From: a virus
Length of the DNA: 23,230 bases
IMG/VR virus record: IMGVR_UViG_3300047284_000200
Span: 1-23,230 of that record
Reading direction: 5' to 3' (one strand)
Shown here: positions 1 to 23,230 of the stretch, piece by piece
How positions within the stretch are numbered: position 1 is the first letter of the stretch
Layout: each line of letters opens with the position of its first letter
Translations under genes and position numbers: made by a program
The notes under the pieces: model-generated
Told to the model about the DNA's origin: nothing
What the model saw: only the letters and a program-made list of their open reading frames with translations
Database searches by the model: none

Positions 1-123
1 GAACCCACAGATGATATGAAAGAAGCACTTGCTACTGCTATTCGTGAGATTGCTGACCAACTCTATCACGACCCAGATGTAGATTATTTGTATCGTTTAT
101 CTTATAATATGGAGGCACTATGA
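1..123 (+). CDS. 3' end of a small hypothetical protein (partial)
   Basis: Frame 1 is open from the first base and stops at TGA 121-123, giving the last 40 residues of a protein whose start is outside the window. The visible part is acidic and helix-like (EALATAIREIADQLYHDPD). The stop overlaps the next start as ATGA, which suggests translational coupling. I do not recognise the family. Confidence 0.7.
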   Translation, partial: EPTDDMKEALATAIREIADQLYHDPDVDYLYRLSYNMEAL

Positions 124-350
124 AACTCAGTGAAGAAGGTATTATTTTTCTGGTTGTTTTTACTCTTTTCCCAATACTTTTGTTTGGTGGGATAGGATTT
201 TTGGGTCTTAAACAAAACCAAGTATTCCAAGAAGCATATACTAAAAATATGGAATGTCGAATAGCATATAAAACTGGTCACAGTGCCAGTTATATTGACT
301 ATGCTTGTGGTAAAATCCCTGAATACAAGGAGTTTGTGAGACATGAATAA
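120..350 (+). CDS. Small single-pass membrane protein
   Basis: 76 aa. Residues about 8-30 form one hydrophobic segment (IIFLVVFTLFPILLFGGIGF), followed by a polar tail with two cysteines (C46 and C63) and a charged C-terminus. The start overlaps the upstream stop (ATGA), and GGAG sits just upstream at 111-114. It is probably an inner-membrane protein with a short soluble domain. No family recognised; tiny membrane proteins like this are common in cyanophage early regions. Confidence 0.75.
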   Translation: MKLSEEGIIFLVVFTLFPILLFGGIGFLGLKQNQVFQEAYTKNMECRIAYKTGHSASYIDYACGKIPEYKEFVRHE

Positions 351-522
351 AGTGAAGTTTGTTTCAATTACCCGCACAATTGATCCCAAGACACGCATTC
401 ATTACTTGGATGCGATTGATGAGAATGGTCAACATTGGATGGCAGAAATGTCACACAAAGAAGAGGCATGGTTGTGCTTCACCGATCAATGGAAAAAAGA
501 TTTACAGGTGCCTTATGACTGA
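343..522 (+). CDS. Small hypothetical protein
   Basis: 59 aa. It begins inside the previous gene (8-base overlap) and ends inside the next one (8-base overlap), so all three are probably translated from one message. The sequence starts MNKVKFVSITRTIDPKTRIH and reads like a small alpha/beta protein with several Trp residues (HWMAEM, EEAWLCF, DQWKKD). Its length and position in an unbroken chain of overlapping genes support it. Function unknown. Confidence 0.7.
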   Translation: MNKVKFVSITRTIDPKTRIHYLDAIDENGQHWMAEMSHKEEAWLCFTDQWKKDLQVPYD

Positions 523-742
523 ACAACGCAAACTATGTAAAGATTGTCTCCACTATAAGAAAAGTTGGTTAGGTCATCTTTTTAGGAACAACTCACTTGA
601 TAGGTGTTACAACCCAATCATAACTGGTGATTTGGTGACTGGAGACAAAAAAAGTGAAAGTTGTAAAGATGCCAGACATTTTGAGATGTATTGTGGTAGA
701 GCTGGTAAGTATTTTGAGCAACTATGGGGAGATAGGAAATGA
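515..742 (+). CDS. Small Cys-rich, probable metal-binding protein
   Basis: 75 aa. The N-terminus has CKDC (C8, C11), followed by further cysteines in LDRCYNP, ESCKDA and MYCGRAGKYFE. Spaced cysteines with a final CGxxGKxFE are typical of a small zinc-binding family common in T4-like cyanophages, whose role is unknown. I chose ATG at 515 because a longer reading from 359 would lie across the preceding gene in another frame. Zinc binding is inferred from cysteine spacing only. Confidence 0.75.
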   Translation: MTEQRKLCKDCLHYKKSWLGHLFRNNSLDRCYNPIITGDLVTGDKKSESCKDARHFEMYCGRAGKYFEQLWGDRK

Positions 743-915
743 TTGAACTTCGTATCGTTGAGAATGAACTGGGAATGAAACCAGATATTCAGTATCGTCA
801 TCATATGCTTAGAGTTGATGCAAATGGAGCATTATGCCCACCTCCATATGAGTATGTGTGGAGTGAATGGAGAACTGCCGAATATGTGAAGACGGAGGAG
901 ATTGAAAATGATTAA
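739..915 (+). CDS. Small hypothetical protein
   Basis: 58 aa, starting MIELRIVENELGMKPDIQYR. The start overlaps the upstream stop as ATGA, and the stop overlaps the next start by 8 bases. A predicted strand at the N-terminus is followed by a Trp-containing segment (EYVWSEWRTAEYV) and an acidic end. This resembles small phage proteins with a 'query-template' style layout, but I cannot place it in a family. Confidence 0.65.
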   Translation: MIELRIVENELGMKPDIQYRHHMLRVDANGALCPPPYEYVWSEWRTAEYVKTEEIEND

Positions 916-1075
916 AATCAGTAAAACTTACCATCTTGCACTCACCGAAGACCAAGCAAAAGAACTCTACGAACTTCTAAGATTTGCGAAGGAAGGTTCT
1001 TATTTAACTCACGATAAAGAACTGATGCTTGTTTATCACGAACTCAAAAACCTCTTTGATGTTGGGATCCGATGA
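908..1075 (+). CDS. Small hypothetical helical protein
   Basis: 55 aa, MIKISKTYHLALTEDQAKEL at the N-terminus. A short strand leads into two amphipathic helices (TEDQAKELYELLRFAKEG and DKELMLVYHELKNLF). This strand-helix-helix layout is common in tiny phage proteins of unknown role. It overlaps its left neighbour by 8 bases and its right neighbour by ATGA. Confidence 0.7.
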   Translation: MIKISKTYHLALTEDQAKELYELLRFAKEGSYLTHDKELMLVYHELKNLFDVGIR

Positions 1076-1287
1076 AAAAGTATCGTATTGTTAAAAAAAC
1101 CAAAGGAGACCGCACAAGGTATTACCCACAGGTGAAGTTTCTGTTTTGGTGGTATAATCCATTCAAGAATGAATATTATGATGGGGAGTTCTTATCTCTG
1201 GAAGTAGCACAAGTGGAACTTTGTGATTATGTGAGGAGAACTACGACAGAATATATTGACTTTGACCCAGAGAGGGATTGTAAATGA
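1072..1287 (+). CDS. Small basic hypothetical protein
   Basis: 71 aa. It starts with a basic segment (MKKYRIVKKTKGDRTRYYPQ) and continues with an aromatic stretch (KFLFWWYNPFKNEYYDGEF). This matches a cyanophage small-protein pattern in which a phage-length strand pair is followed by a helix (LEVAQVELCDYVRR). Both ends overlap neighbours through ATGA, so it belongs to the coupled chain. Function unknown. Confidence 0.7.
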   Translation: MKKYRIVKKTKGDRTRYYPQVKFLFWWYNPFKNEYYDGEFLSLEVAQVELCDYVRRTTTEYIDFDPERDCK

Positions 1288-1625
1288 CTGCTAACTACAA
1301 ACAACTTGCTGAAGACCTTTACGGGGCACTCAACAGATTTAGATGCTGGTCTTCAGAAATAGATGATGTCATCGCAAAATACGAACAAGAAACAACCAGA
1401 GGTACTGGTAGAACCACTGCTCTCTATATGAAAGCAATCACAGAAGCACTTGAAAATTCTGGTAAGACTGTGGAGTTTATTGACCATTATCCTCATCGTT
1501 GGGATAGTGCTCAACATCACGCAAGTAATTTGATGCATATTATCAAGAAACTTGGTTATGATATTGTGGTTACTACTCCTGCTGGGTCAAACCAAGTGTT
1601 CCTTTACAATAGGTTTGGAAAATGA
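1284..1625 (+). CDS. Small P-loop-like protein (degenerate Walker A)
   Basis: 113 aa. After an N-terminal helix (residues 4-33) comes RGTGRTTALYMKAI (about 39-52), a glycine-rich turn followed by Thr-Thr and a helix, as in a Walker A loop but without the usual lysine. Later segments GKTVEFIDHYPH and LGYDIVVTTPAG would fit following beta strands of a nucleotide-binding fold. Short GxGRTT proteins occur in many phages with no assigned role. NTP binding is possible but unproved because the catalytic Lys is missing. Confidence 0.75.
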   Translation: MTANYKQLAEDLYGALNRFRCWSSEIDDVIAKYEQETTRGTGRTTALYMKAITEALENSGKTVEFIDHYPHRWDSAQHHASNLMHIIKKLGYDIVVTTPAGSNQVFLYNRFGK

Positions 1626-1837
1626 CTGACCTTGATAAACTACTTGAAAAGTTTAACAATCGTCCTCCATCGTTGTGGAATGTGATGAGGTTTCAACTTG
1701 GATTCTCTATTGATATGTGTGATGAGATTGTGTCTGCTGTTGAAGGATGGCTGCCACCAGAGCATCCCACGAATGACTATCAATGGAATAAATGTGTTAG
1801 AATGATGCGTGAGAAACTTTGGGAGCAAACAGAATGA
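1622..1837 (+). CDS. Small hypothetical protein
   Basis: 71 aa, acidic to neutral and mostly helical, with LDKLLEKFNNRPPSLWNVMR near the start and a Trp-rich centre (VEGWLPPEHPTNDYQWNK). It is joined to both neighbours by ATGA overlaps. The protein resembles short cyanophage proteins of unknown function; nothing in it points to an enzyme. Confidence 0.7.
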   Translation: MTDLDKLLEKFNNRPPSLWNVMRFQLGFSIDMCDEIVSAVEGWLPPEHPTNDYQWNKCVRMMREKLWEQTE

Positions 1838-1998
1838 CTAAAGAACAAGCAGAAATGTTGCGTGACCTAATCAAAGGTGAGATTGATTGTGCTCAGATTG
1901 ATGGCATGGAGCACGGTGCATGGGGTTGGGCGGAGAAACGACTAGATGAAGGATGGGAAACATTCATAGATAGTTTTACAAGAATGACAACGACATGA
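1834..1998 (+). CDS. Small acidic helical hypothetical protein
   Basis: 54 aa, starting MTKEQAEMLRDLIKGEIDCA. It has two helices around a Gly/Trp turn (GMEHGAWGWAEKRLDEGWETF). It is coupled by ATGA overlaps on both sides and directly precedes the thioredoxin-like gene. No recognised family. Confidence 0.7.
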   Translation: MTKEQAEMLRDLIKGEIDCAQIDGMEHGAWGWAEKRLDEGWETFIDSFTRMTTT

Positions 1999-2270
1999 CT
2001 GAGATTCATTTATTTGTGCAGGAAGGGTGTAGACCTTGCTTGTATGCTGAAACACAACTGAAGAAGGTAGAAGGTTGGGAGAATGTTGTTACCATCACTA
2101 ATGCGAAAGAGGGTAAGCAATGGACTCAATTTGCTACTGATTGTGGTGTAGTTGCAACACCAACTCTAATTGCCTTGATTGATGGTGTGGTAGTTGCTAA
2201 GATTGAGGGGTCGAATAACATGACATCAGACTTTTGGAGGGCTACGGTAGAAAAGCATGGGAATGTTTGA
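1995..2270 (+). CDS. Thioredoxin/glutaredoxin-like protein
   Basis: 91 aa, about the length of a minimal thioredoxin fold. An N-terminal strand (IHLFVQE) leads to the redox motif CRPC (C12, C15) at the start of helix 1. VVATPTLIALIDG supplies the cis-proline strand and the next hairpin. Known members exchange thiol/disulfide bonds, for example to reduce phage ribonucleotide reductase or to hijack host redox control; which partner applies here is unknown. It overlaps the upstream gene by ATGA and the next gene by 14 bases. The family call rests on motif and order of elements. Confidence 0.85.
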   Translation: MTEIHLFVQEGCRPCLYAETQLKKVEGWENVVTITNAKEGKQWTQFATDCGVVATPTLIALIDGVVVAKIEGSNNMTSDFWRATVEKHGNV

Positions 2271-2652
2271 TTACTTTCGTTCGTCCTATGATTTGGGTGA
2301 ACAATTCACAAATGTAGTGTGCCAAACTAAAGACATCGAGGATGGTATTGGTGGCACAATGACAGACTACTGGTTAGATCCCAGTGGTCTTTTATGGTAT
2401 CCAAGTTATATTGGATGTAGCACACTTGAGATATATGAAGAAGGGCATCCTAATTATAATCCTGAACGAGCATGGATGAACTGGGAATGGATACCTACTG
2501 GTGTGCATGGTAAGTATCAACCATGCTATATCACAAAGTATATCGAAGTGTATCCTGCTGCTGGGCAAGAATCATGGGAAGATTGTCCTAGGTTGCGAAT
2601 CCACTTCCGATGTGGTAGGATGCAGGACTACACCGATGTGACAGGACACTGA
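2257..2652 (+). CDS. Conserved hypothetical protein of the MGMFD type
   Basis: 131 aa. The N-terminus MGMFDYFRSSYDLGE, followed by CQTKDI and a DYWLDPSGLLWY strand pair, matches a small phage/bacterial family that opens with MGMFD and carries a QTKD motif; its function is not known. The middle is rich in Trp and Tyr (RAWMNWEWIPTGVHGKYQPC) and the C-terminus has RLRIHFRCG. The start at 2257 lies inside the end of the thioredoxin-like gene. The stop overlaps the next start as TGATG. Confidence 0.8.
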   Translation: MGMFDYFRSSYDLGEQFTNVVCQTKDIEDGIGGTMTDYWLDPSGLLWYPSYIGCSTLEIYEEGHPNYNPERAWMNWEWIPTGVHGKYQPCYITKYIEVYPAAGQESWEDCPRLRIHFRCGRMQDYTDVTGH

Positions 2653-2999
2653 TGCCCCGAGCAAAGAAGACTGAAGAGACCAAACCAGTAGCAAAGAAAC
2701 CTGCTGCTAAGAAGACTACAACCAAACCTAAGGCACCAGCAAAGAAACCTGCTACTAAACCTAGGGCAAAGAAGGTTGTAGAACCTGCTGTGAATGTTGT
2801 TGCGGCAGAACCAAATGAAACCAAGTTTCCCTATGAAACATTCCCCTATCGTCTTGAACATAAAGAAGATAAGGGTAAAAAGATCTGCTGGTTTCAGCAT
2901 GAATCACATGCAACTAAATACATCGAACGACATAAACTAAACAAGAAAGATTATACTCTGGAATGTAGTTTTGTTAATCAAATCAAAAGCAAACGTTAA
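2652..2999 (+). CDS. Histone-H1-like Lys/Ala/Pro-rich protein
   Basis: 115 aa. Residues about 3-41 are a low-complexity basic tail built from KKPAAKK/KKPATK units, like the C-terminal tail of histone H1 or bacterial H1-like proteins. A more ordered domain follows (FPYRLEHKEDKGKKICWFQH, then ATKYIERHKLNKKDYTLE). The tail is encoded by near-identical 20-base repeats at 2691 and 2739. Such tails bind DNA or RNA without sequence preference, so genome compaction, host chromosome binding or nucleic-acid tethering are all possible. The role is inferred from composition only. It closes the coupled gene chain. Confidence 0.8.
   Translation: MPRAKKTEETKPVAKKPAAKKTTTKPKAPAKKPATKPRAKKVVEPAVNVVAAEPNETKFPYETFPYRLEHKEDKGKKICWFQHESHATKYIERHKLNKKDYTLECSFVNQIKSKR
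2691..2758 (+). repeat. Internal 20-bp direct repeat in the H1-like gene
   Basis: GCAAAGAAACCTGCTGCTAA at 2691-2710 returns at 2739-2758 with one change (GCTACTAA), 48 bases later, which keeps the frame. It encodes the repeated AKKPA(A/T)K unit and points to growth of the basic tail by duplication. Confidence 0.8.
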
Positions 3000-3009
3000 G
3001 AAATCGCAC

Positions 3010-3036
3010 TTTATCAGGATTTCATGACAATATAGT
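3010..3036 (+). promoter_or_regulatory. Possible sigma-70-type promoter
   Basis: TATAGT at 3031-3036 is a fair -10 and is identical to the -10 at 4497. The -35 region is weak (TTTATC near 3010, with short spacing). It lies in the gap after the H1-like gene and upstream of ATG 3058. Confidence 0.35.
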
Positions 3037-3057
3037 ATGGTACTCGAAAGAACCAAC

Positions 3058-3222
3058 ATGACACAAGACGAATGGATCGAACTGAAGGCACTTAAAGATG
3101 CTATCACTTACGATCCTGCTTCTGTTCATCCTGCGAAGATGGAACGATTCACCGAACTCATGGTTCAGACTTTAGAGGGTAAAGGTAATTTTGTAAATCG
3201 TACAACTCCTACCAATTACTAA
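3058..3222 (+). CDS. Small conserved cyanophage hypothetical protein
   Basis: 54 aa, starting MTQDEWIELKALKDAITYDP and containing the segment SVHPAKMERFTELMVQTLEG. I recognise this as a type of tiny protein that recurs in T4-like cyanophages, without known function. I preferred ATG 3058 to the in-frame ATG at 3037, because 3037 follows a possible -10 by one base and the protein from 3058 begins with the usual MTQ(D/E)EW pattern. It is mostly helical and acidic. Confidence 0.75.
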   Translation: MTQDEWIELKALKDAITYDPASVHPAKMERFTELMVQTLEGKGNFVNRTTPTNY

Positions 3223-3223
3223 T

Positions 3224-3409
3224 ATGAATACACTCAATCTAATAGTTAAAAAACTTGTTGAAAAGGTGAATGAACTAGAAAAACGAGTTGAATACCTAGA
3301 GGATGAAAATATTGGAATGACGAATGAATTGTATGAGTTACAAAATCACATTGATATACTAACTCATCCAAAATATCAACATTTATCCGATTTTAGTTTA
3401 GGGGAATGA
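3224..3409 (+). CDS. Small coiled-coil protein
   Basis: 61 aa. Residues about 5-48 show heptad spacing of Leu/Val/Ile (LIVKKLVEKVNELEKRVEYL then ENIGMTNELYELQNHIDIL), which predicts a dimeric coiled coil. No DNA-binding basic region precedes it, so it is not a classical bZIP. It probably works as an oligomerisation or adaptor protein. It begins one base after the upstream stop and overlaps the next gene as ATGA. Confidence 0.75.
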   Translation: MNTLNLIVKKLVEKVNELEKRVEYLEDENIGMTNELYELQNHIDILTHPKYQHLSDFSLGE

Positions 3410-3612
3410 AAAGAATGCTGAAGGGAGACGACTTTGATCGTCTCCTTTATCTTCTGGAAAAATATGCTCCAGATGAATACGTAACTAAATATGTTCGAGT
3501 TGCTCGATATCAAAATCGAGGTGATAGTTGTTTGTATTGTGGTTCTGAACGTGGAATGACAATGACTCAATGCCATTTATCCGAAATGAAATTAAAAGAG
3601 GGAGATTATTAA
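3406..3612 (+). CDS. Small hypothetical protein with a possible zinc knuckle
   Basis: 68 aa. The N-terminal half is helical (FDRLLYLLEKYAPDEYVTKY); the C-terminal half holds CLYCGSERGMTMTQCH, whose Cys-x2-Cys and Cys-His pairs could bind a metal ion. Coupled to both neighbours by 4-base and 1-base overlaps. Metal binding is inferred from spacing alone and the function is unknown. Confidence 0.7.
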   Translation: MKRMLKGDDFDRLLYLLEKYAPDEYVTKYVRVARYQNRGDSCLYCGSERGMTMTQCHLSEMKLKEGDY

Positions 3613-3824
3613 TGTCAGATGAAGTAATTAATGAATTTGAAAATGATTCTCTGATTGTGACAGAGAATGAAGATGGAACTATTCGCATTGAATGGGATTC
3701 TCAAGACCCAAAATATAGTTTTTTGAATGGGTTGACAGAAGAACAGGTTACTGCTATCCTTGAACAAATCCTAATGGAGTACACACAAAAACATGACGAG
3801 TCCTTACTGGGAAGTGATGAATGA
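3612..3824 (+). CDS. Small acidic conserved cyanophage protein
   Basis: 70 aa, starting MSDEVINEFENDSLIVTENE. The pattern LIVTENEDGTIRIEWDSQDP followed by a helix (LTEEQVTAILEQILMEY) recurs in T4-like cyanophages; its role is unknown. ATG 3612 overlaps the upstream TAA by one base and is preferred to an earlier in-frame start at 3570 that would lie inside the previous gene. Confidence 0.75.
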   Translation: MSDEVINEFENDSLIVTENEDGTIRIEWDSQDPKYSFLNGLTEEQVTAILEQILMEYTQKHDESLLGSDE

Positions 3825-4272
3825 TCTTAGCAATACGATCACACCATATCTAACTGTTCGTGATCTTATTCGTGATAATGTTGAAGATCCCAAAGTTCTT
3901 AATATGGCAGTAGATCTGCTTGAATACTTCATTAACAAACAAGATGAAGCATTTGAGAAAGCTTGGGATGCAGTTGTGAAAGGATCTGTAGAGGATATTG
4001 AACCTCTTGATCCTGCTTATGTACAAAACGATAAAGAGCAGATCTATAAGAACTATCGTGCTGCTATTGATGAATACAATGGTCTACATATGAAGCATGA
4101 AGATCTTGTGACTGAGTATGATCAACTTCTAACTGACTATGAGCAACTGCAGGATCTATTCTATCGTGTAGATTCCGAACATGATGAACTCAAAGTGAAG
4201 TATGATCAAGTTCAGAAAGATTATCATGCTGTTGTTGCTACATTAAAAGAATATATCAGAGAAACAAATTAA
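3793..4272 (+). CDS. Coiled-coil hypothetical protein
   Basis: 159 aa. Residues about 10-65 form a helical domain (LTVRDLIRDNVEDPKVLNMA). From about residue 85 a long coiled coil runs to the end, with repeated YDQL/YEQL/YDQV units spaced about 7 or 14 residues apart. The start at 3793 overlaps the upstream gene by 32 bases; ATG 3817 would shorten the overlap to 8 bases and is a real alternative. It is probably an elongated oligomer. Function unknown. Confidence 0.75.
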   Translation: MTSPYWEVMNDLSNTITPYLTVRDLIRDNVEDPKVLNMAVDLLEYFINKQDEAFEKAWDAVVKGSVEDIEPLDPAYVQNDKEQIYKNYRAAIDEYNGLHMKHEDLVTEYDQLLTDYEQLQDLFYRVDSEHDELKVKYDQVQKDYHAVVATLKEYIRETN

Positions 4273-4466
4273 TGAAACTATTTCTGATGCAAAAATTTTT
4301 AGACGTTCCTGTTTTATCTGGAGTCTTCGATACTTATGATGATATTGAAGAATTCAAGAAAAATTATTGGGGTAATCCCAATAAAGATTGGCATGTTATT
4401 GAAGTATCAGATGAGGATTTCACTCAAAAGTTTACTAAAGCACTGACAGGTGAATTAAACTTTTGA
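4272..4466 (+). CDS. Small hypothetical protein
   Basis: 64 aa, starting MKLFLMQKFLDVPVLSGVFD. It has a strand, a turn, a helix (YDDIEEFKKNYWGNP) and a second strand (WHVIEVSDEDF). This compact layout resembles many small phage proteins that describe an argument or response 'step' (DTYDDIEEF), but no role is known. It overlaps the upstream stop by one base and is the last gene before the promoter at 4474. Confidence 0.7.
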   Translation: MKLFLMQKFLDVPVLSGVFDTYDDIEEFKKNYWGNPNKDWHVIEVSDEDFTQKFTKALTGELNF

Positions 4467-4473
4467 CAGGGGG

Positions 4474-4502
4474 TTGACAAGGGGGAGGAAATCCTATATA
4501 GT
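4474..4502 (+). promoter_or_regulatory. Sigma-70-type promoter
   Basis: TTGACA at 4474-4479 is followed by 17 bp and TATAGT at 4497-4502, close to consensus. It drives the gene at 4534. No 16-bp upstream box and no G/C hairpin are present here. Confidence 0.8.
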
Positions 4503-4533
4503 AGTGGAGTCGTTCAAAAAACACACAATTTCA

Positions 4534-4725
4534 ATGGGTAAAACTTATCGTCGTTCTAATGATGACTATGGTTACGGTTACGGTCGTCCTAAGTCTCTTC
4601 GTGAAAAACGTCAGTATGGTAACAAAGTCCGCAAAGATTGGGGCAATGTAAGTGATTTTGATCGTACTCCCCGTGAATATGATAATCGCAAGCAACTTCC
4701 CGCAGATGACAGAGGAGAATGGTAA
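4534..4725 (+). CDS. Small basic Gly/Tyr-rich protein
   Basis: 63 aa. A short repeat DDYGYGYGRP near residues 10-19 is followed by a basic segment (SLREKRQYGNKVRKDWG) and a mixed-charge tail. It is likely disordered and might bind nucleic acid, which is inference from composition. The start at 4534 is chosen because an upstream in-frame reading would begin in the -35 box at 4474. The next gene overlaps the stop as TAATG. Confidence 0.75.
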   Translation: MGKTYRRSNDDYGYGYGRPKSLREKRQYGNKVRKDWGNVSDFDRTPREYDNRKQLPADDRGEW

Positions 4726-4967
4726 TGAGACTAAAATCTCACGAATCACCAAGAAAAAGAGGTCGTAACGATAAGTCACCGAAACGATCTGCACGAACTC
4801 GGCAACTTAAAAAAGCCAGGAATATGTTTCTGCAGACTTTAGATAAGAAAAACAAATCAGAAGGGGGGTTGACAAACTCCCCTTTTTCTTTTATATTGCA
4901 TAGGTACTCAACGGAGACAAATGACGAACAAAAGAACTTTGAAACGGTGGTTTCAAGATCCTGTTAA
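4725..4967 (+). CDS. Small, highly basic protein reading through a terminator/promoter
   Basis: 80 aa from ATG 4725. The first 45 residues are very rich in Lys and Arg (KSHESPRKRGRNDKSPKRSA, then RQLKKARN), which suggests nucleic-acid binding. The frame does not stop before the hairpin and promoter at 4863-4897; it continues through them and 47 bases into the next gene. Either the C-terminus is an accident of a lost stop codon or the message ends without a stop. The N-terminal part is well supported, the C-terminal part is doubtful. Confidence 0.55.
   Translation: MRLKSHESPRKRGRNDKSPKRSARTRQLKKARNMFLQTLDKKNKSEGGLTNSPFSFILHRYSTETNDEQKNFETVVSRSC
4843..4897 (+). promoter_or_regulatory. Promoter with a degenerate upstream box
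   Basis: TTGACA at 4869-4874, 17 bp, TATATT at 4892-4897. At 4843-4858 the sequence ATAAGAAAAACAAATC matches 12 of 16 bases of the box ATAAGCAACACTGATC and ends 10 bp before the -35, the same gap as at 10591. It drives the gene at 4921. Confidence 0.8.
4863..4892 (+). terminator. Intrinsic terminator overlapping the next promoter
   Basis: GGGGGGTT (4863-4870), loop GACA, AACTCCCC (4875-4882), with one G-T pair, then TTTTTCTTTT. This is an 8-bp stem with a T tract. The -35 TTGACA straddles stem and loop, and the -10 overlaps the end of the T tract. Confidence 0.8.
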
Positions 4968-5148
4968 GAACGCAGATAAGATTATCAACAGTCAATTAGA
5001 ATGGGGTGCTGATAGGTGTGAGTATCTTTCACAATATTCTAATCGTGGAGATGCACTTGCTCTTTATCAAGAATATGATGAATGGGTAAATACTGACGAC
5101 GGTGACCAATATGGTTTTCTTCTTCTCGAACAAATTGCTGCGTACTGA
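4921..5148 (+). CDS. Small hypothetical protein
   Basis: 75 aa, starting MTNKRTLKRWFQDPVKNADK. The first 25 residues are basic, the rest acidic with many Tyr (CEYLSQYSNRGDALALYQEY). It is the first gene of the unit driven by the promoter at 4869 and has the leader AACGGAGACAA with a clear GGAG ribosome-binding site. No recognised family. Confidence 0.75.
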   Translation: MTNKRTLKRWFQDPVKNADKIINSQLEWGADRCEYLSQYSNRGDALALYQEYDEWVNTDDGDQYGFLLLEQIAAY

Positions 5149-5153
5149 TAACA

Positions 5154-5300
5154 ATGACTGAAGGATTTATTACACTGACCACTCGACTCTCTGATTCTGA
5201 GTTTGAGTTTCTTCTCGATAGTCTTCGCAATCAAAATGATGCTGATGACTATGATTTTGCAGAGCAAATCATCGACAAACTCTATCAAAACGCACGATAA
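5154..5300 (+). CDS. Small acidic helical protein
   Basis: 48 aa, starting MTEGFITLTTRLSDSEFEFL. A short strand precedes two helices (SEFEFLLDSLRNQ and DFAEQIIDKLYQNAR). It begins 6 bases after the previous stop, in the same unit. Function unknown. Confidence 0.65.
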   Translation: MTEGFITLTTRLSDSEFEFLLDSLRNQNDADDYDFAEQIIDKLYQNAR

Positions 5301-5324
5301 AATATAATTGTAACAGTTTTGTAA

Positions 5325-5347
5325 AAGGGGTTGACACTTGACCCCTT
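5325..5347 (+). other. Hairpin around the -35 box, without a T tract
   Basis: AAGGGGT (5325-5331) pairs with ACCCCTT (5341-5347) around a 9-base loop. The -35 TTGACA (5331-5336) enters the loop. There is no run of T after it, so termination is less certain than at 4863 or 8586. Confidence 0.6.
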
Positions 5348-5359
5348 ATCCACTATTCT
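5331..5359 (+). promoter_or_regulatory. Sigma-70-type promoter
   Basis: TTGACA at 5331-5336, 17 bp, TATTCT at 5354-5359. No clear copy of the 16-bp box precedes it. The leader AATCAACGGAGACC is nearly the same as that of the gene at 4921. Confidence 0.8.
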
Positions 5360-5381
5360 ATAAAAGTAATCAACGGAGACC

Positions 5382-5522
5382 ATGATTTCAACTCTCGATT
5401 CTATCTACCAGTGTGAAGAACTTACCCGTGACTGGATTGATGATGCTATTGATGATGAAATTGATGATAATGGTGACTGGGATGTAACAGTTGACCACGA
5501 ATATGGTGATGTAGAGTATTGA
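5382..5522 (+). CDS. Very acidic small protein
   Basis: 46 aa. The run DWIDDAIDDEIDDNGDWD and the end DHEYGDVEY give an extreme negative charge. Such small acidic proteins can act as DNA mimics or as blockers of basic host proteins, but this is only a possibility from composition. It has a good GGAG site upstream and is followed 2 bases later by the nuclease-like gene. Confidence 0.7.
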   Translation: MISTLDSIYQCEELTRDWIDDAIDDEIDDNGDWDVTVDHEYGDVEY

Positions 5523-5524
5523 TA

Positions 5525-6091
5525 ATGACTCACCTTATTGATCACCTTGAAAACGGTGTTGATTGGAATAAAGTATTTGGTGTGGTTGATTCTTTGTATT
5601 CTGATACGGGATTCTCCTCCAATGCTGATAACTTTGCCCGTGCAACTACTGTAGAGAAAGCACTCTCAAAGTTCTCTGATCTTATCCGTGTTGATAAGAC
5701 TGGTTATGACTTCATCTATATTGATGGTGATCAAACTGTCAAGATTGAGATGAAAATGGGTCAAAATCTATTCTACAAACGCAAAGACGTAAATGCGACG
5801 AAAAAGTTTAAAGTTAAATCTTTTCTTTCCGAAAAGAAAACTGTTGAAGATTTCAGGCAATATTCTACTTTCGATTTTATGCTGGTGATTGATCTCACCG
5901 CACGTCGTGTTGTTGTTATTGAAGATGAAGTTGCACGTTCTCTCTATCAGGATGGTGCTGATGGTGCAATGATTGAACTGAAACTGGGTGACTATTATCA
6001 GTGTGACATTGGTGAAGTTAATCCGATTGCTCCAAAATTGACACTTTCTACTGAAATTGATCGTGCAATTGATAACTATTTGGATTTCTAA
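5525..6091 (+). CDS. Possible PD-(D/E)XK-fold nuclease-like protein
   Basis: 188 aa from ATG 5525. An N-terminal helix with Glu (TVEKALSKFSDLI, E44) leads to YDFIYIDGDQTVKIEMKMGQ (residues 61-80), where D62 or D66 and E74-M-K76 fit the D...E-x-K catalytic pattern on two strands. A later strand pair, FDFMLVIDLTARRVVVIED, fits the core sheet. Known members cut or process DNA. The fold call is from motif and order only; the protein might equally be a non-catalytic relative. It overlaps no neighbour and ends its unit before the hairpin at 6117. Confidence 0.55.
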   Translation: MTHLIDHLENGVDWNKVFGVVDSLYSDTGFSSNADNFARATTVEKALSKFSDLIRVDKTGYDFIYIDGDQTVKIEMKMGQNLFYKRKDVNATKKFKVKSFLSEKKTVEDFRQYSTFDFMLVIDLTARRVVVIEDEVARSLYQDGADGAMIELKLGDYYQCDIGEVNPIAPKLTLSTEIDRAIDNYLDF

Positions 6092-6099
6092 TCACACTC

Positions 6100-6153
6100 A
6101 TAAGCAACCCTGATCGTTGAGGGGTTGACTTTCCCCCAATCCCATGCAATACT
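6100..6153 (+). promoter_or_regulatory. Box-linked promoter (copy 1)
   Basis: Box ATAAGCAACCCTGATC at 6100-6115 (one change from the common form), 9 bp, TTGACT at 6125-6130, 17 bp, extended -10 TGC-AATACT at 6145-6153. It drives the membrane-protein unit from 6177 to 8570. Confidence 0.85.
6117..6138 (+). other. Hairpin around the -35 box
   Basis: TTG-A-GGGG (6117-6124) can pair with CCCCCAA (from about 6132) with one bulged A, placing TTGACT in the loop. No T tract follows. Confidence 0.5.
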
Positions 6154-6176
6154 ATAAAGGTAATCAAGAGAAGGCA

Positions 6177-6413
6177 ATGCCCGACATCAAATACGAGATG
6201 AATCATTCTGATCCTAAGTATCAGGAATACATCTTCAAAGATGGTCAATATATTGGTGAGATCTACGGTGGTGTTCTTGAAGGATTTGAACTCCGTAAAG
6301 TGAATGGAATTGCCATTGAAGACAGTGGTGTTACTACTGATCTTCAAACCATTGCATACTTCGATACAGTTTGCGATGCTAAATCTTTCGTTAATCAAGC
6401 AGGAGGACTCTAA
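6177..6413 (+). CDS. Small conserved hypothetical protein
   Basis: 78 aa, starting MPDIKYEMNHSDPKYQEYIF. It looks like a small beta-rich domain with several strand pairs (EYIFKDGQYIGEIYGGVLEG, then FELRKVNGIAIED) and a C-terminal helix (CDAKSFVNQAG). I chose ATG 6177 because the earlier in-frame ATG (6144) lies upstream of the transcription start of the promoter at 6125. First gene of its unit. Function unknown. Confidence 0.75.
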   Translation: MPDIKYEMNHSDPKYQEYIFKDGQYIGEIYGGVLEGFELRKVNGIAIEDSGVTTDLQTIAYFDTVCDAKSFVNQAGGL

Positions 6414-6544
6414 TGTTCACGTTTCTTACTATAGGTGCGGCATGGTTCGCATTTGGTTATTGTGTGACTGATATTTTCCAAACATATCAGGCAAACAAAC
6501 GCATTAATGAATTCATCAAAGATTTTGAGGACATCCAAAAATGA
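6413..6544 (+). CDS. Small single-pass membrane protein
   Basis: 43 aa. Residues about 3-21 are hydrophobic (FTLTIGAA-like: FLTIGAAWFAFGYCV), followed by a charged tail (NKRINEFIKDFED). The start overlaps the upstream TAA by one base and the stop overlaps the next start by ATGA. AGGAGG in the leader gives a strong ribosome-binding site. Probably an inner- or thylakoid-membrane protein; no family recognised. Confidence 0.7.
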   Translation: MFTFLTIGAAWFAFGYCVTDIFQTYQANKRINEFIKDFEDIQK

Positions 6545-6669
6545 ACCCTGATACTTACACTTTTGCTGGTGATGCTACCACCTTCCTTGGTCTTGTTGGT
6601 GTGGTTTCGACTGCTATTATTATGGTTGTTGCCTATCGTAGGTACTGGAACTCTCCTTATCGTCGTTAA
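6541..6669 (+). CDS. Small single-pass membrane protein
   Basis: 42 aa. A short polar N-terminus (MNPDTYTFAGDATT) is followed by a transmembrane segment (FLGLVGVVSTAIIMVVAY) and a basic tail (RRYWNSPYRR). Positive charge after the segment suggests the N-terminus faces out. It is coupled by ATGA to the previous membrane gene, so the two may form a pair. In length and layout it resembles small photosystem or transporter subunits, but I see no sequence match to claim. Confidence 0.7.
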   Translation: MNPDTYTFAGDATTFLGLVGVVSTAIIMVVAYRRYWNSPYRR

Positions 6670-6675
6670 TTGACT

Positions 6676-6828
6676 ATGAAACTAGATTATCTCACTGATG
6701 CTGAATATGCTCAGCAAAAGCAACAAGAATACAAACGCAAGAAACTGCGTGAAGTTGTAAAGAACAATGCCAAATCTGCCCGAGGATTTGGTTATGATTA
6801 CAAACCGATTCAATTCCCTGCAAATTAA
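6676..6828 (+). CDS. Small basic hypothetical protein
   Basis: 50 aa, starting MKLDYLTDAEYAQQKQQEYK. A charged helix rich in Gln, Lys and Glu (about residues 8-32) is followed by an extended tail with aromatic residues (GFGYDYKPIQFP). The stop overlaps the next start as TAATG. Function unknown. Confidence 0.65.
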   Translation: MKLDYLTDAEYAQQKQQEYKRKKLREVVKNNAKSARGFGYDYKPIQFPAN

Positions 6829-7040
6829 TGAAATCCAACGGATTCACTCTTGTTGAACTGATGATTGCTCTAACTCTTATTGCTATTGGAGGAATGTTTG
6901 TCGGTCTTCTTATTAACGGAGACCGATCGTTTATTCTCAACAAACAATCCTGCCTTGATGCTGGTGGTCAATGGTCTGAGGGTATTCAATACGGTCGTAT
7001 CACTCAACTCTGTACCATAACTGATTATGAACTTCACTGA
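6828..7040 (+). CDS. Type IV pilin-like (pseudopilin-like) small protein
   Basis: 70 aa. The N-terminus MKSNGFTLVELMIALTLIAI matches the type III (prepilin) signal: a short basic leader, Gly5 as the cleavage point, Phe6 as first mature residue and Glu10 at mature position 5, followed by a hydrophobic helix to about residue 29. Cys42 and Cys61 could form the C-terminal disulfide seen in many pilins. If cut by the host prepilin peptidase (PilD), the product could enter or jam host type IV pili or competence machinery. It is far shorter than a major pilin (usually 130-170 aa), so a minor-pilin mimic or inhibitor is more likely. The role is inference. Confidence 0.75.
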   Translation: MKSNGFTLVELMIALTLIAIGGMFVGLLINGDRSFILNKQSCLDAGGQWSEGIQYGRITQLCTITDYELH

Positions 7041-7296
7041 ACTTAACTTTGACGATCACCCTAGCTGGGATGGTGTTCAAGCAAAACACTTCTTTGACAA
7101 TGGTTATGGTGTGAGTGTGATTAAATCTTCCAACTCCTATGGTGGTGGTCTTGGACTGTATGAACTTGCCGTGCTGAAAGGGGTTGAAGATGAATGGCAA
7201 ATCTGCTATGATACTCCCATCACTGATGATGTTATCGGTCATCTTAGTGAATCTGATGTTGAAAAACTCTTGAATGAGGTTGCTGCTTTGACATGA
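7027..7296 (+). CDS. Conserved hypothetical protein
   Basis: 89 aa, starting MNFTELNFDDHPSWDGVQAK. It shows a small alpha/beta layout with strands around GYGVSVIKSSNSYGGGLGLY and YELAVLKGV, and a C-terminal helix (ESDVEKLLNEVAAL). Similar short proteins occur in cyanophages without a known role. It overlaps the pilin-like gene by 14 bases and the next gene by ATGA. Confidence 0.75.
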   Translation: MNFTELNFDDHPSWDGVQAKHFFDNGYGVSVIKSSNSYGGGLGLYELAVLKGVEDEWQICYDTPITDDVIGHLSESDVEKLLNEVAALT

Positions 7297-7454
7297 TTGC
7301 ACGAATTCTTGGTACTGGAGCAGGTGTACTTTTGATCCTGCTCGTTCTACTTTCGAGAGGTCTTCCTGTCTTGTTCTTTATCAAGATGCTGCCTCTCATT
7401 CTTATTCTAATTGTAGGAGCAGCATTTATCTATGCTGGTCTTACTTCTGACTGA
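7293..7454 (+). CDS. Small two-helix membrane protein
   Basis: 53 aa, almost entirely hydrophobic, with segments at about residues 10-30 (GAGVLLILLVLL and GLPVLFF) and 33-49 (PLILILIVGAAFIYAG). Coupled by ATGA to the previous gene and 28 bases before the SPFH gene. Small membrane partners are common next to SPFH genes, but a link here is only suggested by position. Confidence 0.7.
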   Translation: MIARILGTGAGVLLILLVLLSRGLPVLFFIKMLPLILILIVGAAFIYAGLTSD

Positions 7455-7482
7455 TTCCTGTTCCTTACTCCCTAACTAAACT

Positions 7483-8301
7483 ATGTCTACTGGCAAAATT
7501 GTTCTTGGTGTTGGTGGTGTTCTCGTTGCCCTGATCTTTACTGCAGGACAATTCACCACGATTAACACTGGTGAGAATGGTCTCTATGTGGGATTCGATG
7601 GTAAAGTGAATAATGAAGTGCTGACTCCTGGTATTAAATACGATGGATTTGGCAGCATTAAAGTGTTCAATACTCGTAAGATTACGGTTCAATCTAATGA
7701 TCTGACTCCGAAGACCAAAGACAACACCATCATGAAAGATATGGATGTGGTTGTTACTTACAGTCTCACACCTTCGAGTCTTTATGACTTCTACACTGGG
7801 TACGATATGTCGAACCACGGTGTCAGTGAGAATGGTCAGATTGAACTGATGGCAAGTTTTATCAAACGACTGATTACCTCTGCTGTGAATCAATCGGTTG
7901 ATGAATATCCTGCTCTGGAAGTGAACAGCAGTCTCGATAAGATTCAGGATACTATCAAGAATAACCTGAATCTGTCTCTGGAAAAGAACAACCTCGCAGG
8001 TAAGATTCAGATCGAATCTGTTGTGGTTGTGAAGGCAGATCTCCCTGCTGATCTAGTTGCTGCTGTGAATCGTGTGGTTACTGCACAATCCGCAGAACAG
8101 GAGCAGATTGTTAAGAACCGTACTGCTGAACTGAAAGCAAACGAGAACAAATCTCTTGCTTCGACTATCACTCCGCAGTATCTTGAATATCAACGCAACG
8201 AAATTATGCGTGAGGCATTTAAGAATGGTGGCATCGAAAAGATGATCATTGTTAATGGTTCTTCGATGAACTTCCTGCCTGGTGGTATGACTGGTAAGTG
8301 A
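7483..8301 (+). CDS. SPFH/Band-7 (prohibitin/stomatin-like) membrane protein
   Basis: 272 aa. An N-terminal membrane anchor (about residues 4-24, VLGVGGVLVALIFTAG) is followed by an SPFH domain (about 25-200; TINTGENGLYVGFDGKV, LTPGIKYDGF, VVTYSLTP, VESVVV-type strand IQIESVVVVKADLP) and a charged helical region typical of the family (about 200-235, AEQEQIVKNRTAELKANENK). SPFH proteins form large ring or cage assemblies on membranes and regulate proteases and lipid domains; in cyanophages they recur but the target is unknown. It may act with the neighbouring small membrane proteins. Confidence 0.9.
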   Translation: MSTGKIVLGVGGVLVALIFTAGQFTTINTGENGLYVGFDGKVNNEVLTPGIKYDGFGSIKVFNTRKITVQSNDLTPKTKDNTIMKDMDVVVTYSLTPSSLYDFYTGYDMSNHGVSENGQIELMASFIKRLITSAVNQSVDEYPALEVNSSLDKIQDTIKNNLNLSLEKNNLAGKIQIESVVVVKADLPADLVAAVNRVVTAQSAEQEQIVKNRTAELKANENKSLASTITPQYLEYQRNEIMREAFKNGGIEKMIIVNGSSMNFLPGGMTGK

Positions 8302-8303
8302 TT

Positions 8304-8570
8304 ATGACTGAAACTATTACTCGCAAACAATCTGTAGTTGATGAACTCTGGAAACGAGCAAATGATCTAATCGAAAATTATGATGGTGAATTGTTCGGTT
8401 CAGGTGTCCTTGTCAACATGAATCTGCGTATTCTTGAAGATGAATTGATGACCCCTGATGAGTTTCATAGTTGGGTCTACGATGAAGATCTAGATGCAAT
8501 CCACGATTATATTTGGATTCATACTAAATGCCATCCAAAGTCTCCTTATCGGTATGATGAAGAGCAATAA
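8304..8570 (+). CDS. Small acidic hypothetical protein
   Basis: 88 aa from ATG 8304, starting MTETITRKQSVVDELWKRAN. It is acidic and helical at first, then has aromatic residues (SWVYDEDLDAIHDYIWIHTK). A GTG at 8298 would overlap the SPFH stop as GTGA and is an alternative start. Its TAA stop forms part of the box at 8567, so the gene ends exactly where the next regulatory module begins. Function unknown. Confidence 0.7.
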   Translation: MTETITRKQSVVDELWKRANDLIENYDGELFGSGVLVNMNLRILEDELMTPDEFHSWVYDEDLDAIHDYIWIHTKCHPKSPYRYDEEQ

Positions 8571-8620
8571 GCAACACTGATCAATGGGGGGTTGACTTCC
8601 CCCTTTTTTTGTGCCATACT
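8567..8620 (+). promoter_or_regulatory. Box-linked promoter (copy 2)
   Basis: Box ATAAGCAACACTGATC at 8567-8582, 9 bp, TTGACT at 8592-8597, 17 bp, extended -10 TGC-CATACT at 8612-8620. It drives the ligase-like gene at 8627, whose start is so near that the leader must be very short. Confidence 0.9.
8586..8610 (+). terminator. Intrinsic terminator with the -35 box as its loop
   Basis: GGGGG (8587-8591), loop TTGACTT, CCCCC (8599-8603), then seven T (8604-8610). A short but strong G/C stem with a T tract, ending the 6177-8570 unit. The loop is the -35 hexamer of the next promoter. Confidence 0.85.
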
Positions 8621-8626
8621 AAAGAC

Positions 8627-9532
8627 ATGAAAAACACACACCTCGAACATCCCGAAGATTCTGTGCTGCTGGGCAAGCAATCTGTACAGAATGTTATCAA
8701 GTTTCTCCGTGATCGTAATTCTACTGTCACTGTGAAGTGGGATGGTGCTCCTGCTATTGTATTTGGCACGAATCCTGAGAATGGCAAGTTCTTTGTTGGT
8801 ACTAAAAGTGTATTCAACAAGGTGAAAGTCAAGATCAATTATACTCATGCCGACATCGAGAAGTATCACGGCACGAACCCTAAAGTTGCTGGGATTCTCC
8901 ACACTTGCCTCGAAACTTTCCCGAGGATCGAAGGTGTTTATCAGGGTGATTTTATTGGTTTTGGTGGTACGAATACTTTTACTCCCAATACTATTACTTA
9001 CACTTTCGATTCCATTCCCAATTCTGCTTCTATTGTGTTTGCTTGTCATACTTCTTATGATGGTGACACGATGAAGACTTTGGAAGCAAGTTTCGGAGTT
9101 CCGTTCTATCTCAAACAGAACTTCATGTCCACTTATTTTGTGAATACTGATGCAGTTGTTGCCTCCCGTCGTCGTAGAGTTGATTACATTCTTGGTCTTG
9201 CAAGTGTGGTTAGCAATTTTGTTAAGTACCCTGATGCAAAAGAAGTAGCAAAACTGCAGATTCTGATTAATAAGTGCATCCGTGATAATCGTCCTGTTGA
9301 TTGTATCTCTGGCAACATGTTGCTGCTGTTCAATCTCATCACCAAGGCAAAGGAACTGATCATGGAAGGTATGCAATCTGTTGAGCAGGTTAATGCTGAG
9401 ATCGTCTACACTGGCATCGAAGTTATACCTGGACATGAGGGTTTCGTTATGTCTAACCAGTTCGGTGCTTACAAGTTAGTCAAGAGGCAGAAGTTCTCGT
9501 TCTATAACTTTACTTTGCCTAAGAACTGGTGA
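8627..9532 (+). CDS. Divergent ATP-dependent ligase-like nucleotidyltransferase
   Basis: 301 aa from ATG 8627. VKWDGAPAIVFG (residues 36-47) carries the KxDG motif I with Lys37 as the candidate nucleotide-accepting residue. EGVYQGDFIG (102-111) could be motif III. Near the C-terminus EGFVMSNQFGAYKLVKR (271-287) fits motifs IV (EGxV) and V (Lys283, Lys286), about as far apart as in T4 RNA ligase 1. Such enzymes join or cap nucleic-acid ends through a covalent Lys-AMP. The overall sequence is otherwise unlike T4 ligases, and I recall cyanophage relatives listed only as conserved proteins of unknown function. I am fairly sure of the fold, unsure of the substrate (RNA or DNA). Alone in its unit, just upstream of small genes and a helicase. 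Confidence 0.7.
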   Translation: MKNTHLEHPEDSVLLGKQSVQNVIKFLRDRNSTVTVKWDGAPAIVFGTNPENGKFFVGTKSVFNKVKVKINYTHADIEKYHGTNPKVAGILHTCLETFPRIEGVYQGDFIGFGGTNTFTPNTITYTFDSIPNSASIVFACHTSYDGDTMKTLEASFGVPFYLKQNFMSTYFVNTDAVVASRRRRVDYILGLASVVSNFVKYPDAKEVAKLQILINKCIRDNRPVDCISGNMLLLFNLITKAKELIMEGMQSVEQVNAEIVYTGIEVIPGHEGFVMSNQFGAYKLVKRQKFSFYNFTLPKNW

Positions 9533-9535
9533 ACC

Positions 9536-9589
9536 ATAAGCAACACTGATCGTTCAGGGGTTGACTTTGGCACCGATCCACCCTATCAT
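9536..9589 (+). promoter_or_regulatory. Box-linked promoter (copy 3)
   Basis: Box ATAAGCAACACTGATC at 9536-9551, 9 bp, TTGACT at 9561-9566, 17 bp, TATCAT at 9584-9589. GATCG (9548-9552) and CGATC (9574-9578) could form a 5-bp stem around the -35, a weak version of the hairpins at other copies. It drives 9614-10565. Confidence 0.85.
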
Positions 9590-9613
9590 TACAAAGTAAT
9601 CGAAATCAAACAC

Positions 9614-9733
9614 ATGTGGGACGAAATCATGGACATGCCTGGTGAGATCTTTGATCTCGACATTGATGATCGTGATATGATGCCTCTTGACATGCAAGAT
9701 GACATCGAAAATGAAGATCCTCTGCTGGACTGA
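9614..9733 (+). CDS. Tiny acidic Asp/Met-rich protein
   Basis: 39 aa, starting MWDEIMDMPGEIFDLDIDDR. About a third of the residues are Asp or Glu, with six Met. It is the first gene after the promoter at 9561 and has no basic segment. It might mimic DNA or act as a small inhibitor, but composition is the only hint. Short length lowers confidence. Confidence 0.6.
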   Translation: MWDEIMDMPGEIFDLDIDDRDMMPLDMQDDIENEDPLLD

Positions 9734-9752
9734 TCAATCTAACTGAGAACAA

Positions 9753-9911
9753 ATGACTGTTATTAATCAGCAACACTGGGACACTCTTTATACCAAACTC
9801 TACGATGCGTATGAACAGTGTTCCAAGAATTATGACGAGACTTACCGACAATTTATTGGTGAGATTCTCGATCACATGATTAACAACAAACCCTATCTCA
9901 ACATCAAATGA
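9753..9911 (+). CDS. Small helical hypothetical protein
   Basis: 52 aa, starting MTVINQQHWDTLYTKLYDAY. It is one long amphipathic helix region with many Tyr, then FIGEILDHMINNKPYLNIK. Overlaps the next gene by ATGA. Function unknown. Confidence 0.65.
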   Translation: MTVINQQHWDTLYTKLYDAYEQCSKNYDETYRQFIGEILDHMINNKPYLNIK

Positions 9912-10090
9912 CTGAAACGAGTATCATCAATTACCTCAATCTCACTCAAGAAGAAGAGAATTGTATCATGCTGCTGCTCACTGAAGCACGGCAACTTGGA
10001 TACCCTAGTAATAAAGAACCATGGTATCCTGTGATTGATAGTATTGTCAGCAAATATACCAAACGAAAGTATCGCAATCAAACTCGATGA
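9908..10090 (+). CDS. Small hypothetical protein
   Basis: 60 aa, starting MTETSIINYLNLTQEEENCI. An acidic helical first half (TQEEENCIMLLLTEARQLG) is followed by a Trp/Pro turn and a basic C-terminus (VSKYTKRKYRNQTR). ATGA overlaps on both sides place it in the 9614-10565 unit. Function unknown. Confidence 0.7.
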   Translation: MTETSIINYLNLTQEEENCIMLLLTEARQLGYPSNKEPWYPVIDSIVSKYTKRKYRNQTR

Positions 10091-10293
10091 CAAACAACGC
10101 ACGAATCATCTCCAGTCTTGTACTCTGTGTGGCATATGTAATCACCTTGTATGTTGATGAGGTGATTGGTGCTCGTTTATACCTTGCAGGCAACATCCTG
10201 GCAATGCCCTACATGATCCAGAATAAGTGTTGGGACATTGTTGCACTTCTAGCATTCTTCATTGTTGTAGGTCTTCCTAAGGCAATCTCATGA
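10087..10293 (+). CDS. Small membrane protein (two or three segments)
   Basis: 68 aa. Hydrophobic segments lie at about residues 7-23 (IISSLVLCVAYVITLYV), 28-42 (GARLYLAGNILAMPY) and 49-65 (WDIVALLAFFIVVGLP). It lies in the middle of a coupled run (ATGA on both sides). Family not recognised. Confidence 0.7.
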   Translation: MTNNARIISSLVLCVAYVITLYVDEVIGARLYLAGNILAMPYMIQNKCWDIVALLAFFIVVGLPKAIS

Positions 10294-10565
10294 AGTTGTT
10301 ATTTCACAAGGCACCCGAAGGTTATCACTATGAACGCACCGATTTTAAGACTAATATTAGTGCAATTTGGATTGTTAATGACAATCACTTTGACTATTGT
10401 GGGTGCTCTGGTGTTAGGTCGATCTGGGGATTCATCAACACCAAGACCAAACAATTCCACGCACCAGTTAATAGTAAGACAGTGGGTAGTGTAGTCAAAC
10501 TGGAGCAGACTACATGTTACTCTGCGATGCAAAAGTTAAAAGATAAGTTGACTGAATCAGTCTGA
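10290..10565 (+). CDS. Small hypothetical protein
   Basis: 91 aa, starting MKLLFHKAPEGYHYERTDFK. It looks beta-rich, with strands around ISAIWIVNDNHFDYCGCSG and SIWGFINTKTKQFHAPVNSK, then a C-terminal helix with TTCYSAMQKLKDKLTE. The CGC motif and one further Cys could bind metal, but this is weak. The final codons overlap the box at 10565. Function unknown. Confidence 0.7.
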   Translation: MKLLFHKAPEGYHYERTDFKTNISAIWIVNDNHFDYCGCSGVRSIWGFINTKTKQFHAPVNSKTVGSVVKLEQTTCYSAMQKLKDKLTESV

Positions 10566-10619
10566 TAAGCAACACTGATGGATCAGGGGGTTGACTTCTG
10601 CCCCTTGATCCTTTATTGT
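10565..10619 (+). promoter_or_regulatory. Box-linked promoter (copy 4)
   Basis: Box ATAAGCAACACTGATG at 10565-10580 (last base changed), 10 bp, TTGACT at 10591-10596, 17 bp, TATTGT at 10614-10619. It drives the helicase. This is the only full copy with a 10-bp gap. Confidence 0.85.
10580..10611 (+). terminator. Terminator-like hairpin with the -35 box in its loop
   Basis: GGATCAGGGGG (10580-10590) pairs with CCCCTTGATCC (10601-10611), 11 pairs with one G-T, around the loop TTGACTTCTG. TTTATT follows, a poor T tract. The loop begins exactly at the -35 hexamer. Confidence 0.75.
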
Positions 10620-10642
10620 ATTCACATACCAATCAATTCGTT

Positions 10643-11875
10643 ATGCAACTCCGTCCTCACCAATCCCGTGCTCTCGATGCAATGAATCAGCACAAGATCG
10701 GTCAGATCATTGTGCCTACTGGTGGTGGTAAAACTCTCATCATGATCATGAATCTGCTGCAACGTTTTGTGCAGAATCCTGGTCAGGTTGCTGTTGTTGT
10801 TGCACCCCGAATCCTGCTTGCTGAGCAACTCTCCGCAGAGTTTCTGGAGTTTATCACCAGTGCCAATGTGTTGCACGTTCATAGTGGTGAAACTCATCAC
10901 ACTAAGACTACCAAATCCGAGAAGATTGCGGATTGGGTTACTCAATATGCGGACACCAATCGTATCATCTTCACGACCTACAATTCTCTGGGTCGTGTTG
11001 TTGATGCTGGTGTGAATGTCGATGTGGCATACTTCGATGAAGCACACAATTCTACTCAAAAGAATCACTTCATTGCGGTTGCTGCTACTTCGATGTCCGC
11101 AGATAGCAAGTATTTCTTTACTGCTACTCCCAAACATCACAGCAATCCTAATGCTAACGGCATGAACAATGTTGGTATCTACGGCAAGATCATTGAGTCC
11201 GTTCGTGCTAAGGAACTGATCGACGGTGGTTGCATCATTCCTCCGCAAGTTTCGACCTACAAAGTAGACATCACCCGTGACAAACGCACTGCTGCAGAGG
11301 CAGACCGCAACATGATTGTGGACATTCTCGATAGTCTGGAGCAGGACAATCCTAAGGTGTTGGTAGCTGCTCCCAGCACCAAAGTGATGTGGAATATGCT
11401 CACTAACTCTGACATCCTTAAGGAACTCGAAGATCGTGGATTTAACATCCTTCACATTACATCTAAGCATGGTGCCTATGTTAATCGTACAAAGGTCAAT
11501 CGTGAGAAGTTCTTTGACACTCTGACCGAGTGGGGCAAAGATCCTAGCAAGAAATTTGTGCTCCTTCACTATAGCATCCTGTCCGAAGGTATCAACGTTC
11601 CTGGTCTGACTACCTGCATCATGTTGCGTCAGATGCCTATCATCGAGATGGCACAAACAGTCGGTCGTGTTATCCGTATGGACAAAGATGATGCCAAGGA
11701 TATTGCATCGGGTCGCATTCCTGCTGGTGCTTGTCATCTGTATCGCAAGCAGTTTGGTAGTGTGATCGTGCCTGTGTTCACCAACTACGGTAGTGCTATT
11801 GCCAAACGATTGCAGGGTGTTGTTGACACTATCTTTGTGCAAGGTCTCCCTGCTATCTCTACCATGACTCGTTGA
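10643..11875 (+). CDS. Superfamily 2 DEAH-type helicase
   Basis: 410 aa from ATG 10643; an earlier TTG reading would start inside the -10. Motifs appear in SF2 order: Q-like LRPHQSRAL (3-11), Walker A PTGGGKT (25-31), DEAH at 132-135, TATP near 160, and motif VI QTVGRVIRM (338-346). Known relatives (T4 UvsW, type III restriction-like helicases) unwind or remodel branched DNA or RNA. It is shorter than UvsW (about 500 aa) and has no obvious extra N-terminal domain, so it may be a second, minimal helicase. It is the only gene of its unit, followed by a large hairpin. Confidence 0.9.
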   Translation: MQLRPHQSRALDAMNQHKIGQIIVPTGGGKTLIMIMNLLQRFVQNPGQVAVVVAPRILLAEQLSAEFLEFITSANVLHVHSGETHHTKTTKSEKIADWVTQYADTNRIIFTTYNSLGRVVDAGVNVDVAYFDEAHNSTQKNHFIAVAATSMSADSKYFFTATPKHHSNPNANGMNNVGIYGKIIESVRAKELIDGGCIIPPQVSTYKVDITRDKRTAAEADRNMIVDILDSLEQDNPKVLVAAPSTKVMWNMLTNSDILKELEDRGFNILHITSKHGAYVNRTKVNREKFFDTLTEWGKDPSKKFVLLHYSILSEGINVPGLTTCIMLRQMPIIEMAQTVGRVIRMDKDDAKDIASGRIPAGACHLYRKQFGSVIVPVFTNYGSAIAKRLQGVVDTIFVQGLPAISTMTR

Positions 11876-11903
11876 GATTCGTTTATACTTTCTGATTTTT
11901 CGG

Positions 11904-11957
11904 TTCTGGGATTGTGGGGGACGCACACTAGCACCCTCACCCCAGAATCGCAGATTT
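11904..11957 (+). terminator. Large hairpin, probable terminator of the helicase unit
   Basis: TTCTGGG (11904-11910) and GTGGGGG (11914-11920) pair with CCCTCAC (11934-11940) and CCCAGAA (11941-11947). This gives 14 pairs with one G-T and a 3-base bulge (ATT) on one side, with a 13-base loop. TTTTT follows at 11953-11957. It is longer and more elaborate than the other terminators here. Confidence 0.65.
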
Positions 11958-12098
11958 TTCGGGTTTTGACCCCAGTGGTGGCAAGGGTTCTCAGGCAAGA
12001 CACAGCCGAGACTGACAGCAGCAGCAGACCCTAGCATCATTCCCCACTGTGCCAGTTGCTCAAAGTGTCCACCATTCTCCCCATTGCCCCCCATTTGC

Positions 12099-12107
12099 TG
12101 CCATACT
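12099..12107 (+). promoter_or_regulatory. Possible extended -10 promoter
   Basis: TGC-CATACT matches the extended -10 of copies 2, 5 and 6, but there is no TTGAC 17 bp upstream and no box. It lies 25 bases before ATG 12133, so it may need an activator or be weak. Confidence 0.45.
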
Positions 12108-12132
12108 AATCACATCAAACGAAATCAAGCAA

Positions 12133-12297
12133 ATGCGAATCGACGTTAAGTGCAGTGCTGCTCCCTGGGAGAACACTACCACTGATCTGGATAAAGCATA
12201 CGATCTGGCATATAATTTGAGTGAAGAGTATCAGTGTGATGTAGACCTTCGTTATAACGAGACTGGCATCATCTTCACCACTGTTTCTGCATACTGA
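12133..12297 (+). CDS. Small hypothetical protein
   Basis: 54 aa, starting MRIDVKCSAAPWENTTTDLD. The layout strand, helix (KAYDLAYNLSEEYQ), strand pair (CDVDLRYNETGIIFTTV) fits a tiny alpha/beta domain. ATG 12133 is chosen because earlier in-frame codons lie upstream of the possible -10 at 12102. Function unknown. Confidence 0.7.
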   Translation: MRIDVKCSAAPWENTTTDLDKAYDLAYNLSEEYQCDVDLRYNETGIIFTTVSAY

Positions 12298-12306
12298 GTC
12301 GCAATC

Positions 12307-12519
12307 ATGAATCTGTATATCATCAACGAAGTTCTGTCTGATTATACCTCTGGCATGGTAGTTATTGCTGCTGAGTCTAAAGAATTGGCACGAGAGTTCT
12401 TTATTGCTGAGTTCAGTGAGTATCATGCTGAAGAGTTCGATAAGTATGCAAAGTTCACTGTTATCGAAGGTGTGAATCATCCTGCTGGTATTGTAGACTA
12501 TGTGTACGGTGGTGGTTGA
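12307..12519 (+). CDS. Small acidic conserved hypothetical protein
   Basis: 70 aa, starting MNLYIINEVLSDYTSGMVVI. Strand, helix (ESKELAREFFIAEFSEY), then a strand (AKFTVIEGV) and a Gly-rich tail: a common layout for small phage alpha/beta proteins that start 'MxLYIIxEVLxDYTxGxxVVxA'. The stop overlaps the next start as TGATG. Function unknown. Confidence 0.75.
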   Translation: MNLYIINEVLSDYTSGMVVIAAESKELAREFFIAEFSEYHAEEFDKYAKFTVIEGVNHPAGIVDYVYGGG

Positions 12520-12701
12520 TGACTTTTGAATTTTTACTTGCTGCCATCCTATCAGCAAAGCAAGCAAATTCGATCCCAAATCCTGAATATGTGGATCGTT
12601 ATTGTTCTGAGTTAGTTGGTATCCCATACGCATCTGACAACTTTAGTGATAGTGAATGGGTGCAATTTAAGACATGCAGAGAAGTTATGGGTAGCAGGTA
12701 G
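12519..12701 (+). CDS. Small hypothetical protein
   Basis: 60 aa, starting MTFEFLLAAILSAKQANSIP. The first 14 residues are hydrophobic but are followed by only weakly polar residues; a membrane anchor is possible but not clear. C-terminal part is acidic with two Cys. It ends 4 bases before the box at 12706. Function unknown. Confidence 0.65.
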   Translation: MTFEFLLAAILSAKQANSIPNPEYVDRYCSELVGIPYASDNFSDSEWVQFKTCREVMGSR

Positions 12702-12705
12702 ACCC

Positions 12706-12759
12706 ATAAGCAACACTGATCAGAAAATGCTTGACTCTGCCCCTGATCCGTGCCATACT
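12706..12759 (+). promoter_or_regulatory. Box-linked promoter (copy 5)
   Basis: Box ATAAGCAACACTGATC at 12706-12721, 9 bp, TTGACT at 12731-12736, 17 bp, extended -10 TGC-CATACT at 12751-12759. GATCAG (12718-12723) can pair with CTGATC (12743-12748) around the -35. It drives 12785-13875. Confidence 0.9.
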
Positions 12760-12784
12760 ATGTTCATCAACCAAAGGGAACGCA

Positions 12785-13012
12785 ATGCACCCCTATTTCA
12801 CAACCAACTTCGCAGATCGTGAGATGTTTGCTTATAATTCCTACCGTGAAAAGCAACGTGCTGAGATTGATCGAATCAACGCACATCCTGAGCAACGCAT
12901 GAAGTATTGCTTCTCATTCATGCAAGGTGCTGACACTGAAACCCGTAAAAAGTGTTTCGATAAAATTGCAGAATACTCTGCACAACTTGACTACTCCGAA
13001 GCACACTACTGA
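12785..13012 (+). CDS. Small hypothetical protein
   Basis: 75 aa, starting MHPYFTTNFADREMFAYNSY. Mostly helical and charged (REKQRAEIDRINAHPEQRM, then TETRKKCFDKIAEYSAQL). AAAGGGAACGCA gives a modest ribosome-binding site. First gene after the promoter at 12731; the in-frame ATG in the -35 region is excluded. Function unknown. Confidence 0.75.
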   Translation: MHPYFTTNFADREMFAYNSYREKQRAEIDRINAHPEQRMKYCFSFMQGADTETRKKCFDKIAEYSAQLDYSEAHY

Positions 13013-13041
13013 TTCATTCTTTACACTCAACACACAAACAA

Positions 13042-13320
13042 ATGACTGAGTTTATCTGCATCACTTTCGGTCCTTCTGATGATGTTGCTCGCAACGGTTG
13101 GTGGAATCGTAAAGAACGATTCAGCACACAACGACGTGCCGAACGTTGTGGTCTTGAGCAACTTTCTAATGCTGGAACTTTCGGTTATGTTGTCATCGAA
13201 GAGACCGAAGATTCTTGGGAAGTTGTAGACGAACTGGGTGCACCTGCTCACGCAGTTTCTATCACTGCCAAAGGTTTCACCTATCAGGTACAACCTGCTC
13301 CTGCACTTGTCCTCGTCTGA
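13042..13320 (+). CDS. Small hypothetical protein
   Basis: 92 aa, starting MTEFICITFGPSDDVARNGW. A strand with a Gly turn leads to a basic helix (RFSTQRRAERCGLEQLSNAG), then strands TFGYVVIEETEDSWEVV and a Pro/Val-rich end. This looks like a compact alpha/beta fold. No family recognised. Confidence 0.7.
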   Translation: MTEFICITFGPSDDVARNGWWNRKERFSTQRRAERCGLEQLSNAGTFGYVVIEETEDSWEVVDELGAPAHAVSITAKGFTYQVQPAPALVLV

Positions 13321-13331
13321 TCTAAACTAAC

Positions 13332-13589
13332 ATGGCACGAACTCTTCAACAACTCCAACAATCTGTTGCTCGTCTGATAGATCAACAGGGACCAGATGCA
13401 CCTGTTGCTGCATTTATCTTCACAATGGAAGATGTATTCCTGATTGATGAAGATACACTAGAAGAAACACCTCTGCCTGTAGATGTGTGTGCTGATGTTC
13501 TCAATGAAGTCGAAGATTCCGACTATATTTGTGAACAAGTGTTCGAGATGATTGATGATGAACTGACCCGTAAAGGAGTGAAGAAGTGA
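13332..13589 (+). CDS. Small acidic hypothetical protein
   Basis: 85 aa, starting MARTLQQLQQSVARLIDQQG. An N-terminal helix is followed by a strand (APVAAFIFTMEDVFLID) and a very acidic C-terminal part (LNEVEDSDYICEQVFEMIDD). The stop overlaps the GTG start of the next gene as GTGA. The pattern of a helix and a central strand with 'xxDVFxID' recurs in small cyanophage proteins. Function unknown. Confidence 0.75.
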   Translation: MARTLQQLQQSVARLIDQQGPDAPVAAFIFTMEDVFLIDEDTLEETPLPVDVCADVLNEVEDSDYICEQVFEMIDDELTRKGVKK

Positions 13590-13744
13590 ACAAACAAATG
13601 CAAATGATTGACATTCTGAAACAAGAATGTCGCAACGATTACGACTTGCTCAATCAAATCATTGAGGAATATGTGTTAGGACTCAGTGAGAGTGAGTCTG
13701 ACGTTTTAGAGGATTTCATTGTCAACAATTTCGGAGAACTTTGA
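13586..13744 (+). CDS. Small acidic helical protein (GTG start)
   Basis: 52 aa. GTG 13586 is preferred over ATG 13598 because AGGAG lies 8 bases before it (13573-13577) and it overlaps the upstream stop. The protein (NKQMQMIDILKQECRNDYDL, then an acidic helix ending VNNFGEL) is fully helical. The stop overlaps the next start as TGATG. Function unknown. Confidence 0.7.
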   Translation: MNKQMQMIDILKQECRNDYDLLNQIIEEYVLGLSESESDVLEDFIVNNFGEL

Positions 13745-13875
13745 TGAAACCCAAGTATTTTGGTGCTGGCATCTTTGCACTGGTTGTGATGATCGGTTGG
13801 AACGTGTTTCTGATTCAACGTGATGCGGAACTGTTCCGTGCTATTGAACAACCAAATGCGGAAGTTCGCAAGTAA
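13744..13875 (+). CDS. Small single-pass membrane protein
   Basis: 43 aa. After MKPKYF comes one hydrophobic segment (GAGIFALVVMIGWNVFLI, about residues 7-24), then a charged tail (QRDAELFRAIEQPNAEVRK). Basic N-terminus suggests N-in topology. Last gene of the 12785-13875 unit. Similar tiny phage membrane proteins are of unknown role. Confidence 0.7.
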   Translation: MKPKYFGAGIFALVVMIGWNVFLIQRDAELFRAIEQPNAEVRK

Positions 13876-13891
13876 AAACTCATAAATGCTG

Positions 13892-13957
13892 CTTATCAGA
13901 CCCATAAGCAACACTTATCCAAAACCCCTTGACTTTCCCCCTGATCCCTGCCATACT
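13892..13957 (+). promoter_or_regulatory. Box-linked promoter (copy 6), with an extra half-site
   Basis: CTTATC at 13892-13897, 6 bp, then box ATAAGCAACACTTATC at 13904-13919 (a dyad, ATAAG N5 CTTAT), 9 bp, TTGACT at 13929-13934, 17 bp, extended -10 TGC-CATACT at 13949-13957. No -35 hairpin. It drives 14004-15070. Confidence 0.9.
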
Positions 13958-13966
13958 ATGTTCATC

Positions 13967-13986
13967 GGGGGTTGAGAGAGATCCCC
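13967..13986 (+). other. Hairpin at the 5' end of the leader
   Basis: GGGGGT (13967-13972) pairs with ATCCCC (13981-13986), with one G-T pair, around TGAGAGAG. The expected transcript start is near 13964, so the hairpin would cap the very 5' end of the message. Confidence 0.5.
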
Positions 13987-14003
13987 ACCACTAACATCCT
14001 CAA

Positions 14004-14255
14004 ATGACTAACACTTTCCAAACCAACATTGCTGACAAAGGTTACAACGGTTGGACTAACTACGAAACCTGGAATGTTGCTCTCTGGATTCAAAATGATG
14101 AGAGTCTGTATGATTTTGCAAAGGATTGCACCTCTTATGATGATCTGATTGCTGGTCTGTATGATTGTGGTTCGAAGGAAACTCCTGACGGTGTGAAGTG
14201 GAACGATTCGAAAGTTAATCACATTGAGATCAACGAAATGCTCGAAGATCTCTGA
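14004..14255 (+). CDS. Conserved phage protein with the NYETWNVALWIxNDE motif
   Basis: 83 aa. The segment GYNGWTNYETWNVALWIQND (about residues 13-32) is a strong signature of a small family found in many phages and some bacteria, with no known function. After it come a helix (DFAKDCTSYDDLIAGLYDCG) and VKWNDSKVNHIEINEMLEDL. First gene behind the promoter at 13929; the leader begins with a hairpin. Family recognition is good, biological role unknown. Confidence 0.85.
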   Translation: MTNTFQTNIADKGYNGWTNYETWNVALWIQNDESLYDFAKDCTSYDDLIAGLYDCGSKETPDGVKWNDSKVNHIEINEMLEDL

Positions 14256-14259
14256 TTAA

Positions 14260-14412
14260 ATGTCTCGCAAATTAACCTGCAAATCTCCCAACATGCTGAA
14301 CCTCGCAACTCTATTAATCGTCCTGCTGTGTATTCTCTCACCACAGTTCAGGTATAACGTAGGAAGCACATTCATTTGGATTGGTAACACTCTGCAAGGT
14401 GAAATCAAATGA
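14260..14412 (+). CDS. Small membrane protein
   Basis: 50 aa. A basic N-terminus (MSRKLTCKSPNM) precedes a hydrophobic segment (LATLLIVLLCILSP, about residues 15-28). A second weakly hydrophobic part (NVGSTFIWIGNTLQGEIK) follows. It overlaps the next gene by ATGA. Family not recognised. Confidence 0.65.
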   Translation: MSRKLTCKSPNMLNLATLLIVLLCILSPQFRYNVGSTFIWIGNTLQGEIK

Positions 14413-14510
14413 GTCGGGAGCAACGTCAAACGAACCAAGTTCGGACACAAACACAACAAATCCGATCTATACTATTCAACAAGAAACCAACATTTAAGAC
14501 TCACAAATGA
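14409..14510 (+). CDS. Tiny basic Gln-rich protein
   Basis: 33 aa, starting MSREQRQTNQVRTQTQQIRS. Only 33 residues, but it is joined by ATGA overlaps to both neighbours, which supports real translation. Rich in Gln, Arg and Lys and probably disordered. It might only serve to couple translation of the genes on each side. Confidence 0.5.
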   Translation: MSREQRQTNQVRTQTQQIRSILFNKKPTFKTHK

Positions 14511-14761
14511 GCAAAGATCTGTACACTGAAATCATCAACAACGAACAAATGACTAACACCTTCGATCGTGATTCTCTCATCTCCGATTATGCTGAACTGG
14601 TCGTAGATGACATGGATTTGAAAACACTTGTTCAACTTGCTTATGATATGATCTGTGAGAATATGGAACGAATGACTGATAATGAGATTGTAGAAGATGT
14701 GAATAATTGCTATCCTGAATTGCTCGAACAGTATAGCATTGATCCTGATATGTACCTCTGA
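14507..14761 (+). CDS. Small acidic conserved hypothetical protein
   Basis: 84 aa. From about residue 20 the pattern RDSLISDYAELVVDDMDLKT followed by LVQLAYDMICENMERMTDNE is fully helical and acidic, and it recurs in cyanophages as a protein of unknown role. ATG 14507 overlaps the upstream stop. ATG 14549, in MTNTFDRDSL, is a plausible second start. Confidence 0.75.
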   Translation: MSKDLYTEIINNEQMTNTFDRDSLISDYAELVVDDMDLKTLVQLAYDMICENMERMTDNEIVEDVNNCYPELLEQYSIDPDMYL

Positions 14762-14775
14762 TCATTAACACTATC

Positions 14776-14931
14776 ATGAACACCAATACTAACAAGATGA
14801 ATCACGATTACTATAACACTGATTACATTGAGAGGGAAGATCTAGATTGGGATGATATGCTAACACCTGATCAATACCTCGATCATTTGGATAGACGACT
14901 CTTTGAAAAGTCCAACCGATTCTATGATTGA
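14776..14931 (+). CDS. Small acidic Asp/Tyr-rich protein
   Basis: 51 aa, starting MNTNTNKMNHDYYNTDYIER. A low-complexity Asn/Tyr N-terminus is followed by an acidic helix (REDLDWDDMLTPDQYLDHLD). Overlaps the next gene by 8 bases. Function unknown. Confidence 0.6.
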   Translation: MNTNTNKMNHDYYNTDYIEREDLDWDDMLTPDQYLDHLDRRLFEKSNRFYD

Positions 14932-15070
14932 AATGAACCGCATCTTAACTAACATCAACGAAGACAATCTAGAGGAAATCATCCTAGAAGAGATTCTCCC
15001 TTTAGATGATACACAACTCGAAAAGTATGTGAATGAGTTAGTTGCGGAAATGTTTTCCACAAAAGTATGA
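14924..15070 (+). CDS. Small acidic helical protein
   Basis: 48 aa, starting MIEMNRILTNINEDNLEEII. Two acidic helices with Leu/Ile ridges (NLEEIILEEILPLDDTQLEK, then YVNELVAEMF). ATG 14933 is an alternative start. Its last codons contain the first of three TTTTCCACA motifs. Function unknown. Confidence 0.65.
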   Translation: MIEMNRILTNINEDNLEEIILEEILPLDDTQLEKYVNELVAEMFSTKV

Positions 15071-15095
15071 AAATTGTGGAAAAACCTGTGGAAAA
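15053..15095. promoter_or_regulatory. Cluster of three DnaA-box-like motifs
   Basis: TTTTCCACA at 15053-15061 on the + strand, and TGTGGAAAA (the same motif on the minus strand) at 15075-15083 and 15087-15095. All three are identical to TTTTCCACA, the form usually given for cyanobacterial DnaA boxes. The two minus-strand copies are 12 bp apart, about one helix turn. AT-rich sequence and an inverted repeat follow. Confidence 0.6.
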
Positions 15096-15100
15096 TTAAA

Positions 15101-15120
15101 TACCTAAAAAAATATAGGTA
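15101..15120. repeat. AT-rich inverted repeat
   Basis: TACCTA (15101-15106) and TAGGTA (15115-15120) are exact complements around the 8-base AAAAAATA. It follows the DnaA-box cluster and might be an unwinding or cruciform element. No T tract on the + strand. Confidence 0.6.
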
Positions 15121-15219
15121 GTGTGTTCAATAGAGAGAGAAATAGGTCTGGTTGATGTAAGTTAAGCCGACAATACCACGAAACTCCGAGATTGTCAAGA
15201 TGCCACCCCATCAGGATCA

Positions 15220-15285
15220 CTTATCACCCACATAAGCAACACTTATCCCAAACTGCTTGACAGACCCCTCTAAATGCCCTATATT
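15220..15285 (+). promoter_or_regulatory. Box-linked promoter (copy 7), with an extra half-site
   Basis: CTTATC at 15220-15225, 6 bp, box ATAAGCAACACTTATC at 15232-15247, 9 bp, TTGACA at 15257-15262, 17 bp, TATATT at 15280-15285. The arrangement CTTATC N6 ATAAG N5 CTTATC is the same as at copy 6. It drives the gene at 15354. No -35 hairpin. Confidence 0.9.
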
Positions 15286-15291
15286 AAGTGC

Positions 15292-15325
15292 ATCGGAGGG
15301 AAGGGAAACAACCCACCACCCCGAT
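15292..15325 (+). other. Leader hairpin
   Basis: ATCGG (15292-15296) pairs with CCGAT (15321-15325), with a smaller GGG/CCC pair inside (15303-15305 and 15312-15314). It starts at the expected transcript start, as at 13967. Confidence 0.4.
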
Positions 15326-15353
15326 AACTCCAAACCCCCTTCAATCGTCTCCC

Positions 15354-15677
15354 ATGCGTAAGATCGAACGTCTGATGAATGCTGCTATCACTGCTGGCAA
15401 AGATTGGAAACTCGATAACACCGAGGTTCTGTACTTCTCTGGTCATGATAAGTCTCAGGTTTATCTGCATGGCAATCTGATTGCTGAGATCGGTCCTACC
15501 TATATCGAACTGTTCGATGGTGGTTGGCAAACTCCTACCACAAAGTCCCGTCTGAATGCTATTCTCTCCGAGCATGGTATTCCTGGTGAAGGTGTATTCC
15601 AGAAGAAAGGAGAATGGTTCTTCAAGTCTAACGACTATGGCACGATTCCCTTCTTCTCGGGTATGCGTATTGCCTAA
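15354..15677 (+). CDS. Conserved hypothetical protein
   Basis: 107 aa from ATG 15354, starting MRKIERLMNAAITAGKDWKL. Helix first, then a beta-rich part (EVLYFSGHDKSQVYLHGNLI, then GPTYIELFDGGWQTPTT), a helix (KSRLNAILSEHG) and a final strand region (GEWFFKSNDYGTIPFFSG). This resembles a conserved cyanophage protein of unknown role. An upstream in-frame ATG at 15288 lies at or before the transcript start and is excluded. Confidence 0.8.
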   Translation: MRKIERLMNAAITAGKDWKLDNTEVLYFSGHDKSQVYLHGNLIAEIGPTYIELFDGGWQTPTTKSRLNAILSEHGIPGEGVFQKKGEWFFKSNDYGTIPFFSGMRIA

Positions 15678-15748
15678 AGATCTGTCCTGGTGATGACACT
15701 AAACTCACCACACTTCACACTCACTAACTAACAACGAACGAACTCATT

Positions 15749-15901
15749 ATGTCTAAGCAAGTGATGATCAACATGCTGCGTCAGGGTAACACTGGTGCTG
15801 AGATTCTCTCGATTCTCGATGCCCTCACCTCTGACACTGTAGAGACCTCTGAGATGCCCTCAGACGTGCCATCTCCGACTCTGGAGTATATCGACTTCTG
15901 A
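15749..15901 (+). CDS. Small conserved cyanophage hypothetical protein
   Basis: 50 aa, starting MSKQVMINMLRQGNTGAEIL. An N-terminal helix-turn-helix-like stretch (MINMLRQGNTGAEILSILDA) is followed by an acidic, Ser/Pro-rich tail ending EYIDF. The first part recurs in T4-like cyanophages. It could bind DNA, but 50 residues with one helix pair are not enough to say so. Last gene before the boundary to the structural region. Confidence 0.75.
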   Translation: MSKQVMINMLRQGNTGAEILSILDALTSDTVETSEMPSDVPSPTLEYIDF

Positions 15902-15919
15902 TCTAGTTAGAGTGACCTT

Positions 15920-15941
15920 GGAGGGGCATTCTGACCCCTCC
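15920..15941 (+). terminator. Hairpin, probable end of the accessory units
   Basis: GGAGGGG (15920-15926), loop CATTCTGA, CCCCTCC (15935-15941), a perfect 7-bp stem. It is followed by TCGACTATAAAAAGC rather than a T tract, so it may be a processing or pausing hairpin instead of an intrinsic terminator. Confidence 0.55.
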
Positions 15942-16005
15942 TCGACTATAAAAAGCAAAGACACTGTTAATCTATAACGGTCCCTAGTACCCCCCCTCGA
16001 TATAT

Positions 16006-16013
16006 CATAAATC
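16006..16013 (+). promoter_or_regulatory. Late-promoter-like motif
   Basis: CATAAATC differs from the T4-type late motif (N)ATAAATA in the last base. It lies 44 bases before the first late-type gene. Weak evidence alone. Confidence 0.35.
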
Positions 16014-16056
16014 TTTTTTTAAGTACCTAGATCTCAAAATTTTTTCGGAGGTAAAA

Positions 16057-16485
16057 ATGCCCCTACAGGATTACGTTGGAAAACCTTGGGACCATGATGG
16101 TGGTTCGAATTGCTTCACAGTGGCACAGGAGGTCCTCAAAGGGGAACTCGGAATCGATCTGTTCCCTCAGTATGACGAGATGCGAAAGGACGAGGGTATC
16201 GACACCTATTTCAACTGGTGGGACCGTCGTGAGAGTTCCTGGTACTTGGATCTCATGGAAGAAGAGGGTTGGAGAGAAATCCCTCTCAGTGATCTTAAAT
16301 TTGGAGATGGATTACTGTTTTGTCTCGCAAGTAAGATTCCCAATCACTGTGCTGTGTATGTTGGAGACAATCAAATCATTCACCAGTTAGCATTTAGTGA
16401 ATCTCGGATGGATCCTTTCTATGAGGGGTCCACAATGTACAAGAGGGTCCACATGGCACTCCGACACCACTCACAATTCGTATAA
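16057..16485 (+). CDS. NlpC/P60-like cysteine peptidase
   Basis: 142 aa. GGSNCFTVAQEVL puts Cys19 at the start of a helix, as in NlpC/P60 peptidases. FGDGLLFCL and NHCAVYVGDNQIIHQ supply the following strands with His97 as catalytic candidate and His109 (or a nearby polar residue) as third partner. Family members cut peptidoglycan cross-peptides; in tailed phages they often sit in the tail tip and open the cell wall on entry (lambda gpK type). Its place before the tail genes supports a tail-lysin role over host lysis. GGAGG lies 6 bases before the start. Family call good, exact role inferred. Confidence 0.8.
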   Translation: MPLQDYVGKPWDHDGGSNCFTVAQEVLKGELGIDLFPQYDEMRKDEGIDTYFNWWDRRESSWYLDLMEEEGWREIPLSDLKFGDGLLFCLASKIPNHCAVYVGDNQIIHQLAFSESRMDPFYEGSTMYKRVHMALRHHSQFV

Positions 16486-16509
16486 GTATTATTAGAGATG
16501 ACACCTACC

Positions 16510-16677
16510 ATGAAACTTCGTCAGAAAAAACTTGTGAATGTTACCCTTACAGCAGAGGAAGTCAACCTTTTGATCAATACTCTTCAACCAATTGCTGAAG
16601 ATGATGGGAATGTTGACACACTTCTCACTGAACTCAAGTTGCAGACAGTGTGGAGAAATGAGAAATACATCGATTGA
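16510..16677 (+). CDS. Small hypothetical protein
   Basis: 55 aa, starting MKLRQKKLVNVTLTAEEVNL. A strand (KLVNVTLTAEE) leads to a helix (VNLLINTLQPIAEDDG) and a second helix with LLTELKLQTVWRNEKY. A familiar small-phage layout without known function. It lies between the NlpC/P60-like and AbrB-like genes. Confidence 0.7.
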   Translation: MKLRQKKLVNVTLTAEEVNLLINTLQPIAEDDGNVDTLLTELKLQTVWRNEKYID

Positions 16678-16698
16678 TATATAAAAAAGTTATCAATC

Positions 16699-16869
16699 AT
16701 GTCTATGTCAAAAAAATTCGTTGTTACCTTAGAAGAAGATGAGTCAGGTAACCTTCTGTGTCCCATTCCTGAGGAAATTGTAGAGGAATTGGGACTTGTT
16801 GAGGGTGATATGTTCGATTATTCCTTGGATGGAGAGTGTATTCTTCTGACTCCAGTAGTGAACGAGTGA
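16699..16869 (+). CDS. SpoVT/AbrB-like (MazE-type) small DNA-binding protein
   Basis: 56 aa. After MSMSKKF the pattern VVTLEEDESGNLLCPIPEEI, then VEELGLVEGDMFDYSLDGEC and ILLTPV, fits the swapped-hairpin AbrB fold: strand, 'IPEEIVEELGLVEGD' turn-helix, strand pair. Known members bind DNA as dimers or act as antitoxins. No toxin gene follows, so a free-standing regulator is more likely. Cyanobacteria have their own cyAbrB regulators of nitrogen and carbon balance, but this small protein has the more general AbrB layout. A link to the repeated box is possible but untested. Confidence 0.8.
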   Translation: MSMSKKFVVTLEEDESGNLLCPIPEEIVEELGLVEGDMFDYSLDGECILLTPVVNE

Positions 16870-16902
16870 AAAAAACCGTAAAAAACGTCGTTGGAGTGAA
16901 GA

Positions 16903-17214
16903 ATGGAATCAGATTATTACCCTTATGCGGAAACTACTGAGAATATTGGAGAAGTAAACACTTATCCTACTGAAAATATTCCTGAATTTGCGGATAAGTG
17001 GGAAGAAAATGAGTACTGTCATGGTATTATTGCCCAATCACTGAACAATCTTGCGGATCGAATCAAGGCAATTGAAGATTTTCTACAAAAATTCCCCGAG
17101 CCTGGTCCTGACATGATCAAATATCGTCCTGATGGGCAGGAAAATCATCTAAATATCAAGGAATTGTTCGACGATATCTACTCTCGACTAAATAGAATCG
17201 ACGAAAAACCTTAA
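16903..17214 (+). CDS. Acidic hypothetical protein, late region
   Basis: 103 aa, starting MESDYYPYAETTENIGEVNT. The N-terminal third is extended and acidic; the middle is a coiled-coil-like helix (HGIIAQSLNNLADRIKAIED, FLQKF) and the end a second helix (LNIKELFDDIYSRLNRIDE). It ends 6 bases before the large tail gene, so it may be a small structural or chaperone partner of that protein. No family recognised. Confidence 0.7.
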   Translation: MESDYYPYAETTENIGEVNTYPTENIPEFADKWEENEYCHGIIAQSLNNLADRIKAIEDFLQKFPEPGPDMIKYRPDGQENHLNIKELFDDIYSRLNRIDEKP

Positions 17215-17220
17215 TTTGGA

Positions 17221-20200
17221 ATGCCGATCTATATTGACGAGACGAGAAGAGGATATCCAGACCCCGTAAATTGGGATACAGCAGATATTGAACTGTATGG
17301 ACAGGGAAAAGGGTCGTATTTGTTCGGCAAAGATGAAGTATTTTACATCGGAGACCCAGAAGAAGTCGTACTTGCATCCACTTCTACCCGTCGTAAGGTC
17401 TATCGAATGTACGATGGTCGTGCAGTAGACCATTTATACACCACTGACGACTCAGAAAAACCTCGTTCATACAATCGTGAACCACGTTCCAATCAAGAAT
17501 ACGTGTTTACGGTCATGACAAGTCAGGTAAGTGGTTCTGTTCCACTCTATCGACACTATAGTTCCGCAAATACTGATCACAAATATAGTCTAAATGCCTC
17601 TGAAAGTGGATATACCCAACAAAGTATCATGGGGTATGTGTTCACTTCATATTCTGCAGCTCAAACATATTCAAATTCTAAGATTGGTGAGGTAGCAAAA
17701 CCAGTCTATTACTACTACAACTCCTCAGGAAAGGATAGTTTCTATACATTAAGACCTAGTACTGAGGTTAATCTACAAGAATACAACTCTGGTGCTCTAG
17801 GTCCACCGTATCCTGGTGATGATAGACAGGATCCTGACCGTGGAGACGAGTACACATACATGGGAATTCTGTGCTGGACGTTTGAAAGAATGTCTGGTAC
17901 GGATACAAAACGTGTTATTGAGATTGGTAAACCACAATATGCAGGAACATCATTCCTTTATGGGTGGTTGACTGATGTAAATGGTGGTACTGCAACTGGG
18001 AATACCCGTACAAATTGGACTGCTGCACGTTATTCTTTGATTGCAACTCGAAATTATCTCATTAATGATCAGAGAGCAAACTTCACATTCCTCTATGGTG
18101 AGTTTGGACCAGTGAAGGCAGCACTTCCAAGGTTCATTGGAACCAAGTATCTGTACGATTCGCAGTTCTTCTACTACCTATATGACACCACAGACCCCTG
18201 GAATGGACCTCTGTACGGTGTTCGCATGATGACCGAGAAAGATAGTGCTGGGAACTGCTGCATCGAGACTGGAGGTGGGGAAGGAGGAACATCAGTTTGT
18301 CCAGAATCAGATCCTTGGATTTATCGTTATTACTATCAGTTACGTCCGAATGTATGGAAGACGAAGAAAAGTAGAATCTATACAGATGTAAAAAATGATG
18401 AAGGGCAGGATCAGAATATTCTGACAGCAGGAACTGACGATAAGATTATATTCTTCCGTTATAGTGCTGGATCCTTCAACATGACAGAAGGTGATATTGT
18501 GAATGGTTGGAGAGTCACAGAGCACCGTTATATGGGTGATGAGTTGACTACTGGATTCATTCGTCTGTCACCTGCTACAGAGGGTCTAGATGGCAGTACA
18601 TTCACTTATGGAAGTGTCTACACAAATAACAATTCATCATACCCAGCATCATTTGTTGCTCTAGCAGGATATGGAATTGAGAACAAGTGTGCTATCTTTG
18701 GTGTCTATGAATTTAAAAAGAAGGTATCATACTACAAAGTTGAATTATATGCAGATGCTGCCGTTCCTAAAAGAACGATGGATGAGGCAGACATCGAAGC
18801 TGTTGTTGATAACAATGGAAAAGTATCGGATCTAATCATTCACAATGGTGGATATGGATATTCTACAGATGCGAGGGTGGAGATTATGTCACCTCCAACT
18901 GAGAATACAAGTGCCGATATAGAAAATACTAGAACATATTATCTAAAAAATCAAATTATTGATACAACTGGTACAACATTAACTTGGACAAAAAATCCCA
19001 GTTACAAAACTGTGGGGCAAGGTGTAACTGAACAAGTCAAGAATGGAGTTACTATCAATGAAACTTCCCTAAAATTAAAACCAGCAAATGTGCAAATCAC
19101 AGGATTGAGTGCAGAGGGTTGCATTCAATCTGTTAAGATTCTAGAATCTGGTAGTGGATACAATCAACAAAGTCCACCAAAGGTTATTGTGTATGATCCA
19201 CATAAGTTTGTACAAGATAACTCCCCCAGAAAAGATATTGGAGAAGATCTATTAGCAACAGGTAAAAATTCTCAAGACAAACTTCTTGGGGTTCTTTCTT
19301 CTATTGGCCAATCATCAAATGTCTCTAATGATCTAGGTAAAGCATTTAGGTCATCTGACTTGACAAGTGGGATTAAAGATGCTTTTAAGAAATTTGATGA
19401 TGGAGTTACAGGAACAATCTACACTGGATACATTAAGGGTCCAGGAGATATAGATCCTGAGAATTACATGGAGTTTTGTTTGGGAATTCCAACTTCATGT
19501 GCAAACCCAACATTTTCAACTTGGGATCCACTGAACACATATACATCAGATTTCTTCAGGCATGTGATCAATTATGATCAAACTGGTGGATTCAAAAATA
19601 ATTACTCTTTCCTCAATACTACAGGGAAACAAGCAATTACAAATTTAGGAAAAACTGCTGACAATGCAGGTGGTCTCTATGGTGCATTTAATCCTGCTGG
19701 GAATCTTCAGTGCCTAAAGATGCAACAACCAAAATTATACAAAGTAACTAGATTCTATGATATTCCATGTGCGTATACTGTAGGTGCTGGAGATACAAAA
19801 AAAGTCTATGCATACATGCCATATCAGTATTGTGCTAGTAAGAAAGAATCCGATTCATTTAATATCTACATTGAAGTAGATGGTGATTTTACTGGATCTG
19901 CATCTTCTACCGCACAGAATACTGCTTTCATCAATAAACTCAAAGGATTACAAGCACCCAAAAAATTAGCACCTAGACCTGCAGCAGCTGGTGTTAAGAC
20001 TTGGCACTGCACCAGGGGTAATTATGATGGTAGGTGCTTCAGAGCAGCAGATGGTGATATATCATTTTATCCAATTGGATTAGATGAAAATGTATATGAC
20101 TACACACATCTAACAGTTTATGAAGCATATAATGTTTGGATTGGACAACCATCTAATACACTTGCAGGAACAGCAGGAACTCTTGCTGGATTATATTATT

Positions 20201-20601
20201 TTTGGTTAGGTGGTGGAGCAGCAGTTGGAACAAAGTACACTGGACCAAATCAACCATCAACATCATGGGATCATTATGTCTATGATGCAAGTACAAATCC
20301 AAATGGTCTCTTCTTCAAATATACGGGTTATGACGAAAATGGAAATGGAGCAGGACAGCAGACTAGGTGGCAGAACTACATCTATACCATGCCCCCTTGC
20401 GAGGGAGTTACAGACATAGATAGTATGATTGCCTTTGACCCCACTCAAATTGCAATTAATAATGATCTAGTGAGATTGGGTCCATTCCAGGGAAAGGTCA
20501 CTATCAAGAACTATTCTACAGGAAGTGCTAAAGTATATGCTCAGGCATTTAACAATTTAGGCAATCCTTATTTTGAATCTTGTTTAAACGCAACTAACTA
20601 G
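17221..20601 (+). CDS. Large tail/baseplate protein with DUF5648-like repeats
   Basis: 1126 aa. Near the N-terminus three repeats of about 50 residues begin VYRMYDGRAVDHLYTTD (about 60), PLYRHYSSANTDHKYS (about 108) and PVYYYYNSSGKDSFYT (about 161), matching the YR(xx)Y...DHxYT pattern of DUF5648-type repeats found in secreted and surface proteins. IIHNGGYGYSTDARVEI (539-555) and KILESGSGYNQQSP (639-652) are copies of the NGG(S/Y)GY motif common in cyanophage tail proteins. Cys-rich sections (NCCIETGGG, EGCIQS) may be bound by disulfides. It lies just upstream of the PAAR-like, gp25 and gp6 genes, so it is probably a hub, spike-base or adhesion protein. Exact role unknown. Confidence 0.75.
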   Translation: MPIYIDETRRGYPDPVNWDTADIELYGQGKGSYLFGKDEVFYIGDPEEVVLASTSTRRKVYRMYDGRAVDHLYTTDDSEKPRSYNREPRSNQEYVFTVMTSQVSGSVPLYRHYSSANTDHKYSLNASESGYTQQSIMGYVFTSYSAAQTYSNSKIGEVAKPVYYYYNSSGKDSFYTLRPSTEVNLQEYNSGALGPPYPGDDRQDPDRGDEYTYMGILCWTFERMSGTDTKRVIEIGKPQYAGTSFLYGWLTDVNGGTATGNTRTNWTAARYSLIATRNYLINDQRANFTFLYGEFGPVKAALPRFIGTKYLYDSQFFYYLYDTTDPWNGPLYGVRMMTEKDSAGNCCIETGGGEGGTSVCPESDPWIYRYYYQLRPNVWKTKKSRIYTDVKNDEGQDQNILTAGTDDKIIFFRYSAGSFNMTEGDIVNGWRVTEHRYMGDELTTGFIRLSPATEGLDGSTFTYGSVYTNNNSSYPASFVALAGYGIENKCAIFGVYEFKKKVSYYKVELYADAAVPKRTMDEADIEAVVDNNGKVSDLIIHNGGYGYSTDARVEIMSPPTENTSADIENTRTYYLKNQIIDTTGTTLTWTKNPSYKTVGQGVTEQVKNGVTINETSLKLKPANVQITGLSAEGCIQSVKILESGSGYNQQSPPKVIVYDPHKFVQDNSPRKDIGEDLLATGKNSQDKLLGVLSSIGQSSNVSNDLGKAFRSSDLTSGIKDAFKKFDDGVTGTIYTGYIKGPGDIDPENYMEFCLGIPTSCANPTFSTWDPLNTYTSDFFRHVINYDQTGGFKNNYSFLNTTGKQAITNLGKTADNAGGLYGAFNPAGNLQCLKMQQPKLYKVTRFYDIPCAYTVGAGDTKKVYAYMPYQYCASKKESDSFNIYIEVDGDFTGSASSTAQNTAFINKLKGLQAPKKLAPRPAAAGVKTWHCTRGNYDGRCFRAADGDISFYPIGLDENVYDYTHLTVYEAYNVWIGQPSNTLAGTAGTLAGLYYFWLGGGAAVGTKYTGPNQPSTSWDHYVYDASTNPNGLFFKYTGYDENGNGAGQQTRWQNYIYTMPPCEGVTDIDSMIAFDPTQIAINNDLVRLGPFQGKVTIKNYSTGSAKVYAQAFNNLGNPYFESCLNATN

Positions 20602-20602
20602 T

Positions 20603-21133
20603 ATGAAAGGTTGGATTTCACCAGTATCATTTCATGCAGGATTGCCCTGTAGTGGACACGGGATTTGTATTCCACCTGCAGTGCATAGTGTCCAAAGTTG
20701 TGGAACACCACCAATTCCACGTTCAATTGTAGAAAAGAATACAACTTGTTGGTGGCCACCTTTTCCACTAATACCAATCTCACCACTAACAGTATCTAAT
20801 GCATTGGTTTTGGTTCATAAATTACCAATCATGCTTAGTTTTGATGCATTCATCCCACACCCATCAACATGCACCAACCTAGTTTTATACCTATGCCCAT
20901 GTGGAAAAGGCATGTGTGTAATTCCAACTCCAATTCCATGTAGTATTCTAACTATTGAAGATATGGGTGGTGTGGGGCATGTTCGTGTGGTACAAGCAAC
21001 TACTATTACCGTATGGGCATTGAAAAGACCTGTAGCTAGAGTACTGGATCCATTAGGATTTGGAATGCCATTCTTTTCATATCCATGCAGTTCAGTGGTT
21101 GCATATGGGGCACCACTTGTGCTATCATCGTAG
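20603..21133 (+). CDS. PAAR-like spike-tip protein
   Basis: 176 aa, Cys/His/Pro-rich. Patterns resembling a PAAR cone are repeated: HAGLPCSGHGICIPPA at the N-terminus, VSNALVLVHKLPIMLSFDAF then HPSTCTN in the middle, and VWALKRPVARVLDPLGF then SSVVAYGAPLVLSS at the end. PAAR proteins cap the central spike of contractile tails and hold one zinc ion with His/Cys. Here many more Cys and His occur (CPCGKGMCVIP), so more than one metal may be bound. Starts one base after the stop of the tail gene. Position before gp25/gp6 supports a baseplate-spike role. Confidence 0.75.
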   Translation: MKGWISPVSFHAGLPCSGHGICIPPAVHSVQSCGTPPIPRSIVEKNTTCWWPPFPLIPISPLTVSNALVLVHKLPIMLSFDAFIPHPSTCTNLVLYLCPCGKGMCVIPTPIPCSILTIEDMGGVGHVRVVQATTITVWALKRPVARVLDPLGFGMPFFSYPCSSVVAYGAPLVLSS

Positions 21134-21160
21134 TAATCCAAAAGTTGATGGAGAAATTTT

Positions 21161-21307
21161 ATGGCAAAATCTAAAGGTTCACTGACGAAATCTGGTTATG
21201 TTCCTGCAAACCCCAAAAAGTCACGACAGGGAATGGGACTCGGCACTAAATATGCTGCTACTAGTCGTAATAAAGCACGTAAAAAGTATCGTGGGCAAGG
21301 AAAATAA
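21161..21307 (+). CDS. Tiny basic protein, late region
   Basis: 48 aa, starting MAKSKGSLTKSGYVPANPKK. Very rich in Lys, Arg, Ser and Gly with almost no acidic residue (RQGMGLGTKYAATSRNKARK). It has a GATGGAG ribosome-binding site 10 bases upstream and is followed directly by a terminator, which supports a real gene. Possibly a virion- or DNA-associated basic peptide; role inferred only from composition. Confidence 0.75.
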   Translation: MAKSKGSLTKSGYVPANPKKSRQGMGLGTKYAATSRNKARKKYRGQGK

Positions 21308-21317
21308 TATTTGTATA

Positions 21318-21339
21318 GACTCCAATAGGGGTCTTTTTT
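21318..21339 (+). terminator. Intrinsic terminator
   Basis: GACTCC (21318-21323), loop AATA, GGGGTC (21328-21333), with one T-G pair, then TTTTTT (21334-21339). It ends the tail-protein unit, 11 bases after the stop at 21307, and directly precedes the late promoter. Confidence 0.8.
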
Positions 21340-21342
21340 CTT

Positions 21343-21350
21343 GATAAATA
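21343..21350 (+). promoter_or_regulatory. T4-type late promoter
   Basis: GATAAATA is an exact match to the (N)ATAAATA late motif of T4-like phages. It lies 60 bases before the next gene (21410) and just after a terminator. Late promoters of this class need the phage sigma factor and sliding clamp (gp55/gp33/gp45). Confidence 0.75.
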
Positions 21351-21409
21351 GAATTGGGAGATAGCAACCTCCTAAAAAGTTCTCTAACCAAGTCCTTTTT
21401 AGAAATTTT

Positions 21410-21604
21410 ATGGCAATTCACCCAAATCCTGATAGAGATATCAGTCATATGATGAAAAATTATGGCACTAACTGCTTAATCACTGATTATGGAAGTGAAA
21501 GATATCTAAAAAAATTACAATATGATATCCCTGAAGATAGATATTCTCGTCCCTGTGGTGGAGCTGGTGGTTTTGATGATTACGTAGAAAGATGGCATGA
21601 ATAA
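21410..21604 (+). CDS. Small hypothetical protein, late region
   Basis: 64 aa, starting MAIHPNPDRDISHMMKNYGT. Two cysteines (TNCLITDYG and RPCGGAGGFDDYVERW) and a Gly turn in the C-terminal part. It is the first gene after the late promoter and sits directly before gp25, so it may be a small baseplate or assembly protein. Family not recognised. Confidence 0.75.
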   Translation: MAIHPNPDRDISHMMKNYGTNCLITDYGSERYLKKLQYDIPEDRYSRPCGGAGGFDDYVERWHE

Positions 21605-21606
21605 AA

Positions 21607-22023
21607 ATGGCCAAAAATCGTTCAAGATCTAACAATTTTGTCAGTAGAGGATACAAAGACTTTAGTATTTCATTTAAGTCTAATCCTGGCACTGGTGATT
21701 TTGCTACGGTAAAGAATGAAGAGGCAATCAAACAATCGGTTAGAAATATAGTTTTAACCGCAAAGGGAGAAAAACTATTCCAACCACAATTTGGAAGTCA
21801 ACTTAGAGGATTGTTATTCGAAAATTTCAATCCATTTAATAGTCAGGCAATTGTCGATGAAATTACAATTGCCTTACTAAACTTTGAACCACGTATTAAA
21901 GTTATTAGTATTGACTTAGATGATGATTCTTACGATGTTAATTCACTTAGTGTCACTATGACCTACGTGATCGTTGGACAACCATTAGTTAAAAGTCTAA
22001 ACTTCATTCTAACGAAGGCATAA
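21607..22023 (+). CDS. 25: Baseplate wedge protein gp25-like
   Basis: 138 aa, close to T4 gp25 (132 aa). The segments DFATVKNEEAIKQSVRNIVL, TAKGEKLFQPQFGSQLRGLL, FENFNPF and a C-terminal strand VTMTYVIVGQ fit the gp25/lysozyme-like family, where the (G)E(K/R)...P.FG..L motif is diagnostic. gp25 lies in the inner baseplate next to the spike and sheath base and helps trigger contraction. Starts 2 bases after the previous stop and precedes gp6 as expected. High confidence. Confidence 0.95.
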   Translation: MAKNRSRSNNFVSRGYKDFSISFKSNPGTGDFATVKNEEAIKQSVRNIVLTAKGEKLFQPQFGSQLRGLLFENFNPFNSQAIVDEITIALLNFEPRIKVISIDLDDDSYDVNSLSVTMTYVIVGQPLVKSLNFILTKA

Positions 22024-22025
22024 AA

Positions 22026-23230
22026 ATGACAGGAGTACCAAGTAGATTAACATCATTAGATTTCTTTCAGATAAGGGAATCAATCAAATCATACTTAAGA
22101 ACAAGAACTGAGTTCACTGATTATGATTTCGAAGGTTCTGCAGCTTCTTATCTGTTAGATACTCTTGCGTATAACACATATTATACTGCCTTCAATGCGA
22201 ATATGGCAGTTAATGAACTCTTCTTGGAAAGTGCAACAATTAGAGACAACGTTGTAAAAATTGCAAAACTATTAAATTATACACCTGCATCAATTAAAGC
22301 ATCTAGAGCATGTATCAAGATTCAGATGCAGACTCAATTGACACCAAATGGCACATATCCACAGTTCGTAACTCTACGTGCTGGAGATAATTTCGTTAGT
22401 ACTGTTGATAATGAATCATTTACATTCTGCACCCTAAAAAATGAAATTGCCCAGGTAGAACCAATTACTGGAATTGCAACATTCACCAACCTAATTGTAT
22501 ATCAGGGAAATAGATTAACCTACAATTACACAGTTGATAATAGTATCCAACAGGAATATGTCGTCCCAAATAATGACGTTGATACTAACCTATTAGAGGT
22601 CTTCATCAAACCTTCAGAACAATCACAAGAAATTGATACCTATACTCTTGTTAAGAACGTTACAACTTTAGACTCAACTTCTAGAATTTACTTCCTAGAG
22701 GAAATCGAAGACGGCAAATATAGAATTATTTTTGGTGATGGAGTTATTGGTAGAAAATTAATCAGTGGAGAATATATTACATTTTCATATATTAAGACCA
22801 GAGGATCTGCTGGTAATGGATGTAAATTATTCTACAGCATTGGTGAATTTATTGATTCTGAAGGTAGATTAATTGACCCAAATGCTATTCGTATTAATAC
22901 CCTACAGAACTCCAGAGATGGTGTTGAGGAAGAGGACATCACCACGATCAAATATCGTGCTCCAAGACTCTACAGTGCCCAGTACAGGGCAGTTACCGAG
23001 CAGGACTATGAAACTATCACCCAGATGGTATACCCTGCTGCAGTGGCAGTTAAGGCATATGGAGGAGAGACTCTCACTCCACCAGTATATGGGAAGGTTT
23101 ATATTGCGATCAAGACCAAATCTGGTACACAATTAAACGCAGCAACTAAGAAATCTATCGTAAAAGATCTTAAAGATTATGCGATGGCATCAATCGAACC
23201 TGTGATCGTAGCTGCAGATGAAACAACTCT
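22026..23230 (+). CDS. 6: Baseplate wedge protein gp6-like (3' end outside window)
   Basis: About 401 codons are visible, starting MTGVPSRLTSLDFFQIRESI; T4 gp6 has 660 residues, so a third or more is missing. DFEGSAASYLLDTLAYNTYY and FNANMAVNELFLESATIRDN match the N-terminal helical part of gp6/gpJ-like wedge proteins, and KYRIIFGDGVIGRKLISGEY plus APRLYSAQYRAVTEQDYETI are the conserved middle. gp6 dimers link neighbouring wedges into a ring around the tail hub. It starts 2 bases after gp25. High confidence. Confidence 0.95.
   Translation, partial: MTGVPSRLTSLDFFQIRESIKSYLRTRTEFTDYDFEGSAASYLLDTLAYNTYYTAFNANMAVNELFLESATIRDNVVKIAKLLNYTPASIKASRACIKIQMQTQLTPNGTYPQFVTLRAGDNFVSTVDNESFTFCTLKNEIAQVEPITGIATFTNLIVYQGNRLTYNYTVDNSIQQEYVVPNNDVDTNLLEVFIKPSEQSQEIDTYTLVKNVTTLDSTSRIYFLEEIEDGKYRIIFGDGVIGRKLISGEYITFSYIKTRGSAGNGCKLFYSIGEFIDSEGRLIDPNAIRINTLQNSRDGVEEEDITTIKYRAPRLYSAQYRAVTEQDYETITQMVYPAAVAVKAYGGETLTPPVYGKVYIAIKTKSGTQLNAATKKSIVKDLKDYAMASIEPVIVAADETT

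Follow-up and report, generated by a model that had tools for sequence, protein, structure and literature searches.

PeSL cassettes of T-even phages, associated with Arbiol et al. in 2010, reportedly consist of an early promoter and a stem-loop. In the MotA box/AsiA system of T4 middle promoters, one activator site is repeated before many phage promoters, and there MotA is phage-encoded and replaces the −35 element. Host regulatory sites are also found in cyanophages, in which Pho boxes (CTTA-N7-CTTA) and NtcA sites (GTA-N8-TAC) occur (PMC3037559), an earlier example of phage promoters making use of host regulation. Sites of the LysR type contain T-N11-A within an imperfect dyad and are organized as paired recognition and activation sites (PMC8407307), and the RbcR consensus of cyanobacteria, as given in PMC13249358 (citing Bolay et al. 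2022), is ATTA(G/A)-N5-(C/T)TAAT. The early-promoter literature consulted for cyanophages contained no motif matching the dyad described below, which was analyzed in a 23,230-nt stretch of viral DNA (IMG/VR record IMGVR_UViG_3300047284_000200, positions 1 to 23,230; hereafter the window) and in further phage genomes and contigs.

Boxes and promoters in the window

A sequence-only reading had reported seven copies of a 16-bp box, ATAAGCAACACTKATC, at a fixed distance from the −35 hexamer. All seven were recovered at their positions on the + strand with zero or one mismatch, and the promoter geometry was borne out as well: the gap between box and TTGAC is 9 bp for the boxes at 6100, 8567, 9536, 12706, 13904 and 15232 and 10 bp for that at 10565, and a spacer of 17 bp separates the −35, TTGAC(T/A), from the −10 in 7/7 boxes. 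Nine matches with at most three mismatches were observed, compared with a mean of 0.51 in 100 dinucleotide shuffles, none of which reached nine. Beyond the seven boxes, the window also carries a degenerate copy and, on the minus strand, a divergent one. A check of the window for boxes away from promoters found a −35 at 9–10 bp for all eight NATAAG-N5-CTNAT-S dyads and no such dyad elsewhere. The predicted operators are listed below.

4842..4858, + strand: degenerate operator GATAAGAAAAACAAATC, gap 10; −35 TTGACA at 4869; −10 TATATT
6099..6115, + strand: operator dyad CATAAGCAACCCTGATC; −35 TTGACT 6125-6130; −10 AATACT 6148-6153, extended −10 TGC; heads small genes from 6177
8566..8582, + strand: operator dyad AATAAGCAACACTGATC, which overlaps the stop codon of the gene before it; −35 8592-8597; −10 CATACT 8615-8620; heads 8627-9532 (DUF6267)
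9535..9551, + strand: operator dyad CATAAGCAACACTGATC; −35 9561-9566; −10 TATCAT 9584-9589; heads small genes
10564..10580, + strand: operator dyad GATAAGCAACACTGATG, gap 10; −35 10591-10596; −10 TATTGT 10614-10619; heads helicase 10643-11875
12705..12721, + strand: operator dyad CATAAGCAACACTGATC; −35 12731-12736; −10 CATACT 12754-12759; heads small genes
13881..13897, + strand: second dyad CATAAATGCTGCTTATC, separated by 5 bp from the 13903 operator downstream; centre-to-centre distance 22 bp
13903..13919, + strand: operator dyad CATAAGCAACACTTATC; −35 13929-13934; −10 CATACT 13952-13957; heads DUF7249 gene 14004-14255
15209..15225, − strand: divergent operator dyad GATAAGTGATCCTGATG, gap 10; −35 TTGACA 15198-15193; spacer 17; −10 TATTGT 15175-15170; doubles as the upstream partner of the 15231 operator, 5 bp away
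15231..15247, + strand: operator dyad CATAAGCAACACTTATC; −35 TTGACA 15257-15262; −10 TATATT 15280-15285; heads Kyano_Gp96 gene (frame 15288-15677)

Architecture and phasing of the dyad

A wider 17-bp dyad, S-ATAAG-N5-CT(T/G/A)AT-S, underlies the 16-bp string, which is one lineage-specific version of it. Its arms are conserved, and so is their distance from the −35. The inner CAACA, which had been taken as part of the conserved box, drifts between phages while the arms stay constant, and it was dropped from the recognition sequence after a wider scan. An EM motif built on 661 non-redundant promoters assigns 1.3–1.9 bits to the ten arm positions, except for the right arm's third base (0.33 bits), and 0.1–0.95 bits to the spacer positions. 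The T at position 3 of the motif and the A at position 15 are each ~99% conserved, and a G and a C are conserved at the inner edges of the dyad. The same arm/spacer pattern recurs in the 63 promoters from seven genome records or contigs, with A as the third base of the left arm in 57 of the 63 sites and T in two.

The phasing to the −35 is equally constrained. In data that were partly selected, the gap was 9 bp in 109 promoters and 10 bp in 100, with zero or one at each of five other gap pairs. When dyads were collected irrespective of promoters from seven box-bearing records, 70 of 86 had a −35 at 9–10 bp, and TTGAC lay close downstream in 54 of 91 stretches fetched with the bare 16-mer. As a control, a scan with 5 bp added to the gap returned 100 single-copy, incoherent hits, compared with at least 120 stretches and up to seven copies per contig for the true gap. 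With the start site assumed from the −10, the dyad is centred at about −53/−54 and spans −45 to −61, outside the core promoter, and an optional partner dyad lies near −75 or −85. Many sigma-70-like promoters of the box-bearing phages have no box.

Among the 209 promoters, a second dyad occurs 5 bp away (centre distance 22 bp) in 40 and 14–15 bp away (centre distance 31–32 bp) in 16, and is almost absent at other distances; the tandem distances of 22 and 32 bp differ by one helical turn. On the opposite strand, TTGAC was found at 9–10 bp in 21/209, such that about 10% of boxes have a second, divergent promoter, and at 31–32 bp, through the second dyad, in 10/209, with no more than 3/209 at any other distance. 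The dyad has equal clearance on either side.

Terminator-like hairpins surround the −35 more often than in shuffled sequence, and part of the copies carry them: a fold below −6 kcal/mol around the −35 was found in 46% of boxed promoters versus 24% by the mean of their own shuffles. Three such hairpins occur in the window.

4859..4886, + strand: terminator-like hairpin; −35 hexamer spans the loop
8586..8603, + strand: intrinsic-terminator-like hairpin GGGGGG-TTGACT-TCCCCC followed by T7; −35 hexamer in the loop
10580..10611, + strand: terminator-like hairpin, 12 pairs; −35 hexamer in the loop; U-tract overlaps the −10

Distribution among cyanophages

The dyad is present in both T4-like and T7-like cyanophages, freshwater and marine, in up to 21 copies per genome. 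The T4-like carriers are S-CREM1, S-H38 and the window, and a motif scan of genome records found the dyad absent from Syn9, S-PM2, P-SSM2, P-SSM4 and other records. The box is lacking in several T4-like phages that infect marine Synechococcus and Prochlorococcus, and any factor acting through it is therefore not universally needed. The T7-like carriers L062, L044 and L156 are contigs with a phage RNA polymerase, a gp2.5-type SSB or a terminase, and each has a single promoter-linked box plus a tandem partner; in T7-like cyanophages the box is placed before the phage's own RNA polymerase gene. The marine T7-like GU943054 carries GATAAGCAGTACTAATC-9-TTGACA. A box with one mismatch lies in the leftmost non-coding region of S-CBP4, but no TTGAC follows it with the required gap. 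The gene immediately downstream of the box in 15 freshwater T7-like contigs codes for a small winged-helix protein that weakly resembles MarR.

A scan of the species collection for the exact 16-mer with TTGA 7–13 bp downstream matched no cyanobacterial genome, and therefore a host would need variants of the site; the scan returned two Bacteroidetes contigs, hits to be expected by chance.

Comparison with known systems

A LysR-type regulator would be the best fit to the geometry (an odd-length dyad, T-N11-A, and paired sites two or three turns apart), an identification that we offer as possible but on the doubtful side. Like LysR-type sites, the phage ATAAG-N5-CT[TGA]AT contains T-N11-A within an imperfect, odd-centred dyad, and its dyads can be paired at a distance of two to three helical turns, likewise upstream of the −35. 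In contrast, LysR-type recognition is near −65 with activation next to the −35, whereas the invariant phage dyad is near −53/−54, and no regulator gene adjoins the sites in the T4-like box-bearing phages. The RbcR consensus shares the 5-5-5 geometry, and its CTAAT right arm is found in about one quarter of the phage sites; an RbcR site was nevertheless rejected, as the phage left arm is ATAAG, with T as its third base in only 2/63, and RbcR activates from about −90. Comparisons by eye also set aside the NdhR/CmpR site (ATAG-N8-CTAT or TTA-N7/8-TAA), the Pho box, which consists of direct repeats, and the NtcA site, which has another core.

Reminiscent of the PeSL cassettes, an early-type promoter is joined to a terminator-like hairpin and repeated between small accessory genes, but the hairpins of these phages surround the −35 and come after an operator dyad, and only part of the copies have a hairpin. 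A T4 middle promoter was rejected, as the window copies retain an intact TTGAC with its 17-bp spacer in all seven cases.

A candidate host activator

The dyad, its phasing, tandem register, bidirectional arrangement, clustering and sharing between phage families are direct observations. The initial proposal of a phage regulon survives in part: dyad symmetry, fixed phasing, helical-register tandems and two-way use are strong support for a site that is bound by a protein and unites many promoters, but the element is special neither to this phage nor to one 16-mer, and its factor is likelier to be host-encoded. We lean towards reading the dyad as an operator for a dimeric host protein that would activate phage early promoters, and infer host origin, binding, activation and earliness alike from the DNA. 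An activator role fits a site centred near −53, outside the core promoter, as judged from position. The box-less T4-like phages speak against the host reading, as does the lack, in cyanobacterial genomes of the species collection, of the exact 16-mer with TTGA 7–13 bp downstream.

A host-encoded factor appears more likely than a phage-encoded one because the T7-like box precedes the RNA polymerase gene and the genes from which any phage factor would come, and because tblastn, which may miss very small or diverged regulators, found no ORF family common to the box-bearing T4-like genomes S-CREM1, S-H38, G003 and G001 yet missing from box-less genomes. An early or virion-borne phage regulator that turns on the accessory-region promoters therefore seems unlikely, even though the box is all-or-none among related T4-like phages, as expected if regulator and sites travel jointly, and the winged-helix gene of the freshwater T7-like contigs is an apparent candidate; its product was discarded as the factor, as the T4-like and other box-bearing phages do not have the gene. 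That adjacent gene, together with palindromic tandem operators, would also suit autorepression in T7-like phages. Repressor sites usually overlap the −35/−10, whereas these lie at −45 to −61, off the core promoter and with equal clearance on either side, and selection in lytic phages would be expected to remove sites for a host repressor, whereas the copies number up to 21 per genome; we thus doubt that a host or phage repressor closes early promoters here through autoregulation or temporal shut-off.

The copies might instead reflect only a mobile promoter cassette, as with the T-even PeSL elements, and the box itself would then be functionless. Flanks beyond the box are indeed shared among copies within one phage (G018/G019), and the excess of hairpins around the −35 points the same way, but the arms, phasing, tandem spacing and bidirectional arrangement persist from one lineage to the next despite divergence of the flanks and the central 5 bp, and the box is also found in unrelated T7-like phages, which makes this account improbable. 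Least credible is an upstream promoter element contacted directly by RNA polymerase, through the alpha C-terminal domain or a sigma region, with no separate factor. A fixed distance to the −35 and a host-type core promoter would agree with it; UP elements, however, are A/T tracts without dyad symmetry, whereas the site is a 17-bp dyad with conserved inner-edge G and C, used in two directions and in tandem pairs, and many sigma-70-like promoters in the same phages have no box.

Under the host-activator reading, the picocyanobacterial host would make a putative dimeric DNA-binding protein ahead of infection. This protein would bind the dyad at about −53/−54, often as a pair of dimers set 22 or 32 bp apart on one face of the helix, and would recruit or stabilize host sigma-70-type RNA polymerase at the early promoters of the phage. 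The symmetry of the site would allow a single bound dimer to serve two divergent promoters. In T4-like phages, the promoter cassette (operator, −35, −10 and often a terminator hairpin around the −35) would have spread through the accessory early region, and in T7-like phages one tandem copy would have been kept before the early operon leading to the phage's own polymerase.

Implications

The first step of cyanophage transcription in picocyanobacteria is poorly understood. The shared dyad suggests that both phage types borrow one putative host regulatory protein to switch on their first genes. It is quite possible, although we hold this broader view more tentatively, that two unrelated cyanophage lineages rely on one host activator for their first transcription wave, reading host state through one putative regulon, with a symmetric site that fires early promoters both ways. 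A shared operator would offer a bait for direct capture of the host factor, and may help to link metagenomic phage contigs to hosts that possess it. The operator may also be a point at which the metabolic state of the host decides the start of infection.

The box and its promoters

The window, a virus record of 23,230 bases, can be assigned, from its gene families and nearest isolate, to a T4-like cyanophage: gp25-type baseplate wedge and Kyanoviridae Gp96 families were found in it, and Synechococcus phage S-CREM1, the nearest isolate, is ~84% identical across 24% of the window. The seven 16-bp boxes claimed by the sequence-only reading are all present, as ATAAGCAACACTKATC was recovered on the plus strand with at most one mismatch at 6100, 8567, 9536, 10565, 12706, 13904 and 15232, followed by TTGAC after 9 bp throughout except at 10565 (10 bp) and with the -10 exactly 17 bp beyond the -35 in every copy. 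With up to three mismatches to ATAAGCAACACTKATC, nine matches were found in the window versus 0.5 in shuffled sequence. Additional copies are as follows.

15209-15225, minus strand: eighth box, with a divergent promoter of its own (-35 at 15198)
Ahead of the promoter at 4869: degenerate box copy

The minus-strand promoter (15170-15225, including its box) points away from the promoter at 15257, and no convincing minus-strand gene was found beyond it, so that it may drive an antisense or otherwise non-coding RNA. GATCC(C/G)TGC often lies inside the 17-bp spacer just ahead of the -10 (window 12754, 13952 and 8615, and relatives), so that four of the seven window copies have an extended -10 (TGC).

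The T variant of the 16-mer forms, with the preceding G, a perfect palindrome (GATAAG-CAACA-CTTATC). The bare 16-mer occurred in 91 stretches of the viral collection, 54 of them with TTGAC close downstream, and a wider pattern (ATAAG-N5-CTNAT, 9-10 bp, TTGAC, 17 bp, NANNNT) matched at least 120; among the matches listed, single contigs carried as many as seven copies. A control pattern whose gap was 5 bp longer matched 100 stretches, one copy each and without further coherence; among the matches listed, C followed the dyad in 11% of the control versus 49% with the normal gap, and the right arm had C as its third base in 31% versus 6%. Expectation maximisation assigned 209 of 661 non-redundant promoters to a single motif (80% identity over 90 bases, a threshold at which related phages keep some weight in the counts). 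The gap was 9 in 109 of these and 10 in 100, with 0-1 promoters for each of five other gap pairs, a count biased on its own because part of the set was fetched by the gap pattern. A promoter-blind count is free of this bias: in it, 70 of 86 dyads from seven box-bearing records had a -35 at 9-10 bp; seven box-less genomes gave four chance dyads, none with a -35 there. The inner five bases vary from phage to phage with the arms kept, and the T4-like genome G001 alone has AACTC, AGATG, CAACA, GTATT and ATCTT between constant arms, which argues that the 17-bp dyad, rather than the 16-bp string, is the unit of recognition.

Further features suggest that a protein binds the site. A second dyad lies 5 bp upstream in 40 promoters, 14-15 bp upstream in 16 and almost nowhere else, the paired centres being 22 or ~32 bp apart, spacings that differ by one helical turn. 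Of the 209 promoters, 21 have TTGAC on the opposite strand at 9-10 bp and 10 have it at 31-32 bp (past the second dyad), with at most three at any other distance; the site is thus symmetric in its arrangement and probably also in its working. In a small promoter class, the -35 is at 19-21 bp, about one turn farther (contig L025, S-CREM1 158029 and T4-like S-H38 150344); the latter two are box-like dyads with the -35 ~21 bp off.

Distribution among cyanophages

Among T4-like phages, S-CREM1 carries 4 copies, S-H38 6, genome G003 8, contigs G018 and G019 12 and 13, and G001 21, all on a single strand within 99-122 kb. The pattern was absent from Syn9, S-PM2, P-SSM2, P-SSM4, P-HM2, S-SZBM1, S-CAM22, DSL-LC02 and P-SSP7, and the reversed pattern had no match among 24 records. 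Box-bearing T7-like contigs include freshwater L062 and L044 and marine L156 (labelled from relatives and base composition, not sample records); contigs of this type encode phage RNA polymerase, gp2.5-type protein, terminase or thymidylate synthase. At the 14 T7-like loci examined, each contig has a single promoter-linked box plus a tandem partner, and the box is upstream of the polymerase gene in L062 and L156, the contigs with both. GU943054, a Mediterranean T7-like record, has GATAAGCAGTACTAATC, then TTGACA after 9 bp.

S-CBP4 (KC310804), which shares its isolation host with S-CREM1, has a one-mismatch box, ATAAGCAACACTGATA, at 172-187 in its leftmost non-coding region, with no TTGAC at the standard spacing. 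In S-CREM1 (OP535465), promoters orthologous to boxed window ones (78957-79007 and 81676-81726) carry GTGACARTCYWRGAACTGGTC instead at the same place, possibly the site of a second regulator. In 15 freshwater T7-like contigs, the first gene downstream of the boxed promoter codes for a winged-helix protein of 90 aa that is weakly similar to MarR.

L062 6244-6513: winged-helix gene; orthologues in L013, L023, L028, L031, L033, L043, L044, L052, L064, L066, L067, L076, L080 and L095

Putative partner and function

The first promoters of T7-like phages must rely on host polymerase and host factors. No gene family was restricted to and common among the box-bearing T4-like genomes; together with the sharing of one operator by two unrelated phage lineages, this points to a host protein as the putative binding partner, with a phage-encoded factor acting at the box remaining as the rival. 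The operator position near -53, taken from a start site assumed from the -10, lies outside the core promoter, and this, like the multiplication of copies in lytic phages, speaks for activation by the bound protein; a repressor site remains the alternative. The earlier proposal of one factor over the phage promoters stands in part: the box is probably a widespread cyanophage operator, and its partner is probably borne by the host. The site geometry agrees with that of LysR-type boxes (PMC8407307). The phage dyad did not match the RbcR, NdhR and CmpR consensus sequences (PMC13249358) or the Pho and NtcA sites (PMC3037559).

A repeated cassette without function also remains as a rival explanation. 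Terminator-like hairpins at window 4859-4886, 8586-8603 and 10580-10611 hold the -35 hexamer inside the loop, so that each would terminate the unit before it at the very point where the following one starts. Folding energy around the -35 averaged -7.3 kcal/mol in boxed promoters versus -4.4 in shuffles, and stems of at least 7 pairs occurred in 35% of boxed versus 16% of box-less promoters. Such promoter and hairpin cassettes are reminiscent of the PeSL elements of T-even phages, and a composite cassette of this kind would explain the copying of whole promoters within one genome.

Follow-up and report, generated by a model that had tools for sequence, protein, structure and literature searches.

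A prepilin-like gene in a cyanophage genome fragment

The window, i.e. the whole stretch of DNA analyzed here, is a virus fragment of 23,230 bases. T4-like baseplate genes (gp25 and gp6) are found at its right end and, judging from its sequence, it belongs to a T4-like cyanophage. On the plus strand, an ORF starting with ATG (6828..7040) encodes a protein of 70 amino acids. Its 5′ end overlaps the preceding stop codon and its 3′ end runs into the next ORF, an arrangement known from compact phage operons. No late-promoter pattern was found near the gene, the promoter scan remaining at chance level. A terminator-like hairpin is present within the gene (6900-6927) and is probably fortuitous, since the matching bases are partly lost in the related contig L042.

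The protein starts with a short leader containing a single Lys, MKSNG (6828..6842, +), which is predicted to be cut by the host prepilin peptidase after Gly5. The mature N-terminus, FTLVE, and the membrane helix that it opens are encoded by positions 6843..6917 (+). The Gly at position -1 is followed by an aromatic residue, and a Glu at mature position +5 (6855-6857, +) lies within the hydrophobic stretch, as expected for class III signals. The 70-residue product matched both Pfam N_methyl (PF07963, 32.4 bits for a cut-off of 21.2, E 5.8e-8) and NCBIfam TIGR02532 IV_pilin_GFxxxE (28.1 bits for a cut-off of 16.3, E 1.2e-6). With two profiles above their cut-offs, the initial annotation of this ORF as carrying a complete prepilin signal is borne out, and the predicted full class III (prepilin) signal holds. 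A strict motif scan performed in six frames on 835 kb of related phage DNA recovered members of the prepilin-like family only; as a single family was returned, the motif is beyond chance.

The surrounding genes correspond to the small membrane proteins and SPFH protein described initially. Upstream are a small ORF with a hydrophobic segment (6413-6544) and a 42-amino-acid hydrophobic protein (phrog_14199; 6541..6669, +), which occurs in several Synechococcus phages. The next ORF downstream (7027..7296, +), which overlaps the end of the prepilin-like gene, encodes an 89-amino-acid protein of unknown function (phrog_4074, PHROG 7.7e-20). It is followed by a 53-amino-acid hydrophobic protein (7293..7454, +), falling into the same cluster in 9 of the contigs compared, and directly thereafter by the gene of a 272-amino-acid SPFH/Band_7 protein (7483..8301, +; Pfam Band_7 4e-19), a partner conserved by linkage.

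Other features were noticed elsewhere in the window. A strong terminator-like hairpin (GGGGGG...CCCCC followed by a T run; 8586-8605) separates ORF 8298-8570 from a DUF6267 ORF starting near 8609. Early in a 91-amino-acid ORF (1995-2270), a CRPC stretch is reminiscent of thioredoxins or glutaredoxins. An ORF of 1126 amino acids (17221-20601), lying upstream of the baseplate genes, carries a DUF5648 domain (5.8e-14) and is possibly an adhesin or a tail-related protein.

The likely hosts are picocyanobacteria equipped with prepilin genes

The nearest isolate is the Synechococcus phage S-CREM1, whose host is Synechococcus CB0101. It shows the same gene order, including the phrog_4074 ORF as judged by position and shared cluster, and is devoid of the prepilin-like gene. 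In this genome (L002:1847-7337), a run of consecutive genes are annotated as 2OG-Fe(II) oxygenases, one JmjC gene being among them. The larger contigs of the family carry Photo_RC (psbA/psbD) genes, and the PsbA of one of them had its best bacterial match in Cyanobium. Because of this match, and because several further relatives come from lakes or reservoirs, the marine setting initially assumed is doubtful and probably wrong; the hosts are more likely to be picocyanobacteria of freshwater or estuarine habitats.

Starting from PsbA, six cyanobacterial genomes (Cyanobium, Synechococcus and cyanobacterial bins) were selected as likely hosts. An A24 prepilin peptidase (PilD) was present in five of them, and all six encode prepilins (4-7 each), some of which are near-identical to the phage protein over the first 20 mature residues. 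The C-terminal tail of the phage protein, which contains two Cys, had no relative among the host pilins examined.

Conservation of the prepilin signal among cyanophage homologues

A single-sequence scan of IMG/VR with the 70-amino-acid protein yielded no relatives. These surfaced first through the neighbouring SPFH gene and then through an alignment search, which led to about 30 distinct homologues in all. The alignment comprises 27 distinct members: the copy present in the window plus 26 homologues located on cyanophage contigs of IMG/VR. The initial annotation had proposed that a protein serving only as a membrane anchor would lose Gly5 and Glu10 (Glu at mature +5) in its homologues. This reading fails, since Gly(-1) is kept in 25 and Glu(+5) in 26 of the 27 members. 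Phe or Tyr directly follows position -1 in every member, and 25/27 matched N_methyl when searched singly (E<=1e-3). The two Cys noted initially, at residues 42 and 62, are invariant (27/27). A distant group (L105-L109) displays longer leaders and a divergent tail, together with the same motif and Cys residues.

The departures from this pattern are few. Ser replaces Gly at -1 in L092. In L100/L031, which represent one contig, positions -1 and +5 are occupied by Glu and Lys, respectively, and the tail is intact. The N-terminal part is missing in L101 and L102; in the latter (L102:470-634), the residues before the tail are MKTSTA, with which the small membrane gene usually found upstream begins, so that L102 may be a deletion fusion of this gene and the prepilin-like gene. 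Assembly errors could possibly account for these exceptional members. Taken at face value, they show that the two-Cys tail can occur without the prepilin signal.

Several candidates were discarded. L110-L117 were left out of the family since their similarity is mostly confined to the N-terminus, and the ones examined over their whole length proved to be long prepilins of the ordinary type. A match in Synechococcus phage Sf-FS3 was dropped, being antisense to an annotated gene. When 50,697 phage records were searched with the protein by tblastn, all matches were either at chance level or to pilins in general, and a generic pilin query of the phage set gave none, probably as a result of low-complexity masking. 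N_methyl had no match in 11 cyanophage isolate genomes searched whole, which indicates that the prepilin-like gene is optional.

The two-Cys tail

The tail spanning Cys42 to Cys62 (6951..7013, +) follows the pattern CxxxGGxWxEG...LC, and the proteins of the close group end with CxxxGGKWSEGIQYGRxTQLCTYN. The C-terminus of the window copy is altered (7014..7040, +): on the DNA alignment with L042, one base is missing between 7016 and 7017, after the last Cys, and the protein ends with ITDYELH instead of the YN of its relatives. The missing base may be either real or a sequencing error.

AlphaFold models of moderate confidence (pLDDT 70 and 76) consist of one membrane-length helix (residues 8-30, about 22 residues), a short helix and a two-strand hairpin, the strands being placed at 48-54 and 57-63 with the same moderate confidence. 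No match was obtained at E<=0.001 when the PDB was searched for this predicted fold, and PADLOC gave no match. The tail was absent from annotated phage records, it had no relative in a GTDB scan relying on one peptide pattern, and its matches across 201 genomes of a host family were no more than short and weak. These matches in Cyanobiaceae were rejected as chance or unrelated, the best one (E 1.6e-3) extending over 17 positions and the frames being of about 300 residues.

When the fetched loci were searched by pattern for the tail on plain membrane anchors, the prepilin-like family alone was recovered, apart from looser cases in L109 and L092. There, small proteins with a plain membrane segment (L109:6115-6369 and L092:11173-11487) have a tail resembling that of the prepilin-like protein (Cys...G...CTY), the match of the L092 protein being weak (E 0.0096). 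The two-Cys module may thus also ride on ordinary anchors.

Selection acts on both the cleavage motif and the tail

The pN/pS ratio was computed by segment in the close group, in which pS is similar throughout (0.40-0.47). It was low in the cleavage motif (residues 5-11, 0.17) and in the Cys loop (0.155), intermediate in the linker (0.55) and high in the rest of the membrane helix (residues 12-31, 0.87). According to these ratios, the cleavage/docking motif and the Cys tail are both constrained at the protein level, while the helix would mostly need to be hydrophobic. A plain membrane anchor as the whole story is rejected on the contrast between the motif and the remainder of the helix. A DNA-level element is rejected as well, since variation at synonymous sites is about even from one segment of the gene to the next.

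The same ratios bear on whether the gene is a captured fragment of a host pilin, functionless and drifting. Its patchy distribution, the motif-less lineage, the two N-terminally truncated copies and the altered C-terminus of the window copy are what such decay would look like. However, two distinct segments are under strong purifying selection throughout the family, and the gene is retained in distantly related phages (L105-L109), which makes this explanation very improbable.

In prepilins, the Gly is critical for processing, whereas Glu5 is dispensable for processing and needed for homopolymer assembly (PMC4471445). Since Glu5 is retained in the phage family although processing does not need it, a role beyond delivery to the membrane, namely docking with pilins, is suggested, and its retention points to a working pilin-like function. 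On the other hand, the tail is as conserved as the motif, and the main function of the protein may therefore lie in the tail, which argues against a pilin mimic.

Linkage to SPFH genes and other genomic contexts

A full SPFH gene or a gene of phrog_11227 is located at most 2 kb downstream of the prepilin-like gene in nearly all lineages with enough sequence, and this linkage is kept in the distant phage L109. The exceptions are L017/L018, in which the SPFH gene lies about 7 kb upstream, L089, L101 and L105-L108. As observed in L075 (10195-10602) and its relatives, phrog_11227, a 'protease' according to PHROGs, also matches the phage SPFH family phrog_200 in its C-terminal part (1.4e-11); it looks like an SPFH tail deprived of the SPFH domain.

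This linkage is one argument for considering the prepilin signal as a targeting device only. PilD processing would then deliver a two-Cys peptide to the plasma membrane, and not to the thylakoid, for a periplasmic job carried out with the linked SPFH protein, for example blocking the DNA of superinfecting phages or providing a membrane scaffold, and with no role in pili. The constraint on the tail, equal to that on the motif, and the three contigs that retain the tail but lack the motif or the helix are consistent with this scenario. However, Glu5, which neither processing nor anchoring requires (PMC4471445), is kept almost throughout the family, and about 30 SPFH loci, several of them short, show no prepilin gene, so that the linkage may be functional or plain synteny. 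We consider targeting alone the main alternative explanation, to which we give roughly one chance in three.

A different context was observed in L105-L108 (about 8500-11300), where the prepilin-like gene comes after endolysin-like and RlpA-like (DPBB) genes and before a gene for a secreted protein; in L106, the same region also contains an SLH domain. The proximity of endolysin-like and RlpA-like transglycosylase genes could denote a lysis or envelope accessory, i.e. a small membrane protein linked to holins, spanins or wall remodelling, with a borrowed pilin N-terminus. This is improbable: the association is limited to the distant group, and no lysis gene was seen adjoining the prepilin-like gene in the window. 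Moreover, lysis proteins are not known to require Gly(-1) and Glu5.

A putative role in host type IV pili

That the phage protein is a substrate of PilD appears very probable. Whether it acts on the host pilus machinery is an evenly balanced question, and the same even chance applies to the more explicit scenario of a minimal pilin mimic that would be processed by PilD and then enter or jam this machinery. Of the pilin mimic put forward in the initial annotation, the part concerning the signal, which is under selection, is strongly supported; action on pili is the best remaining reading, with L100, which keeps the tail without the motif, weighing against it.

We propose that the protein, by virtue of its class III signal, would be inserted into the plasma membrane by the host SRP/Sec pathway and cleaved by PilD after Gly5. 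Conservation suggests that the mature protein of about 59-65 amino acids keeps its aromatic residue 1 and Glu5 for pilin-pilin docking. It could in this way engage the host type IV pilus assembly site, where it would compete with host pilins or join them. Since it would consist of the alpha1-N half of a pilin helix, with a small two-Cys hairpin in place of the globular head, it may act as a cap, a poison subunit or an odd minor pilin, and stop or change host pili during infection. Later phages would then be excluded or pilus-dependent uptake blocked. More speculatively, the linked SPFH protein may organise the prepilin-like protein in the membrane. The most extended version, a cyanophage family of pilin decoys in which PilD-processed half-pilins with a two-Cys tail and a phage SPFH scaffold switch off or rebuild host pili, is put forward only tentatively and is rather unlikely as a whole.

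In other bacteria, type IV pili mediate the uptake of DNA or are used by phages as receptors. Such pili are encoded by about three quarters of the marine Synechococcus in culture and by one quarter of the single-cell genomes of marine picocyanobacteria, which use them to stay in suspension and to evade grazers (PMC7994388). A phage family that keeps a prepilin code under selection suggests that viruses act on the pilus machinery from inside. It offers a modest but testable way into the effects that infection may have on how picocyanobacteria sink, are grazed, take up genes and become superinfected.

Comparison with known pilins and pilus-targeting phage proteins

The phage protein shares with type IV pilins and other class III proteins (PF07963, TIGR02532) a short leader ending with Gly, an aromatic residue 1, Glu5 and a hydrophobic N-terminal helix. 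It differs from them in being phage-encoded, in its mature size, which leaves no room for a full head, and in its unique two-Cys tail. The host PilA1 has about 140 amino acids in its mature form (PMC7994388); compared with it, the phage protein is devoid of the globular head. Type IV pilins have a long alpha1 helix packed on a globular beta-sheet head; very short pilins do exist (PMC4471445), so that the single helix and hairpin of the models may still be compatible with a pilin. Among solved structures, the best sequence matches were the PilA-N of Geobacter (PDB 2m7g, 9egp, 7tgg), of similar length and with an N-terminal helix, yet the match is confined to the first 25 positions or so and the phage tail does not align. 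Flp pilins are another kind of short pilin.

Phage genes with prepilin N-termini are already known. They include the PHROG pilin-like families phrog_3433 ('pilin'), 13280, 11263 and 10597, some of which have 59-72 positions, and the PilE-like gene of Acinetobacter phage Acibel004, whose genome has an N_methyl match. The PHROG matches cover mostly the N-terminal 20-40 residues, and that to phrog_3433 was restricted to positions 18-36 or 20-43 of 127, short of the family length. No description of prepilin-like proteins in cyanophages was found in the literature searched and, as far as our searches went, a conserved family of cyanophage proteins that combines a two-Cys tail of its own with linkage to SPFH genes is undescribed. 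Small proteins of other phages, PfsE, Tip, Aqs1 and Zip, act on type IV pili and exclude other phages (PMC8764522, PMC11656802), and this silencing is a precedent for interference with pili. Their binding partners are PilC, PilB or PilZ and they have not been described as prepilins, the likeness to the cyanophage protein being a functional analogy only.
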